The notes below the pieces were generated by a model. That model saw nothing but the letters and a program-made list of their open reading frames with translations. It was not told where the DNA came from and made no database searches. Positions 1 to 62,064 of a stretch of 62,064 nucleotides of DNA are shown in pieces; the first letter of the stretch is position 1, and every line of letters begins with the position of its first letter. Where the stretch lies: assembly GCA_013286835.1 (NCBI GenBank), contig JABDEZ010000004.1:1-62064 (forward strand), read 5' to 3'. The translations under genes and the position numbers were made by a program. The DNA comes from Bacteroidota bacterium. Lineage in GTDB: Bacteria; Bacteroidota; Bacteroidia; Chitinophagales; Chitinophagaceae.

Positions 1-717
1 AACTGTTTTGCCAGGCACGTTAGAGATGAAAAGGTTGTTATATCGTTTCCTGCTTTCAATTGGCTGCTCAACATCGACTTTTTTGAATGCTTCAGTACTG
101 GTGATCTCACCTTTATCGATCTTAGTAAGTAATTCAGGATTATGATCCCCTAGTTTTTTTGCGCTATGTATTGTGCCTTCTGAGACACCGAGGATCGCTG
201 CAGCAATTGGTCTGGTTTTAGTTGTCCCAAACTCTTTTTTCCATTTTTTTCCGGCCTCCGTATTATTCAAATAGTGTTCGAGAAGCTTTACCGTTTTATA
301 GAATGCGCTCTTTGCCTTTCCGTGTTTTATGACGTCTTTGAAACTGATGAACCTGATAACATCATCTTCATTAGCATTTTTCATGACTGTGATCTCCATG
401 ATATCGATCCCAATTTCTTGTGCTCCAAGGACATCCTGAGCATGTGTGATCACAAAACCATCCTCAGTTACTACTGGCATTTCGATATGACCAAACTCGT
501 TATAGAAATCCTTGAACAAGACACTTGGAGATGACACATTCATGGCAACGAGGAATGGATGGATCTTTAGGTTTGCTACCTTTTCCACTCTTCTTTCATA
601 AGTGAATACTTTCTTTTCTGATACTGCTTGCGATGTTATCGTGCTGTTGTTTTCCATGTTTGCTGTTTGATTGTTTTGTGAATTGTTTGCAGATGTTGAT
701 TTGGTTGAGTTTTTCAT
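1..717 (-). CDS. ParB-like N-terminal domain protein, partial (runs off the left edge)
   Basis: The reverse strand is open from an ATG at 717 to position 1 (239 codons, no stop), so the C-terminus is outside the window. The first ~35 residues are a Ser/Asn/Thr-rich disordered tail. Residues ~40-140 read like the ParB/sulfiredoxin fold used by plasmid and island ParB proteins: a statement of preferred positions, then VVTEDGFVITHAQDVLGAQEIG, which resembles the 'dG.HR..Aa..lg' core although the usual Arg is not obvious. Residues ~165-200 (KTRPIAAAILGVSEGTIHSA) look like the helix-turn-helix that follows in ParB. The role is probably partition or regulation for the mobile island; the FtsK-like gene nearby fits this. 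Domain assignment is by eye, so exact function is uncertain. Confidence 0.6.
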   Translation of the reverse strand, partial: MKNSTKSTSANNSQNNQTANMENNSTITSQAVSEKKVFTYERRVEKVANLKIHPFLVAMNVSSPSVLFKDFYNEFGHIEMPVVTEDGFVITHAQDVLGAQEIGIDIMEITVMKNANEDDVIRFISFKDVIKHGKAKSAFYKTVKLLEHYLNNTEAGKKWKKEFGTTKTRPIAAAILGVSEGTIHSAKKLGDHNPELLTKIDKGEITSTEAFKKVDVEQPIESRKRYNNLFISNVPGKTV

Positions 718-847
718 TTTTATGGTTGTTTTGTGGTTGATGACTAATTTTTTGAACTTATTGGGCATGAGTATCCCTGTACGGTTCGGAATTCGTTTTT
801 TGAACCGTTGGTTAAAGCAGTCTTATTAGAGATTATTTGGGGAAGGC

Positions 848-1444
848 CTACGCTATCAGTTCCAGGTGATATGATGGCCTGAATTCAAAAGTGCGCCCAG
901 TCTTCTTGATAAGATTAGAGTTGTTCTTGGTGTTCAAGGCGATCAGAATTGTCCTTGCCTTTGCAGCTTTTTCGCTGACTTTAAGATTTACCATTTTGGG
1001 TGCCCGCAATGGGATAACATTTTGTTCTGGTTCTATCATATCAATTGGTTTTGATTTCTTCTTTTTACGACTAGTAATAACCTCAGTCTTATAATAGACT
1101 ACAATGATCAGCTGGCCAGATTCAGGGGAACCGATTTTTTGAATTTTTGCCTTGAAAAATGCATTATTATATACAGAATAGGCATCGGCAGCTTCAATCT
1201 CTGCGATTTTCTTACCGCACTGCTTTGCCAATTTGCGCTGATAAGTGATTTCATTTTTTGCAGTTGTCTTATTAAAAAATCTCGCAATAACCTTAACTGA
1301 GTTTTTATTAGTAGTCACTGTTTTTGTTTTTTTTGTAAAATTAAAATGTGGTGCTTCGTTTTTGCTTAGATTAGTCTCCTGAGATTTCTTAGCCTTAATT
1401 TGAGGTCTTTTTGAATTCAGTAAGGTTGTTTGCGCAGTAGCCAT
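848..1444 (-). CDS. Lys-rich hypothetical protein of the mobile island
   Basis: A 198-residue protein, strongly basic, with no signal peptide or membrane segment. The first ~50 residues are Lys/Thr/Asn-rich and probably disordered. Residues ~50-130 alternate charged and hydrophobic positions (VKVIARFFNK, GQLIIVVYYKTEV) and may form a small alpha/beta domain. A KKKKSK stretch follows near residue 130. I do not recognise the family. It lies head-to-tail behind the ParB-like gene on the same strand. Its first ~40 codons recur upstream as two decayed tandem copies, so the locus has undergone local duplication. A nucleic-acid-binding role is only an inference from charge. Confidence 0.55.
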   Translation of the reverse strand: MATAQTTLLNSKRPQIKAKKSQETNLSKNEAPHFNFTKKTKTVTTNKNSVKVIARFFNKTTAKNEITYQRKLAKQCGKKIAEIEAADAYSVYNNAFFKAKIQKIGSPESGQLIIVVYYKTEVITSRKKKKSKPIDMIEPEQNVIPLRAPKMVNLKVSEKAAKARTILIALNTKNNSNLIKKTGRTFEFRPSYHLELIA

Positions 1445-1635
1445 GATACTTTTTTTGTAAAACTAAAAGGCTGTGCTTCGTTCTTGCTTAGATTAATCTC
1501 CTGACATTTGTTAGCGTTATTTGAGGCATCTTTGAATTAGTAAGGTTATTTGCGTGGTAGCCATGACGTTTTTTTTTGTAAAACTAAAAAGCTGTGCTTC
1601 GTTCTTACTTAGAGTAATCTCCTCGGATTTTTGTG
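1326..1635. repeat. Tandem ~120-bp imperfect repeat covering a gene start (2.5 copies)
   Basis: Copy 1 (about 1326-1447) holds the 5' end of the 848-1444 gene. Copy 2 (about 1448-1567) and partial copy 3 (about 1568-1635) lie directly upstream. Landmarks recur at ~120-bp spacing: 'tagccatga' at 1438 and 1558, and 'gtgcttcgtt..tgcttaga' in all three. On the reverse strand copy 2 still begins MATTQITLL, then hits a stop after 15 codons; the intact gene begins MATAQTTLL. Upstream copies are therefore decayed duplicates of the gene start, or of a promoter/leader unit. Confidence 0.75.
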
Positions 1636-1785
1636 TATAAACTTTTCAATTGTGTAAACATAATTGGTGAGAACGACTGTAACCGGATAGCTGTTTAACT
1701 TTCAGCGCTTTTTTATTGTCGCTGTTATTGAGAATAATCTTTCTAATAAATCGACTGTATTATATTAGAGGCTTAAATACCTCCC

Positions 1786-2592
1786 ATGAATTCGCAGACC
1801 GCATTGCTTAGAGACTTAGATAGATATAAATGGAATGAAGAATTCTGTTGCCTCAAGTGTGGCAACAGGGAATACATCCCCGGGAAACAACCATATTCAA
1901 GAAGATGCAAGAGTTGCAAATATGATGAGAGCTTGTTTAAGTCAACAGCGTTTGAGGGGATACGGTTTTCTATTGAGAAGGCAATTAATGTATTGGAATA
2001 TATAGTCGAAAATTGCTTTGTTGATCCTGATGCAAAGATCATTCAAATCGGAGGTAAGAAAAAAGGAGACATCGTAGAAGACCTGGAGTTCTTTGAATTT
2101 GAAGAGGAAGCTAAAGAGCCTAAAATGATTTCTATGATGGAATATATCGACATGAGCAGAGAGCGAAAAATCGATGAAGATTTTATCAATCGGCGGCTTA
2201 TGAAAACTTTCGGTCAACACTCGATCAAGGTCAGCAAGATCGCACAGGAGTTTGAGCTTGAGGAAAATACTGTCAATAAGTTATTCGATAGAATAAGCAA
2301 CAGGATCAGACTGGATGATGAACCGGAATCAACTTCACTAAATAGGGTTTTAAGTTATCTGAATTACCACCCTGAAAGAAGATCATTATCTTATCTTTTA
2401 GGAATGATGATGATTCCACTACCAGGTGAGTGGCATTATGGGGAGAAAGAGGTAGGTGCAAATGTCTATCAATTAAGCTTTGTCTTTGACTCGTGGAAGA
2501 TCCATCCTATTGCACCAAAACCTTTTTGTTATGAAGACATTGAAGTTATATATGGCAGCGATAAATGGGCGGAACTGTTTGTCGAGAAATAA
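1786..2592 (+). CDS. Zinc-ribbon protein resembling the N-terminus of IS1595-type transposases
   Basis: A 268-residue protein. The first 50 residues carry a CxxC...CxxC zinc ribbon (CLKCGNREY, then RRCKSCKYD, residues 22-44) followed by a pattern like 'slFkSTaFeg...', as in the N-terminal ribbon of IS1595/ISXO2-type transposases. No DDE catalytic domain follows. Instead residues ~75-180 are acidic and helical with a possible helix-turn-helix (IKVSKIAQEFELEENTVNKL), and the C-terminus is unrecognised. It is therefore better read as a DNA-binding or regulatory protein that uses a transposase-like ribbon than as a working transposase. It stands alone, facing the FtsK-like gene downstream. Confidence 0.6.
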   Translation: MNSQTALLRDLDRYKWNEEFCCLKCGNREYIPGKQPYSRRCKSCKYDESLFKSTAFEGIRFSIEKAINVLEYIVENCFVDPDAKIIQIGGKKKGDIVEDLEFFEFEEEAKEPKMISMMEYIDMSRERKIDEDFINRRLMKTFGQHSIKVSKIAQEFELEENTVNKLFDRISNRIRLDDEPESTSLNRVLSYLNYHPERRSLSYLLGMMMIPLPGEWHYGEKEVGANVYQLSFVFDSWKIHPIAPKPFCYEDIEVIYGSDKWAELFVEK

Positions 2593-2772
2593 CAGACTAT
2601 AAGCAGGGTATTTATTTTAGATAAAATCTTCCCCAATATTCTTTTGGATTTTTTTCATAGTCTAAAGCATTATCTAGCCAACCTCGTGAATATTATCAAC
2701 CACTTTTTTTAGATATCTAATTGAAGCAATTTAAATTAGAAACGGTCACAATTAATTTGCAAATAAAATAAG

Positions 2773-4500
2773 ATGCTTAATTGGTTAAAAAGAAAGTTAT
2801 ATAGCAGCCATCACATCGTGGTAAATAAGCGAATAGTTGAGGAAAACATTCCTTCAATATACGAATCGTATTCGGAAATTAATTCATTTGAATTGTCAGC
2901 TGTAAAACAAGAATTGTCAAACTCTCCGTCATGTGGAGACTCATTAGAAGGTTTACCTACTGATCTAAATACAGAGATACTTCCGCCGACACAAGCAAGC
3001 ACACTAGTCAGAGAAATAACTGACGTGGAACCAGCTCTACCAGATTATATTTATCCCACCGTAAATCTCTTCACGGATGTTGTAAAAAACGTTGTTGACA
3101 CTAGCGAACTGTCGAACGCTAAAGATAAGATACTAAATACTCTCAAAAATTTTGACATTTCTGTAAACAGTATAGCGGCAACAATTGGTCCAACCAATAC
3201 TTTGTTTGAAGTTGTTCCGGCTTCCGGAATACGAATTGCGAAAATATTATGTATAAATGAAGATATTGCGCTTGCCCTAAATGTCCAATATGTCACTATT
3301 GCTCCAATACCTGAAAAAGGGACTGTAGGGATCAGTATCCCAAATAAAAATAGACAGGTTCTATCTATGAAGACCGTGATCGAAACCGAGGCCTTTTGTA
3401 ATAACAGTATGAAGCTTCCAGTGGCCTTCGGAAAGAAATCCGACAATACAGATTTTATATTTGATCTTACAGCATTACCGCATCTTTTAGTGTCAGGTGC
3501 AACCGGCCAGGGAAAGTCATCTGGAATAAACGCTATCATAATGTCGTTGCTCTACAAAAAAAGTCCATCAGAGTTAAAGTTTGTTATGATTGATACAAAG
3601 AAGGTAGAACTGAATAATTATCGTATTCTTGAGAATCACTTCTTAGCTAAGGCACCTGGAGTAAAAGATGCGGTAATAACAGACACTCAAAATGCCATAA
3701 CAACTCTTAATTCCCTATGTATTGAAATGGACAACCGGTATGATCTGCTAAAAAAAGACGGAGTACGAAACATTGCTGAATACAACGATAAATATATAAA
3801 TGGTTCTTTATCTCACAAAAATGGCACTAAGTACTTACCTTTTATAATCGTGGTAATTGATGAATATGCTGACTTGATAAGGAGTGCAGGGGAAGAGATT
3901 GAGCTACCATTGACGCGCCTTGCACAAGGTGCCCGTGCTATCGGAATTCACATAATAATTGCAACTCAACATCCTTCTGCCGAAGTAATAACAAGCGATA
4001 TAAAAGGCAGCTTTCTCGGGCGTATAGCTTTTAAGGTTACTTCCAAGATTAATTCCCGCACAATACTTGGCGTAGAGGGAGCCGAACAGTTAGCGGGAAA
4101 TGGCGACATGCTTATTTCATTCAATAATGAAGTGTTGCGGGTACAAGGTGCATTTGTAACCACGACCGAAATAGAACGAATAGTAAACTTTATTGCACAA
4201 CAACCTGGTTATTCTGTAGCATATGAACTACCTGAATTCAATTGGCGCAATCTTGCAGTAGTTGATTTGGTCAACAGAGATCGGTTATTTAATGATTGTG
4301 CACGCCTTATAGTACACACACAAAATGGGTCAACGTCCAACATGCAACGTCGATTTAATCTTGGATACAATCGTGCAGGTCAAATTATGGATCAATTGGA
4401 AGCTGCTGGTATTGTAGGGCCTCATATCGGAAGTAAGCCAAGAGATATCTATTGCCAAACAGAATCTCAACTTGAGCAAATATTAAAATCATTCAATTAA
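2773..4500 (+). CDS. FtsK/SpoIIIE-like DNA translocase without membrane domain
   Basis: A 575-residue AAA-type DNA pump. Residues ~215-480 are the FtsK core: Walker A GATGQGKSSG (residues 242-251), Walker B IIVVIDEYADL (~355-365), and the conserved RLAQGARAIGIHIIIATQHPS and GNGDML segments. The last ~65 residues match the FtsK gamma winged helix (STSNMQRRFNLGYNRAGQIMD...). The usual N-terminal four-helix membrane region is absent; the first ~200 residues are soluble and acidic. Chromosomal FtsK in Bacteroidota is larger and membrane-anchored, so this is an island-encoded paralogue, possibly for segregation or transfer of the element. It fits the ParB-like gene upstream. The next gene-free stretch starts directly after it. 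Confidence 0.85.
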   Translation: MLNWLKRKLYSSHHIVVNKRIVEENIPSIYESYSEINSFELSAVKQELSNSPSCGDSLEGLPTDLNTEILPPTQASTLVREITDVEPALPDYIYPTVNLFTDVVKNVVDTSELSNAKDKILNTLKNFDISVNSIAATIGPTNTLFEVVPASGIRIAKILCINEDIALALNVQYVTIAPIPEKGTVGISIPNKNRQVLSMKTVIETEAFCNNSMKLPVAFGKKSDNTDFIFDLTALPHLLVSGATGQGKSSGINAIIMSLLYKKSPSELKFVMIDTKKVELNNYRILENHFLAKAPGVKDAVITDTQNAITTLNSLCIEMDNRYDLLKKDGVRNIAEYNDKYINGSLSHKNGTKYLPFIIVVIDEYADLIRSAGEEIELPLTRLAQGARAIGIHIIIATQHPSAEVITSDIKGSFLGRIAFKVTSKINSRTILGVEGAEQLAGNGDMLISFNNEVLRVQGAFVTTTEIERIVNFIAQQPGYSVAYELPEFNWRNLAVVDLVNRDRLFNDCARLIVHTQNGSTSNMQRRFNLGYNRAGQIMDQLEAAGIVGPHIGSKPRDIYCQTESQLEQILKSFN

Positions 4501-4717
4501 CTCTTTCATGTTTTCAAACCTAGCCTTTTATTATGTTCGCGAGGTTTTTGAGATAGAAAGAATCTATACGTTTTGATTTATTGGCTTTATAGAAATCAAC
4601 AGATAACATAACATCTTTTTATGTTTATATAAATTCATTAGGTGTCAATTTTGACTCTCTTTATCTTAGAGATATATAAGGGTATCGTTTGCTGCATTGA
4701 TATTTTGAAAAATAAAA

Positions 4718-4864
4718 ATGCAATATTTAGGCAACTCAGGGTTGACATCTAATAATATCGACAACAATAGCGTTGCTGATATTAAATTTGAGCTAGTTGA
4801 TTGCACCTCTCCGCGCCAGATTCTGCGTCTGGTACCATGCTTCGATCACTTCAAGTACAAGTAA
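4718..4864 (+). CDS. Possible 48-residue small protein
   Basis: An ATG preceded by an A-rich leader (gaaaaataaaa) opens a 48-codon frame ending in TAA, inside an otherwise gene-free 515-bp stretch (4501-5014). The translation has mixed composition with two Cys (LVDCTSP, LVPCFDHFKYK) and no low complexity. No family is recognised. The rest of the stretch shows only an imperfect inverted repeat at 4641-4657. It may be chance, so confidence is low. Confidence 0.3.
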   Translation: MQYLGNSGLTSNNIDNNSVADIKFELVDCTSPRQILRLVPCFDHFKYK

Positions 4865-5014
4865 AATATACGATGTGAATATAAGGTCGTACAAACATGA
4901 TAGCTATTGAAGTGTAGTAATTGTTAGCGTACCATTAGCTAAATATTTCCACACTGTGTACCCTAAGTAGTCCTTTTTCTTGCATCTTCGACATGCATCT
5001 AATTACGAAAGAAG

Positions 5015-5284
5015 ATGTATAAGCACTCTGATACAATACAGCTATGTGGAACTACCTTTTATATGGACTTCAACATGGAACAGTTTCGTGAAGTGAATAA
5101 TAGCTGGAATACGATTCCATTCGATGACCTGGTCTTTAACGGTGACTCCCTGGTTCTATTCTACGATACAATCAACAAGAATGTGTTCGAAGGTCTTGCC
5201 ATTGGGCCACGTGATGACCTGCAGATAATTGAAATACCCATTTACCTTTTCAAGCACGTATCGGGTCAACCTTTAGAGCACTAA
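5015..5284 (+). CDS. Hypothetical small protein (89 aa)
   Basis: An 89-residue soluble protein rich in aromatic and acidic residues, with beta-like segments (DTIQLCGTTFYMDF, DDLQIIEIPIYLFKHV). It has no motif I recognise. It ends 26 bp before the next small gene in the same direction, so the two probably share a transcript ending at the hairpin near 5621-5651. It has the look of a small accessory or anti-restriction-like island protein, but nothing in the sequence proves this. Confidence 0.5.
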   Translation: MYKHSDTIQLCGTTFYMDFNMEQFREVNNSWNTIPFDDLVFNGDSLVLFYDTINKNVFEGLAIGPRDDLQIIEIPIYLFKHVSGQPLEH

Positions 5285-5310
5285 ACTATTAGGATATAAA
5301 CAAACAAGTC

Positions 5311-5583
5311 ATGATACAGAAAATAGAAACGATTGATGACGTGAAGAAATTCTTTACAGAACTTATGAGTGAAAATCTGATCTTCCATCCAGACAACGAT
5401 TTCTGCGACTACATCAACCTGAAAACAAATGAGCCCACATATTCTGTCGAAGAAGCAGAACGTAGAAATGAGTTGGTAAGTGAGTGCTTTATTGTTTGTG
5501 AACGAGATAGCGTGGACTTCTACGAATTGTGTATGAGTCTGTTGCCATTAAACGTCCATAAAGATATCCACAAAGACATATAA
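5311..5583 (+). CDS. Small acidic hypothetical protein, paralogue of the 10717 gene
   Basis: A 90-residue acidic protein starting MIQKIETIDDVKKFF. It is clearly paralogous to the gene at 10717-10989: shared MIQKIET[IV][DE]DV..FF.EL..E...FHPDN, then Y..[DE]E...RNEL...F.VCER..VD.YE. Conserved acidic and aromatic positions suggest a compact helical protein. No catalytic motif is visible. Both copies are followed ~20-30 bp after the stop by the same hairpin terminator, so gene and terminator were duplicated as a unit on either side of the recombinase region. Function unknown. Confidence 0.65.
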   Translation: MIQKIETIDDVKKFFTELMSENLIFHPDNDFCDYINLKTNEPTYSVEEAERRNELVSECFIVCERDSVDFYELCMSLLPLNVHKDIHKDI

Positions 5584-5617
5584 GGTAAATAGCTTTTCAT
5601 ATCTTGCAAGCGGTTTA

Positions 5618-5651
5618 TAGGGGCTGGTCTGATCTCAGGCTGGCTTTTTTA
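5618..5651 (+). terminator. Hairpin terminator, twin of the one at 11022
   Basis: The RNA can fold GGGCUGGUCUG-AUCU-CAGGCUGGCUU (11-bp stem with several G-U pairs) followed by a T run. The copy at 11022-11051 has the same outer stem, but the innermost pair is A-U instead of G-C, a compensatory change that supports a real hairpin. It ends the 5015-5583 transcript. Confidence 0.65.
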
Positions 5652-5727
5652 TTTGTCAAAAATATTGATATAATAAAATAGAACCTTAAGTTTAAACTTG
5701 ATTTGTAGTTGAAATAAAATTTATCGC

Positions 5728-6303
5728 ATGAAAGATATAAATGAATATAAGCTTACGGCTACTGTTACAGTTGGTCAACTACTATCTTGGTTGGCATCGA
5801 AAGATGAGGTTGCAAAAAACGAAATTATAACACTAATTGACCATCGATTTACAAATAGATACATCAAGCATCTTAAACAAATGGACACTGGGTTTCTAAT
5901 GATGGCAATTTCTTGCTTAACGCTTGAAACGCTGGAATCATTTAAACAGGGCAAAAAGAATACCAGGGGAAAAAGCGGTAGAATGTTTGAAGTTTTTTTT
6001 AAAACAGAAATGACGCATTTTCCTGGCTTCGCAGAAATTCATAAAGATTTTTATGAAAATGTGCGTTGTGGTATACTTCATCAAGCCGAAACTACAAATG
6101 CTTGGCGAATTCTACTAAGTGGCCAATTATTAGACACGCCGAACAAAACGATTAATGCGAAGAAATTTGTTGAAGCTTTGGAAAAAAGCATAAAACACTA
6201 CAGAGATAGATTGCAGACAGAAGATTTTACGTCAAACATCTGGAAACACGCAATTGTGAAACTGGAAGACATATGCAATAATTGCAACCTTAAAAATATG
6301 TAA
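5728..6303 (+). CDS. HEPN-like protein, partner of the downstream nuclease
   Basis: A 191-residue, mostly helical soluble protein. Residues 108-122 read FYENVRCGILHQAET, containing R113-x4-H118, the Rx4-6H signature of HEPN ribonuclease domains, in the usual place after a long helix. The flanks (charged helices at ~25-75 and 145-185) fit an all-helical HEPN fold. HEPN proteins commonly act as RNA-cleaving toxins in defence systems. It lies 51 bp upstream of the PUA-like/PD-(D/E)XK gene in the same direction, so co-transcription is likely. HEPN identity is inferred from the motif and composition only. An enzyme-dead, structural HEPN remains possible. Confidence 0.55.
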   Translation: MKDINEYKLTATVTVGQLLSWLASKDEVAKNEIITLIDHRFTNRYIKHLKQMDTGFLMMAISCLTLETLESFKQGKKNTRGKSGRMFEVFFKTEMTHFPGFAEIHKDFYENVRCGILHQAETTNAWRILLSGQLLDTPNKTINAKKFVEALEKSIKHYRDRLQTEDFTSNIWKHAIVKLEDICNNCNLKNM

Positions 6304-6354
6304 TAGTTTACAATTACAACACCTTATTTCAATTGCATTCCAAATAAAACATCT

Positions 6355-7923
6355 ATGGCCATACTGGTTGAAACAGGACAAAAAACATTGGAAGGTTTTT
6401 TAAACAAATGGCCCGTGGAGGCTCTTGAAAAAATGACTATCGAGGAATATGCGGATCTGCAAAATCATAATGCGTACTGCTACTGGTTGGAATTTGGAAG
6501 TAAAGACTTGGGCGAAATAGGAGGAATGCCACTTACAAAATTTGGGCTTTGGAAGTATAAAGCTCGAAAAGATTTCTCAAACACTTTCGACTCTGATAGC
6601 AAATATGCTTGGAACAACAAATTTGGCAAAACCAGCGTACAAGCATTTAACAACATAAAAGCTATTATTATAGAAATCGCACGTGCAGCACAAGAAGGCA
6701 CGTGGGATTATATTGAGACAATTGATTTCCATTCAGTCGCAAAGTGGAAGATTGCTTACTTGTATTCAAACAATCAACTCTTACCTATATATACAAGAGA
6801 AGGCTTATTGAAAATAGCCTATGGATTAGGTGGTCGGTTTTCGGAAGACTCAAAAATCCTGGGCTTACAACAATTCATTTTAAGTAAAAAAAATGCTGAT
6901 CAAAACCTTATTGAATATGCGCGAGATTTATGGAGTCATTATGTTAAAGGCAAACCCTTTCGTAATTATTTTATTATCGGAACGAAATACAAAGATGAAA
7001 ATGGCACGGACACAAAAGATGTGCTGCCTGAAATGTTGACATCAAACTCTGTTGCAATTGGTTTCCTTTATAATAGTGACTTATCTCATCTTGTTAATAA
7101 ATCTAACGATGAAATCGATAATTGGATTGAGCAACATACAGATAATGAAATCAATATTGGTAAGCTGAAATCTTATTTCAGAATTTTTTTAAACTTTAAA
7201 CCAGGTGATATAATTGCTCTCAAGTCACATGGTGCCCACGGTACACTTGAAGTCGTGGCATATGCAGTAGTCGTTGAAAGGCATGGTTTGGTTTATGAAC
7301 ATAGACCTGAAAGACTTGGTCACCACGTTAATATTGAGTTTGTTGAATTGGGAATCAATCGTAAAACAGGACTAAATTATGCCGGAACCGTTCATAAAAT
7401 TGACCCGGATAAACCAGATCATCTTATAAAAATTTTTGGCCCTTTTCTACACGTCGACAATATCGCCCTTGGTGAAGACAATGTTGAAGAAGACGAAACT
7501 TCAAGACCAAAATCAGAAGAAACATATGAGCGGGGTCCCATTGCAACCCGTATGGTTAGACAACTACATAATATTATACAGAATAGTCTATATGCTACAT
7601 TGAAAAAGAAACATCCCAAAGATAAAATTACAATGGAATACAACGGACGAGTTGATATTATGAGAGAATCATCGACAGAACAATGGCTTTACGAGATAAA
7701 ACCCTTTGAAAATGTAATGTATTGTCTTCGTAATGCTATTGGTCAGCTTATAGAGTATTCGTTTAGATTCTCCACGCCCACAAAAAAAACATATTTAGTT
7801 ATTGTTGGTCCTGGGGAGTTAACGGGAGAGGCTGTAAGTTATTTTAACCATTATGAAGAGTATATAAATTTACCGATAAGTTACATGCAACACACAGCGC
7901 CATTACATCAGAGCAATCAATAA
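6355..7923 (+). CDS. Putative modification-sensing restriction nuclease (McrB-N/PUA-like + PD-(D/E)XK)
   Basis: A 522-residue soluble protein with three visible parts. Residues ~1-185 (PVEALEKMTIEEYADL, KFGLWKY, LLPIYTREGLLKIAYGLGG) resemble the N-terminal regions found before McrB-type GTPases. Residues ~235-345 (IGFLYNSDLSHL..., FLNFKPGDIIALKSHG, VAYAVVVERHG) look like an EVE/PUA-type domain that reads modified bases. Residues ~405-515 form a PD-(D/E)XK nuclease: R-V-D434, then Y-E447-I-K449, then GQLIEYSF and a YLVIVGPG strand. There is no GTPase or helicase, so sensing and cutting would be in one polypeptide. Directly preceded by a HEPN-like gene. Modification dependence is inference. Confidence 0.6.
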   Translation: MAILVETGQKTLEGFLNKWPVEALEKMTIEEYADLQNHNAYCYWLEFGSKDLGEIGGMPLTKFGLWKYKARKDFSNTFDSDSKYAWNNKFGKTSVQAFNNIKAIIIEIARAAQEGTWDYIETIDFHSVAKWKIAYLYSNNQLLPIYTREGLLKIAYGLGGRFSEDSKILGLQQFILSKKNADQNLIEYARDLWSHYVKGKPFRNYFIIGTKYKDENGTDTKDVLPEMLTSNSVAIGFLYNSDLSHLVNKSNDEIDNWIEQHTDNEINIGKLKSYFRIFLNFKPGDIIALKSHGAHGTLEVVAYAVVVERHGLVYEHRPERLGHHVNIEFVELGINRKTGLNYAGTVHKIDPDKPDHLIKIFGPFLHVDNIALGEDNVEEDETSRPKSEETYERGPIATRMVRQLHNIIQNSLYATLKKKHPKDKITMEYNGRVDIMRESSTEQWLYEIKPFENVMYCLRNAIGQLIEYSFRFSTPTKKTYLVIVGPGELTGEAVSYFNHYEEYINLPISYMQHTAPLHQSNQ

Positions 7924-7985
7924 CAAAACGAAATTTTTTACGTGATGATGATTGATGTTTTAACTAATTTATACACATTGTAATA

Positions 7986-9302
7986 TTATCTAAAGTTGAG
8001 CAGCCCTTCTGAAATCCTTCTGAACGTTTCATCCGGTAATGTCTTTAAATAATGCTCAGTTGTCTTGCTGTTAGAGTGACCAAGTGATTCACCAATAAAT
8101 GAAGTAGCTACCCCGTCGATTTTCAACCTGGTTGCATAACTATGTCGCGCCAATGATAATGTCAGGTTCACGTCGAACCTCAATGCAATACCTATTTGTC
8201 TCAAATCGCGGTTGATGTTACGCGCCAACATGTCCTTGACCTTCTTTCGTGCGATGTCTGTATTTAAACCTCTAAAGCTTGGTAACAAATAGTCCTTGGT
8301 CTCCAGGCTACCCCATTTTTCAATCATACCCTTTACTTCAGGGTGTAGGTAGATCGTGATCTCTTTTGTCTCGTTGGTCGTCCTACTTGTCTTTGCGCGT
8401 ATAAACGTTAACATATTGCCTTTAATATCCTTGCCTTTCAGGCTCAACAGGTCCTTCAGGTTCATACCATTGCACAGGTACAATAAGAAGAAGTAGTCTT
8501 TTGCCCTTCTTTCCCCATATCCTTTAGGCTCATACTCCCACAGCCGTTTCATATCCTCCGGATAAATAACATCCTGTGATTTAGATGCCGCACCGATAGT
8601 GAACTCTACAAATGGATAACTTCCTTTCGATATGTAGCCGCTCTTTATAGCCCTGTTGTAAATGTGCCTTAGACTTCTTAAGTATATCTGAGCAGTGGCA
8701 TTCGAGTTCCCCTGATTCACATACCAGGCCTTAAATGCCTTGAGGTATTGCACATTGATGTCTTCCAGGTAGAAGTCTTTTCGGAAGCGCTTGAATGCGA
8801 TCAGCGATTGTTCGTAAAAGGACTTGCTACCGGCCCTATCTTCTTCAACAAGCTCATCAATCTTCGTCTGAAATAATACTTCCATACTGGTCTTGTTATT
8901 GACCTTTAAACTCGCCTCTGACTTGAACAGATTAGTGAACTGTTTCTGATTCGCACCTGGGAACTGATCAAAAATGTCTTTGGCCTTTTTCAGATAGCCA
9001 TCAATTCGCTCCTTTAATACTTTGGCCTCTTTAGGTATGGAGCCAGTCGCAGAAACCGCCTTGTCGAATATATCCTGAGTTGCGTATAGTTTTAGTCCTA
9101 TCCTGAACTGTTTGCCTTCTATATACACGGTGAGTTTCACGGGTAATAAGTCACTGTTAACCATGGGTGTTCTGGCGTCCAAAAATGGGTAAATGGAGCC
9201 CACTTGTTTGTCTTTTATCGTTTTCAATGCTTTATTATTATTTATAAAGCAAGTGTAGCAGATTCTGATGAAAGAAGTAGTCTGGTACTCGATTATTTGC
9301 AT
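7986..9302 (-). CDS. Tyrosine recombinase (integrase), Bacteroidota type
   Basis: A 438-residue site-specific recombinase. Order: arm-binding domain (LPVKLTVYIEGKQFRIGLKLY, ~50-75), SAM-like core-binding domain (~135-235), catalytic domain (~250-430). The C-terminal half shows ARHSYATRL (box II Arg), SLGHSNSKTTEHYL (His and the tyrosine nucleophile). The first catalytic Arg is not obvious: the usual place reads CNGMNLKDLLSLK, as in other Bacteroidota integrases of this type. The first ~45 residues may not be translated; a later Met at residue 47 is possible. It sits near the tRNA-Leu fragment at 10279-10354, the likely attachment site. It is divergent from the next gene with only 17 bp between starts. 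Confidence 0.88.
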   Translation of the reverse strand: MQIIEYQTTSFIRICYTCFINNNKALKTIKDKQVGSIYPFLDARTPMVNSDLLPVKLTVYIEGKQFRIGLKLYATQDIFDKAVSATGSIPKEAKVLKERIDGYLKKAKDIFDQFPGANQKQFTNLFKSEASLKVNNKTSMEVLFQTKIDELVEEDRAGSKSFYEQSLIAFKRFRKDFYLEDINVQYLKAFKAWYVNQGNSNATAQIYLRSLRHIYNRAIKSGYISKGSYPFVEFTIGAASKSQDVIYPEDMKRLWEYEPKGYGERRAKDYFFLLYLCNGMNLKDLLSLKGKDIKGNMLTFIRAKTSRTTNETKEITIYLHPEVKGMIEKWGSLETKDYLLPSFRGLNTDIARKKVKDMLARNINRDLRQIGIALRFDVNLTLSLARHSYATRLKIDGVATSFIGESLGHSNSKTTEHYLKTLPDETFRRISEGLLNFR

Positions 9303-9319
9303 AACTCCAGCACTGTTTT

Positions 9320-10171
9320 ATGTATACAATATTGTATGTTTACACATTAATTTTAATAGCCACTGAAATGTTTGGGAGTTTTGAACTGTCAGATTTTATT
9401 GCATATCGCGTCTCTGTATGCGACTACAAATGTAGATTGGAACTTCAACGTGGAGCCATAGTTGACGAACCAGATTATGTTTCATGCCTTTCAAAAACAA
9501 TTAGAGACGATGTAAAGCATATAAAAATGAAAGTACATGCTCAAACGCTCTCTGGAGGGCAGGAACAAAATAATGGAGCAGATGGTATAATTATTTTTCA
9601 GATTAAGAATGAAATAAAGGTAGGTATCTATGAAGCCAAATGGCCACGGTTTAAGCAGACAGACTATCCGTGGGATTATTTGCATCCTACACGACTTACC
9701 TCTCATTTTTCCGAGCAAATTAACAAGAAACATATTTGGCAGGATACTATAGCCACATGGGAAATGTTTTTTAATGAAGAGGAATATGGAAAGGATAGTC
9801 CACCATACGAATTCTTCGGTAGTTCCTGTGTCTGGAACAACGATGCATATAATTTTATGAATAGTAAGGGTTTGATATTGAATAAATGGAGTACAAGTAA
9901 ATTAAAAGAACTTTTAAAAGAGAATGGTACAAATATTTATTCTATAATTTTCGACCTATTATCGTGTAAGCGGGGGAAGAAGCATTCAATAAGTGCAGGT
10001 GAAAAAAATGTTGTCATTAGTAGTCCAGTGAATGATAATATAATATTAGATGTTCCGTTGCCAATTGATTTAGAGAAAGAATTCGATGAAAGAATACAAG
10101 CCTTCATGGAACGAGAGAGATTTACAAGTTACCTATATATCGTAGCACAGAATATACAACTTGGTAGCTAA
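9320..10171 (+). CDS. Putative PD-(D/E)XK-fold nuclease-like protein beside the integrase
   Basis: A 283-residue soluble protein of unknown family. Residues 84-108 read NNGADGIIIF...VGIYEAKWP, giving D88 and E105-A-K107 on two adjacent beta strands, the spacing of a PD-(D/E)XK catalytic core. The downstream text (YLHPTRLTSHFSEQINKKHIWQ) has the His/Gln helix often seen after it. The ATG at 9320 leaves 17 bp to the divergent integrase start; the Met at 9368 (residue 17) leaves a more ordinary leader and may be the true start. It lies between integrase and the presumed att site, a usual place for cargo. Could be a restriction enzyme, an anti-phage nuclease or an element-processing nuclease. Confidence 0.5.
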   Translation: MYTILYVYTLILIATEMFGSFELSDFIAYRVSVCDYKCRLELQRGAIVDEPDYVSCLSKTIRDDVKHIKMKVHAQTLSGGQEQNNGADGIIIFQIKNEIKVGIYEAKWPRFKQTDYPWDYLHPTRLTSHFSEQINKKHIWQDTIATWEMFFNEEEYGKDSPPYEFFGSSCVWNNDAYNFMNSKGLILNKWSTSKLKELLKENGTNIYSIIFDLLSCKRGKKHSISAGEKNVVISSPVNDNIILDVPLPIDLEKEFDERIQAFMERERFTSYLYIVAQNIQLGS

Positions 10172-10278
10172 AGTGGATTCAATGCTTGCACTAAAAATTG
10201 CACTGAGCCAAGGTTGTCCTAATGCATAGAAACAACAACATTCAACAACCGAAGCATAAAAAGTACTTGTTTTAACTC

Positions 10279-10354
10279 AACTGGAAGACTTAGGAGCGCG
10301 ACTCAAAATCTGGTTATCGTAAGGTAGTGCAGGTTCGATTCCTGTTCTGGGCAC
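10279..10354 (+). tRNA. tRNA-Leu(CAA) 3' fragment, probable attachment site
   Basis: From about 10301 the sequence follows the 3' two thirds of a tRNA-Leu: anticodon loop CTCAAAA (anticodon CAA), the variable arm TGGTTATCGTAAGGTAGT, T-arm GCAGGTTCGATTCCTGT and acceptor strand TCTGGGCA. The 5' part is degenerate (ctggaagacttaggagcgcg) and no matching 5' acceptor strand is present, so it is not a working tRNA. Fragments like this are left when a tyrosine-recombinase element integrates in a tRNA gene. The reverse strand translates to the familiar false peptide 'RTGIEPAL...ILSRAP', another sign of tRNA origin. Confidence 0.75.
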
Positions 10355-10364
10355 ATTGATTATC

Positions 10365-10397
10365 AAGCAGTTACGCACAAACGTAACTGCTTTTTTA
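10365..10397 (+). terminator. Terminator hairpin behind the tRNA-Leu fragment
   Basis: An 11-bp perfect stem (AAGCAGTTACG / CGTAACTGCTT, loop cacaaa) followed by TTTTT. A closely related hairpin follows the second tRNA fragment at 19900-19935. Confidence 0.75.
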
Positions 10398-10716
10398 TTA
10401 CCCCTAAAAACTGCTTGCACTGAAAATTGCACTGTGGTCTCTGAAGAAGCCGGTATTGTCAATATTCTTGCTGATTTGATGTATTCGAAATTGATGCTTG
10501 CAGAGGCTTATAATTGTTTTTAATTGCGCGTAGACCAATTCCGTCATCTAGGCAATTTATTTAGTGGAGTCACTTTTGACACTTTTATAATTACTATGTG
10601 TTGGCATGTCTTCGTGGCTTCTCTTTATTAGCAGTCTTTTAGCGATCTGTAATCGATTGAATAAGGAAAACGTTGCATCTTCGATAGAGGCAATTCATTT
10701 GATTGTAAGCTTAGAT

Positions 10717-10989
10717 ATGATTCAGAAGATAGAGACAGTAGAAGATGTAACGATGTTCTTTAACGAGTTACTGAATGAAGGAATAGCATTTCATCCTGAT
10801 AATCCGTTTGAAAATTATATTCAGGATGAGACAGAACAGCCTTTTTACAGTGACGAAGAAATACAGGTACGGAATGAGTTGTTAGTTCAGGCATTCCTTG
10901 TTTGCGAGAGAGAAGATGTAGATATCTATGAACATACAATCGGCATTTTCATGCAGTACTTTTATAAGAATTACATGACTGATTTATAA
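10717..10989 (+). CDS. Small acidic hypothetical protein, paralogue of the 5311 gene
   Basis: A 90-residue acidic protein starting MIQKIETVEDVTMFF. It aligns along its length with the product at 5311-5583 (FHPDN, DEE...RNELLVQAFLVCEREDVDIYE). The frame is open upstream to 10606, but the homology starts exactly at the ATG at 10717, so that start is preferred. It lies on the far side of the tRNA-Leu scar from its paralogue and carries the same downstream hairpin. Its role is unknown. It may be an older resident gene whose copy was captured by the island, or the trace of an earlier insertion. Confidence 0.65.
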   Translation: MIQKIETVEDVTMFFNELLNEGIAFHPDNPFENYIQDETEQPFYSDEEIQVRNELLVQAFLVCEREDVDIYEHTIGIFMQYFYKNYMTDL

Positions 10990-11018
10990 ACAGTTTATAG
11001 TATCTTGTCAACGGTTTA

Positions 11019-11051
11019 TAGGGGCTGGTCTATTCATAGGCTGGCTTTTAT
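11019..11051 (+). terminator. Hairpin terminator, twin of the one at 5621
   Basis: Folds as GGGCUGGUCUA-UUCA-UAGGCUGGCUU. Compared with the twin, the closing pair changes G-C to A-U with pairing kept. It overlaps the stop codon of the convergent HxlR gene, so it may serve both strands. Confidence 0.6.
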
Positions 11052-11330
11052 ATTTTTTCGTCCCCATTCTGCCAGGAGCTGCATCACATCATTGAGCGAC
11101 ATTCCTTTTTCAGTAAGTGTATATTCCACTTTTGGGGGGACTTCGGCATATACTTTTCTGCTGATGATACCGTCTGCTTCCAGTTCCTTCAAATGCCTTG
11201 ATAATACTTTTAGCGCTATACCCTGAATGGCTTTATGAAGCTCGCCAAACCGCCTTGGGCCGGACAATAACATCCATATGATTACAGGTTTCCACTTACC
11301 GCTTATGATACTGATGGATTCCAATATCAT
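11034..11330 (-). CDS. HxlR-family transcriptional regulator; N-terminus out of frame by one base
   Basis: The visible 98 residues (MILESISIISGKWKPVIIWML...RFGELHKAI...LSRHLKELEADGIISRKVY...VEYTLTEKG) are a complete HxlR winged helix. HxlR proteins normally start earlier, with a Cys just before the 'GKWK' helix. Upstream, an ATG at 11381-11383 would give MLAEKIIEKKK and then AAPDCDC leading into MILES, but a T10 tract at 11352-11361 (A10 in the coding strand) puts it one base out of frame. With A11 the protein would be full length. This is a one-base deletion, an assembly error or a phase-variable tract. The gene is divergent from the NAD(P)-binding genes and probably controls them and itself. 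Confidence 0.85.
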   Translation of the reverse strand: MILESISIISGKWKPVIIWMLLSGPRRFGELHKAIQGIALKVLSRHLKELEADGIISRKVYAEVPPKVEYTLTEKGMSLNDVMQLLAEWGRKNIKASL

Positions 11331-11409
11331 GCAATCGCAGTCCGGCGCTGCTTTTTTTTTTCAATTATTTTTTCTGCTAACATGCTGATAACCAATATTA
11401 GTGTCTTTC

Positions 11410-11445
11410 TTGTCAATACTTGACAAATGTGCCATTACTTGCCAA
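11410..11445. promoter_or_regulatory. Probable HxlR operator
   Basis: TTGTCAATACTTGACAA (11410-11426) is a 7-3-7 perfect inverted repeat between the divergent HxlR and dehydrogenase genes. A second, weaker half-site follows (TTACTTGCCAA), giving an ACTTG[AC]CAA direct repeat 18 bp apart. Position and symmetry are those of an HxlR dimer site. Confidence 0.6.
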
Positions 11446-11480
11446 AAGTAAAGTTATGGATTAGTATTGCACAAAAAAGT

Positions 11481-12077
11481 ATGAAAATATTAATTATCGG
11501 TGCCACAGGAACTATCGGAAAACACGTAACCGCCGCATTACAAAAAGATCATGAGGTAATTAAGGCTGGATCAAAAAGCGGGGATATCCAGGTAGACATC
11601 TCCTCTCTTGAGTCTATAGAAAACTTTTACAAACAATGCGGGAAATTTGATGCGCTTCTTTGCGCAAGCGGCGATGGACAGTTCGGGCCTTTGGCAAGTA
11701 TGAAGGATGCCGATTTCAGAGTTGGTGTTAACAGCAAATTGATGGGCCAGGTTAATCTGGTATTGATAGGCCAGCATTATATCAATTCTAAAGGATCGTT
11801 TACTTTAACATCAGGTGCATTAGCTGAAGACCCCATTATAATGGGCGTAAACCTGAGCACGATGAATGGTGCGATCAATGGCTTTGTAAAGGGCGCAGCC
11901 ATAGAGCTGGAGAACGGGGTGCGAATTAATGCGGTCGGCCCTGATATAGTTGAGGAATCACCGGGCTATTTTTCTTATTTCCCGGGACACATTCCTGTTA
12001 CCATGAGCCGGGTTACCCAGGCATATATCAAAAGTGTGTTGGGAGGACAAACAGGTCAAATCTATAAGGTACTGTAA
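11481..12077 (+). CDS. Short-chain dehydrogenase-like protein without the catalytic Tyr-Lys pair
   Basis: A 198-residue Rossmann protein: GATGTIGKHV glycine loop (residues 7-16), D-V-D-I strand end (~38), CASG (61-64), and a TSG strand (~110). The place of the YxxxK catalytic motif reads LSTMN (L125, N129), so classical SDR reduction is doubtful. The family of short, ~200-residue bacterial SDRs often has this change. The frame is open to an earlier ATG (11427), but the glycine-loop start MKILIIGATG at 11481 fits the family. Together with the next two genes it forms the target operon of the divergent HxlR regulator, suggesting a response to electrophiles or quinones. Confidence 0.82.
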   Translation: MKILIIGATGTIGKHVTAALQKDHEVIKAGSKSGDIQVDISSLESIENFYKQCGKFDALLCASGDGQFGPLASMKDADFRVGVNSKLMGQVNLVLIGQHYINSKGSFTLTSGALAEDPIIMGVNLSTMNGAINGFVKGAAIELENGVRINAVGPDIVEESPGYFSYFPGHIPVTMSRVTQAYIKSVLGGQTGQIYKVL

Positions 12078-12155
12078 CAGGCGCTCAACAATTCAAAAAT
12101 TAAATAAAAATGTTTGTGTTCAATAAATGAATTAACAAACCAATAAAATGAAATT

Positions 12156-12812
12156 ATGAAAATACTCATTTTAGGGGCCACAGGTAGAACTGGTCGCCTT
12201 ATCGTCGAAGAAGCATTAAAGCAAGGCTATGATTTAAATATTTTGGTACGGGATAAAAATACAATACCCTTTGATTCAAAATCAATTAAAGTATATCAGG
12301 GAACTCCTGCCCGCCAAACAGATTTAACGGCTGCAATGCAAGGATGTGAGGTACTAATAAGTGCCTTAGCTGTCGCAAAAGCGTCAGATGCTCCCTGGTC
12401 TAAATTAATATCACCGGAAAACTTCGTATCTGAAAGTATTAAAAATGTGATTGCCGAAGCGAATCAACAAAACCTTAAACGATTGATTACAGTTTCTGCC
12501 TGGGGTGTGCTGGAAACTAAAAAGGACTTGCCATTTTGGTTCAAATGGATGATTGACTATACCAACCTTCGCCTTGTTTACGCGGATCATGAATCACAGG
12601 AAAAACTATTAACAGCTTCGAATTTAAGGTGGACCGCTGTAAGGCCTGTTGCTTTAAATGATTCCAAAAAAATAAAAACTTTAAATGTAAGTTTTAATAA
12701 TTTACCTAAACCAAATTTATCCATCAGCAGGCAAAGCGTCGCTAAATTTATAGTGGATCTGTTAAACACCAATCAATATGACATGAAAAGCCCTACTATT
12801 TCTGAGAATTAA
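12156..12812 (+). CDS. NAD(P)-binding (NmrA/SDR-a-like) oxidoreductase
   Basis: A 218-residue atypical SDR: GATGRTGRLIVEEAL (7-21) binds the dinucleotide; VLVRDK-like strand (NILVRDK, 29-35) gives the Arg expected for NADPH; CEVLISALA (~67) and LITVSAWGV (~115) are the next strands. The C-terminal part (WTAVRP at ~162) matches the NmrA-like family. Membership resembles NAD(P)H:quinone/flavin reductase-like proteins often controlled by HxlR/QorR-type regulators. It starts 78 bp after the previous gene in the same direction. Confidence 0.85.
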   Translation: MKILILGATGRTGRLIVEEALKQGYDLNILVRDKNTIPFDSKSIKVYQGTPARQTDLTAAMQGCEVLISALAVAKASDAPWSKLISPENFVSESIKNVIAEANQQNLKRLITVSAWGVLETKKDLPFWFKWMIDYTNLRLVYADHESQEKLLTASNLRWTAVRPVALNDSKKIKTLNVSFNNLPKPNLSISRQSVAKFIVDLLNTNQYDMKSPTISEN

Positions 12813-12876
12813 CAGAGGGTTTCAAGTGTCGCATAAACTCCGATTAGGGGTGGTTCATTTTTAAAACAATAAAATA

Positions 12877-13389
12877 ATGGATTTTAGGAATATAGCATTG
12901 GTGTTTCATATCGTCTCTTTATTCATTTTAGCCGGAGGGGTAATTGGGTCAGTAATCATGGAACTCACATTATGGAAAGTGGTTACTACTCAACCCAGGT
13001 CCGCAGGCTTGTTAAGTAAAGCATTTAGTCGATTTCCAATGTTTCAAACTGCTGGCGGTCTATTGATGTTAATCAGTGGTATATTTTTATTAGGTTCTAC
13101 GCACTGGTATTATTGGGGTCAGTCTTGGCTTACTGTGAAGCTGGTCTTGTATGTTTTCTTGGCGGTACATCCTAATTTAACCGTGAAACCTGCTGGTAAA
13201 AGGCTTGATAAATTATTACAAATTGCTTCCGCCACTAAGAATTTAGAGTTAAATCCACTACTGACCGAGCAAGAATTGATTATGGAAATGAAATCCATTC
13301 GAAACCGGTTTCGAATTTTCAATATCATTCAAATAAGCATTATAGTTATTATTTTTATAATCACCATATATAAACCACATCTTTTTTAA
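12877..13389 (+). CDS. Four-helix integral membrane protein (DUF2269-like)
   Basis: A 170-residue inner-membrane protein with hydrophobic helices at about 7-31, 58-75, 83-97 and 150-167, and a positively charged loop between helices 3 and 4. The pattern (FHIVSLFILAGGVIGSV...) resembles DUF2269-type predicted membrane proteins. It ends the three-gene group behind the HxlR operator. No catalytic residues are evident. Function unknown; possibly a redox or stress-linked membrane factor given the neighbours. Confidence 0.7.
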   Translation: MDFRNIALVFHIVSLFILAGGVIGSVIMELTLWKVVTTQPRSAGLLSKAFSRFPMFQTAGGLLMLISGIFLLGSTHWYYWGQSWLTVKLVLYVFLAVHPNLTVKPAGKRLDKLLQIASATKNLELNPLLTEQELIMEMKSIRNRFRIFNIIQISIIVIIFIITIYKPHLF

Positions 13390-13483
13390 ATTTGAACAAA
13401 GTTGGCAGAAAGATCCTTGGTGTCCATGAGAGAGCAGCCCATACATAGTATTCGATAATAATAAGATAGCAGTAGATACAATT

Positions 13484-13561
13484 ATGCCGCACGGAAACTC
13501 GCATTACTTCAAACATAAAAACCACTTTGAAGACGAAGATGAAGATCTTATTGGGCCGTAA
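13484..13561 (+). CDS. Possible 25-residue His/acidic small protein
   Basis: The ATG opens a 25-codon frame: His-rich start (PHGNSHYFKHKNHF) and acidic end (EDEDEDLIGP), TAA, then directly a terminator hairpin at 13580. Strongly biased, non-random composition and the terminator make a real small gene plausible. No known family. Located between the membrane-protein gene and the convergent T9SS gene. Confidence 0.4.
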   Translation: MPHGNSHYFKHKNHFEDEDEDLIGP

Positions 13562-13578
13562 GGAAATTGCAAATAAAA

Positions 13579-13612
13579 AAATAAAGCCGGGAGAAATCTC
13601 CGGCTTTATTTA
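13579..13612. terminator. Bidirectional terminator
   Basis: AATAAAGCCGG(G)AGA-AA-TCTCCGGCTTTATT, a 14-bp stem with one bulged G and AT-rich flanks on both sides. It separates rightward genes from the leftward T9SS protein gene. Confidence 0.7.
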
Positions 13613-13629
13613 CTATTATAAGAACTCTA

Positions 13630-15651
13630 TTAATTTATCTTTGTAACTATTTGGGAAGTTGTGTTATTCACTTTCACTACATAACTACCTGGTGCCAGAT
13701 TTTGCAACGATACATTTACAGAAGCATTGTTCTGATAATTATATTCTGCGATCTTCTGGCCAGTGATATCTATTACCTGAACATCTGAGATGCCTGCGGG
13801 AGTCGATGAGGTTATAGTAACTTCATTTTGGGTAGGGTTAGGATAAATAACAATACCTGAAGAAGTTTGCCCATTCACGTTTTCCACGCCTGTGCTAGTT
13901 GCCTCTTTTTTAGTAGGATTACCGCTTTGTTGACATGCTATCCGCTGTGAAAACACAGCCTGGCAACAAGGGTCTGCACCCGGGGCAAAATCACCGCTTA
14001 CTGCATGTATGGTAACTGTTACTGTAGCCGAGCTGGTACCTGCAGGCAATGTAAATACTTCAACATCGCTGCTGCCGCTTGTGTAGATGATGAATGGTGG
14101 CATACCAGGTATGTTCCATTCGTATCCCAATATGGTACTGCCTGTTGAAGCAGTGATGGTAGCAGTAAATATGCAATTGCCTGCAGAATCGGTGCCAGTT
14201 TGCACTACTGACAATTGTCCGTTAATAGAGCACGGTGGTGTTATAGTGTCACCGCATATTTTGTTCACTTTGTAGTTCAGAGGTGTAGGCGTGAAATTAT
14301 AAGGGTCATTGGCCACAAAGGTATTGACAGTATAGCTGGGTGTAGGGTATGTGATGATAGGTGTGGTTATGGTAATAGTATCTGTTTTCAGTGCACAGGT
14401 GTGGTTGTTGCTGGCCAGATTAGTATTGCTGACCACATAATAGATATCATTATTGCCAAAACCACCTGGGTCATTTGTTGTTCCTGCCATGTACAGTAAA
14501 GCATTGTACAATCTCAGATCAAAGAATGAATGTTGCCCGTTAGCCAATTGAAATTTAACAGGTGTGTTTGCAGTACTGGAAGACAAAGACGTGATCTCGG
14601 TAACAGCAGTATTGATAGTAGCTGTTGATGTCCACAAAATGGCGTCGTAAAAAGAATTTGTTGGTGATTGTATGGTAAATACATGGTCTGTGCTTACAGG
14701 TACCATTTTAGTATCACCTACATACGTTGCATTTTCCTGCATCGCACGCAATTGTGGTGCATTGCCAAAGGTATCAATTGTTAATATGAATTGACCACTG
14801 CCGCCACTTGTAGAATAATTGAACGCGCTTCCACCTTCTATCATCAATCTGTCACCAACCAGATAAATATCACTAAAATAGTTAGCACTTAAATTAGGTA
14901 CCTGTGTAAAGTCATAATATTTTGACCAAAGGACAACTTGCGCAATAGGATCATATTTGATCACACGTCCATCCTTATAGCTATTACCATCATACTCACC
15001 ACAGATGTAAACATCATTCCCAGAGCTTACCACCCCTTCAAATTCGTCACCGTTGGTTATACCCAAATAACGGTTATTGATGAGCGCACCTGTACCGCCA
15101 TTGAAGGTACAGATCATACCATCTGAACCACTTGGTGTCCAGTTATGTCCGCCCACGGCTACCAGATCTCCATTTACAAGTTCTGTAACACCTAAAAGCA
15201 CTTCTCCGCCAGCTGTGATAACATTGTCCTGAACATAATTCTGCCACATAACTGCACCGGTTGCTGCATTAAACTTCATGATGGCAGCTACATTCCCGGC
15301 ATATACGCTACTTCTGCCTACAGTACCCACCAATACGATATTGCCATCTTTGGTAATGATCATGTCCTGCACCAGGTCGTCATTAGTTGTGCCCCATTGT
15401 TCCTGCCACATTATAGTCCCTGTGTTTGAAACGCGTAACAATATCATGTCAGCGTTCTGCACTGCGCCGCCGGAAATATCATAAACATACCCTGCTATCA
15501 CGCTTGAGCCATCCGATAACGGTCTCACCCGTATTGCGGTTTCATTTCTGGGGCCGCCAATGTAATATTGGGTCATAGCTGCCTGTGCCATCGTAGCTGA
15601 TGCAAGCAGGAACAAAGTGCAAATGAATGCGAAAATGTTTGTCTTTTTCAT
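13630..15651 (-). CDS. Secreted T9SS cargo protein, beta-propeller-like
   Basis: Starting from the Met at 15651 the product has 673 residues and a classic signal peptide (KKTNIFAFICTLFLLASATMAQA). The upstream in-frame extension to 15777 is hydrophobic but unlike a leader, so it is not used. Residues ~25-420 contain repeated blade-like units (DGSSVIAGYVYDISG, DGNIVLVGTVG, NGDLVAVGGHNW, GNDVYICGEYDG) typical of delta-60/SBBP-like propellers. The last ~80 residues are a type A T9SS sorting domain (IYPNPTQNEVTITSS...SYVVKVN...IVTKIN). The protein is exported, passed through T9SS and probably kept on the surface. Substrate unknown. It lies 145 bp from a two-component system that could regulate it. 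Confidence 0.85.
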   Translation of the reverse strand: MKKTNIFAFICTLFLLASATMAQAAMTQYYIGGPRNETAIRVRPLSDGSSVIAGYVYDISGGAVQNADMILLRVSNTGTIMWQEQWGTTNDDLVQDMIITKDGNIVLVGTVGRSSVYAGNVAAIMKFNAATGAVMWQNYVQDNVITAGGEVLLGVTELVNGDLVAVGGHNWTPSGSDGMICTFNGGTGALINNRYLGITNGDEFEGVVSSGNDVYICGEYDGNSYKDGRVIKYDPIAQVVLWSKYYDFTQVPNLSANYFSDIYLVGDRLMIEGGSAFNYSTSGGSGQFILTIDTFGNAPQLRAMQENATYVGDTKMVPVSTDHVFTIQSPTNSFYDAILWTSTATINTAVTEITSLSSSTANTPVKFQLANGQHSFFDLRLYNALLYMAGTTNDPGGFGNNDIYYVVSNTNLASNNHTCALKTDTITITTPIITYPTPSYTVNTFVANDPYNFTPTPLNYKVNKICGDTITPPCSINGQLSVVQTGTDSAGNCIFTATITASTGSTILGYEWNIPGMPPFIIYTSGSSDVEVFTLPAGTSSATVTVTIHAVSGDFAPGADPCCQAVFSQRIACQQSGNPTKKEATSTGVENVNGQTSSGIVIYPNPTQNEVTITSSTPAGISDVQVIDITGQKIAEYNYQNNASVNVSLQNLAPGSYVVKVNNTTSQIVTKIN

Positions 15652-15795
15652 AATAATGGTTTTTGGGGTGTTTAAAAGTGAAACCAATATTATAAACCCA
15701 TTTCTGCATAAAAATTCAAATACGACGAACAGTTGTTTTATACCCCTTAAGTGATCAAATTTTCCGAAGAGTGACAATTAAACCTATACAAAAAC

Positions 15796-16522
15796 TTATA
15801 CATTTTTATTATTAGCAATTACATTGAACAGACTTAAAAATTGTTCTTTTACACTCCTAGCAACAGGGATCTCTTTTTTATTAGACATGATGATGACGCC
15901 TGAAGATTCATAACGGACAATGGCATTCAGATTGACTATAAAAGACCTGTGCACTTGGTAAAAAGTATCGTCCAGCAATGTTTTGAACATACCCAGATAA
16001 TAGGAACTGGTATACTCACCCGCAGTAGTGAATACTCTGGTACATTTATTAAAGCTCTCTAAATAAATGATACTGTCTGTAGCTATATAATCTATCCCTT
16101 TGTTGTTGTGGATACCGATCTTATCATGATGCGAATGTTTTGCCAGATTTTTATACTTTATCCGCTCCATTGCCTTATGTACCACCGTTACCAGTTCGGT
16201 ATCAACAATGGGCTTTAACAGGTAACCCGCTGGGGAGAACTGGAATGCAGGTAATGCATATTCAGAGTACGCGGTAGTAAAAATAATTTCGCTCTCGATG
16301 CCTGGCAACATTTTCAACAGGTCCATCCCGCTTTTTTTCAGGCATGCAAATATCAGTGAACAGGATATCCGTATCATGTTCACTCAAAGAATGGAATGCA
16401 TCTTTCCAGTTGGAATAAGTGCCCACTATACGAAAATGCGGATATAATTCTTTTAAACATAATTGCAGCAATGTCACTGCATCCGGTTCATCGTCCACTA
16501 TCATGCATCTAATGTTGTTCAT
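15796..16522 (-). pseudogene. LytTR response regulator, broken by one base in an A7 tract
   Basis: Two overlapping frames make one regulator. From 16522 the receiver runs through DD (residues 10-11) and the phosphoacceptor D57 in TDICMPE, then shifts. The other frame continues KSGMDLLKMLPGIESEIIFTTAYSEYALPAF, the rest of the receiver, and a LytTR DNA-binding domain (residues ~130-235 of the joined protein) down to 15796. Joining needs six A's where seven are present (T7 at 16332-16338); with A6 the reading is MPEKSGMDLL, the family consensus. Likely a frameshift mutation or assembly error. The intact regulator would be the partner of the sensor kinase, whose gene overlaps its start by 14 bp. 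Confidence 0.85.
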
Positions 16523-19502
16523 GTCTCATGTTTTTGATCTTTATTTCTACTATTGTGCCTGCAGGCATCGACCTGTCTGTATAAGTGACCTCTATCGATG
16601 ACCCTTCATACTTATTGAATATGGTGACCAGGTCCTCGATCATTTTATTGCCGTACGATTCTTTTTTTACATGGCTTTTTTCATACATCGCTTTCGATCC
16701 ATCACGCCCTATCCCGTCGTCCTCTATGGTACAGGTAAGCACATCATTGACCAGTTGGAATGTAATGTCCAGATGCCCCTTGCCATGCTTGTGGAACAGC
16801 CCATGGTTGATCGCATTCTCCACTATCGGCTGCAATAATAAAGACGGGATCCTCAGGGCAGAAGTATCTATATTTTCACCTGCAACTATCTGGTAGTCGA
16901 ACTTGTTTTTAAACCGACTTTGCTGTAATTCTATATAGTCTCGCAGGTTCTCTATCTCATCCCTCAGAATGATATATTTATTACGCGACGACCGCATGTA
17001 TGCACGCAATAATTGCGAGAATTTACTCACATGGGCATAGGCTTCTTCCATGCGCATTTGCTTGATGAGCAATAGTGCGCTGCCTAAAATATTAAAAATG
17101 AAATGAGGGTTGATCTGTGCATATATCGACTTCAGTTCAAGCTCAAGTCTTTTGTTCCTTTTATCATTATGGGCTATTATTATTTTCCGGGTAATGAGCA
17201 CAGCACTTGTAACTAACAATATTGCAACAATGAAGATGGCAGAATATACAATGCGTGTGCCCCACTCCGTTTGCCACCAATAGGGTACCAGATAAAGGTT
17301 TATTTTTATTTTATCACTCCGCCAAACATTATCGTATGCAACCAAAAAAAGTGGCACATACTTTCCTGCGGCAAGCTGGTCCACATTTATTTCATTGGCA
17401 TTCAAAGGGAACCAGGATGTATTTGCCGCCCATTGATACATAAATTTTAGCGTTCCATTCCCGAGGGGATTGATCACATCGAACTGAACAGATCTGTTTG
17501 CCGGCGATATCCTTAAAGTATCTCCGTCTGCTACAGGGTACAGCTCGTTATTATATCTCATCAGGAACTTGTACTCATGCAACTTTATGCTGTCATTACC
17601 AGTAGCCATTTCGCTATCCGAAGGGAACGGGGTCTGATAAATACCGTTTTCTGTATTGATCAATACCCCGTCCTTGCTCAGGCTTACACCTTTTACATAA
17701 TTGTAGTATGCATTCTTTATATTTTGGTACAAATATGGTTTCGATAATTTGTGAAACCCCGTCACTTTATAGAACAATACTCCAAAGCGCCCAGCGACAA
17801 CAATTATGTTATTGTACAGATACAAGCCGGCATCGCACAGGTTATAATTTTGCAGCAATTCAGTATGAGTACCCGTAGCCGGATCATACAAGACCAGTTT
17901 ATCATAATCTTTAAGGAATATATTGCCGTAACCATCTATTATCACTTTTTCCAATCTCTTGATGCCCCAATTCCTGAATCCATTTTGGGTAATGATGGTG
18001 TCCTTGCCATATATGTTGTGGATATAGACCTTGCTATACGTATATGCCCATATTGCTTGCCTTAGCGTATCATATGCCATGTTCTTGTACCTGTCGATAT
18101 CCCACACATGCTCTTTCACATCTCTTCCATTATATTTCAGTTCATTGAACCCCCATTTTGAAATAGTGTAAATATCATTAGGGCTATGTGGTATCGCCTT
18201 GCTTACTTCGTAATACTTTTTATAAATGTATGCAGGAACTATATGCCTGCCCCCGATAAGCCAGTAGTTTGAAAAGTCTCCACTCTTGTTCTCCAGTATA
18301 AGACATGTATCTTTATTTATTGGTACCAGTTCATTGACCTGGTCAACAGCAGCAAGATGGATCTTATTCACTTGATCTTCTTTGACCCTTACAAGATCGT
18401 GAGTAGTTGCACTCCACCAATAAGACGCTCCGTCTAACGAACTACCCACATATCTGCAATCCTCAATTGGGTAGTTCTCTTTCTTTATAAAGTAGTTTTC
18501 TGAATTGTAATTTATGTACAACCCTTTGGACTTAGTCATAACACAGTTCCATACAGCATCTTCATAAAAACCGCTGATATCGTTTCCGGGAACCGGAACA
18601 AGGGAATCGATACGGAACATTTTTTGCAAGCGAACGGTACTACCAAGTCTTATCTTATATATATACCTGTCAGTGATGGGATATATATATGGCTGATATG
18701 GACTGTCTGCCCTTATATACATTAAATTTATCGGGCCAGTATCTGCAATAAAGGTACACAGGTCTATGTAAGTTGTATTACCAGTATAGAAATTCAATAA
18801 CCTGATATTACTATGTCTTTTTTCATAAGAAACATAAGAGTCATAGTTTGCGCAGAAGCTTCTGCTGTTATGTCCTTCAAAAAAAGAGCTGTCCTTTATA
18901 TCACTGATCTTTCTGTAAACGATCTTTCTATGCTCAAAAAAACCTCTATATATCTCCTTACCCAATATCAACATTGGGTTGCCATCTACAATGAACAATA
19001 GCCCTTCTGGCGGGAAAACATTGTAAAATGGGAAAACAGTATCATGAACTACAATGCAGGGAGATCTGTATGTATTTGCAACATATGGCGTGGAAAATAT
19101 GATCGCATCATTATAATAACAGATATCGATAGGATATAATACATGATGGAAATTGGGGAATACTGCCTTCGTATATTTATCCTTATAAATGTATCCTATC
19201 TCATCTGCAATGCTTCCCAGCCACATCCTTCCGCCTTTATCTTCAAATGGGAACCAGATATCCGCATTGGATAAACCATCCTGCAGGTTAAACAACCTGA
19301 ATGTATACCCATTATATTTCAATATCCCATTATCGGTAGCTATCCACAAATAACCGTTATGGTCTTTTACCAGATTATAAACATTGTTAGAAGGTAACCC
19401 ATTATAAATATTAATGTTATACTGATTCCCTATCCTTGCCCAACTTGCAAGGCACAAACATAAAAGGAGGCAAGTAGCAAAACATATAAATATCCTAATC
19501 AA
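16509..19502 (-). CDS. Sensor histidine kinase with periplasmic propeller, Y_Y_Y domain and LytS-type core
   Basis: A 997-residue membrane sensor. Signal peptide ~1-22; residues ~30-640 are two-component-regulator propeller repeats (GYLWIATDNGILKYNGYTF, RMWLGSIADE and later degenerate blades); ~650-745 is a Y_Y_Y-like beta domain (FDVINPLGNGTLKFMYQW); one membrane helix ~757-780 (IVYSAIFIVAILLVTSAVLIT); then the His_kinase domain with AQINPHFIFNILG (phospho-His near residue 800) and a GHKL ATPase with LLLQPIVENAINHG and EDDGIGRDG. This LytS-like class passes phosphate to LytTR regulators, and the next gene is one, overlapping by 14 bp. The ligand is unknown. If the regulator is truly broken, this kinase has lost its cognate output. 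Confidence 0.9.
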   Translation of the reverse strand: MIRIFICFATCLLLCLCLASWARIGNQYNINIYNGLPSNNVYNLVKDHNGYLWIATDNGILKYNGYTFRLFNLQDGLSNADIWFPFEDKGGRMWLGSIADEIGYIYKDKYTKAVFPNFHHVLYPIDICYYNDAIIFSTPYVANTYRSPCIVVHDTVFPFYNVFPPEGLLFIVDGNPMLILGKEIYRGFFEHRKIVYRKISDIKDSSFFEGHNSRSFCANYDSYVSYEKRHSNIRLLNFYTGNTTYIDLCTFIADTGPINLMYIRADSPYQPYIYPITDRYIYKIRLGSTVRLQKMFRIDSLVPVPGNDISGFYEDAVWNCVMTKSKGLYINYNSENYFIKKENYPIEDCRYVGSSLDGASYWWSATTHDLVRVKEDQVNKIHLAAVDQVNELVPINKDTCLILENKSGDFSNYWLIGGRHIVPAYIYKKYYEVSKAIPHSPNDIYTISKWGFNELKYNGRDVKEHVWDIDRYKNMAYDTLRQAIWAYTYSKVYIHNIYGKDTIITQNGFRNWGIKRLEKVIIDGYGNIFLKDYDKLVLYDPATGTHTELLQNYNLCDAGLYLYNNIIVVAGRFGVLFYKVTGFHKLSKPYLYQNIKNAYYNYVKGVSLSKDGVLINTENGIYQTPFPSDSEMATGNDSIKLHEYKFLMRYNNELYPVADGDTLRISPANRSVQFDVINPLGNGTLKFMYQWAANTSWFPLNANEINVDQLAAGKYVPLFLVAYDNVWRSDKIKINLYLVPYWWQTEWGTRIVYSAIFIVAILLVTSAVLITRKIIIAHNDKRNKRLELELKSIYAQINPHFIFNILGSALLLIKQMRMEEAYAHVSKFSQLLRAYMRSSRNKYIILRDEIENLRDYIELQQSRFKNKFDYQIVAGENIDTSALRIPSLLLQPIVENAINHGLFHKHGKGHLDITFQLVNDVLTCTIEDDGIGRDGSKAMYEKSHVKKESYGNKMIEDLVTIFNKYEGSSIEVTYTDRSMPAGTIVEIKIKNMRHEQH

Positions 19503-19837
19503 ACTAAGTGATTATATCGTAAATATACAAACATAAAAATGATTTGTTTATTGCACGGGAGATAGATATCATAATATTACTATTCCCATTAAAACTCGAC
19601 GTGTTGTTTAAACGTCTCAATTATCTAAATATTGATCATACTAACCTGACTTAACAACTTTCATGTCAGCATTCTGTAATTCGCACTGTTATGCCTCCTG
19701 AACTGCTATCTGATCTTTTCTACACTCAACTCATCCTCTGATCTATGAATTATACAAACTGACAAGAACCAAGACAGACAAGATTTAGAGCGTAGATAAC
19801 CGTATGGCAATCATATAAAATATAGGAAAATAATACC

Positions 19838-19881
19838 AACTGTTAATCAGAGGGTCCTAGGTTCAAGTCCTAGTGGGACTA
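19838..19881 (+). tRNA. tRNA 3' half fragment (Met- or Asn-like)
   Basis: From TAATCAGAGG the sequence follows the 3' half of a tRNA: T-arm CTAGG-TTCAAGT-CCTAG and acceptor strand TGGGACT with discriminator A at 19881. The local anticodon reading is GTT (Asn), but A73 fits tRNA-Met better because tRNA-Asn normally has G73, so the upstream bases may not be original. The 5' half is missing here. A 5' half able to pair with this acceptor strand lies at 20028-20058 on the other strand. Confidence 0.65.
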
Positions 19882-19899
19882 CACATACAAACAATTAGT

Positions 19900-19939
19900 A
19901 ATCAAGCAGTTATGCATCAGCATAACTGCTTGATTATTT
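19900..19939 (+). terminator. Perfect 16-bp hairpin terminator
   Basis: AATCAAGCAGTTATGC / loop atca / GCATAACTGCTTGATT, then attttattg. It has the same core (aagcagtta...taactgctt) and the same place relative to the tRNA fragment as the hairpin at 10365-10397. Confidence 0.75.
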
Positions 19940-20027
19940 TATTGCATTTTACTCGCACTAAAACTCGCAATAATTGTTGCTTTGGTCGCGCTATCGGCGT
20001 TGTTGAGTGATTTATCGGTCACATGAA

Positions 20028-20058
20028 TTGGTGCTCTAACCAACTGAGCTATAGGACC
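20028..20058 (-). tRNA. tRNA 5' half fragment on the reverse strand
   Basis: Reading down from 20058 the reverse strand gives GGTCCTATAGCTCAGTTGG then TTAGAGCACC: 5' acceptor strand, D-arm and start of the anticodon stem of a tRNA. It then departs from tRNA sequence. GGTCCTA can pair fully (two wobbles) with TGGGACT at 19874-19880, so the two pieces look like halves of one tRNA now in opposite orientation. Confidence 0.65.
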
Positions 20059-20081
20059 ATTAATCGTGAAGATGCAGTGCA

Positions 20082-20663
20082 TCAAGCATATCCGCGCTTT
20101 AGGAGATATTTTGCGCCAGCCTCAAAGGCATCATCAGTTGGTATGAAAAAGCCAAATGCATCGGCTAGGCGGTTAGTTATATTAAATGCAAAACAAATGG
20201 CGAATGCATCCTCGATCTGTTGAGTATTGACACCAGCTGCCATAGCCGTACGTATATCTTCTGCATTGACAGACTGCTCACGGGTCAGCTTTCCTAACAA
20301 TACGAGGACAGCCCGAAGAGGTAGCTCTATTTGCGCTGTATTCAGATCAGAGAGTACTTGATCAACTTTGTTATGATCGCCATATGCTGTCGCCGAAACT
20401 GCAGAATGGGCTTTAACGCAAAATGTGCATTCATTAAGACGGGAGACAAATGCAGCCATAAGTTCTCTATCACCCACCGACCAACCGGAAGGACCGCGCA
20501 TCACCCTTTGCGTAAATTGTTTTGCAGGTGATCCATAAAAATCTGGACGATAAAATATCAGTTTCGCCGCATCTGGCAAGGGATAACCAGAAAACACTTT
20601 TATCATAGAGAAAAGTATTTTGGTGCCAAATTTATAACCGTTGTTCAGGATATCAAGACGCAT
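20082..20663 (-). CDS. Carboxymuconolactone decarboxylase / AhpD-like protein
   Basis: A 193-residue helical protein with the AhpD-type redox motif E78-C79-TF-C82-VKA-H86. In this family the CxxC pair and nearby His give peroxidase or thiol-disulfide activity. The rest is helical and soluble. Its start overlaps the end of the upstream gene by 11 bp, so the two are translationally coupled, and a methyltransferase gene lies above them. The substrate is unknown; a role in detoxifying peroxides or alkyl hydroperoxides is typical of relatives. The stop is only 24 bp from the tRNA 5' fragment, placing the operon beside an integration scar. Confidence 0.85.
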   Translation of the reverse strand: MRLDILNNGYKFGTKILFSMIKVFSGYPLPDAAKLIFYRPDFYGSPAKQFTQRVMRGPSGWSVGDRELMAAFVSRLNECTFCVKAHSAVSATAYGDHNKVDQVLSDLNTAQIELPLRAVLVLLGKLTREQSVNAEDIRTAMAAGVNTQQIEDAFAICFAFNITNRLADAFGFFIPTDDAFEAGAKYLLKRGYA

Positions 20664-20994
20664 GGTAACCTCCTTCTTTTATTGCTTCGGCTAATGCCGT
20701 CATGGCGCTTTCATACTGTCTGGAAGCCTGACCTACAGCACCACATACAATTAATTCAAATAGTTGATCTTCACTTATTCCATTCTGTTTTACCACATTG
20801 ATATCGTTGTCAGTCACTTTATAGGCATGGTGAGCAACCTTTTCGATCAATGCCTGTAAAGGTTGTGGGAGGTTGGCGTTGTTGAAGGCGGCTTGGCGCT
20901 GTTCTTGAGAACGGTCTCCTCGTCCTTTTAATATGCTGTTGATGAGATTATGATAAAGTTGTTTATAGCTCTCGGTCATTTTCTCTGTTTTCAT
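20653..20994 (-). CDS. Small carboxymuconolactone-decarboxylase-like helical protein
   Basis: A 113-residue helical protein (LINSILKGRGDRSQEQRQAAF...LIEKVAHHAYKVTDNDI...DQLFELIVCGAVGQASRQYESAMTALAEAI). The arrangement resembles CMD-fold proteins: 'v....G.sedqifElii.aA.g.a...y..a..aL'. The CxxC/His redox motif is missing, leaving a single Cys. It is followed with overlap by the CxxC-bearing partner, so the pair may form one complex. Confidence in the fold is moderate. Confidence 0.65.
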   Translation of the reverse strand: MKTEKMTESYKQLYHNLINSILKGRGDRSQEQRQAAFNNANLPQPLQALIEKVAHHAYKVTDNDINVVKQNGISEDQLFELIVCGAVGQASRQYESAMTALAEAIKEGGYHAS

Positions 20995-21023
20995 GATGGT
21001 CTTTTATTGAAGTAAGCTATTAT

Positions 21024-21632
21024 TCATTTTTTTTCAAAACTGCAAAACACAAAATTCTGAAGAGTATCGAATGGTGTACGATGATCTTCTAATATGCATG
21101 CTGTCACATTGAAATCTTTCACGAATGTCAATTGCAATTCATCCTTAGAATATTTTTTGATAGGAAGGCCGCTGCATTTATCGGGACCTTGTTCAGAAAA
21201 AGTGCCCATTACCAAATATCGTCTGATAGACCCAACTGCGATATGGATATATGTTTCGATCTGTTCTTGAGTCGTGAGAAAATGAAATACAGCGCGATCA
21301 TGCCAGAGGTCATAAGCGCCCTCTGGTGAAAAATGAATAATGTCCGATGTTATCCAGGTCACTTTCGCCGCTTTACTACCCAGCCTCTTTTTAGCTTTGT
21401 TAAGCGCCTTGTCTGATATGTCCAGTACAGTAATATCCTCATAACCATCCGCAAGCAAAAAATCTACGAGTTTACTATCGCCACCCCCAATGTCAACTAT
21501 TCGAGCATCTTTCGGAATCTCCAAATTTCTGATCAAATCAAGAGATGTCTGTGGCACAGCTTGGGTCCAGCTCATCTGTTCCGGTGATTTTGCCCGATAG
21601 ACCTGATCCCAATGCAATTTTCCCTCTGACAT
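21024..21632 (-). CDS. Class I SAM-dependent methyltransferase
   Basis: 202 residues from the Met at 21632 (MSEGKLHWDQVYRAKSPEQMSW), the usual start for this family; an upstream in-frame Met at 21707 would add a hydrophobic stretch unlike relatives. Motif I is VDIGGGDSKLVDFLL (~46-60), with ITVLDIS (motif II, acid binding the ribose) and YDLWHDRAVFHFL (motif IV region). Relatives in this group are small-molecule or metal/thiol methyltransferases. The substrate cannot be told from sequence. It heads the operon with the two CMD-like genes, 29 bp upstream of the first. Confidence 0.82.
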   Translation of the reverse strand: MSEGKLHWDQVYRAKSPEQMSWTQAVPQTSLDLIRNLEIPKDARIVDIGGGDSKLVDFLLADGYEDITVLDISDKALNKAKKRLGSKAAKVTWITSDIIHFSPEGAYDLWHDRAVFHFLTTQEQIETYIHIAVGSIRRYLVMGTFSEQGPDKCSGLPIKKYSKDELQLTFVKDFNVTACILEDHRTPFDTLQNFVFCSFEKK

Positions 21633-21939
21633 GTATTCAATCAGTTTCTTCAAAATTAAGCCTGTTAAAGGAAAATAAAGTAAGAACCTTATAGGATTAC
21701 ATTTCAATGATCTCGAGAGAAAAGCAAAAATTCCTGAAATGGGAGTGGCCGTAATCTTTCTTTTTTACACTGCTTTCAAATTAAGACTATTATTTCTGTC
21801 TTTTTCTTACTAGAGATCATTTGATCTTTCACACCATTTTATCTGTTTTGTTAGCCACAATGTAACTCGTACTAAACTGGCTCAACAAAACTATAAACCT
21901 CATGTTCTCAAATGTTGAAACTTGACGGCTTATTAAAAA

Positions 21940-23766
21940 TTAAAAATTCCACACAAATTCGTTAAGATCATTCTGTTCCTGCAACTGAAAACGTTTCTTA
22001 AGCCGGTACCGGTTCTTGAGTATACTGTCGGTGGATATGCCAAGCATATCTGCAGATTCTTTTGTGCCAATTTTCAATTTAACAAGAAGGAACTGCCGTT
22101 CCTCTGCTGGTGTCAGGTCTGGATATAATGTCCTTAATTTGTGTATGAGCCCAGGGTATACTTTTTCAACAAGCACTTTGAACTGCCGCCAGTCGTCAGT
22201 AGTAAGTATTTTCAATTGATATAACTCGCTTAGATATTTGCTATTTATTTCGCTTGGGGTAGCTATACCTACATTATTTACGAGTTTATTTTCAAGCCCT
22301 TCAATGATCTTATTTTTATGTAAGATGCTTGTAGTGAATTGATCCAGCTCTTTTTTATTGGCTTCCAGTTTTAGTTGCACATGTTCCACTAATAGTTGCG
22401 CCGTACGGTTCTTACTTATAAGGAATAAAATGAAAAATATTGCAGTAAGTACAATCAGTAGTATAGCTGTTAAGTATAATGCATTTTTCTCGTGCTCCAG
22501 TTTTTCATCTGACTGAAGCCTGAATATCCGAGCATTTTTCTCTGCAGTTTGATATTTAATATTCAGGTCATAAATAGTCTGCGTTTTTTCTTTATCGAAT
22601 ATTGAGTCTTTATAAGCAGTATACTTGATATAACAATAAAACGCAGAATCCAAATTCTTTTCTGTTTTGTAAATGGTGGATAGCTGCTTATATGTGGAAC
22701 TGGCGATATAAAGTTCTCCCCTTTGCTTTGCCTCAATGAGTACATTTTGCAGGATCGCTTTTGCCGCCCGGGAATCTGTTTCACTTAAGACAATGCTGAT
22801 GTTCAGCAAATCTTTTAATTCTTGCTTCAAATCGGAGTTTAACAGGTTTACCTTTAAATTGTTTCGAAATATGGCCAAAGCCTCGTCCCTGCGCCCTAGC
22901 CCGATATATACAAGTCCTAAAGCCCTGTTAGCCTTATTGATAATGCGTTGTTCATTTATTTCTTTAGCTATGTTTACTGCATCCGTCGCGTAAGCTAAAG
23001 CCATACTATAGCTATGTAGGTGATACAATATTTCAGCCACATCTGCATAGCCATCGGCAAGCATCCAATTATTATGATGACGCTTGTAATATTCAACACA
23101 AGGTATAACCATATCGAGGGCCTCTTTATAGTTATTTAGATGTTCAAGGTCTAATGATATCTGGCTGCGCAAGCGAAACATTAAATCCGAATCCTGTATA
23201 CGCTCAAAGATAGCCAGTGCTTTGTAGTTGTTTGCTATGGCTTTTTCATAGTTTCCCTGGTAGAGGTAAGTCATGCCTTTACCAAAATACTCCATAGCTA
23301 TTTCTTTTTCTGAAGGTGGGTTTAGCTTTTGAAACCACGAAATAGATTCGTCAAACAGCAATTGGGCACTGTCGTATTTTGAAAGGGCCATATACCCAAA
23401 CCCCTTCATTCTATAGATCCATGCATTTGCCGTAACTCGGTTTTGGGAAAGCAAATTATAATACCTGAGATGCTCCAACATCAAAGGAATTTTGCTTTTG
23501 GCATACAGTGCATCGGTAAGAAAAATGTATAGCGAATCAACCTGGTTAGAATCACTCCTGATTACAGATCGATAAAACCCTTCAGGATTATTTGTGTCAA
23601 GTATTACCGGGACTCTCGTTTGTACTGAACTGCTTTTTCTGGAAGTTTTATTCTGGCAGGAAATGCATAAGAACAAAATTGCCGAAAGAAAGAGGATGTA
23701 CCTTGAATTTCGACGAACCAGTATGATTAAATGAGACAGCAGGCTTTTTCTATTATTTTGTAACAT
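21940..23766 (-). CDS. TPR-containing membrane regulator with C-terminal helix-turn-helix
   Basis: A 608-residue protein with a membrane/signal segment near residues 22-38 (YILFLSAILFLCISC; the Cys could be lipidated), tetratricopeptide repeats from ~100 to ~380 (GYMALSKYDSAQLLFDESI, GMTYLYQGNYEKAIANNYKAL, LGLVYIGLGRRDEALAIFRNNL), a transmembrane helix at ~430-450 (LTAILLIVLTAIFFILFLI), a coiled coil to ~490, and a C-terminal LuxR-like helix-turn-helix (LTPAEERQFLLVKLKIGTKESADMLGI, ~550-576). This architecture is common in Bacteroidota one-component regulators. It is likely to sense outside conditions and act on a nearby secreted-protein gene such as the T9SS gene at 23901. Confidence 0.82.
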   Translation of the reverse strand: MLQNNRKSLLSHLIILVRRNSRYILFLSAILFLCISCQNKTSRKSSSVQTRVPVILDTNNPEGFYRSVIRSDSNQVDSLYIFLTDALYAKSKIPLMLEHLRYYNLLSQNRVTANAWIYRMKGFGYMALSKYDSAQLLFDESISWFQKLNPPSEKEIAMEYFGKGMTYLYQGNYEKAIANNYKALAIFERIQDSDLMFRLRSQISLDLEHLNNYKEALDMVIPCVEYYKRHHNNWMLADGYADVAEILYHLHSYSMALAYATDAVNIAKEINEQRIINKANRALGLVYIGLGRRDEALAIFRNNLKVNLLNSDLKQELKDLLNISIVLSETDSRAAKAILQNVLIEAKQRGELYIASSTYKQLSTIYKTEKNLDSAFYCYIKYTAYKDSIFDKEKTQTIYDLNIKYQTAEKNARIFRLQSDEKLEHEKNALYLTAILLIVLTAIFFILFLISKNRTAQLLVEHVQLKLEANKKELDQFTTSILHKNKIIEGLENKLVNNVGIATPSEINSKYLSELYQLKILTTDDWRQFKVLVEKVYPGLIHKLRTLYPDLTPAEERQFLLVKLKIGTKESADMLGISTDSILKNRYRLKKRFQLQEQNDLNEFVWNF

Positions 23767-23841
23767 GTACTATTTGTCAATACAGGTAATGTTAAGCTAC
23801 AAATTACCATTTATTAAGCAATTAGGACGCCGCAGAACAAG

Positions 23842-23877
23842 ATACTGGGAGTCTTAATGAATTAAGACTCCCAGTAT
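23842..23877. repeat. Perfect 17-bp inverted repeat with a 2-nt loop
   Basis: Both arms (ATACTGGGAGTCTTAAT and its complement) match at every position. It lies 24 bp after the stop of the T9SS gene and ~75 bp before the TPR gene. There is no T run on either side, so it may be a weak terminator, an mRNA-stabilising hairpin or an operator. Confidence 0.6.
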
Positions 23878-23900
23878 TGGAAGTTGGTTTGTCAGGAAAA

Positions 23901-24758
23901 TTATTTATTTCCGATCACGAAACGTTCAATGTATGGGGCGTTACCAGAAAGCAATTTTATAAAATACATCCCGGATACCAATGTATGCACATCTATTTTG
24001 CCATTTTGAATTTGATCACCTTTTACGCGCTGCCCCTCCAGATTGTAAATTTGGAACATTGTCCCATCCGCAACATTTTTCAGATAAATACAATTAGTTA
24101 CAGGGTTGGGATAAAGTATAATTGAAGTTTCGCGCGTTACATTTTCAACTGCCGATGGAGCCTGTATATTGACATTGAAATCAACCGCCTGTCCATAATA
24201 AGGGTTTTTATAGCTTAAAGGATTCCCATCTCTAATTGAAGCTGCGAATGAACATGCATTGGCAGTAGCTGTAGATACAGCGCTTGTTGTATCCATCATC
24301 ATCACCCTCATTCTTGTCTGCCCGGATATTGCAGTTTTCGGTATCGAAATGGTTCCCGTAACTTCAGTATGCATCGGATCAAAATTATTCAGGTTAAAAG
24401 CGACCTCATTGGCTTCAAAAACATTATTCCGATTGTAGTCTATAAAAACTGTCATTACCATATTTTCACCATCATATTTTTCATAATCCAGTTTCAATGA
24501 ATAGGAAGAACCAGCAGTAAAAGATGGAGCAGTTACATTATTGAGGTAAATATAGTCACTATCGTAAAGCGCACTAGTTGACCTAGCTGCCAATTGCTGG
24601 TTGAGCGGGCCTATTTGTATACGGGTGAAATCATCCCACGAACCTCCCACATCAGCAGAAGACGTCCTGAACTTGCAATAAGGCGACGCACTATAAATCT
24701 GTGCATTCACATTAGCAAATAACATTGAGCACATTGTAAAAAGCATGATCTTTCTCAT
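23901..24758 (-). CDS. Secreted GEVED-domain T9SS protein
   Basis: A 285-residue exported protein: signal peptide (RKIMLFTMCSMLFANVNAQ), a GEVED-like domain at ~95-185 (MTVFIDYNRNNVFEANEVAFN...ISIPKTAISGQTRMRVMM) of the kind found in Bacteroidota surface proteins, and a type A T9SS sorting domain at the C-terminus (ILYPNPVTNCIYLKN...GMYFIKLLSG...ERFVIGNK). It would be secreted across the outer membrane and anchored or released. The partner is unknown. It is oriented like the TPR regulator downstream. Confidence 0.85.
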   Translation of the reverse strand: MRKIMLFTMCSMLFANVNAQIYSASPYCKFRTSSADVGGSWDDFTRIQIGPLNQQLAARSTSALYDSDYIYLNNVTAPSFTAGSSYSLKLDYEKYDGENMVMTVFIDYNRNNVFEANEVAFNLNNFDPMHTEVTGTISIPKTAISGQTRMRVMMMDTTSAVSTATANACSFAASIRDGNPLSYKNPYYGQAVDFNVNIQAPSAVENVTRETSIILYPNPVTNCIYLKNVADGTMFQIYNLEGQRVKGDQIQNGKIDVHTLVSGMYFIKLLSGNAPYIERFVIGNK

Positions 24759-24943
24759 AATTTGTTTTTTAACGGTTTTAAAATCTTTTGTTCAACCGTT
24801 ATAGACATTTATGTTGGGCACTAAGTCTATCAATTACACCATACAAAATCATAGACAAGTCCTGAAATGGTGGACAAATGCATGGACAACGACCATGGAT
24901 GGGTCCAAAATATGGTGAATGAACCTTTTTATTTAAAAAATAA

Positions 24944-25198
24944 ACTTGCATTAGAATCGCGAGATATATCATTTATAGAGAGCTGCCTTATAAATTCAAT
25001 GGTAGTATTGAACCGTATCCTAATCCCACTGGTGACCTGCTGCCTATAGAGGTACCCACAAAGTATACACTAACGCTTACTGAACATTGTAGGTACCAGG
25101 GAATGTATGTATTGGAAATGAGCAGTGAAGATGTTCGGTTGGTAAGGAAGGTGTTGAAAAAAGTAAAAGTGAATTATGAGAACAGCCTATATTTTTGA
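24944..25198 (+). pseudogene. Remnant of a T9SS-type C-terminal domain
   Basis: An 85-codon open frame with no start codon, opening just after a stop. It reads ...EPYPNPTGDLLPIEVP..., the YPNPTGD signature of type A sorting domains, then GMYVLEMSSEDVRLVRKVLKK, the usual last strands. Only the C-terminus of a former secreted protein remains. A 60-codon frame overlapping its start (24867-25049) is not convincing. Confidence 0.5.
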
Positions 25199-25214
25199 TT
25201 AAAATCAATTCCTG

Positions 25215-26405
25215 TTAATGTTTAATAGAAAAGCCCCGTCTCATTTTATGTATTGTAGAAGATATTATAGAGCGTCTCTTCAGCTTTAAAATATTATTCG
25301 TAATTGCTAAATTCTTTTTTTTGAAATCGTTTAAAAGATTGTCGATCCATTGCATAGTTTGTAGTGCTGTAAACACTATGCCGTCTTTGATGAGTTTCCT
25401 TTCTTCCATGTTAGGAAGATGCCACAATAGGATTATTTTATCAATTTGTAATATTGGGGTAATTGTAAACTTAACTATAGTACCATCTTTATCTAATGCA
25501 ACCAAAGAATGAGAATTAACTTTGAAACAGATTGCCTCATTGCAAATTCCATCCATATCATGTTTATATGCGTATGCAATCAAATAGCTCCATTCATCTT
25601 GGGTTATTTCTTTTAATTTATAGTGTCGGGTAGAACCAAATATTTCAAACTCATTAAGTTCTAAAAACAATTTGACCCTTTGAAAAAATGTCTCGTATAC
25701 TATTAGGAAATCAGTCAATATGATTACAAGCTGATCAAAAGCATCTTTTTTTAAATGTGGTGCACTTGTTCCCACAATAACAAATGCTACTTCAGTCTTA
25801 CTATCGTAATAATGCAATATGCTACTTTCTAAAGTAGAGCATTTGCTCCAACCTATAAGTGTCATTATATCATCATTATTTAGTGTAATCATTGTCCCCA
25901 TTTCATAAAATTCTATTGCGCAGCTTCCAACTTCATCGAATTTAGAAGGCAAATAAGAATTAAGAGCTATTAGTGAATCTGAATTAAAATAAGTTGGCTT
26001 AATACCGTATTGTTCAGTATCAACAATTTTATAGCATTTTTTGAACTGTATTTTTTCTTTTAATTTCCGATTCCTGATGATTGTTGATAGTTCTTTCTCG
26101 ACCCTGCTCTTATTCCTTTGTGCAATAGCCAGATAAAAACGCTCAGGAGATTCATTAAAAGCCATATTTCCTTTTTGTCTATTATGCAATTTAATTGTTG
26201 GTACTAAGTTTTCAATTGAGTCTATTGTGAACCCATCACCAAGGCTGTATTTATTTATTTTTTCTCTTAGAGTTTCCTTATCAGTTGATTTTGGGATAAT
26301 ATGATCGATCTCTAGATCGTCAAAATTCTCTATTGATTTCCCCTCATATATATCTTTTCTTTCGTAGGCTATCCAGATAGCAACACGTAATTCATTTCTA
26401 ATCAT
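25215..26405 (-). CDS. HNH endonuclease-like protein with long unknown C-terminal domain
   Basis: A 396-residue soluble protein. Residues 1-90 follow the HNH pattern: LRVAIWIAYERKDIYEGK...LEIDHIIPKS (DH at ~34-35), then FTIDSIENLVPTIKLHNRQKGNMAF (N and HN-x-x-K). The zinc-binding CxxC pairs of many relatives are replaced (KDIYEGK, LHNRQKG), so this is the metal-knuckle-less HNH type. Residues ~130-396 are unrecognised, with a hydrophobic stretch near 240. It could be a restriction enzyme, or a nuclease of the same mobile unit as the downstream primase. It sits alone, separated from that gene by a 607-bp gap. Confidence 0.7.
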   Translation of the reverse strand: MIRNELRVAIWIAYERKDIYEGKSIENFDDLEIDHIIPKSTDKETLREKINKYSLGDGFTIDSIENLVPTIKLHNRQKGNMAFNESPERFYLAIAQRNKSRVEKELSTIIRNRKLKEKIQFKKCYKIVDTEQYGIKPTYFNSDSLIALNSYLPSKFDEVGSCAIEFYEMGTMITLNNDDIMTLIGWSKCSTLESSILHYYDSKTEVAFVIVGTSAPHLKKDAFDQLVIILTDFLIVYETFFQRVKLFLELNEFEIFGSTRHYKLKEITQDEWSYLIAYAYKHDMDGICNEAICFKVNSHSLVALDKDGTIVKFTITPILQIDKIILLWHLPNMEERKLIKDGIVFTALQTMQWIDNLLNDFKKKNLAITNNILKLKRRSIISSTIHKMRRGFSIKH

Positions 26406-27012
26406 CTTATATTCCCAATTATTATTCGAAAAAATGGTTGAAGGTTTCTTTCTTATTCTAATGCAATCTCAAGGTAAGTTAACGTTTTAAATCGTATATG
26501 TGAGGTGAAGTACACTTGAGGTTCATAAGCTTTAGACTGGTCATGCAAAAGTTTATCCACCTGTTATATAGTTTTATTCACATGTAACTCTCTATAGAAT
26601 TCTCGCTTCCTTTTGTTTCTTGTTTTTTCTTAATGTTTCTTAATGTTTATTCCATTTCGCGAAATCAAAATTCATCGTAGTCTACATTTATTATTTCGTG
26701 AATTTCTTCTTGGGTCAATTCTTCTCCCTTAGAAGCTCATTATTTTTGGGTAGTGTCCAATGATTGGCTTGGCATTGAACTTCTTAACAGACATTGTGCA
26801 CATTAGTGAAGAACAGATTCAAGTTCTGGGAAATATTTCCCAAATATGATTTTGCTCATTCTATTTCAATTGATACTCTTCGTCTGGCACATCATTCTGT
26901 CTTTGCTTGTGATCGTGTTCTAATTCAATCACAGGTCAGCAGTGAGCTCTAAAACAACTGTTACGCCTGTTCCGAATTCATTTTGCTGACCTGAAATTTA
27001 AGTGCCATTTTC
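26406..27012. other. 607-bp gene-free stretch, possible replication origin
   Basis: No protein gene is supported. Visible signals: two DnaA-box-like 9-mers, TTATCCACC (26553-26561) and TTATTCACA (26574-26582); a repeated TTTCTTAATG AT-rich tract (about 26625-26650); and the palindrome GGGAAATATTTCCC (26828-26841). Beside a primase gene this could be the origin of a former plasmid or element. This is inference only. Confidence 0.35.
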
Positions 27013-28953
27013 TTATTTGTGATGCAACCTTTTCAATCTTTTATTTTCTTCAGAGAACTTATGTAATCTTCTAACCCAATCTCTGTTGTCATCTGTGATG
27101 ATCTGACCAGACGCAAGATTTAACTCTTCATCACTTGGTTCGTTGTCATCATTCTTTGTAAATGCAATGATCGCATTTGTCTGTTCGGCCGCGAAGTGAT
27201 TTTGCATCGTTGAATTACGATAACTGAGAATTCGAGCAACAATGTCTTTATGATCTTCAGTGTCATCAAATATGTGAAGCCTGTTTCTTGCCTTGTTTAA
27301 TTTTGATTCTTTTTTATGAACGATTCCTATCACTTCTTTTTTACTCTCAATTAAAGCTTCTTCTGACCAATGCTTTATATCTTGTTCTTCTTCTTTGAAA
27401 ATATCTGCTACATCTGCATCTCCATTTTCTTCACTGGATACTTCATCAATTTGTTCTTCAAGTTGATATTCTATGTCTTGCTGCTCTGATCCTTCTTTAT
27501 GAATATAAGTGATCTTTATTCTTTCATTTTCTATTCTAACGATTTCATCAAAATCAATAGACTTATAGTTCCAATACTTCTTTATTGTTCTGATACCTAT
27601 TTCTTTATAGCCATGTTCTTCTGCATAGCTCTTGATAAACTGATACACTTCTTTCTGTGTAACTTTTATAGAAGGTGCATTTGACAATATAATAATACCT
27701 TCTATTGATTCTATGTAAGTTGCACCTTCTTTCTTCTGTTGCATCAGATATTCCCTCGCAAGATTTATTGCACTTATTGACCTTTCCATTTTATATAATC
27801 CTGACATTCTTTTGGCCAATGCATTTTTGGCTTCTCTGGATATGGTGTTTTGTTTGCAGTGAAAGGTCTTTGATATCAGTTTAGGATTTAGAATTCCATT
27901 CTTCTTTATGCCATCATATACAAACTTGAAGAATCTTTCAAGCTCTGATCTTTTGGAAGCTGTTCCAGGAACTGTCTTATTATAATTCAAGTATAAGATG
28001 TAGCTCAAGATATGCTCAGGATCAGCATTAGGATTTAGGTACACAAGACAATGTATGATCTGACCAAAGAACCTCATCTTATGACCTGCATCTATTTTAT
28101 AGTTATGAGGAATATATACCTCACAATAATCAACAGTCTTCATGTCGAATATCCTGTTCTCAATTACCACTTCAGTTCTGAATTTTAATGTCCTGTAAAC
28201 CTCAGATATATCGATGGAGTTGTAATCAGAAGGTGCACTTAACATATAATCGGTAAGAGTATTAATTATATTGTGAGTTGCACCTTTCTTCTTGTCTTTT
28301 GATTCATTTCTTATAAACTCTTCTGGAATCTCAATGACTGATGAAGAATTAAAATAACAATTAGGATCGTAGGATACATACCAAGCATTTGACTTGCTCT
28401 TTGTCTTTGGATCAAGATCCAAGTCTTTGAAGATATGCCTACATATATATTCTCTGATGGAATCAAAGTTCAAGGCTGTGATCTCATTTTCAATTTTCGT
28501 TAGAATTGAAAGACCTGTTCCTGAACAAGAAAGACAGATCATGCTGATATATTCTTTGTATTCTTCAATGAGTTTCATTTTATGACTTACAGCATCATCG
28601 ATGTTGTCGATGTCGAAATACATATAACCGCTGAATTCTTTGATGCTGTCATCATTTCGATAGGAAACCATGCAGCAAGGTGTGATGTATGGAAGGTTAT
28701 TTTTCAGTGCTTTCTTCTTTAAATTGTATTCAAGATCATTGATATCAAGAGTTCTGATCTGTTGAATGATTGGTTTGTTGTCTTTCCTAATTTCTTTGAC
28801 AAGAGCTTCGATGCTGATCTTTTTGTCTGGTGTGCAATTCTTCGTGCCTTTTGTGAAGTAGCTAAACATTTTGTTTGAAATAGAGTTGCTGGAGTTGTCT
28901 TTGAGAGAAACAAGCCCGGTGGTTAAAACTGATTGATATTGTTTCAGCTTCAC
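27013..28953 (-). CDS. BT4734/VirE-N-type primase-like replication protein of a mobile element
   Basis: A 646-residue protein. Residues ~80-230 match the BT4734-like N-terminal domain (also called VirE N): FSGYMYFDIDNID, ICLSCSGTGLSILTKIEN, NAWYVSYDPNCYFN, in the usual order, with the DxD acids of a primase-polymerase-type fold. Residues ~300-360 and ~400-480 are helical (EVYQFIKSYAEEHGYKEIGIRTIKKYW looks like a helix-turn-helix), and the tail is acidic. In Bacteroidota elements this domain normally precedes a helicase; here none follows. It probably initiates replication of an integrated element. The upstream region has the palindrome at 29126. Confidence 0.75.
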   Translation of the reverse strand: MKLKQYQSVLTTGLVSLKDNSSNSISNKMFSYFTKGTKNCTPDKKISIEALVKEIRKDNKPIIQQIRTLDINDLEYNLKKKALKNNLPYITPCCMVSYRNDDSIKEFSGYMYFDIDNIDDAVSHKMKLIEEYKEYISMICLSCSGTGLSILTKIENEITALNFDSIREYICRHIFKDLDLDPKTKSKSNAWYVSYDPNCYFNSSSVIEIPEEFIRNESKDKKKGATHNIINTLTDYMLSAPSDYNSIDISEVYRTLKFRTEVVIENRIFDMKTVDYCEVYIPHNYKIDAGHKMRFFGQIIHCLVYLNPNADPEHILSYILYLNYNKTVPGTASKRSELERFFKFVYDGIKKNGILNPKLISKTFHCKQNTISREAKNALAKRMSGLYKMERSISAINLAREYLMQQKKEGATYIESIEGIIILSNAPSIKVTQKEVYQFIKSYAEEHGYKEIGIRTIKKYWNYKSIDFDEIVRIENERIKITYIHKEGSEQQDIEYQLEEQIDEVSSEENGDADVADIFKEEEQDIKHWSEEALIESKKEVIGIVHKKESKLNKARNRLHIFDDTEDHKDIVARILSYRNSTMQNHFAAEQTNAIIAFTKNDDNEPSDEELNLASGQIITDDNRDWVRRLHKFSEENKRLKRLHHK

Positions 28954-29118
28954 TTCGCATCTCTCAATGATCGGCTACTTGCTGCATACAGATTCGATTG
29001 TAAAATTGAAAATGTATACGGCGAGAATAGTTGTAACAGTGTTCCTGAAAAAAGAAGTGAAGATTTATTTCTTTGTTCCAGAAAAGATCAGATGATTTGT
29101 GATAAATGTTCAATGTGA

Positions 29119-29555
29119 TGTGGAGCTGTCAATATTGACAGGAAGAAATATAAAATATATTGACTGGTTGGAAAGGTCCAGATGAACCTTTGTGATACAG
29201 TCTCATTTGAGGACTTGCTGACTTGAAGTAAGCAGTTTACACTCTGAATGACTTTGGAAGTGGTAGGCAAGCTCAGAATGAGTCAGATATCAATTTATGC
29301 AGTCGCTTTGTGATGATTTTAGACCATTTGAAGAGAGATCGTAGGAGTCGATTTCGCTACTTTATTTTCCATAATGTGAATTTAATATTGTAGACACATA
29401 AAATAAATAACTCAAGTTATGTTGTCTTCCTAATTCAAAGAACAGGTAATTCAAGTTAGCCCACTAACCGTTGTTATTGAGCACATAAAATAAATCTTCG
29501 TATCCACATACTAAATAGAACTGTATCCGTTAGTTTTATATACACGCTCTTTATT
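29119..29555. other. 437-bp gene-free stretch with palindrome and short repeats
   Basis: No protein gene is supported. Holds CTGTCAATATTGACAG (29126-29141, a 16-bp perfect palindrome shared in its core with 50065-50080), the 44-bp repeat copy at 29365-29408, and a further short version (GCACATAAAATAAAT, 29481-29495). The promoter of the alpha-2-macroglobulin gene should be near its right end but no clear motif stands out. Confidence 0.5.
29365..29408 (+). repeat. 44-bp imperfect direct repeat, left copy (right copy 37351-37394)
   Basis: Aligns without gaps to 37351-37394 at 35 of 44 positions, sharing AATATTGTA, ACACAT and TAAAT. The copies bracket exactly the alpha-2-macroglobulin and pbpC genes. 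Confidence 0.5.
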
Positions 29556-32500
29556 ATGAAATTTCAGACCCGGTATGCCATCTTCATGATCGTATGCCTA
29601 TTTCTATTTGCCTGCCACGGCTCTAAAAATGAGATCACGATCGTCAACAGGAACTTTGAAGATGTGATCGACCAGCAGCAAAATCTGGTTTTCTCCTTCA
29701 ATAAAGACATTTTCCCAGATACGCTTGTAGCTCGATGGGACAGTACCGCCTATATAGAAATAACCCCAAAAGTAAAAGGCCAATTCAAATGGAACAGCTC
29801 AAGTGAACTAATGTTCTCTCCTTCTGAGCGCTTTGAACCCGGTACGGAATATACTGGCAAGCTATCCAAGCGGATATTAAAGTATGCCGACAAAAAATAT
29901 TGGATATCGAACAGCAAGGATATCCATTTTCATACGGCGCCATTACTTGTAAACAATGCCCACTTGTCATGGACACGCGGTAAAAGTATGTCAAATGTCA
30001 TCGTGCAGCTTGATATGGACTTCAACTACGAAGTAAAGGTGAGCGACGCGGCAGCAAGAATAAAGCTATCCTCAAATGGAAATCCGATCAATTTTACTAT
30101 GGTAAATAGCGGTAACGGAAAGACAGTTACACTGCAGTTTATGCCAGTTAATGATCTGGATCAGGAAACACCATTGAAAATAGAAGCCGCTAAAGGTATA
30201 CCCTTGGCTACAGGTAAGTATATATCTATAAAAGACACGGTGATCATGGCTTCTATTCCCTCGCGCTACTCTCTGGCGGTCACTGGTATGACCGCACAAC
30301 ATACAGGTACTGAAGGGATAATAACAGTAAATACCTCGCAGCCAATGTTGGAAGAGAACTTAAAGAACATGGTGACACTTGAACCCGCAGTTCCTTTCGA
30401 ACTGGCTATTACCGATGCCGGATTTATATTGAACAGCAAGAACCTAAAGTCCGACCAAACTTACATCTTGAATATCTCAGCGAATGTCCAGGGGGCTTTT
30501 GGCGGTAAAATGAAAAAAGATTATTCAGAACAGGTTGTATTTGGGAAGTTGCAGCCCTCCATAAACTTTACCAACACAAAAGGTATGTATCTGTCTTCTC
30601 AGGGATACAGAAACGTGGCATTAAGTATCGTGAATGTGCCTAATGTCGAAGTGACCGTTGTAAAAGTGTATGAGAACAACCTGGAATTCTTTATGCGGAA
30701 GGGAACAAGGTATGGTTACGATTACAGTCGGGACGGGGATGATAATGATGGAGGAGATTTCAGGTACTATGATACCGAAAATCTTGGAGATACTGTATTT
30801 CATAAAACGTACGAAACAAGCAAGCTGCCACAACAAAATGCAGCGCGCCTCCTGCATCTTGATTTTCAGGACAAAATAAAAGATTACAAAGGGGTGTACA
30901 TCATCACAGTGGCATCTAAGGAACACAGGTGGGTGCAGGAATCTAAAGTGCTCTCAATATCTGATATTGGCCTCATTGTTAAGCAGGAGCAGGATAATAT
31001 CTATGTCTTTGCCAACTCAATTAAAAAAGCAACTGCGCTCTCGGGTGTGAAAGTGTCTTTTGTTAGTACTACCAACCAACAATTATATTCTGCGGTCACT
31101 GACAATGATGGCATGGCAACATTTAAAAATATCAGCAGTACTTCACCAGGCTTTGATGTGGGCTTGGTGACTGCAAAAATGGATGATGAATTCAGTTTTG
31201 TACTGTTTGACAAAAGCCGGATCGAGACCTCAAGGTTTGATGTGGGCGGACGCGAATTGAATGCTACCGGCCTTAACGTTATGCTTTATGCAGAGCGCAA
31301 CCTGTACCGGCCAGGAGAGCCAATACATGTAAGCGCCATTGTAAGGAGTGAACAATGGGGAAATCCGGGTGAGATCCCTCTCAAGCTGAAATTGACCATG
31401 CCAAACGGTAAGGAGTTCGCAACAATGCGAAAGATATTGAACGAACAGGGCTCTTGTGAGACGGTGTTCAACATGCCGGCGACTACTATGACCGGCACTT
31501 ATACCCTGGAAGCATATACTGGCAATGACGTATTGTTGAACTCTTATGATATCAGCATCGAGGAATTTATGCCAGACAGGATAAAAGTAGCGCTCGTCAT
31601 GGATAGACAGGAATATAAGCTGGGAGACAGTGTCAAGACAAATATACAAGCAGACAATTTATTTGGTACACCGGCGGCGGGAAGGAACTATGACTGTGAA
31701 ATGAACTTGGACAAGGCAATATTTACTGCTAAGGGCTATCCTGATTATTCATTTGCCCTGGAAAATAATTTCAATTTCAATGCGGATACGCATAACGGTG
31801 AGACAGATACTAAAGGAGCAATTCATGAATCTTTTATATTGCATAATGAGATCGCAGATATCGGGCTGATAAAGGGAAATATCATGTGCACAGTATTTGA
31901 CGAAACAGGTCGGCCAGTGCACAGGTATGAGCATTTCTCTGTGTATACGCGATCCGTATTCGTCGGCATCAAGGACATAGAAGGATACATCAATACAAGG
32001 AAGCCTCTTAAGATCAACCTGATCGCGGTCAGTAAAGATGGCATAGCACTGAACGGCAAGAATGCGGAGGTGTCTATTATCAGGAAGGAATGGCATACAG
32101 TGATACAACAAGACGGTGCGCGTTACAAATATGTTTCTCAAAAAGATGAAAAACTGGTCAGCCAAAGATCTGTGACCATTAATGGTACCACCACGGGCAT
32201 TTACTATACTCCGGAACTGAGTGGAGAATATGAAATAAGGGTATCTATACCTGGCTCTGAGAGCTATGTATCCAAAACATTTTATGCATGGGGAGATGGT
32301 GATACCCAGTATACTTCCTTTGAAGTGAACAATGAAGGTAATGTGACCATAAAAACCGACAAAGAAAAATACAGGACAGGAGAAAATATGAACCTTTTAT
32401 TCACCACCCCGTTTGAAGGCAGGATGTTAGTGACAGTAGAAAGAGATAAGGTGATCAGGCACTATTATCTCAATACCCAAAACCGGTCTGCCTCTTTATC

Positions 32501-34958
32501 TGTAAAGGCTGATGATGAAGGTGTCCCAAACGTCTACATTACCGCAACATTGTTCCGGCCTATGGAGGGCGACAATATGCCACTTACCGTAGCGCACGGT
32601 TACAAACCGATCACTATAGAGAACCCTCAAAACCATTTGCCTGTAACGATAGGCGTTGCAGCAAGATCACTCTCAAAAACAAAACAGACCATAACAGTAA
32701 GAACAGCACCAGGTGCGCTTGTTACCGTTGCAGCAGTTGATGAAGGTATCTTGCAGGTGAAAAATTATAAGACCCCGGACCCTTATGAATACTTCTATCA
32801 AAAGGTGGCATTATCGGTGAACAGTTTTGACATTTATCCTTGGCTATTGCCCGAAATAAAGTTTGGAAGGTCAAGTACAGGTGGTGATGGAGGCGATGCA
32901 TCAAGCATGCGGGTTAACCCCAACTTCGTGAACAGGGTTAAATTGGTCACTTTCTGGAGTGGCATTCTTCTGGCAGATGGAAGCGGCATAGCAAGGTACA
33001 ATATTGATATACCTCAATTCTCGGGCGACCTGCGGGTGATGGCAGTAGCATACAAAGGCAAGGCATTTGGCGGTACGGACCAACATATAAAAGTGGCAGA
33101 CCCTATTGTTATCAGCACTGCCCTGCCTCGTTTCCTTAGCCCTAAAGATGAAGTAGTGATGTCTATATCTGTGAGCAATACCACCGCTCGGGAAGCGAAT
33201 GCGACTATAACGGTACAGGTGACAGGCCCACTTACCGTTACGAGCAACGCAACACAAAATGTCAAGATACCCGCTAACAGAGAAGGACGAGCTGTATTTA
33301 ATATAGCTGCACAACAAGCCATTGGCCCTTGCAAAGTGAACGTGATCGTAAAGGCCATGAATGAAACATTTACAAATGAAACAGAAATAGGCATCAGGCC
33401 ACCAGCTTCTCTGCAAAAATTAACTGGCAGCGGGTTGGCTTCCAGTGACGAAACAGGGATGATCAGCGCCCGATCAAATTTTATCACATCCACGTACAGA
33501 GGTAAATTGGTCGTGAGCAAGTCGCCATTGGTCCAGTTCTCTAAGAATATGGACTACCTTGTTCATTATCCTTATGGCTGTGTAGAACAAACTGTATCTG
33601 CTGCCTTTCCTCAGTTGTATTATAGTGACCTTGTGAAGAGCATAAGTGGTAAGGAAAGCAGCGACATGAACTCTGCTTATAATGTTCAGCAGGCCATACT
33701 AAAACTTCAGTCCATGCAATTGTCCAATGGGGCACTGTCTTATTGGCCCGAGGCTGGTGACGGCAACGAAAGCTGGTGGGGGAGCGTATATACTGCCAAT
33801 TTTTTACTTGAGGCGAAAAAAGCTGGTTTCCAAGTCAATGAACACACCTTGGAGCGCCTTTTGGCATATCTGAAGGTCAAACTGAACAAAAAAGAAACTG
33901 AGATATACTATTATAACGAGAACCTGAAAAAGGAGATCGCGGCAAAAGAGATCGCTTACTCCCTATATGTTTTATCTGCTGCAGGCCAGCCACAGGTAAA
34001 TACCATGAACTACTATAAAGCGCACATGGAGATGCTGAGCCTGGATAGTAAATACATGTTGGCCGCAGCTTACACCCTTGCAGGCCAGCCAATGCAAAGT
34101 AGCCAAGTGCTGCCTCCTGCATTCACCGGCGAACGTTCAGTAAGATCATTTGGAGGCAGTTTCTATTCTTACATACGAGATGAGGCAATCTCCTTGAACG
34201 CCATGCTGGACATTGATCCCAATAACGTACAAGTGGGTATCATGGCGAAACAGTTATCGCAACAACTCAAAGATGAGCCATATTTGAACACACAGGAAAA
34301 TGCCTTCAGCATACTCGCTATGGGCAAGGTAGCCCGGATGACGAACAAGACTACGGCAACGGCAGTAGTAACAAGTAACGGAAAAACAGTAGGGAATACA
34401 AAAGGAGATGATCTGAATTTGGACCTCCGTCAATTCAACTCGCAGACTTTGAACGTAAAGGTAACGGGCAAGGGCAGGTACTATTACTTCTGGGAGCAAT
34501 CCGGTATAACTGCAGATGGTACATACAAACAAGAAGACAGCTACATGAAAGTGCGGCGTACCTATTTTGACAGGAAAGGTAACGAGATCACGAACAACAC
34601 ATTCCATCAGAATGACCTTATTATCGTGCGTATCTCTATCGAAGGACAATTCAACGGGACTATAAATAATGTGGCCATAACAGACATGTTACCCGCAGGA
34701 TTTGAGATAGAGAATAACAGGTTGAGTGACCTGCCAGAAATAAAGTGGATAAAGAATGAGACCAAACCTGACTATCTTGACGTGCGAGACGATCGCATTA
34801 ACTTCTTCACTTCAGCAGGAGCAAGAAAAGATCTCTATTACATGGTAAGGGCAGTATCGCCAGGGGTGTATCAACTTGGGCCTGTACAGGCTGATGCGAT
34901 GTACAACGGTATGTATCACTCGTATAACGGTGCAGGGGTGGTAAGAATAGAACAATAG
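29556..34958 (+). CDS. Bacterial alpha-2-macroglobulin, lipoprotein with thioester
   Basis: A 1800-residue protein. The N-terminus (RYAIFMIVCLFLFAC) ends in a lipobox with Cys20, so it is anchored to a membrane facing the periplasm. Successive macroglobulin domains follow, including MG2 with LYAERNLYRPGEPIHVSA at ~580. The thioester motif GCVEQ is present (Cys1342 to Gln1345) in the TED helical domain (~1300-1580), and the C-terminal beta domain has the NVAITDMLPAGFEIEN pattern. Bacterial relatives trap invading proteases and are encoded with PBP1C, as here: the stop TAG is immediately followed by the pbpC ATG. The pair would guard and repair the cell wall. No frameshift is seen. Confidence 0.93.
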   Translation: MKFQTRYAIFMIVCLFLFACHGSKNEITIVNRNFEDVIDQQQNLVFSFNKDIFPDTLVARWDSTAYIEITPKVKGQFKWNSSSELMFSPSERFEPGTEYTGKLSKRILKYADKKYWISNSKDIHFHTAPLLVNNAHLSWTRGKSMSNVIVQLDMDFNYEVKVSDAAARIKLSSNGNPINFTMVNSGNGKTVTLQFMPVNDLDQETPLKIEAAKGIPLATGKYISIKDTVIMASIPSRYSLAVTGMTAQHTGTEGIITVNTSQPMLEENLKNMVTLEPAVPFELAITDAGFILNSKNLKSDQTYILNISANVQGAFGGKMKKDYSEQVVFGKLQPSINFTNTKGMYLSSQGYRNVALSIVNVPNVEVTVVKVYENNLEFFMRKGTRYGYDYSRDGDDNDGGDFRYYDTENLGDTVFHKTYETSKLPQQNAARLLHLDFQDKIKDYKGVYIITVASKEHRWVQESKVLSISDIGLIVKQEQDNIYVFANSIKKATALSGVKVSFVSTTNQQLYSAVTDNDGMATFKNISSTSPGFDVGLVTAKMDDEFSFVLFDKSRIETSRFDVGGRELNATGLNVMLYAERNLYRPGEPIHVSAIVRSEQWGNPGEIPLKLKLTMPNGKEFATMRKILNEQGSCETVFNMPATTMTGTYTLEAYTGNDVLLNSYDISIEEFMPDRIKVALVMDRQEYKLGDSVKTNIQADNLFGTPAAGRNYDCEMNLDKAIFTAKGYPDYSFALENNFNFNADTHNGETDTKGAIHESFILHNEIADIGLIKGNIMCTVFDETGRPVHRYEHFSVYTRSVFVGIKDIEGYINTRKPLKINLIAVSKDGIALNGKNAEVSIIRKEWHTVIQQDGARYKYVSQKDEKLVSQRSVTINGTTTGIYYTPELSGEYEIRVSIPGSESYVSKTFYAWGDGDTQYTSFEVNNEGNVTIKTDKEKYRTGENMNLLFTTPFEGRMLVTVERDKVIRHYYLNTQNRSASLSVKADDEGVPNVYITATLFRPMEGDNMPLTVAHGYKPITIENPQNHLPVTIGVAARSLSKTKQTITVRTAPGALVTVAAVDEGILQVKNYKTPDPYEYFYQKVALSVNSFDIYPWLLPEIKFGRSSTGGDGGDASSMRVNPNFVNRVKLVTFWSGILLADGSGIARYNIDIPQFSGDLRVMAVAYKGKAFGGTDQHIKVADPIVISTALPRFLSPKDEVVMSISVSNTTAREANATITVQVTGPLTVTSNATQNVKIPANREGRAVFNIAAQQAIGPCKVNVIVKAMNETFTNETEIGIRPPASLQKLTGSGLASSDETGMISARSNFITSTYRGKLVVSKSPLVQFSKNMDYLVHYPYGCVEQTVSAAFPQLYYSDLVKSISGKESSDMNSAYNVQQAILKLQSMQLSNGALSYWPEAGDGNESWWGSVYTANFLLEAKKAGFQVNEHTLERLLAYLKVKLNKKETEIYYYNENLKKEIAAKEIAYSLYVLSAAGQPQVNTMNYYKAHMEMLSLDSKYMLAAAYTLAGQPMQSSQVLPPAFTGERSVRSFGGSFYSYIRDEAISLNAMLDIDPNNVQVGIMAKQLSQQLKDEPYLNTQENAFSILAMGKVARMTNKTTATAVVTSNGKTVGNTKGDDLNLDLRQFNSQTLNVKVTGKGRYYYFWEQSGITADGTYKQEDSYMKVRRTYFDRKGNEITNNTFHQNDLIIVRISIEGQFNGTINNVAITDMLPAGFEIENNRLSDLPEIKWIKNETKPDYLDVRDDRINFFTSAGARKDLYYMVRAVSPGVYQLGPVQADAMYNGMYHSYNGAGVVRIEQ

Positions 34959-37295
34959 ATGGAGCTGGGCATGAATATGATCAAGGAGCGGAAGAGGCCA
35001 TTAAAACGTATTGCGATAGCCATATTGGGGTTGGTCCTATTGTTTTTTCTGATGGACTTTTTGTTCCCGGTGAATACCAACATAGAGTACTCTCCTGTAA
35101 TCGAGGCCAGAGATGGGTCTGTTTTGCATTCTTACCTTACTCATGACCAGCAATGGCGAATGAACACCCGGCTGGACGAAATAACGCCAGAACTGCGAAA
35201 AGCCATTATTTACAAAGAAGATAAGCACTTCTATCATCACCCTGGTATTGATCCGTTAGCAATTGCCAGAGCTATTGGCCGTAACCTGTTCCATAAGAAA
35301 CGTACATCAGGGGCATCTACCATTACTATGCAGGTAGCAAGGATGCTTGAACCTAAGAGTCGTACCTATGTAAACAAAGTGATAGAAATGTTTCGTGCAT
35401 TGCAGCTTGAAGTTCATCATAATAAGGACCAGATATTACAATTATATCTGAACCTCGTACCATATGGCTCTAACATACAAGGTGTAAAGGCTGCCTCTAT
35501 ATTATATCTTGATAAGTCGCCAGGGCAATTATCACTGGCCGAGCTAACTGCGCTTAGCATCATACCTAACCGTCCTAATTCATTAGTAATAGGCAGGGAC
35601 AACCACTACATCGTAAAGGAGCGTAACAAATGGCTATACCGTTTTCAAAAAGACAAGATCTTCTCTCCGGACATTATCGATGATGCGCTTGCTGAACCAT
35701 TGACGGCATACCGTCATTTTGCTCCAAGTGACGTTCCACAGTTTGCTAATAGGTTACGGAAACACTACCCCCAAGGTGTGGAGATCAGAACCGCTATCGA
35801 CAAGACAGTTCAGGCAAAAGCTCAAGACATTGCCAGTAATTACATGGCGGCATTGAGGCTGCACCACATCAATAATGCGGCGGTACTTATTGTGGATAAC
35901 AAAACACATGAAGTATGCACGTATATTGGTTCGGCAGATTTTAAAGACAAGTTGAACCACGGACAAGTAGATGGGATATCCGCGGTCCGGTCACCAGGCA
36001 GCACATTAAAACCTTTACTGTATGGTCTGTCTTTTGATAAAGGGTACATCACCCCAAGAACGATCATTGCTGATGTTCCGGTAAACTTCAATGGCTATAT
36101 GCCTGAGAACTATGACATGGCATTTAGGGGGAATGTTACGGCAGAGGAGGCATTACGCTTGTCTTTGAATATACCTGCAGTAAAATTGCTCGACCATATG
36201 GGAACAGAAACATTTGTTCATATCCTTGGTGACGCGGGTTTTAGATCCATCGCTCCTAAAAAAAGAAAGGCCGGCCTTTCTATGATATTAGGTGGCTGTG
36301 GTGTAAAGCTTGAGGAATTGGTCGAGCTATATAGTTCATTTGCTAATAATGGCAATCATTACCCATTGATATGGACGAAGGATGATAGTCTGGCCAGGAC
36401 CGGATCAAAAGGCAATACCATTTTGTCAACGCAAGCCAGTTACATGCTCACATCGATCCTGGCCGAATTGCATCGGCCTGACCTGCCAAATCTTGCTGAT
36501 CAGGCTAGCGGCGTACCCAATATAGCATGGAAGACAGGAACATCCTATGGCCGCAAAGACGCATGGAGTATTGGTTACAATAAACGATATACAATAGGTG
36601 TCTGGATCGGTAATTTCTCTGGCCAAGGTGTTTCAGATCTTAGTGGCGCTGCAACTGCGACTCCATTACTTTTTGAGTTGTTCAGTGCAATAGATAGAGG
36701 CTCACGCAACGAATGGATAACAGCGCCTGATGGAGTTGGGTTCAGGTTAGTATGTGCAAAAAGCGGAAAACTGCCTAACGATTATTGCGAAGACCAGGTA
36801 ATGGACAGTTATATACCCGGAGTGTCGGCCAATGAGCGTTGTGAACATTTGAAAAAGGTGTGGTTATCTGCTGATGGAAAATGTTCCTATTGTACATCTT
36901 GCTTGCCTGCCAGCGGATATATCACAAGGATGGTCCCGAACATACCAGCTGACCTGGCAGCTTACTACAATATGAATCATACCGATTATGAAAAAGTACC
37001 TGCACACAATCCCGCATGTACCAGAATATTAGATGGGCTACCCCCAGTCATAAACTCCCTTACAAATGGCATGACATACCTTATTATGGATAAAGGCAAA
37101 CAACAATTGCAGCTCTCTTGCACAACCGAAAATGATGTGCATACTGTGTACTGGTACGTCAACAACAAATACTATGCAAACACCAAGGTCAATGACAAGA
37201 CATTCTTCATTCCTACAACCCCAAAACTTAAAATATCTTGTACTGATGATAAAGGAAGAAATGCGAACATTGAAATAAATATAAAATTCCTATAA
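34959..37295 (+). CDS. pbpC: Penicillin-binding protein 1C
   Basis: A 778-residue bifunctional murein synthase. TM helix ~17-35; glycosyltransferase domain with catalytic E87 in YKEDKHFYHHPGID and the SGASTITMQVARML and YLNLVPYG motifs; transpeptidase domain with S348-x-x-K351 (SPGSTLKP), SLN (~406) and K525-T-G. The C-terminal ~90 residues are the BiPBP_C domain, with a Cys-rich segment (CSYCTSC) just before. The start at 34959 abuts the upstream stop; Met5 or Met7 (34971/34977), preceded by a GGAG, may be the real start. Function: polymerises and crosslinks peptidoglycan in association with the alpha-2-macroglobulin. Confidence 0.93.
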   Translation: MELGMNMIKERKRPLKRIAIAILGLVLLFFLMDFLFPVNTNIEYSPVIEARDGSVLHSYLTHDQQWRMNTRLDEITPELRKAIIYKEDKHFYHHPGIDPLAIARAIGRNLFHKKRTSGASTITMQVARMLEPKSRTYVNKVIEMFRALQLEVHHNKDQILQLYLNLVPYGSNIQGVKAASILYLDKSPGQLSLAELTALSIIPNRPNSLVIGRDNHYIVKERNKWLYRFQKDKIFSPDIIDDALAEPLTAYRHFAPSDVPQFANRLRKHYPQGVEIRTAIDKTVQAKAQDIASNYMAALRLHHINNAAVLIVDNKTHEVCTYIGSADFKDKLNHGQVDGISAVRSPGSTLKPLLYGLSFDKGYITPRTIIADVPVNFNGYMPENYDMAFRGNVTAEEALRLSLNIPAVKLLDHMGTETFVHILGDAGFRSIAPKKRKAGLSMILGGCGVKLEELVELYSSFANNGNHYPLIWTKDDSLARTGSKGNTILSTQASYMLTSILAELHRPDLPNLADQASGVPNIAWKTGTSYGRKDAWSIGYNKRYTIGVWIGNFSGQGVSDLSGAATATPLLFELFSAIDRGSRNEWITAPDGVGFRLVCAKSGKLPNDYCEDQVMDSYIPGVSANERCEHLKKVWLSADGKCSYCTSCLPASGYITRMVPNIPADLAAYYNMNHTDYEKVPAHNPACTRILDGLPPVINSLTNGMTYLIMDKGKQQLQLSCTTENDVHTVYWYVNNKYYANTKVNDKTFFIPTTPKLKISCTDDKGRNANIEINIKFL

Positions 37296-37350
37296 TTTGC
37301 GACAGATAGACACGTAATCTAAATTATTGTTGGAGCCAATATTTGCATTT

Positions 37351-37394
37351 TTTTCTATTATGCGATTTCAATATTGTAAACACATCAGGTAAAT
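37351..37394 (+). repeat. 44-bp imperfect direct repeat, right copy
   Basis: Partner of 29365-29408. It lies in the gap between pbpC and the convergent T9SS gene. Confidence 0.5.
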
Positions 37395-37395
37395 T

Positions 37396-39012
37396 CTATT
37401 GTTTCACGAATTTCCGAATTTCAGTGCCATTGATCTTTATAAAATAAACGCCTGGAGGAAAGCTCGCAATATTGAGGCGGGCCGATTCTTTATCAGAGTT
37501 CTCGCTGTACACGATGCAACCCGTCAAATTGTAAATTGACAGACTCTTTATTTTCCAATTAGCAGAAACTACGAGTTCTGACGCAGCTGGATTAGGATAA
37601 ATATTTATCTCTAGTGCAGGCACATTGACAGAATTCACCTCTTCATTGATATAGAACGGTTGAGAAACTCCCAGGCAACCATTGCTATCTGTCACCATAA
37701 CGTTGTATCGTCCGTAGGTAATGGGAGTATAAACATAATTGGTGGCTCCTGAAATAATGTAGCCATTCAGAAGCCATTGATAAGTTACAAAAGTCGGTGT
37801 GGTACTAAATATAGATGCTGAAAATGAAATTGGAGGCGTGGGTAAAGGCACGACGAAAACCTGTTGAGAAACGACTGCTGTACCGCACGTATTTGAAACA
37901 GAATAGGTAATCGTATCAACGCCAGATCTATATCCTATAATTGTGTCATTGAATGCAAAAGCATTGCCATTATCTGCATGCCAGATACCTCCGGAAACAG
38001 AGTCAGCCAGGATGATCGTCGAACCCATACATACTTTTGAGGTGCCAGTAATGACACCTGCATTCGGTAAAGTATCTATCGTAATCCTTTTGCTGACGGT
38101 TGCTGTATTGCCACAGGTGTTGGTAACCGTATAAATGATTGTATCTGTTCCTGAGTTTACAGCGGTAACAACACCGCCCAAGATAGTTGCATTCCCGTTG
38201 CTCGCACGCCAGGCACCAGTTGTGACAGAGTCTGTAAGTGTTACAGTTGTGCCTTGACATAACGTTGATTGCCCCAATATTGTTCCTGCGTTAGCGGCTG
38301 GATTTATTTCGATGATCTTACTGGCCACAGAAGTAGCACAACCGTTTGACACTGTGTACATTATTGTATCAATCCCTGTAGATGCACCAGTGACAACAAC
38401 TGTATGCCTATTTGGAGAAAATGTTGCATGCCCATTTGAAGCACTCCATGTACCATTTAAAGCGGAAGAATTGGTGAGTGTGTCCGAAGATAACAGACAA
38501 GTTGAAGATAAGCCTGTAATTGTGCCTGAGTCAGGTAATGCAATGCTCGGTATCCTTGTTACTACGAACCATATATTTTTTGAGTAAGAGGTGGCGTTAT
38601 CTTTTAGAAGTATTTCCATCCAGTAAGTACCTGCAGTGGTCGTGGTACTCATATACATACTGAGATAGAATAAAGGAGAGGTCGTTGATGAGTATGTAGT
38701 AGTTTGTGTTGATCCGGTACTGCCGTTCCATAGTGAATAGCCCCCGTTAGAATATCCGAGATAATTATCAGTTACCCCAAAAACACTGGGAGCATACCAA
38801 TCGGCTGGGAAATTTGATGCTATAACAGTCCAGCTTATGTTTACACCAGCTGGTGATACAGAGTGTATGGTGTCTAAAAGGTTGCCGGTCGGACAAAGGT
38901 TCACATTCGCGAAAACTGTGTCTGCTTCAGTAGTAAAGGTTTGGCCATTGCTGTTTTTGAAGCTTAAAAAAAATAAGATAAAAACAAGGGTATAGCGTTT
39001 GGGTAGGGTCAT
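37396..39012 (-). CDS. Secreted T9SS protein with tandem ~80-residue repeats
   Basis: From the Met at 39012 the product has 538 residues with signal peptide (PKRYTLVFILFFLSFKNSNGQ). The upstream in-frame extension to 39090 precedes that leader and is not used. After an N-terminal domain come three repeats of ~80 residues sharing the frame G.I.G.S..C.G....L.DSV..G.W.A.NGNA......G...G.DTI.Y.V.N.CG, typical of adhesin-like beta modules in this phylum. A PKD-like stretch and a type A sorting domain close the protein (IYPNPAASELVVSAN...GVYFIKINGTEIRKFVKQ). Probably a surface adhesin or matrix protein. Confidence 0.85.
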   Translation of the reverse strand: MTLPKRYTLVFILFFLSFKNSNGQTFTTEADTVFANVNLCPTGNLLDTIHSVSPAGVNISWTVIASNFPADWYAPSVFGVTDNYLGYSNGGYSLWNGSTGSTQTTTYSSTTSPLFYLSMYMSTTTTAGTYWMEILLKDNATSYSKNIWFVVTRIPSIALPDSGTITGLSSTCLLSSDTLTNSSALNGTWSASNGHATFSPNRHTVVVTGASTGIDTIMYTVSNGCATSVASKIIEINPAANAGTILGQSTLCQGTTVTLTDSVTTGAWRASNGNATILGGVVTAVNSGTDTIIYTVTNTCGNTATVSKRITIDTLPNAGVITGTSKVCMGSTIILADSVSGGIWHADNGNAFAFNDTIIGYRSGVDTITYSVSNTCGTAVVSQQVFVVPLPTPPISFSASIFSTTPTFVTYQWLLNGYIISGATNYVYTPITYGRYNVMVTDSNGCLGVSQPFYINEEVNSVNVPALEINIYPNPAASELVVSANWKIKSLSIYNLTGCIVYSENSDKESARLNIASFPPGVYFIKINGTEIRKFVKQ

Positions 39013-39422
39013 GCTTTTTTCGGCAAATGTACATGAATGCATATTCAAAGTGATGCAACATATAAATATTGACACGAAGACATTAAACATTTTTAATTAG
39101 TCAATTCTGACTCCATGGGCCTAAAGACAATTTTGGTGATAAGGTATCTATTAATGGGGCATGTGTTTGTTGTAAGCAGTTTATACACATGACAGATTTG
39201 GAATTGGCCAGCATGCTCCAAAATGCACTAGACAACTATCTCTGTTTCTCTATTCGATGGCCGTATAAACATCACAGGCAACCTTTAAACCTGAATGGAC
39301 ATTCCTAAACATTGAATTTACAGTCTGTAATATATAATATACTCTTGCATTGTCAAGCGTATTTTTCCCGTATTTTATTTTAGATGTTATTTATACGTTT
39401 GTTATTCAATAAAATACTTTTT
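39013..39422. other. 410-bp stretch without a supported gene
   Basis: Only a start-less 66-codon frame (about 39108-39305; includes CVCCKQF and a later Met at 39190) is seen. It may be a gene remnant but is not convincing. No hairpin or repeat stands out. Confidence 0.4.
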
Positions 39423-39608
39423 ATGAAAGTTCTAATGTTTATGTTGGTATTTATTGCATGCGCAACAACAATGTCTGCACAGCATTATTCAGGTAGCCAT
39501 CACACCAGTAGCCATGGTGGTACTTATTCGGGCGGGCATGGCAGTTCACACAGGGGTGGTACTTACCATCAAAGCAATGGCGCACATCATTATGGGCATC
39601 ACAAATAG
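39423..39608 (+). CDS. Tiny secreted His/Gly/Ser-rich protein
   Basis: From the Met at 39423 the product has 61 residues: a signal peptide (KVLMFMLVFIACATTMSA), then a ~40-residue tail made of His, Gly and Ser with Tyr (SGSHHTSSHGGTYSGGHGSS), ending HHYGHHK. The tail repeats short SH/GG units and could bind metal ions such as Cu, Ni or Zn. The longer reading from 39384 adds residues before the leader and is not preferred. It is followed 66 bp later by another small exported His-containing protein. Confidence 0.6.
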   Translation: MKVLMFMLVFIACATTMSAQHYSGSHHTSSHGGTYSGGHGSSHRGGTYHQSNGAHHYGHHK

Positions 39609-39674
39609 TATATAACTATCACTATGAAAACACTTTTAAGTCGCAATATCTATTTGGCTCTTAAATAAAATGGA

Positions 39675-39935
39675 ATGAAAAAAATAGTATCCGGGCTACT
39701 GCTTCTTTGCTTGACAATATCCATGCAGGCCCAAGAAGTAAAAAAAGTGGTACATCATAAGTCACACCATGTACAGACACAGCCTATGGTGTATATATGT
39801 AATTCAGGCAGTGCATATGCATATCATAGCAGTAACGGGTGTCATGGCCTTGGAAGATGTCGTCACACCATTAGTCGGGTAACACTTTCAGAGGCAAAAA
39901 ATGAGGGATACAGAGCATGTAAAATCTGTTATTGA
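39675..39935 (+). CDS. Small secreted Cys/His protein
   Basis: An 86-residue exported protein: signal peptide (KKIVSGLLLLCLTISMQAQ), a His-rich linker (VVHHKSHHVQTQ) and a conserved-looking core (VYICNSGSAYAYHSSNGCHGLGRC...ISRVTLSEAKNEGYRACKICY). The order C...YH....C..L..C...A...GY..C..C matches a small-protein type seen widely in Bacteroidota and resembles an Ada-like metal-binding knuckle. It could bind zinc in the periplasm. Same orientation as the tiny His-rich gene upstream and the membrane protein gene 35 bp downstream. Confidence 0.7.
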   Translation: MKKIVSGLLLLCLTISMQAQEVKKVVHHKSHHVQTQPMVYICNSGSAYAYHSSNGCHGLGRCRHTISRVTLSEAKNEGYRACKICY

Positions 39936-39970
39936 TAAAATTGACGGAACATTCTTAACAGCATAAGAAT

Positions 39971-41239
39971 ATGAGCAATAGTAAAAGAATATATGCAATC
40001 GTCTTATGGGCAATATTATTATTGCTAAGTACCTTCCTGTTATTTCAACAATTAAATAGAAATGTTATTTCATTCGACAGGATCGAAGATTTTAAAGATC
40101 CGCAACAAATAATAAGAGAAAAGCTTGAATGGTTAACCCAAAAAAAGGATGTTAAAGGAAAACAAGAACTACTAATGACCTTTACTGATTCTATAACCAA
40201 TAAGCAAACTGAGCTGTATGTTTCAGAAGGTAAGATAGATTCTTTCGAAATCAATCCATCCGGAATTTGGAAACCGATATTGAAAGGGCAAGTTGCGATG
40301 CTAGTCAATTCCCCGGATGAATATTATGATTGCGATGTGACACAATCTGCAATAAGCTATTATGCCTGTAAAGGGTGTAACATTAAATCCGTGGCTTCTC
40401 CTATACCACCTGGGAATGTTTCCATTGATCGATGTTACGGCAGTCTTCACAAAAACGGATATTTGACCTATGTTGCCAATGCAGTCGTTGTAAATTTTCA
40501 ATATTATGATGGCTTTATTAAAAAATCTTCCCTTTTACAAGGTTATGATTTTGCACAGCAGCTTTGGCAGATAAATGCCTGCAAAGCAATTAACAATGTA
40601 TTTGACAGATATGACGCTGAATTTAAGGACAATAGATCAGGGTGGTGGGGAAATGACCATAATCGTCCAACTCCGGAAATATGGATATTCCCTGCTATTG
40701 GAACGAACCATGGAGGATTGCCAGCCAATGTTTTTTATGATGCTTTCTTTGCGAAACTCGACTCTCAAATATTAAAGCATAAACTTTTACCGACAAAGAT
40801 CTTTTTAAATGTTTATAGGGATAATCTTCCTGATGAGCGTATCTATAATTCTATCTATTCAAATGCTCTTAATATTTATCAAAATTTAAGTGGTGTGAAT
40901 CTTCAAAAATATTTGTCGGAATGGATGGAGATCATAGGAATTATATGCGCTATCCTATTGTCAGTATTGTTCATTAATTTTTTTATCAAAAAAGAGATTT
41001 TGGCCTATTCTAAAGAAACACTTGATAAACGGTTGATAATACTAACAATTGGACATGCTTTAATGGCATATGGTTTTATAAAATCTTTAGAAAAAATATC
41101 TTTTATAAATTCATTCTTTCATGATGAATCATCCATAATTCTACCCTTTATAATTGGGTTTATTTCCCTTCCGTTGTCGTTTATTATTCCTTTAGCAAAA
41201 AAAACAGTTGACTCAGATAAATCTAAAGCTGCCGAATAG
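39971..41239 (+). CDS. Membrane protein of unknown function
   Basis: A 422-residue protein with an N-terminal membrane anchor (~8-26), a ~290-residue extracytoplasmic domain containing Cys pairs (YDCDVTQSAISYYACKGCN) and a WQINAC segment, and three C-terminal membrane helices at about 320-338, 360-375 and 393-412. I do not recognise the family. The next gene, an amidohydrolase, starts 24 bp later, suggesting co-expression. A transport, sensing or scaffold role is possible. Confidence 0.6.
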   Translation: MSNSKRIYAIVLWAILLLLSTFLLFQQLNRNVISFDRIEDFKDPQQIIREKLEWLTQKKDVKGKQELLMTFTDSITNKQTELYVSEGKIDSFEINPSGIWKPILKGQVAMLVNSPDEYYDCDVTQSAISYYACKGCNIKSVASPIPPGNVSIDRCYGSLHKNGYLTYVANAVVVNFQYYDGFIKKSSLLQGYDFAQQLWQINACKAINNVFDRYDAEFKDNRSGWWGNDHNRPTPEIWIFPAIGTNHGGLPANVFYDAFFAKLDSQILKHKLLPTKIFLNVYRDNLPDERIYNSIYSNALNIYQNLSGVNLQKYLSEWMEIIGIICAILLSVLFINFFIKKEILAYSKETLDKRLIILTIGHALMAYGFIKSLEKISFINSFFHDESSIILPFIIGFISLPLSFIIPLAKKTVDSDKSKAAE

Positions 41240-41263
41240 ATCATACCAATATAGCGCAATAAA

Positions 41264-42529
41264 ATGATAAAGACTCCCTTCATAATTAATTCTCATACAC
41301 ATTGTTTCACAATTGAGCACGTGCCTAATAAGTTTACCAAAACGCTGACATGGTTTAGCTGGTTACTAACGATCAAATGGATTATTAAGCACAAATTCAT
41401 TAGATGGGTAATAAACTTTTTAAATAAGGCTAGTATAAAAACAGCATTGGGTTGGATTGCGCCTTCGTTTTTAAAATCATTACCGCGTCTCTTAAATTTT
41501 GCTGAGTTCTATAATATAACAACCCAAGAAAAATTAATCAAGGAACTACAGAGTTATTATCCTACTAACACTAAGTTTGTACTTTTAACTATGGACATGG
41601 AGTATATGTCAGCAGGATTGCCGATAAAAAAATTCCAAGCTCAAATAGATGAGCTTGCCAGGCTAAAAAGAAATCCCGACTATAAACACATCATATATCC
41701 TTTTGTATTTGCCGATCCTCGGAGGCCTGATATTACTAGTATTGTTATAACAAGACTAGAAGACACTGAGGCCCCATTTCAGGGTATTAAATTATATCCC
41801 GCACTTGGCTATTACCCGTTTGACATTAGGCTCAAAGAAATCTATTCTCATGCTTTAGAAAATGAAACGCCAATTATCACCCATTGCATTCGGGGTGCTG
41901 TATACTATCGTGGGAAGAAATCGGATAACTATACATACATTGTTCATCCATACACTGAAAAGGAATTACCTTTTAAAAAGCCCGTCGATTTTACGGTCAA
42001 TTTTACCCACCCATATAATTATGAGTGTTTATTAAATCCCCAAATACTTCGTTCACTTTGGAATGATCCTGAAATCGACTTGAGCAACTTAAAATTATGC
42101 TTAGGTCATTTTGGCGGTGAAGATGAGTGGCTAAAATATATACAAGATAGTTGGCGCCCAGACAAATATTTAACTACAACTGTTGATGAGTGCCTGGATG
42201 TCAAAAAGAATGTTTGGTACGATGAAACTTCACCTGATAAAAAAGCATACAGCTGGTTTTCTATTATTTGTGAATTAATAAGGAAGTATCCAAATGTTTA
42301 CGCAGACATAAGTTATATGCTTTGTGAAGAACGTGTTTTGCCATTATTAAAAGTTCTACTTGAAACTGATAATCAAATTTCCCCAAAGGTGCTATTTGGA
42401 ACCGATTTTTATGTCGTTAGTAAGGCGGGTGCCGAACGTGAAATGAGCCTTTACGTAAGAGGATATTTAGGAGAAGAACTCTTCAGGAAAATAGCTTACG
42501 AAAATCCGAAGAAGTTTTTGAATATATAA
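41264..42529 (+). CDS. Amidohydrolase-family metal-dependent hydrolase
   Basis: A 421-residue TIM-barrel hydrolase of the amidohydrolase-2 type. The first strand has INSHTHCF (HxH metal ligands, residues 9-13); later strands give YPFVFADPRR, GIKLYPALGYYPF, ITHCIRG (His), LCLGHFGG (His) and FGTDFYV (catalytic Asp, ~385) in the expected order. Two inserts with aromatic residues (~17-60) are unusual and could contact membranes or lipids. Not associated with a known pathway here; its partner may be the membrane protein just upstream. Confidence 0.85.
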   Translation: MIKTPFIINSHTHCFTIEHVPNKFTKTLTWFSWLLTIKWIIKHKFIRWVINFLNKASIKTALGWIAPSFLKSLPRLLNFAEFYNITTQEKLIKELQSYYPTNTKFVLLTMDMEYMSAGLPIKKFQAQIDELARLKRNPDYKHIIYPFVFADPRRPDITSIVITRLEDTEAPFQGIKLYPALGYYPFDIRLKEIYSHALENETPIITHCIRGAVYYRGKKSDNYTYIVHPYTEKELPFKKPVDFTVNFTHPYNYECLLNPQILRSLWNDPEIDLSNLKLCLGHFGGEDEWLKYIQDSWRPDKYLTTTVDECLDVKKNVWYDETSPDKKAYSWFSIICELIRKYPNVYADISYMLCEERVLPLLKVLLETDNQISPKVLFGTDFYVVSKAGAEREMSLYVRGYLGEELFRKIAYENPKKFLNI

Positions 42530-42757
42530 TATGGCTTTTACGATTTTGTTAATTGAAATATTAGATAGTACTCTGGTTAAAATAAATCGATGAACGTTAA
42601 CCTCCGAAAAAAAGTTAACCACTCATCAGAGGATAAAAACTATGCTGTCCCGATTTATGGTAAAAGACTTTTAGCGCTAATATTCCGCTAACAACGCCCA
42701 TGAAACTTCCCAGTTCCATTTCTTCCAGCTACCCTTGCTGTATAAAAACATCGAGAT

Positions 42758-43462
42758 ATGGAACAGACAAATGAAGAAGTAGTAATTGGGTTCATCACAG
42801 CAAACCCAGATTCAACCAAAGCAACAATCAGTGAAGGCACCGACCTCAAAGGCCTGGTTCTATTCAATCTTTTAAAGAAACTGGAAAAAGAAAAAGTGGT
42901 TACAGTTGATGGCGGCGGAGCAGATGCCACTTACTCAATCAATGAAAACAACAGTGAAGAAGAACCGTTGGTTGAAGATGAGAACGATGAACAATCAGGT
43001 GACGAAGATGTAGAAGATTATGCGGATGAAGAATTTGATGAAGATGACGAAGATGAAGAAAAAGAAAATGATGATGAAAAGAATAATGAGCCTGCGAAGG
43101 ATAAGAAAGCAGCGTCAAAGCCTTCGAGTCGTGATAACTCTAAATTCAAGTTCAACGGTGAAGAGTACGGCAAAGGGCCACTTGTGAGGGCAGTGGTGGC
43201 CAAGTATGTTGAAGACAATCCGAGCATGACTTACAAGCAACTGAAAGAAGCATTTCCTGGCGATCTGCTGAAACGATTTGGTATATTCCAAGATGAAGCG
43301 ACAGCTCGTGAAATATCAGGCAAGCGTGATCGTTACTTCCTCAAAGAAACACAGCTCATCAAACTCAAGGATAAGAAAGTCGCCGTGTGTAACCAGTTCA
43401 CTGCGGCGAACATCCAACCATTCCTCAAGGTAGCCAAGGCCCTTGGATTCAAGATCAAGTAG
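42758..43462 (+). CDS. Acidic-linker protein with winged-helix-like N-terminus
   Basis: A 234-residue protein in three parts: residues 1-65 resemble a winged helix (ISEGTDLKGLVLFNLLKKLEKEKVVTVDG); ~66-115 is an extreme Asp/Glu linker; ~120-234 is a basic C-terminal domain (YGKGPLVRAVVAKYVEDNPSMTYKQLKEAFPGDLL, RYFLK, KKVAVCNQFTAANIQPFLKVAKALGFKI). I recall the same C-terminal pattern in proteins near restriction-modification loci, but no function is established to my knowledge. A strong terminator follows. It begins the defence-like island that continues to 49.7 kb. Confidence 0.6.
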   Translation: MEQTNEEVVIGFITANPDSTKATISEGTDLKGLVLFNLLKKLEKEKVVTVDGGGADATYSINENNSEEEPLVEDENDEQSGDEDVEDYADEEFDEDDEDEEKENDDEKNNEPAKDKKAASKPSSRDNSKFKFNGEEYGKGPLVRAVVAKYVEDNPSMTYKQLKEAFPGDLLKRFGIFQDEATAREISGKRDRYFLKETQLIKLKDKKVAVCNQFTAANIQPFLKVAKALGFKIK

Positions 43463-43486
43463 CGAATTATATATTTTATGTTTTAA

Positions 43487-43516
43487 AGCGGATATCGAAA
43501 GGTGTCCGCTTTTTTC
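43487..43516 (+). terminator. Rho-independent terminator
   Basis: AGCGGATATC-gaaa-GGTGTCCGCT, a 10-bp stem with two G-U pairs, followed by T6. It ends the acidic-linker gene transcript. Confidence 0.85.
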
Positions 43517-43684
43517 GTTTGTAGCTAATCTTTTTCTTATGGATCGATTAGGGGAGCCGTCGATGGGTATGAAAAAATTAGTGATTATTAATTTGGGCTG
43601 GAGAGCCATTTACAGCCACAGAGAGAAAGTTTATAACGTTATAAGAATCAGAGTCGTATCTTGTGAATATGATATATTTGCTGA

Positions 43685-44539
43685 ATGGATGCGGTTACGA
43701 AAAGAAGTATTGCGGAATTTATTTGTGGTGATGGCGAGGGTAAATATCCGATCTATCGTAGTTCGTTCTATTTAACAAGGTTCTTCCAAGAAATTGGTAT
43801 TAATGCAACCCATGACGGCACATCAAGAAATCCTTGGACGTATTCAGTCATAGAAAAACTCAGCGGGCCTGATTTACAGAAAGTCATATTGAGACTGGCT
43901 TCTCCAAAATTGTATGGCGGAGATCGAGAGAAAATTAGGACCGCCGTAAAAACACTGAATGCAATACTCGCTATTGAAGGACTGAAAGTAAACATCGTTG
44001 GCATCGAACCTCAGTTAATTAAAGAGAAGCCTAACTATGATTTTTCTGAAAAAGAAACAGAGAGAGAACTAAAGCCTCTACCCCCACCGGACTTCAACAG
44101 GTTACAACTTGAATCAGGCATTTCAGAAATCCTTCAACAAAGATGGATTGAAATACAAATTTGCATTGATCATAATGCATCAGTCAGTGCGGTAATTATG
44201 ATGGGCAGCATGCTTGAGGGATTCTTAATGGGAACGATGCAAAAGAAACCACAAGTTGCAAACTCTGCATCTAATGCTCCCAAAAAGGATGGTAGAGTAA
44301 AACACTTTGCTGACTGGACACTTAATGATATGATTGAAGTCGCCCATGAAATTGGGTGGATACAACTTGACGTGAAGAAGTTCAGCCATGCGTTACGCGA
44401 TTTCAGAAATATTATTCACCCTTATCAACAACTTGCTTATAGAACCAATCCTGACTTAGATACCTGTAAAATTTCTTGGCTGGTTGTACAAGCCGCTTGT
44501 AATGATATAGCAGGCTGGTTGAAAAAAAATGAGAATTAA
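43685..44539 (+). CDS. HEPN-type putative abortive-infection protein
   Basis: A 284-residue soluble protein. The first ~125 residues (ITKRSIAEFICG-like start, YLTRFFQEIGINATHDGTSRNPWT, LQKVILRLASP) resemble the N-terminal domain found in front of AbiJ-type HEPN proteins. Residues ~145-284 are helical with the HEPN signature: R238-DFRNII-H245 followed by PYQQ. HEPN nucleases of this type cut RNA on infection. The gene stands between the acidic-linker gene and vsr in the same direction, inside a restriction-modification neighbourhood. Assignment rests on the motif and the order of domains, so it is moderate. Confidence 0.65.
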   Translation: MDAVTKRSIAEFICGDGEGKYPIYRSSFYLTRFFQEIGINATHDGTSRNPWTYSVIEKLSGPDLQKVILRLASPKLYGGDREKIRTAVKTLNAILAIEGLKVNIVGIEPQLIKEKPNYDFSEKETERELKPLPPPDFNRLQLESGISEILQQRWIEIQICIDHNASVSAVIMMGSMLEGFLMGTMQKKPQVANSASNAPKKDGRVKHFADWTLNDMIEVAHEIGWIQLDVKKFSHALRDFRNIIHPYQQLAYRTNPDLDTCKISWLVVQAACNDIAGWLKKNEN

Positions 44540-44611
44540 CATCGTTTAAAGGAGGCGGAATTTTTACATTAGATAGACTTTCCAATATTCCAGACGTTGT
44601 AAATTTATATA

Positions 44612-45076
44612 GTGAAGGGAATAACGACAGATGGGCCAACCCCAAATTACAAAAGGGATAAACGGTCACCTATACCTAAAAACGCAACAGTTTCGAAGGT
44701 GATGAGCAGGATCAAGAGCTCAAACACCAAACCCGAAGTTGCGTTCCGAAAAATGCTGTCTTCCAATGGTATTCGAGGGTATAGGATAAATTATAAGAAG
44801 CTACCAGGTAAACCAGACATCGTATTTACGAGGAAGAAGTTAGCGATTTTTATAAATGGGTGTTATTGGCATGGATGCGAAACATGCGGATGGAAGCCTC
44901 CCAAACATAATACAGAATATTGGGTAAGTAAAATCCAAAAGAACAAAATTCGTGATGCTGACAAACGTGCGGCTCTAACGTTATTGGGGTATACCGTTAT
45001 TGTAGTTTGGGAACATGATCTTAAAACAAAGATGGATCGACTTGCCGAACAAATGATTTCTACATTATCCTCTTGA
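44612..45076 (+). CDS. vsr: Very short patch repair endonuclease
   Basis: A 154-residue Vsr nuclease: MSRIKSSNTKPEVAFRKML (family start, Asp/Glu region), PGKPDIVFTRKKLAIFINGCYWHGC (catalytic Asp and the aromatic wedge region), the Zn-binding C..C, and the tail VIVVWEHDL. Vsr nicks next to T:G mismatches caused by deamination of 5-methylcytosine, matching the adjacent C5 methyltransferase. Start: a GTG at 44612 keeps the RDKRSPIPKN leader seen in relatives; a later ATG at 44702 would shorten it. The 3' end overlaps the convergent nuclease gene by 17 bp. Confidence 0.9.
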   Translation: MKGITTDGPTPNYKRDKRSPIPKNATVSKVMSRIKSSNTKPEVAFRKMLSSNGIRGYRINYKKLPGKPDIVFTRKKLAIFINGCYWHGCETCGWKPPKHNTEYWVSKIQKNKIRDADKRAALTLLGYTVIVVWEHDLKTKMDRLAEQMISTLSS

Positions 45077-45620
45077 AAATCTCATTCCTAATATCAAAGA
45101 TATAACTGTCCTTAGCATTTCCTTTAGTGTCATTTACACGCTGCTGATACTGGTGAATTTGAGACTTTTCAAGAAGGGTGAGGAGATCACTGAATGAGGC
45201 CTTGTAAATCCCGAAATGAGGCTGGGCCTCGTAAATCCTACCACCTATTTCGGCTTTGACGGGTATCCAATCAACAAAATATAGGGTGTCAATGTCAGGA
45301 TATTTGTTCTCATATCTCTCTCTATCCTTTACATTGAAAACGACTGCAAATGTTGGGTCTATATTGTAGCGTACTTTAGCTTGAAAGAAAGGGGAGTGTT
45401 GTGTCTTCAAGTCGGCAAGCTTTTGGCTCTCTGTCGAGATTAGATCAGGCACAAACGCGTTGGTGGACTTCTCTGGGTTAATGGCATACTTGATTGTCTC
45501 GCCATATTCTCTCACAAACCCGTGCTCCATTGACTCACCTTTTTTACACCAGGCCAACTTGTTCTGCAGGTCGTAATTATTAAAAACGACACCTTTATTA
45601 TCATATAATATTGTTGCCAT
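45060..45620 (-). CDS. Second PD-(D/E)XK-like nuclease of the restriction operon
   Basis: From the Met at 45620 (186 residues) the gene follows the SinI-like gene with a 5-bp gap; a longer reading from 45647 would overlap it. The core reads FVPDLISTESQKLADLKTQHSPFF: P58-D59 then D70-L-K72, a PD-x10-DxK nuclease signature with a following Gln. Conserved surroundings include VVFNVKDRERYENKYP and YFVDWIPV. I know similar sequences from phage and prophage contexts but no named enzyme. It could be a subunit of the restriction enzyme, a second nuclease or an accessory factor. Confidence 0.6.
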   Translation of the reverse strand: MATILYDNKGVVFNNYDLQNKLAWCKKGESMEHGFVREYGETIKYAINPEKSTNAFVPDLISTESQKLADLKTQHSPFFQAKVRYNIDPTFAVVFNVKDRERYENKYPDIDTLYFVDWIPVKAEIGGRIYEAQPHFGIYKASFSDLLTLLEKSQIHQYQQRVNDTKGNAKDSYIFDIRNEIFKRIM

Positions 45621-45625
45621 TTTTT

Positions 45626-46345
45626 CTATTTGTGGATATAAACACAATCTGGATTATTATTGATGGTAGTAGCAACGAACGCTCTAAAATCTTTTTCTGA
45701 AATGGTATGATCCACGGTCATCTTTATCAAGTCGTCCCACCGATAAGTGTCAGCCTTCGTTGATACTCGTCTGTACCACTTCTCAATGCTGGTGCCTATC
45801 CGAACAGCACTACTTGACGAGTTTTCGGAATTATCGCTTGTCTTAACCTGAAGCAAAGTACCATTGTCGTTGATAAAATCTACAGATTTTACAGTAGTAC
45901 CCCAACAGCATCTCCATCCATGTGCTGCAAGCTTTCCAGATAGATACTCTTCCAGCATATCTCCTACGATGTTCTCTATCGTCATCATGGTTGAATGCCC
46001 CGCAGCCACGATTTCAACTACTTTGTCCTCAAGGTGTGGATGAAGTTTGTGGTATATCTCTTTCATTAGGCTGTCGGCTACTGTATTCGACGGGTTGCCT
46101 CTTCTTTTTGAGGGTCTATTTTCGTAGCCGTTAATGTACTTTGTGACCCACTTTTTTACATATTCATCCAAATCTACGATTTCAACTTTCTTATTCTTGA
46201 TTGGTATCAGGAGATTATTGCTCAAAGCAATGCAGAATATTGAGGTCATGTCGGTCATGAAGTTAGCACCAGCAGCAGCCTTTATGGCTGTATCGATTTG
46301 CTCCCCCGTGTACTCGGCGCCATGGAAATCGTAGTTCATAGTCAT
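45626..46345 (-). CDS. SinI-family type II restriction endonuclease
   Basis: A 239-residue protein whose central part (GHSTMMTIENIVGDMLEEYLSGKL..HGWRCCWGTTVKSVDFI, then LLQVKTSDNSENSSSSAV and GTSIEKWYRRVS) follows the SinI-type restriction endonuclease family. The catalytic core is D-F-I...Q-V-K, a PD-(D/E)XK variant with Gln in the E position. SinI itself cuts GGWCC; the specificity here is not proven. It lies 26 bp after the methyltransferase gene in the same direction, so methyltransferase then nuclease, then the second nuclease form one operon. Confidence 0.8.
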   Translation of the reverse strand: MTMNYDFHGAEYTGEQIDTAIKAAAGANFMTDMTSIFCIALSNNLLIPIKNKKVEIVDLDEYVKKWVTKYINGYENRPSKRRGNPSNTVADSLMKEIYHKLHPHLEDKVVEIVAAGHSTMMTIENIVGDMLEEYLSGKLAAHGWRCCWGTTVKSVDFINDNGTLLQVKTSDNSENSSSSAVRIGTSIEKWYRRVSTKADTYRWDDLIKMTVDHTISEKDFRAFVATTINNNPDCVYIHK

Positions 46346-46371
46346 CTTTTGCTGAGAGCAAAAGTATTGAC

Positions 46372-47805
46372 CTAAAAACCTAACTCCAAATTATATGTAG
46401 TTTTTTTATTGTGAAATGATTTTACTTGACTTAGAAAGTCTTTTTCGAAATCGACATCGGATGTATTGGTATAACGAGAGTAGCGGAAATTTTCGAATTT
46501 CTTGGTGGTTTTATTTTTAAAATGGTTTATGATCTCAGTGCCTATTGCGTAACCTAAACCTACTGGAACTGCATTGCCTATCTGCCGATATTTGTCAATG
46601 GTTGTACCTTGTATAGCCCATTCGTCTGGAAACTGCTGTACACGCTTATATTCCTCTACCGACAACGGTCTGTCCTCTGTAGGATGGGCCAATTCAGTTG
46701 CAGGCATAGCAGGATGAGTTACGAGGGTAGGTGCAGGCCTGTCCCATGCCAACCTTCGATAGAAACCCGTTTTACCCCCACCGAGATGATACGAGTTGCC
46801 CATTGCCTCTGGTTGAATTTCTGGAGGGAGATCGCGCCAGTTCTGCCCGGGCTTTAGGAGCTTTATATATTTAAGCCTCTTTTCCGAAAAATTTACGTGT
46901 TCTACCTTTTCGTTGTCGAGTCCTTTTACTGCGTCTTTGAAAGTGAGCCACTTGCCCAGGCCATCAGTACCTTCCTGGTTATGTGAGGGTGTGAGATAAG
47001 GTACTTTTTCGTGAAGTAGCGTGCAGACTATTACGACACGTTCCCTTATTTGCGGAACTCCGAAGTTTGCTGAACTATATAGGTTGAATGTAATCCTATA
47101 TCCTGCACTTTCAAGTCTCTTCGTTACGTAGTACAGCGAAGAGCCTGAGAAATCCTTAGGGTCAAAGGTGAATGATTTTGTTATCTCGTCGTTGACATCA
47201 ATGCCCATAGGAGTTGACATAAGCCCCCTCACGTTTTCTATAACCGCATACTTCGGCTTGATTGTAGTTATCAGGTCAATAAATTTTAGAAATACGTTTC
47301 CCCTTTCATCCTGAAATCCCATTCGTCTACCTGCGGTACTGAATGCCTGACAGGGAGGCCCGCCGACAATTACGTCTACTTGCTCACTCGATTGAAGATT
47401 GGCATACTTTAAAATATCCTCTGCACTATAATCGAGTACGTCACCAATTAGGCCTACATTTTCTTCATTTTTCAAGATAGTCTTCCTTGAAGCTTCATCT
47501 TTTTCACATGCCATTAGCACGTTCATGCCGGCGCGTTCGAGTCCAATGTCAAGGCCCATAGCTCCAGAGAAAAAAGACAGAACGTTAAGTTTACTCTTAG
47601 AGTGTTTCCGCATTGAAATTCTATCCTCGGTCTTACCCACTGATGCTTTTTTGAGATCTTCGATTGTTATTTCTTCAATTACCTCATCCGGGACGAGCCA
47701 CGTATGACCGATACGCTCGGCTTGAATTTTTCCGGCTTTAATTAAGCGCCTTACGTATTGTTCTGAGCATTTAAAATGTTCTGCGACCTCGGTGACTGAT
47801 AGCAT
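46372..47805 (-). CDS. C5-cytosine DNA methyltransferase with N-terminal helix-turn-helix
   Basis: A 477-residue methyltransferase. Residues 1-50 are an excisionase/MerR-like DNA-binding domain (LSVTEVAEHFKCSEQYVRRLIKAGK...RIGHTWLV). Residues ~73-440 are the catalytic domain: motif I FFSGAMGLDIGLE (78-90), motif IV GGPPCQAFS (catalytic C152), motif VI VIENVRG, motif VIII-like VPQIRERVVIV, motif IX/X at the end (QIGNAVPVGLG). It protects host DNA from the SinI-like enzyme. A palindrome lies 8-23 bp upstream of the start codon, suitable for its own N-terminal domain. It would thus set its own level, doing the work of a separate C protein. Divergent from xseA. Confidence 0.9.
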   Translation of the reverse strand: MLSVTEVAEHFKCSEQYVRRLIKAGKIQAERIGHTWLVPDEVIEEITIEDLKKASVGKTEDRISMRKHSKSKLNVLSFFSGAMGLDIGLERAGMNVLMACEKDEASRKTILKNEENVGLIGDVLDYSAEDILKYANLQSSEQVDVIVGGPPCQAFSTAGRRMGFQDERGNVFLKFIDLITTIKPKYAVIENVRGLMSTPMGIDVNDEITKSFTFDPKDFSGSSLYYVTKRLESAGYRITFNLYSSANFGVPQIRERVVIVCTLLHEKVPYLTPSHNQEGTDGLGKWLTFKDAVKGLDNEKVEHVNFSEKRLKYIKLLKPGQNWRDLPPEIQPEAMGNSYHLGGGKTGFYRRLAWDRPAPTLVTHPAMPATELAHPTEDRPLSVEEYKRVQQFPDEWAIQGTTIDKYRQIGNAVPVGLGYAIGTEIINHFKNKTTKKFENFRYSRYTNTSDVDFEKDFLSQVKSFHNKKTTYNLELGF

Positions 47806-47812
47806 AATTATG

Positions 47813-47828
47813 GTTTCGATTACGAAAC
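47813..47828. promoter_or_regulatory. Putative autoregulatory operator of the methyltransferase operon
   Basis: GTTTCG-ATTA-CGAAAC, a perfect 6-4-6 inverted repeat ending 8 bp before the methyltransferase start codon (reverse strand). It sits where a repressor would block transcription or translation of the operon. The N-terminal helix-turn-helix of the methyltransferase is the obvious candidate ligand. Confidence 0.5.
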
Positions 47829-48035
47829 TAAATTATTATACCCAACCCGGGTACAAAAACAAGAAATTTAATTGTCATAAATTCAGCATGGCAGCCAGCC
47901 AAATATATTGTATCAAATAATTGTTGCATGAATCTGCAAAGGACTTCCACTATCTTTACTTGAAATTAAGTCTATTGTACTCGCGTTTGACTCCATGCTA
48001 TTTAAAGATAAACGGCATACACTAACAAACATCTA

Positions 48036-49475
48036 TTGCCTGTCGAAACTTATATATCATTATCACAACTCAGTTCTCAGATCAAGGCTGTACTTACCAA
48101 CTCGTTCTTTAATAAAACGTTTTGGGTGCTCGCCGATGTCGTTGATCACAAGTTCTATGCACAGAAGGGCTATCATTACTTCTGCCTTGTAGAGAAAGAC
48201 AAACAAAGTCATTCAGTTATTTCTAAAATACAGACGGTTGCCTGGGGAGCAGGCGCATCGTCCATAGATTCCTTTGAGCGAATTACGGGTCAGAAGTTAA
48301 GAAATGATATAAATGTTCTTGTGAACGTGTCCGTCTCATACCATCCGACTTATGGTCTGCAGCTTATTTTGAATGATATTGATACGACTTTTACTATAGG
48401 CCAACTTGAATTACAAAGGCAGCAGACACTTCAAAGGTTATTGGCAGAATGCTCAGAATTTATTCAGAAGGTTGGTGATAGGTTTGTTACAAGTAATAGC
48501 AAGCTTTGTTTAAATATCGTTCTTCAAAAAATCGCGGTCGTTTCATCAAAAAGCGCCGCTGGTTACAAAGACTTTATCGATACGATAGAAACTAACAAAC
48601 AAGGCTACAAAATTGCTATCGATCCATATTTTACCATGGTACAAGGCGAGGGGAACGTTGATGCTTTGTATCAACGCCTGCTGGACGTATTCCATTCCAA
48701 AATAGAATATGATGCAGTTGTAATTATTCGAGGAGGGGGCAGTCAGCTGGATTTCTTGATTTTTGATCAATTTAAAATGGCTAAGATTGTCGCGAAATTC
48801 CCTATTCCAATTATTTCAGGTATAGGACACCATATGAATGAGACGATCGTTGATTTAATGGCACACACTTCTGTCAAAACACCCTCCATTGCTGCAGAAT
48901 TCATAATAGCACACAACAAGAGTTTTGAGGAAGAGATTTTGAACATGCAAAAGGCTATAATAATCAAGAGCCAACAGTTGCTCAGGTATCGACAACAATC
49001 ATTGTCACAAGTTGTAGCCGACCTGTCAAATTCCACCAGAGATATTTTATTGTCAAATAGGGAAGGATTAAATAACGCTTATCAATTAACTATCAATAAA
49101 AGTCAGTCTATAATCTTTGACGGGCGCGCGTCCCTAAATGAATTATCCGGAAGGATATTGTCAAGGCCACGGATATTGGTTGCCAATAAACTCAACGACC
49201 TTCACAATTTACTGCAAAACCTAACATCTTACAGTAAGAGATACATCATCAATCAGCGAGGGTATATCGGCTATTACGCTTCTGTTTGCAAAATGATGAG
49301 CCCCGACAACCTATTACGTAAGGGATTTGCCATTTTATATCTTAATAATGAAATAGTTGTTGATGCAAAGGGTATTAAGCCTTCTGACAAAATCAAGATT
49401 AAACTATCAAATGCTGATATTTTAGCTACAGTAACCTCTAATAAAGAAACAAATGGAACAGAATTTAACTTATGA
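48036..49475 (+). CDS. xseA: Exodeoxyribonuclease VII large subunit
   Basis: A 479-residue XseA: OB-fold N-terminus (ISLSQLSSQIKAVLTNSF...VLADVVDHK...HYFCLVEK), catalytic domain with VVIIRGGGSQLDFLIFD and PIISGIGHHMNETIVDLMAHTSVKTPSIAAEF, a long coiled coil (~290-430), and the C-terminal segment RKGFAILYLNNEIVVDAKGI. The usual GHExD/GHDxD reads GHHMNE, a variant. The start is TTG at 48036; no in-frame ATG gives a better fit. It degrades single-stranded DNA with XseB. Located opposite the restriction operon, so it may be an island copy separate from a housekeeping pair. Confidence 0.88.
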   Translation: MPVETYISLSQLSSQIKAVLTNSFFNKTFWVLADVVDHKFYAQKGYHYFCLVEKDKQSHSVISKIQTVAWGAGASSIDSFERITGQKLRNDINVLVNVSVSYHPTYGLQLILNDIDTTFTIGQLELQRQQTLQRLLAECSEFIQKVGDRFVTSNSKLCLNIVLQKIAVVSSKSAAGYKDFIDTIETNKQGYKIAIDPYFTMVQGEGNVDALYQRLLDVFHSKIEYDAVVIIRGGGSQLDFLIFDQFKMAKIVAKFPIPIISGIGHHMNETIVDLMAHTSVKTPSIAAEFIIAHNKSFEEEILNMQKAIIIKSQQLLRYRQQSLSQVVADLSNSTRDILLSNREGLNNAYQLTINKSQSIIFDGRASLNELSGRILSRPRILVANKLNDLHNLLQNLTSYSKRYIINQRGYIGYYASVCKMMSPDNLLRKGFAILYLNNEIVVDAKGIKPSDKIKIKLSNADILATVTSNKETNGTEFNL

Positions 49476-49662
49476 ATTGGCGTATGCAGAATTGAAAAAA
49501 ATAACTTCTGAGATCGAATCAGAAGCTGTTTCTGTGGACGTGCTCGCGACTAAAGTAAAAAGAGCATCAGAATTGATTGCATTCTGTCAGGCCAAGCTAA
49601 AATCGACAGAAACTGAAGTCATGAAAATCATTCAACAAATGGAAACATGGGCTAAGAAATAA
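49453..49662 (+). CDS. xseB: Exodeoxyribonuclease VII small subunit
   Basis: A 69-residue helical protein (EQNLTYELAYAELKKITSEIESEAVSVDVLATKVKRASELIAFCQAKLKSTETEV) with the XseB pattern: two helices, 'Y..a...l..I...le.g...ld.l...v.ra..l...c...L...e'. It overlaps the end of xseA by 23 bp and is read in another frame, so the two are coupled. Several copies bind the XseA coiled coil. Confidence 0.9.
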   Translation: MEQNLTYELAYAELKKITSEIESEAVSVDVLATKVKRASELIAFCQAKLKSTETEVMKIIQQMETWAKK

Positions 49663-50210
49663 TTATGAAATACTCTACCAATCCGAGCGCGACAAAAATA
49701 TTTATATGACCTTTAAGTGCCGTTGGTAGCAATACCGAATTATAGCGTGCTTGACATTTTACTCCAAACATAAAATAACTCAACAGGAAGAACCTAATGC
49801 AGCCGTTTGACAGTTTCTTAAGCTATCAAACACAAATTTATTTAAACGGTCTATAAAATTGATCAAAATCAGAGTAATCATTATTGTACGGAGAAGCATA
49901 GCTGATAGATGAATTCGATTATATTGTTGATTTGGGAAAAAATTCCCAAACGTCATTTATGACCATTTTCTTAACTGTTATAGCTTGCAACTCTGTTCTA
50001 AGTTTTTGTCAAATAACCTTAAACTCAGAGGTACACTCAATCTGTTCTAAGCACCTCATTTGTGGTGTCAATATTGACACGTGAATATTTCTTAATGTGT
50101 TGTGATTTGGCAGCTGATAGCAATATCCCCCCAGAAACGCTCACCATCACCAGTATATTCTTTATTTATTACCACATAAATTAATTTCTTAAAAAGTTGT
50201 TAATAACCTC
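49663..50210. other. 548-bp gene-free stretch with palindromes
   Basis: No protein gene is supported. Visible structure: TTTGGGAAAAAATTCCCAAA (49931-49950, palindromic apart from its centre), TCTGTTCTAAG twice (49992-50002 and 50041-50051), and GTGTCAATATTGACAC (50065-50080, perfect palindrome). Similar motifs occur at 26828-26841 and 29126-29141. Confidence 0.6.
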
Positions 50211-50241
50211 TTGCATATTTCAAATGACATTACTATGTTTG
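50211..50241 (+). promoter_or_regulatory. Bacteroidota-type promoter for the RHS operon
   Basis: TATGTTTG (50234-50241) matches the TAnnTTTG -7 element. TTG at 50211-50213 sits 20 bp upstream as the -33 element. The start codon of the first gene follows 25 bp later. Confidence 0.55.
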
Positions 50242-50266
50242 CGCCACTATTCTATAAACCCTTGTA

Positions 50267-51721
50267 ATGAGAGCATTTACACTGCTTGTTTGTTTTTATT
50301 TATTTGTCCCGGTATTTTCCTTTGCACAAGAGGAAAATGCGCAGGTGATAACACAAGGCACTCATTATCTTGATCTGAAAATAAAAGCTGTTGACAAGTA
50401 CAATGCCCGCCTGGAAAAGCAACAGCAGAAGCTCATAAAGAAGCTCAAAAGAAAAGAACGGAAACTTGCTGCCAAATTGAAAAGCACCGATTCTGTTGCA
50501 TACTCCCGTTACAAACAACAAAACCTCTCTTACGATTCCATAGGCCATTTAATGAATGCAGATAGCGCCACTATGGCTGCACGGACTAAATCAGCTAAGA
50601 ACCCTATTACAGACAGCCTTAAAGGAGTTGAAGCTTTTGTTCAAAGCAAAAGTGGCAGTTCACCTCAAATGCAGGGGTACACTTCTGAACTCACCAAACA
50701 GCAGACGGAGCTGAATTATCACACATACATCAATAGCCTGATCACACAGCGTACCAATAGCCTGAAGAGCATTGCAGTGCAAGGAGATGTACCAGGTTTC
50801 ACAGGAATAGAAAAGCAGGTGTTTTATGGCAAGGCAAAGATGAATGTTTACAAAGACATGGAGGAGGACCCATCTAAGGCTGAAGATAAAGCGCTTGAAT
50901 ACCTGGAAGGCTCAGAAGGGTTTGACCAGGCCATGAAAGGGCAGGCGGGTGGTGCAGGTAGCATGGCGGCTGGCGCTTCATCTGCAAGCGATCTGGAAAA
51001 GATGGGATACCAGACCAAGAGCCAGCTTCAAAATAGCCTGCAGCAGAAGTTTGGCGGCAATATGGGGGCTATAACCCAGCAGGTAAGTTCCCAGGTATCC
51101 CAATTCCAGGACAAGCTGAATGGAGTGCAAAGCTCGATCAATGATGCAAAGCAGACCAAGCAATCTTTACTACAGCTCAAGAATACCACCAAACCATCTT
51201 TTAAAATAAATCCTGAACGAGGAAAGCCTTTTTGGAAGCGGCTGGAAAAACAATATAACTGGCAAACAACCCGAGCAACAACAGATGGTCAGCCGGCAAT
51301 GCTGGAAGCATCGGCTATGGTAGGTTTTAAGCAAACACCTAAGTTAGTTTATGGACTGGGTGTTGCCTCTGCAATGGGTTTAGGGCAAAGCTGGAGTAAT
51401 GTTCAGTTTTCATTTCAGGGAGTGGGGTTGCGGAGTTATACAACCTGGCAATGGCAGTATGGGGTAGGTACCTATGTAGGTTATGAGCGTATGTATAAGC
51501 AAGCTGTATTTATAAAGCAGCCTGAAAATGTAGCAACCGACATTACACCATCAGCACACAATACAACTACCTATAGCGAAAGCGTATTGGTGGGGCTTAC
51601 CAAAAGCTATAAGATCAATTCAAAATACAATGGGGCTATACAACTGCTATACGATATATGGTGGCAGCAGAAAGGGCTGAACAACCCATTTTTAATACGA
51701 TTTGCAACGATAACAAAATGA
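50267..51721 (+). CDS. Exported helical + beta-barrel protein heading the RHS operon
   Basis: A 484-residue exported protein. Signal peptide ~1-20 (RAFTLLVCFYLFVPVFSFA); a Lys-rich coiled coil at ~40-75; a long Gln/Ser/Gly-rich helical region to ~310; then ~160 residues of alternating hydrophobic/aromatic strands (VYGLGVASAMGLGQSW, FSFQGVGLRSYTTWQW, YGVGTYVGYERM, ESVLVGLTKSY, GAIQLLYDIWW) that look like an outer-membrane barrel or anchor. Its stop overlaps the start of the next gene (ATGA), so translation is coupled. An export, anchoring or delivery role for the giant RHS proteins is a reasonable inference. I know no named family. Confidence 0.65.
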   Translation: MRAFTLLVCFYLFVPVFSFAQEENAQVITQGTHYLDLKIKAVDKYNARLEKQQQKLIKKLKRKERKLAAKLKSTDSVAYSRYKQQNLSYDSIGHLMNADSATMAARTKSAKNPITDSLKGVEAFVQSKSGSSPQMQGYTSELTKQQTELNYHTYINSLITQRTNSLKSIAVQGDVPGFTGIEKQVFYGKAKMNVYKDMEEDPSKAEDKALEYLEGSEGFDQAMKGQAGGAGSMAAGASSASDLEKMGYQTKSQLQNSLQQKFGGNMGAITQQVSSQVSQFQDKLNGVQSSINDAKQTKQSLLQLKNTTKPSFKINPERGKPFWKRLEKQYNWQTTRATTDGQPAMLEASAMVGFKQTPKLVYGLGVASAMGLGQSWSNVQFSFQGVGLRSYTTWQWQYGVGTYVGYERMYKQAVFIKQPENVATDITPSAHNTTTYSESVLVGLTKSYKINSKYNGAIQLLYDIWWQQKGLNNPFLIRFATITK

Positions 51722-54700
51722 AGATTATGATAAAGAAGTTATTTTTTCTGGCGTTGATAGGTTTGCACTTTTTCAGTGAATCTTATGGGCAGACGACTGT
51801 CGGAGGTACGCCAACTAATGTAGATAAAAATGTTAGTAACAACTCATTAAATGGCAATAGTTGTAACGCTGATTTGTTTACAGGAACTGTAAATGTGAAT
51901 ATTCCAATTTATGCATACAAAGTGGATGGGCTTGATCTAGGCGTTTCATTAAATTATGCGACTAATGGAATTCAGGTGGACCAATTGGCTTCTAACGTTG
52001 GCTTAGGTTGGAACTTGAATGCTGGCGGATATATTACCAGGAAAGTAAATGGTATAGAAGACGAAATAACACATCCAGGCATTGGGCCATTACTACAAAG
52101 TAATTTAGGTTGGTATTTTACTACCCGTCAAACGTTTGGTTCGTGGAATATTGGGCAAACGTACGGAGGTACCCAGGCTAGTGGAGTAGAGCAAGAGCCT
52201 GATGTATTTTCAGTAAATGTCGGCGGTAAATCTTTTGATTTTATGATTGCATTCACCCCAAGTGACATCACTACAACTGTCATCAGTGATAATAGAAACG
52301 TGCATATAGATGTGTTAATGGATAATAACGTAGTGCCCAGTAAAATAACGGACACGTCTGTGGCTATGAGCAAAACAACAAGTGTGATGTCTTTTAAAAT
52401 TGTTGATGAAGAAGGGAATCAATTTTTCTTTGACCGGGGAGATTATGAATATCAACCTTATGATGATGACACAGACAATTTGCATTATACCTTTTATCCG
52501 GTAGATAAATGGAATATTACCAAAATAATCACGACAAGTGGTGCAGAGGTTGACTATCAATACAATTATTACACTCTTGTTAACTATCCTAATTACAATG
52601 ACGTAGAAATTACTGAACAAAAAAATTATATCTACCCTTTAGATCATAGCACCGATTTACCTGGCGGAATATCAGTTAAGAAAAATGTAGCGAAATCATG
52701 GCAAGGAACATTATCGCAGATAAAAGAAATCGATTATCCAAACGGAACTAAAGTAAATTTTAGTGCGGGAGCTGACCCAACGACTATGAGGAGGGATCTT
52801 GCTTTAACATGGGCTATTGATTCCATTATTATTCAAAGTAAATATGATAACAATTTGTGGCATCATCTCACGTATAGATTAAATCATGCATATTTTACGC
52901 AGGATCCTAATAACCCTGAATTATCTTATGGAACCGCCGATAATATAGATGAGCGTAATTACCGTTTAAAATTAAAAAGTATAGACAAGATAGGGTCTGA
53001 TAACGTAACTACAGAATCATATTATAAATTTAGTTACAACTCTTTGCTCCTTCCTCCTAGGTTGTCAGCTTCGCAAGATTGTTATGGGTATTATAATGGA
53101 GCAACCCCTGTATTATCGGCTAGTTTTACAGGAACAAGCACTCCAACTACTGATATAACATCTTATATGGCATCTGCTGGGTTTAGCAATCTCGCGGTTC
53201 CCTATCATTCATTTCAATATTCAACCTCTTCTGGATTTTTCAGTGCGGGCGTTTATAATATCAGTTATGGCACATCAAGGGCAAGCAATGTGAGTTTTGC
53301 CCAAGCTTGCCTTTTAAATAAAGTAGTCAATTCTCTTGGAGGGGAAACTGATCTTTACTATAAAGCACATGTGCTTACTAATCCCGTTACACAAATAAAT
53401 GGGGTCAGCACTAATTACTTTCTACAGGGTCAGTATGGAACGTTGACCAGCGATATTTCTTTCGATGGGACAGGCTTAAATGCTCCTTCTGACCTGGATT
53501 TTACGAACGTCTCAGATGGGGTATGTATAGATTATATCGTTAATTCAGATGGTATCGATGTAGATAACACAACTACAACACGTTACACCTTCACAAACGG
53601 ATTGCGTTTTTTTGCGGGTGGCTACACTTGGTATCCAACGATGATTGCGGCTCCATATACTACTAATACAAATTATGACTGGCAGGAACGTATTTATACC
53701 AATAGAATTATCTCGCCACAAGATTTCATCAATGGTTCTAATCATGGCTATTCAGATGTGAATGTAATAACATATGGTTACAACACTGAAATAATAAGTA
53801 ATAAGCATACGCATTTTACTAATATTATTGAAGCTCCAAATGAAGTCGATTCCATCGTTATAGACAAACCTGGTCAAACTTATAACAAAAAAATATTCCA
53901 TACCTCCCCGGCCCTTCTTTCAAGGTTAATGTGGTTCGGAGGGTTGGTGCATCATACAAGCCCTGAATTTATATTTTATAAGAATTTGGTAGGGCTACCT
54001 ATCGAAACAGATGATTATGACAAAAATAACAATCTGATGTCCCAAACGGTTAATCGATATAACATAAGTGAGAGTAGTACCCCTTTCAGTTATCCTATTT
54101 ACCGATATTACAATGTAACAAAGGGAGGTGATTATCATGTATATGATTCATATAATCCCTTTGTTGCGTCCGTCCCTTTATTAAAATCTGCTCTTACTAC
54201 TACTTATATTGGTGGGAGTACAAGAGGTTTTTATAAATGGTATTTTTATGACCAATGGGATAATATTTATTTGGAGCAATGGAATGACAGTAAAGGTGAT
54301 AGTTATACAAATTCATATACTAATGAATATATTCCTATTTCACCTGCTCCCAAAAGCATTTTCAGAGTAACTGCATCATATAAGTCAAAGTTAATAAATG
54401 GCTGGTATTACAATGTTAGTGGTCAATCGGCCGGCTGGGGTTACAACCCAGCTAATAATGTCACATCGGCCACGTTAGGTAATTTTAAATTTCTTCAAGC
54501 GGGTATCCTTAAGATCTTAAAAACAGATAATAACACATATACTGATTGGAAGTATTATACCACATTTGACAATCACAATAACGTGTTGGAAACAGCATAC
54601 CAAGGTATGCAAGTGTACAATAGTTCAGTATGGGATAACAGAATAGGTGAGAAAGTAGCGTCTGTGACTAATAGCCGATATACTGATATGGCATATTCAA

Positions 54701-55245
54701 GTTTTGAAGGGCCATTTTTGTCCGGGTTTGATTATAATAAAGGTAATTGGAGTTTTAATTCTGGCAATGTTGTTTATGACCCTGCTAGTAAACCTCCAAC
54801 CGGTAAATACTATTACAATGTTACTAGCGCTATCACCGGCATAAATCCATTAGTTAGTGGCAAACTTTATTATCTCTCTTTCTGGATGCAGGGTACCCCC
54901 TATGTGCAAATAACCGGCCGCTATCCTGCCTCAGTAGCTGTTACAGCTCAAAATACAATAAATGGCTGGACGCTATATACATGTTACATAACAGGTAACG
55001 GCAATCCTATTAGTGTAGGATCAGTAGGAACAGCGAAGTTGGATGAATTGCGCGTGTATCCTGCAAATGCCTCAATGGAAACATTTACCTATGAGCCGTT
55101 ATTTGGTGTAAGCAGTCACTGTGACGATCGTAATAACATCACCTATTTTGAGTATGATGCAATGGGAACTCAAACCGTTACACGCGATATAAATGGGAAT
55201 ATCATAAGCCTTACTAAAGAAACAAAACAATCAACCGATAACTAA
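51718..55245 (+). CDS. Giant YD/RHS-associated secreted protein (first)
   Basis: 1175 residues from the ATG at 51718, which overlaps the previous stop; the longer frame from 51658 is not used. A signal peptide (KKLFFLALIGLHFFSESYG) precedes a SpvB/RHS-like beginning (LFTGTVNVNIPIYAYKVDGLDLGVSLNYATNGIQVDQLASNVGLGWNLNAGGYITRKVNG), then a long beta-rich body with many Tyr/Asn. The last ~60 residues carry YD-like text (YFEYDAMGTQTVTRDINGNIISL). It has no RHS core or toxin tip. It probably forms part of a shell with the next protein. Such pairs are common in Bacteroidota. Confidence 0.75.
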   Translation: MKIMIKKLFFLALIGLHFFSESYGQTTVGGTPTNVDKNVSNNSLNGNSCNADLFTGTVNVNIPIYAYKVDGLDLGVSLNYATNGIQVDQLASNVGLGWNLNAGGYITRKVNGIEDEITHPGIGPLLQSNLGWYFTTRQTFGSWNIGQTYGGTQASGVEQEPDVFSVNVGGKSFDFMIAFTPSDITTTVISDNRNVHIDVLMDNNVVPSKITDTSVAMSKTTSVMSFKIVDEEGNQFFFDRGDYEYQPYDDDTDNLHYTFYPVDKWNITKIITTSGAEVDYQYNYYTLVNYPNYNDVEITEQKNYIYPLDHSTDLPGGISVKKNVAKSWQGTLSQIKEIDYPNGTKVNFSAGADPTTMRRDLALTWAIDSIIIQSKYDNNLWHHLTYRLNHAYFTQDPNNPELSYGTADNIDERNYRLKLKSIDKIGSDNVTTESYYKFSYNSLLLPPRLSASQDCYGYYNGATPVLSASFTGTSTPTTDITSYMASAGFSNLAVPYHSFQYSTSSGFFSAGVYNISYGTSRASNVSFAQACLLNKVVNSLGGETDLYYKAHVLTNPVTQINGVSTNYFLQGQYGTLTSDISFDGTGLNAPSDLDFTNVSDGVCIDYIVNSDGIDVDNTTTTRYTFTNGLRFFAGGYTWYPTMIAAPYTTNTNYDWQERIYTNRIISPQDFINGSNHGYSDVNVITYGYNTEIISNKHTHFTNIIEAPNEVDSIVIDKPGQTYNKKIFHTSPALLSRLMWFGGLVHHTSPEFIFYKNLVGLPIETDDYDKNNNLMSQTVNRYNISESSTPFSYPIYRYYNVTKGGDYHVYDSYNPFVASVPLLKSALTTTYIGGSTRGFYKWYFYDQWDNIYLEQWNDSKGDSYTNSYTNEYIPISPAPKSIFRVTASYKSKLINGWYYNVSGQSAGWGYNPANNVTSATLGNFKFLQAGILKILKTDNNTYTDWKYYTTFDNHNNVLETAYQGMQVYNSSVWDNRIGEKVASVTNSRYTDMAYSSFEGPFLSGFDYNKGNWSFNSGNVVYDPASKPPTGKYYYNVTSAITGINPLVSGKLYYLSFWMQGTPYVQITGRYPASVAVTAQNTINGWTLYTCYITGNGNPISVGSVGTAKLDELRVYPANASMETFTYEPLFGVSSHCDDRNNITYFEYDAMGTQTVTRDINGNIISLTKETKQSTDN

Positions 55246-55266
55246 AATCCTTTTAAACCCAGAGAT

Positions 55267-58200
55267 ATGAAGATCATTTACAGTTTTTTAGCGATTGTGT
55301 TTTGGTTATCGGTAACTAATGCAAAAGGGCAGAATATTCCATCTACATTTATTGCACCACCACCCATAAACAATTATGGACCGCCTAACTCCTACACATA
55401 TTCAGCATCAAATACCTTGAATTTTAAACGTACCTGGCAACCTCTTGTACCAACAACAAATTCTGGCTCCGATATGTTTACGTTACATCCTACTACAATT
55501 AGTTCTCAATATTGTAGTATGGGTACCACTTATACGAATGGCTTTGGCCAAACTATTGAAAGTATAAAAAGAGGGGCCTTGACGAACGGAGGCAAAGATG
55601 TTATATCTTTAAATGACAATAAACCATCGCTTACTCACAATGGTTACTTGCCGTTTTCCACTACGCCAGCCCACCAATTTGATATGGATGGATTTTCTGA
55701 TTCCTATTATTATTATAATTGGTATTATTATAATGAACAGGGAAATTGTGCTAGCCAGACATCCTTTTCAAATGATAATCAGATCCCTACAACAACAAGT
55801 TATGCACCCGGTGTATCATTTTTAGGGCAAAATGTGGGTACTGTTGTTACAACTAAGTTAGCCGATCCAACCGACCCTATGCAAAATATACCTGTGTTTT
55901 CATATACCACCAGTCTTACTCAAAACGGATATTATACTACTCCATTAACAGTGAAGAATACTGTATCTCCGAATGGTGGAAAAATGTATGAATTTTATGA
56001 TTTAGACAATAAGCTCCTTTGCAAAAAAATATATCAGCCTATACCTCAAACTTTGCCTAATAATGTTGTTGTATATATGGATGCTTACCTTACTACTTAT
56101 TATGTTTATGATGATATAGGTAGATTGCGTTTGATCATTCCACCATCAGAAGCAAATGACCCAAACCCTGACAATGCATCGTCATACCATTTCACTTATG
56201 ATGCTAATGGAAATATTGTTAGTAAAAGTGTACCAGGTCAACTAGGGATTCAAACTGTTGTTTATGATTCTTTACAACGCCCGATATTAATGCAGACCCC
56301 ATTGATGGCAAAACAAGGTAAGTCTCGCTTTAAGTTGTATGATGATCAAAATAGAGTAGTTATAGAAGGCTTTTTTTGGGATAATCATTATTTTCCTTTT
56401 ACTGCGCTTCAAGATTGGATACGATATCCCGCTACTGCATCTACCACCGGTTCTTATACTTTGTTTAACTATTTTATCAATGGCATAAGCGGTGCCAATA
56501 TTACATCTATCCCTAATTGTGAGATTGATGTAATAAATTATTATGACCAGCTTCCGTCAAGCGATCCTGCATTTTTAGGTGCAGCCTTCAACAACAGCTT
56601 TTCTTCTGATTACCTGCCCACCATTAACGGTGTAGTTACCCCGGTAGCAAGTGGCATTACCAAAGGATTGTTAGTCGGATCTAAGGTGTTGGTACGTGAT
56701 AGCAGCTTCAGCAATATTGCTAATAAGTGGATAACAAGCACTTATTTTTATGATCAACAGGGGCAGTTGATACAAGCACAAACACTTAACCCGTGGAATA
56801 CTACAGCAAAAGATGTAATGACGTTCCAATATAACTTTACCCATCAAAAAGTGCTGGAAATAGTGAACTACAATGATCATAGCACCAGCAATAAGCCTTC
56901 TACTAAGTTAGTAAAACAATATGCATATGACAAAAACAACGATGGGCGTTTATTGAGTACAACTTTAAGCCCGGATAATACTGGCTTCAGAACATTGAAC
57001 ACATTTACTTATGATGATTTGGGAAGAATACAGTCCAAAACCATGGGGGGAGTGGAAAGCCAGGTGTATGATTATAATATCAGGGGGCAGTTGACGGGTA
57101 TTAATTCAAACTATGCATTGACAGGGAATAATCCTAATGGTAATATTAATTTTGGTTGTAGCCTAAATTACGATCAGGGCTTTTCAATGCCCAGGCTGGA
57201 TGGGAAAATATCTGGTATGATATGGCGAGGCGCAGGAACTTTGACCCCGGAACGTGCGTATGGTTATGAATATGATAATGCAGGAAGACTTACTGCTGGA
57301 GATTATAATGAAATTGACTTCGTAACAGGAGGTGGATATACCGCATGGGCAAATACGCTCAGAGATTATTCCATGACCAATGTTACTTATGACCAGAATG
57401 GTAATATACAAACCATGAAACAAATGGGTACTCCGGGTGGGGCTGCGCCTATGCAAATAGACCAGCTTTCATATACCTATTCTGGTAACCAATTACAAAA
57501 TGTTACTGATGCTGTAACTGCCAACTTCAATTTAGGTGATTTTACAAATGGGCCTGCTTGTGGTAATTGCCACTATGCTTACGACGAAGATGGCAACTTA
57601 TCTTTTGATCCCGGTAAGCAACTGAGCGCTGCCTATAATGAACTAGGGCAGCCTGTAGCCGTGAATTTTGCTAATGGGGCAAATATTAGATATATATATA
57701 CAGGACAAGGAGCCTTGGTACGTAAAATTACCACAGACCAATCTGCAAACCATCACGAATATCGCTATTGGGGACCGTTTGTATATGAAGACGACCAGCT
57801 GCAGTTTGTGCTTCATGAAGAGGGGCGTGCGCGCTACCTGGCCGATACGCTGGCGTTCCGGTTTGATTATTTTGTAAAGGACCACCTGGGCAATGTAAGA
57901 TCGGTAGTAACAGCTGATGAGCGCCCCAAAAATAGCTATCTTGCAACTTATGAATTGATCAGTGCACAGGCTGAAAATCTTATTTTTAATAGTATAGATA
58001 ATGTACGTGCAGATAATCCATTACCGGTTGAGGATAACACAAAAGCAATGTTGCTGAACGGGAGCAGTAATACCATAGGTACATCTATTTTACTCCATAC
58101 AATGGCAGGAGATAAATTTGATGTACAGGCTCAAAGCTATTGGCAACAAGACAATAGCACCGGCGCCCAATATTATGATGATGCAGGCACGCTTGCGAAC

Positions 58201-59658
58201 GCTTTGGTAAGTACGCTTGCAAGTGGTACCCCAGGGCCAAGCTTTAGCGAAAGTATTACAACCACTTTTTCCGGTGCTATAAATAGTAGTTTGGCTGCTA
58301 ACCTGGATGCCTATCAGAGTATTATGAATACTGCTACAACGCCAGGTGTGCCGCGTGCCTACATCAATTATATGGTGTTTGATGAGGGTATGAATTTCAT
58401 ATCGGATCAAAGCGGGGCAGTACAAATAGGTGCTACCGATGGTAGCTGGCAACCAATTGGTACTACCCAGCCCGTGCAGGCAGCGCAAAATGGCTATGTG
58501 CTTATATTTTTAAGTAATGCACAAACACAGGATGTGCATTTTGACAATATGAATGTGACTGTGTACTCTGGTAGGTTGCTGCAAGAACAGGATTATTATC
58601 CGTATGGGTTGCCTATAAACGAAGGACAAAACAGTACGACGTTGACCAACAAATACCTTTACCAGGGCAAAGAGATGAATACCGAACTTGGCTTGAGCTG
58701 GGCAGATTTTAAAGCCAGGCAATATGACCCGCAACTTGGTAAGTTTTGTAGCGCTGACCCTGCCAGCCAATATACCAGTCCATATATAGGAATGGGAGAT
58801 GACCCCGCAAACATTGTGGATCCCACTGGTGCATATGGCGTGAGCTCTAATGGAGGTAACATTAATAGCTATTCAAGTGGAAGCGCAGGTAGCATTCAGA
58901 ATGGGGATGGCAGCGAATATGTAAATCCTATTTCTGCGGATGGTTCCGGATCGAATATTGTTGGCATACAATGGACCAAGGACGGAATGAATACATTTGC
59001 CGGTGAAGTGGTACCTGCTTTTGGTGGCGGATATACAATTGGCAATGTATGGGCTAATAACACAATTGGAACTAAGTATAATACAGCTGGCCAGTTTGGA
59101 ACTTATACTCAGGAAGCCCACTATATGAAAGACGAATTTTCAAGCTTATTTGTAGCAGGGATTGGTAATGCCAGTTCAGTGGTTGTAGATAAATTTCACG
59201 CAATTGACTTGTCGTCTCTTAGGGCAAATTTAGGAGGAACCCACACCACTAAGGTTGGCTCGGAATTTGGAGGCAGTAGTGATCTCGGGGATAAATTTAG
59301 ATTGGCAATATTTAAAGCTAAAACTACGGGTACTGAGAAACGAATCAATATAAATTCTACAACTTTCATAAATCAAAGAAATCAGCAAAGTACTTCAAAT
59401 AATCTTAGTCTAAATTTTGACGTGCTTAAATATAATCTTACAGGTACACAAGGTTTTGAACAGGAAATTAATATTGGACCATTTAATTTTGCCAGCGGAG
59501 CAAATTTAACCGAGGGCTTTACTATAAGTGAAAGTATTAACGGATATGGGGTTGAAGGAAGTGTTAAACCAGGAGGATATATATATGGCGCAGCTGTAAT
59601 TCTAGGGTCATATTTTGGAATTCCGCTTCCAGAACCAGCACCAGTCCTTGCACCTTAA
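55267..59658 (+). CDS. RHS repeat protein with core domain and variable C-terminal tip
   Basis: 1463 residues. Signal peptide (~1-21); an N-terminal region with the TYTNGFGQTIESIKR pattern of DUF6443-type RHS proteins; YD repeats through ~300-860 (VYDDIGRLRL, YDANGNIVSK, TYDDLGRIQSK, YEYDNAGRLTAGDY, YDEDGNLSFDP, YNELGQPVAV); then the RHS core near 1105-1185 (DYYPYGLP, KYLYQGKEMN, ARQYDPQLGKFCSADP, DPANIVDPTGAYG). Everything after ~1190 (about 270 residues) is unlike the rest, beta/Gly/Ser-rich, ending YGAAVILGSYFGIPLPEPAPVL. In RHS proteins that part is the toxin released after cleavage. No known toxin motif is visible. Confidence 0.85.
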   Translation: MKIIYSFLAIVFWLSVTNAKGQNIPSTFIAPPPINNYGPPNSYTYSASNTLNFKRTWQPLVPTTNSGSDMFTLHPTTISSQYCSMGTTYTNGFGQTIESIKRGALTNGGKDVISLNDNKPSLTHNGYLPFSTTPAHQFDMDGFSDSYYYYNWYYYNEQGNCASQTSFSNDNQIPTTTSYAPGVSFLGQNVGTVVTTKLADPTDPMQNIPVFSYTTSLTQNGYYTTPLTVKNTVSPNGGKMYEFYDLDNKLLCKKIYQPIPQTLPNNVVVYMDAYLTTYYVYDDIGRLRLIIPPSEANDPNPDNASSYHFTYDANGNIVSKSVPGQLGIQTVVYDSLQRPILMQTPLMAKQGKSRFKLYDDQNRVVIEGFFWDNHYFPFTALQDWIRYPATASTTGSYTLFNYFINGISGANITSIPNCEIDVINYYDQLPSSDPAFLGAAFNNSFSSDYLPTINGVVTPVASGITKGLLVGSKVLVRDSSFSNIANKWITSTYFYDQQGQLIQAQTLNPWNTTAKDVMTFQYNFTHQKVLEIVNYNDHSTSNKPSTKLVKQYAYDKNNDGRLLSTTLSPDNTGFRTLNTFTYDDLGRIQSKTMGGVESQVYDYNIRGQLTGINSNYALTGNNPNGNINFGCSLNYDQGFSMPRLDGKISGMIWRGAGTLTPERAYGYEYDNAGRLTAGDYNEIDFVTGGGYTAWANTLRDYSMTNVTYDQNGNIQTMKQMGTPGGAAPMQIDQLSYTYSGNQLQNVTDAVTANFNLGDFTNGPACGNCHYAYDEDGNLSFDPGKQLSAAYNELGQPVAVNFANGANIRYIYTGQGALVRKITTDQSANHHEYRYWGPFVYEDDQLQFVLHEEGRARYLADTLAFRFDYFVKDHLGNVRSVVTADERPKNSYLATYELISAQAENLIFNSIDNVRADNPLPVEDNTKAMLLNGSSNTIGTSILLHTMAGDKFDVQAQSYWQQDNSTGAQYYDDAGTLANALVSTLASGTPGPSFSESITTTFSGAINSSLAANLDAYQSIMNTATTPGVPRAYINYMVFDEGMNFISDQSGAVQIGATDGSWQPIGTTQPVQAAQNGYVLIFLSNAQTQDVHFDNMNVTVYSGRLLQEQDYYPYGLPINEGQNSTTLTNKYLYQGKEMNTELGLSWADFKARQYDPQLGKFCSADPASQYTSPYIGMGDDPANIVDPTGAYGVSSNGGNINSYSSGSAGSIQNGDGSEYVNPISADGSGSNIVGIQWTKDGMNTFAGEVVPAFGGGYTIGNVWANNTIGTKYNTAGQFGTYTQEAHYMKDEFSSLFVAGIGNASSVVVDKFHAIDLSSLRANLGGTHTTKVGSEFGGSSDLGDKFRLAIFKAKTTGTEKRININSTTFINQRNQQSTSNNLSLNFDVLKYNLTGTQGFEQEINIGPFNFASGANLTEGFTISESINGYGVEGSVKPGGYIYGAAVILGSYFGIPLPEPAPVLAP

Positions 59659-59668
59659 AAGTTAATTT

Positions 59669-60337
59669 ATGAATAGAAGAGGAATAAGGATATTAATCGT
59701 AGCAGTTGCTTTATGTTTTGTATATCCAATCTATATGTTTATGCGACTTGCATATACAATGTTCGATGCTCATGAGGTGTCAACAATGGTATCTTTGCCA
59801 GAGTATGATAGCTTATTTTCTAAGAGTGCCCATGACAAATTGAAATTGCTTGTCACTACTTTAAGCAGACATCGAGAACCTACGTCCGGTTATATTTTTG
59901 ATAGTACATTTGATATTTTTATCTGCAAAATACCTCTCGCTACCAACCAAAATCTACGATCGATTTTCACATATGAAAACGGCACTTCAAAAGATGTTGG
60001 AATTTATTCCAAATTACCAAGCTATCAATTTGAAATGAAATTAAATGAAAGGCGAGTTTTGGGAATATCTACACTACAATTTAAATACAATGGTGACTTA
60101 ATAAAAAACATTGCTAATACTGATAATTTTCTTTGTTACTACTTAATATTTAAAACGTTTTCTATAAGTTATGATGGTGGATCTTATGATATTTTTGCTA
60201 AAGCTGATCATACTGACATACCAGCTTCAATGGTATTTACTGAAAAGAACCATTTTGTATATATAATGATAATGACAGTTAATAATGGTAAGCAAGAAAT
60301 GCCAACGAATCTTTTGTACGGCATTACCAAACATTAG
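59669..60337 (+). CDS. Membrane-anchored protein, possible immunity protein
   Basis: A 222-residue protein with one N-terminal membrane helix (RILIVAVALCFVYPIYMFM) and an otherwise soluble alpha/beta body (FDSTFDIFICKIPL, RVLGISTLQFKYNG, FCYYLIFKTFSISYDGGSYDIFAK). It starts 10 bp after the RHS gene, the normal place for the gene neutralising the toxin tip. The membrane/periplasmic location would fit a toxin acting in the envelope. No named family is seen. An accessory role is also possible. Confidence 0.55.
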   Translation: MNRRGIRILIVAVALCFVYPIYMFMRLAYTMFDAHEVSTMVSLPEYDSLFSKSAHDKLKLLVTTLSRHREPTSGYIFDSTFDIFICKIPLATNQNLRSIFTYENGTSKDVGIYSKLPSYQFEMKLNERRVLGISTLQFKYNGDLIKNIANTDNFLCYYLIFKTFSISYDGGSYDIFAKADHTDIPASMVFTEKNHFVYIMIMTVNNGKQEMPTNLLYGITKH

Positions 60338-60394
60338 ATTCCTTTCATAGAGGTGTCGTCCCAACAAGCCATTTTGAAATGTTGAAAAAAATAT

Positions 60395-61411
60395 ATGCTA
60401 AACTGTTTTTTTGCTGGATTTAATAAAAGATTAAGCTGTACTCTATATCTTTTCGTTGCTATGGGCCTATTTTATGCTGCTTGTAGCAACAGAAAACCAC
60501 AGATATACGCGGGTAATGAGATTGATAGTAGGGATAAAAGGGAGATAGATTCAATTAAGATAGGTATATACAAAGCATTAGTTAATCATAATACCTCATA
60601 TTTAACTGGTATTACGAATAAGAAGGCTACAGAGCAACAGTTAGCGGCGTATGATACGATCTCGAATACTTTTAATATACATGATAGTTGCAATGTTGAA
60701 AACCTGAGTGACTATTTAATCTATAATCCTAGTAAGCTTGAATATATAGACATACATGATACCCAAAGTAAGTTTAGATACCACTTCGTATCTAATGTAA
60801 GGTATAATTATCTAACTACGTTTGCTATCCCAGATATAAATACCAGAACTAAGTGGCTAGTATCCTGCATTTTTGAAAAACAGGATAGCTTATGGAAAAT
60901 AACTAATGTTTATATGTGTCAATATAGTTATGACAATTTAAATCTCCAGAATTATTTTTTATACATTAAATATTTAGAAAAAAAGAATTCTACCATTGAA
61001 GCAGTTTTAAATGCAGAAATCGCAGTTAAATTATTAGGGCATCGCACTTTTCTTCACATTGAAAATGAAGATGTAGCAAGAGAATATTTTATTGATTTGT
61101 TTAAAAGAGCAAAATTAATTTATCCATTCCCGTTTAAAGTGAATGTTCTAAATGAAACAATTGAAATATATGCCCTTAAAGCTGAACTAGTTAAGGGTAG
61201 CTATTACCCGCTTGTTTTTTATCGATCTAACATCCCATTGCAAGATGCAGAACGTTTAACGATTGAAAACAATGAGTTGAATAAAAAAATTGAAGTACTT
61301 TATCCTGGTATTGACAAAATATCTGATACTATACTTTATAATGCAACCAATGGTAGTGTGAGTAATAGGTATAGAGGAGAAAATCAAGGTTTTGTTAAAA
61401 TGTTAAAATGA
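60395..61411 (+). CDS. Lipoprotein of unknown function, RHS-operon tail
   Basis: A 338-residue protein. The N-terminus (RLSCTLYLFVAMGLFYAAC-SNR) has a lipobox with the Cys at about residue 30, so it is likely to be lipidated. The mature part is alpha/beta with Asp/Asn/Tyr-rich segments and no motif I know. Composition and codon use match the preceding gene. Its stop overlaps the start of a further small gene (ATGA), showing a tightly packed operon. It may be a second immunity or an accessory protein. Confidence 0.6.
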   Translation: MLNCFFAGFNKRLSCTLYLFVAMGLFYAACSNRKPQIYAGNEIDSRDKREIDSIKIGIYKALVNHNTSYLTGITNKKATEQQLAAYDTISNTFNIHDSCNVENLSDYLIYNPSKLEYIDIHDTQSKFRYHFVSNVRYNYLTTFAIPDINTRTKWLVSCIFEKQDSLWKITNVYMCQYSYDNLNLQNYFLYIKYLEKKNSTIEAVLNAEIAVKLLGHRTFLHIENEDVAREYFIDLFKRAKLIYPFPFKVNVLNETIEIYALKAELVKGSYYPLVFYRSNIPLQDAERLTIENNELNKKIEVLYPGIDKISDTILYNATNGSVSNRYRGENQGFVKMLK

Positions 61412-61533
61412 AAAGAATATTCCTGATCATTGGGCTTTTGGTTTTAATAATTTGCTTGTACTTATTTAAGGAAAAAAACAAACCTGCGTTGGGTAGTATA
61501 TGCAATACGAAAAGACACAAAAGAAGTAGTTGA
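61408..61533 (+). pseudogene. Signal/TM-bearing gene truncated by an IS1 fragment
   Basis: Starts at an ATGA overlap with the lipoprotein gene. The first ~22 residues form a membrane segment (KRIFLIIGLLVLIICLYLF); after that the frame runs into IS1-derived DNA and stops at 61533 after 41 residues. Only the N-terminus of a former operon gene remains. Confidence 0.6.
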
Positions 61534-61810
61534 TTTTATTGTAGGGAACAGAACAAACAAGACATTGAAGCAGGTAGCAGATACTTTAATATTATCGTCT
61601 GCAAGCAAGGTATATACTGACAAGCTGCAACAATATAAATACCTGGTACCTTCTGAAATACATTGTACCAAACAATATGGTACTAATCATATAGAGCGTA
61701 AAAACTTGAGTCTTCGTACACATTTAAAACGGCTCGGCAGACGTACTATATGTTTTTCGAAGAGCTCTGCAATGCTATCAGCATGTTTAAAGATATATTT
61801 CTGGGGATAA
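61469..61810 (+). mobile_element. IS1-family transposase C-terminal fragment
   Basis: One open frame from ~61469 to the TAA at 61810 gives about 113 residues matching the IS1 transposase C-terminus: LRWVVYAIRKDTKEVVDFIVG, VYTDKLQQYKYLVP (catalytic D), GTNHIERKNLSLRTHLKRLG, RRTICFSKS..ML.ACLKIYFW. The N-terminal zinc-finger/HTH half and the left end of the element are missing. It is a decayed insertion, not an active IS. Confidence 0.85.
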
Positions 61811-61905
61811 GATTGAGTATGCAACGTTAAAATTAGGTTCCTGAAATACTGAAAGATATTCAGGCAACAGCAAATACGACAGCACACTTATATCCTAAAA
61901 TATTA

Positions 61906-62064
61906 CTACAAATTCAAACTAAAATACCACACAGGAGGTTTCCCATTATTTGGCCATGCAACATCAACTCGTAAAGGGTAACCTGCTAGGCTGGTACGCG
62001 CACTTAACCCGTAAGAGGGCAGCCACTTATTGTTAGGTGTAGTATTCCATGTTTCCTTTGCCGT
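61906..62064 (-). CDS. C-terminus of an outer-membrane-like protein, partial
   Basis: The reverse strand is open from the right edge to a TAG at 61906-61908. The last 52 residues (WNTTPNNKWLPSYGLSARTS, LAGYPLRVDVAWPNNGKPP) end VWYFSLNL. The alternating pattern and aromatic, hydrophobic final residues are those of an outer-membrane beta-barrel C-terminus. The N-terminus lies outside the window, so no family can be named. Confidence 0.6.
   Translation of the reverse strand, partial: TAKETWNTTPNNKWLPSYGLSARTSLAGYPLRVDVAWPNNGKPPVWYFSLNL

Follow-up and report, generated by a model that had tools for sequence, protein, structure and literature searches.

C5-cytosine DNA methyltransferases of several restriction–modification (R–M) systems, including EcoRII, SsoII, Ecl18kI, ScrFI and MspI, are described as repressing their own genes through an N-terminal helix-turn-helix (HTH) domain (PMC3978073, PMC3695355, PMC3874152, PMC12707154). 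The SsoII HTH has been modelled on the phage 434 repressor, its site is printed as GGACAAATT GTCCT, and the SsoII-type mutants R35A and R38A are reported to be unable to regulate (PMC3695355, PMC3978073). In SsoII-like systems, the methyltransferase (M) and restriction endonuclease (R) genes are described as having facing, competing promoters (PMC3874152). Self-repressing HTH-fused C5 methyltransferases are already known, and the enzyme analysed here appears to differ from the SsoII type in its HTH and in its operator. In the open-licence literature, REBASE apart, none of the titles and abstract openings listed described a C5 methyltransferase with an HTH_17 or MerR head and an operator.

Here we analyse a locus in a 62,064-nt stretch of DNA (the window; positions 1 to 62,064 of contig JABDEZ010000004.1, assembly GCA_013286835.1) from a Bacteroidota bacterium of the Chitinophagaceae. 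By its architecture and its operator-like dyad, the methyltransferase of this locus fits among the HTH-fused regulatory C5 methyltransferases, and operator binding and self-repression are predicted for it. Like M.SsoII and M.Ecl18kI as described in PMC3695355 and PMC3978073, it is a C5 methyltransferase with an N-terminal HTH and an inverted repeat by the M promoter; two protein molecules are reported to bind each site in those systems, and we propose the same for the window enzyme. Unlike the SsoII-like enzymes, its HTH is of the HTH_17/excisionase rather than the Cro/C1 (434-repressor-like) type, and in place of GGACAAATT GTCCT between divergent M and R genes, the window has GTTTC-N6-GAAAC with M and R in tandem. 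M.EcoRII, M.ScrFIA, M1.LlaJI and M.MspI, which we liken to it by description, are reported to be autorepressors (PMC3978073), as we propose here. In CfrBI, LlaDII and AhdI, the methyltransferase also controls its own gene but is reported to do so by promoter methylation (PMC12707154, PMC3874152); unlike in such control, neither GGWCC nor GGNCC occurs within 200 bp upstream of the window M gene. R–M systems under C-protein control likewise use an HTH and an operator, but in the window the HTH sits within the methyltransferase, and no separate C gene is found among the operon ORFs of at least 70 amino acids.

Domain structure of the methyltransferase

The methyltransferase gene (46,372..47,805, minus strand; ATG at 47,803–47,805) encodes 477 amino acids, of which residues 74–426 form the DNA_methylase domain (Pfam PF00145, E = 1.4e-56; also dcm, TIGR00675). 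The original prediction that the enzyme begins with an excisionase-like HTH, of another type than that of M.SsoII, holds in both respects: residues 1–45 (47,671..47,805, minus strand) match the winged HTH_17 family of Pfam (E = 1.9e-8), and the excisionase-family DNA-binding domain TIGR01764 of NCBIfam agrees (E = 2.6e-8). In an AlphaFold2 model built from a 15-row alignment (mean pLDDT 86), the head consists of helices 4–11 and 15–23, a wing of strands 30–32 and 35–38, and a helix 40–45; residues 54–58 are of low confidence. The predicted recognition helix (residues 15–23) includes Q16 and R19, which occur in 18/18 and 17/18 HTH-fused proteins, respectively, the window enzyme counted in. The PADLOC MTase_II model PDLC03272 covers residues 3 to 441, so the HTH–methyltransferase architecture already lies within a described family of models.

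Relatives of the window system

A tblastn search of plasmids and phages identified HTH-fused relatives adjoining SinI-type endonucleases in Lactiplantibacillus, Klebsiella, Treponema, Pseudomonas saxonica, Ligilactobacillus and Streptococcus phage YS162 (46–51% identical). The Klebsiella record is unannotated, and its endonuclease was taken to be a 230-amino-acid ORF whose partners in tblastn carry SinI-family annotations. Further relatives came from a scan of viral contigs with an alignment of the plasmid and phage relatives, in which 80 loci were kept of 149 confirmed and upstream DNA was read for 18 of the 80. The count of dyads described below leaves out L054 (no HTH in frame), L055 (contig begins at the ATG), L067 (start unclear), L003–L006, L131, L133 and 60 of the 80 viral-contig loci; the HTH-less controls were extended by L062 and L066. 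The HTH-fused methyltransferases are 41–79% identical to one another, except for L049 and L050 (97%). Among the 12 HTH-less controls, L061/L062 and L064–L066 are near-copies, so these rows represent fewer independent ones. RE_SinI is rare, occurring in 1 of 395 genomes sampled from the window's phylum, namely the window's own. Searches of E. coli genomes for relatives and viral scans with L043 and ORF3 (see below) as queries found none, and scans with L051, L057 and L046 gave no new locus matching over the HTH.

Conservation of the dyad

The palindrome GTTTCG-ATTA-CGAAAC (47,813..47,828) is a perfect 6+4+6 repeat located 7 bp upstream of the methyltransferase ATG; the original prediction was right about the exact repeat at the gene start and placed it one base too far, at 8 bp. 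We denote its core, GTTTC-N6-GAAAC, the dyad. Taken alone, the palindrome is unremarkable and not above chance: when 40-bp stretches are drawn at random from the window, 4.5% (loop of up to 4) or 7.3% (loop of up to 10) of them contain a perfect repeat with 6-bp arms, so the site's having been called unusually clean carries no weight by itself. The 2.67-Mb assembly of the organism (69% complete) contains one GTTTCG-N4-CGAAAC site and three of the backwards-read pattern. GTTTC-N6-GAAAC is not enriched there either (three sites, compared with six for the reversed pattern), and a wider regulon is therefore unsupported. A 9/10 match to the dyad also lies inside the methyltransferase gene (47,604–47,619), 186 bp past its start, and L055 has one at +151; the internal match could be a second site or chance.

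It is conservation, rather than the palindrome itself, that carries the case. We scored GTTTC-N6-GAAAC, as taken from the window, on the −80..+15 regions of other genes, with a threshold of at least 8/10 letters. The dyad reaches this threshold in 11 of 16 other HTH-fused genes, every time between −32 and +10 of the start codon, and in none of the 12 HTH-less relatives; on this sequence evidence the original observation is confirmed, the dyad being conserved upstream of homologues that have the same HTH. The dyad-bearing genes come from Klebsiella, Pseudomonas and Treponema plasmids and from viral contigs. All ten letters match in L039, L051 and L063, nine in L040, L041, L053, L056 and L057, and eight in L048, L052 and L059; shuffle P values for these 11 single regions range from 0.00025 to 0.10 (L048, 0.06; L052, 0.10). 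Below the threshold are L043, L050 and L049 (7/10; in L049 elsewhere in the region) and L038 and L042 (6/10). Among these five, R19 is lost only in L042, the sole one of the 18 HTH-fused proteins to lack it, whose head also falls under the HTH_17 cut-off and whose gene has no dyad and carries GGWCC 64 bp upstream of its start. The correspondence is loose in both directions: L051 has an exact dyad, yet its head is under the HTH_17 cut-off too, and L038, L043, L049 and L050 have R19 but not the full dyad. In L002 (1022–1163), from the cyanobacterial relative Zarconia, the later half of the HTH can still be aligned to the reading frame that precedes the likely ATG, perhaps a decayed head.

Because the threshold and the region could favour any AT-rich dyad, we scored all 13,312 dyads (1,024 arms of 5 nt × 13 gaps of 0–12) in the same manner. 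GTTTC with a gap of 6 (11/16) tied for first with TTTCG with a gap of 4, which is the same site shifted, against a mean over all dyads of 0.62 (s.d. 1.15), and it scored 0/12 in the HTH-less genes. With one row kept per 70%-identity cluster, it ranked first (9/12); two AT-only dyads also reached at least 8 letters in nine rows, but at least 9 letters in only four and one rows, compared with six for GTTTC/6. Outside start regions, matches of at least 9/10 are scattered, eight in roughly 230 kb, close to the hand-estimated expectation of seven for uniform sequence. In the aligned sites, columns average a pairwise identity of 0.82 within the arms, 0.36 across the six central positions and 0.33 over 60 flanking columns, and 10 of the flanking columns are as high as the lowest arm column or higher; as the arms were picked by match, this contrast is a description and not a test. 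T2, T4, C5, G12 and A13 of the dyad are kept in 12/12 aligned rows. On a catalytic-domain tree, HTH presence requires five changes and dyad presence eight, and L045, with neither HTH nor dyad, is the well-supported sister of L041 and L053, which have both. A tree-controlled test found two independent HTH-differing pairs on well-supported branches, with the dyad concordant in 1.8 of them on average, a result that is not significant and, with only two such pairs, could not have been.

Position of the dyad relative to the promoter

A lenient scan places a weak candidate −10 box, TATAAT (47,835..47,840, minus strand), 6 nt before the dyad in the window, and a weak TTGTTT (47,857–47,862, minus strand) 16 nt further up; a stricter tool scan found no sigma-70-type promoter at this gene. 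The Bacteroidota −7 box, which we take to be TAnnTTTG, would presumably fit TAATTTAG, which ends on the first base of the dyad. In the Klebsiella relative (L039), TTGACT-17-TATGAT, a good sigma-70 match, ends 3 nt before the dyad; in the Treponema relative the last bases of the −10 box fall within the dyad, which also covers the start codon; and TATAAT precedes the dyad by 14 nt in L056 and by 12 nt in L057. By the best matches of the lenient scan, the dyad would lie over the predicted transcription start in 5 of 12 dyad-bearing genes (window, L039, L040, L048 and L052) and 5–11 nt past it in another five (L051, L053, L056, L057 and L059). The scan could not be used for L041, where its sole match is poor and far off, or for L063, where it has no match, and L158, in which no methyltransferase start is annotated, was omitted. 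Two features here were flagged as terminator-like, the dyad on the plus strand and an adjacent stem on the minus strand; we rejected an intrinsic terminator here, as the M gene and an xseA-type gene upstream of it diverge from this region and need none.

Alternative roles for the dyad

The self-repression that we favour has to be weighed against other roles for the dyad. Were it to act in the transcript, as a 5′-leader hairpin masking the start region, control would be translational and the DNA would hold no operator. The leaders of the window and of L039 do fold better than shuffled sequences (z = −2.5 and −3.1, respectively), with the hairpin of the former extending to the start codon, but 9 of the 11 leaders folded (those of the 12 dyad-bearing rows except L059) have z above −1.1. 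Covariation within the dyad is not above that of shuffles (0.086 versus 0.108), the outermost pair is broken in 5/12 rows and the innermost in 7/12 while the half-site letters stay, and in L040 and L052 the dyad sits over the start codon itself. That 80.6% of dyad cells pair, more than in slid versions, is expected of any dyad. A protein reading two half-sites fits these patterns better than a conserved RNA hairpin would, and we consider a hairpin mechanism very unlikely; as a general conserved feature it is rejected, given the lack of covariation and the leaders that mostly fold like shuffles, although the window taken alone may differ. Coincidence between a palindrome and ribosome-binding-site composition has in its favour the frequency of equally good palindromes in the window (4.5–7.3% of 40-bp stretches) and the overlap of the right arm with a purine-rich, Shine–Dalgarno-like stretch in L056, L057 and L059. 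The left arm, GTTTC, has no ribosome-binding role and yet is kept, and the rank of 1–2 among 13,312 dyads and the 0/12 controls leave this explanation barely credible.

The dyad might instead be the site of another, host-encoded regulator, with the fused HTH helping the enzyme to find or hold DNA, or serving a similar purpose. HTH_17-like domains also act as excisionase and recombination factors. Compared by sequence with the PDB, the head finds its best match in phage Gp37 (E = 0.17), and the link between HTH and dyad is one of sequence association. Against such a regulator, the dyad accompanies the HTH from the window to Pseudomonadota and Spirochaetota plasmids and to viral contigs and is absent from all 12 HTH-less relatives, and the pattern is not enriched in the organism's own assembly; we regard this possibility as very unlikely. 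If the fused HTH does bind the dyad, it could activate the M gene, or both activate and repress it, as C proteins with HTHs are described as doing (PMC3874152, PMC12707154). The positions given by the lenient scan, over the predicted start or 5–11 nt after it, are repressing ones, and matches of at least 9/10 elsewhere have the scattered, roughly chance density noted above, so that activation seems to us quite improbable. Self-repression of the M gene is, by comparison of these sequences, a well-supported inference.

Neighbouring genes

As originally predicted, a SinI-like endonuclease lies downstream: the R gene (45,626..46,345, minus strand) follows the M gene in tandem after a 26-bp gap and encodes a 239-amino-acid protein matching RE_SinI (PF09570, E = 3.3e-36, over the cut-off). 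RE_SinI endonucleases with adjoining C5 methyltransferase partners are common to the SinI type II R–M family, of which the members L044, L046 and L047, unlike the window branch, have neither a fused HTH nor the dyad. We take the specificity of SinI to be GGWCC, and by family membership the window system would presumably share it.

A third ORF (ORF3; 45,060..45,620, minus strand; 186 amino acids from its ATG) begins 5 bp after the R gene and overlaps by 17 bp a convergent gene for a Vsr mismatch endonuclease (44,612..45,076, plus strand; PF03852, E = 5.3e-24; TIGR00632, E = 2.1e-34, over the cut-off), which is convergent with the operon. ORF3 matched no family in Pfam or NCBIfam, and its one PADLOC match, to JetC, is weak and partial (E = 0.0063). 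It has four homologues on plasmids, all in large Pseudomonas plasmids; at the two loci opened, the homologues lie away from R–M genes, one of them directly after dnaE. With no nuclease family in the searches made and these two homologues away from R–M genes, a nuclease role for ORF3 is unsupported. The second nuclease that had been placed in the operon is thus not borne out, the recognisable one, Vsr, being encoded on the opposite strand.

With R following M on the same strand after 26 bp, repression at the M promoter should throttle R also, unless R has a promoter of its own. The idea of a self-timed restriction operon stands as far as the tandem M and SinI-type R genes are concerned; a delay of R is not demonstrated, and the arrangement should rather give homeostasis and an M-first order. 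The orientation of R to M varies among relatives, being convergent in L038, L039 and L040 and divergent in L041, L042 and L043, and in L051 the HTH-fused M is adjoined by an EcoO109I-type enzyme. Where present, the dyad keeps to the start of M, wherever R is placed (window, L039, L040 and L041).

Other heads and promoter methylation

A second family, found in the window's bacterial family and phylum, carries a MerR-like head on a C5 methyltransferase of around 412 amino acids, which adjoins an Eco47II-type enzyme at the one locus checked. At its start codon lies TAACCA-N19/20-TGGTTA, with at least 10/12 letters in 15/15 loci (L009, L010, L012–L014, L016, L017 and L138–L145) and 12/12 letters in 12; as the loci are 71–99% identical and the counts raw, this is weaker phylogenetic evidence than it looks. 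The repeat was first noticed in L009, L010, L014 and L016, and the other 11 loci are independent of that noticing. Three HTH-less relatives fall short, with 8–9/12 letters: L011 and L015, which at 68–78% identity are as close to the MerR family as the dyad-bearing L144 and L145, and the remote L018 (29–34%). A single example, a methyltransferase on an Aerococcus plasmid (L156, 1027–1054), combines a head of Cro/C1-like type (HTH_3, marginally below the cut-off) with a palindrome of 11-bp arms, GGGTTATTAAT-N6-ATTAATAACCC, two bases after TATAAT.

GGWCC occurs within 200 bp upstream of 4 of 7 HTH-less genes (drawn from the 12 controls), compared with 1/17 HTH-fused genes. GGACC, the likely methylation target, lies upstream of M in the head-less or head-degenerate relatives L042 (−64), L044 (−23), L046 (−57), L047 (−58), L060 (−54) and L147 (−65). 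L042, L047 and L147 have TGGACC 17 nt ahead of a −10-like hexamer, as, weakly, does L046. Among nine further relatives with Eco47II/PmeII-like methyltransferases, GGNCC is found upstream in L147 only. L044, L046 and L047 form one clade, and the tree needs only three changes to account for the upstream GGWCC. That promoter methylation controls the HTH-less branch is a post hoc idea, which we keep only as a lead.

These families together allow a broader reading, which we hold tentatively and somewhat doubt: that GGWCC/GGNCC C5 methyltransferases may be a chassis to which different heads, HTH_17, MerR-like or, in one example, Cro/C1-like, have repeatedly been fused, each with its private operator at the gene start, some head-less members having GGWCC in the promoter instead. 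If this were true, self-control would be what is conserved, achieved by devices that can be exchanged; and since unmethylated genomic sites would attract the same molecule, an occupied operator could signal that methylation of the host is complete.

Discussion

A methyltransferase with a fused HTH_17 head has a dyad at the start of its gene, and the dyad is conserved together with the head. The recurrence of the dyad before distant relatives with the same head suggests that the enzyme throttles its own production. We consider it likely that the methyltransferase is a dual-function protein, paired heads of which would bind the dyad so that M represses its own gene. From the sequences we infer that the enzyme binds, in what stoichiometry, and that it represses rather than activates, as well as where transcription starts and how R is affected.

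In the proposed mechanism, two fused HTH_17 domains would bind the half-sites GTTTC and GAAAC, whose centres are 11 bp apart; as this is about one helical turn, the half-sites would be on one face of the DNA. With the dyad over or just past the transcription start, the bound enzyme would block RNA polymerase. In a new cell, the free promoter would give a burst of M, and as M accumulates it would shut down its own promoter to a steady level, with the output of R, in tandem behind M here, throttled along with it.

Methyltransferase-first control is what allows a cell to survive the arrival of a restriction system. The head and its operator, kept across distant hosts and mobile elements, would form a self-contained control module, which differs from the SsoII type in protein and DNA site alike. 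The association also gives a sequence rule for the family: an HTH_17 domain fused to a methyltransferase of this C5 clade predicts GTTTC-N6-GAAAC at the start of its gene.
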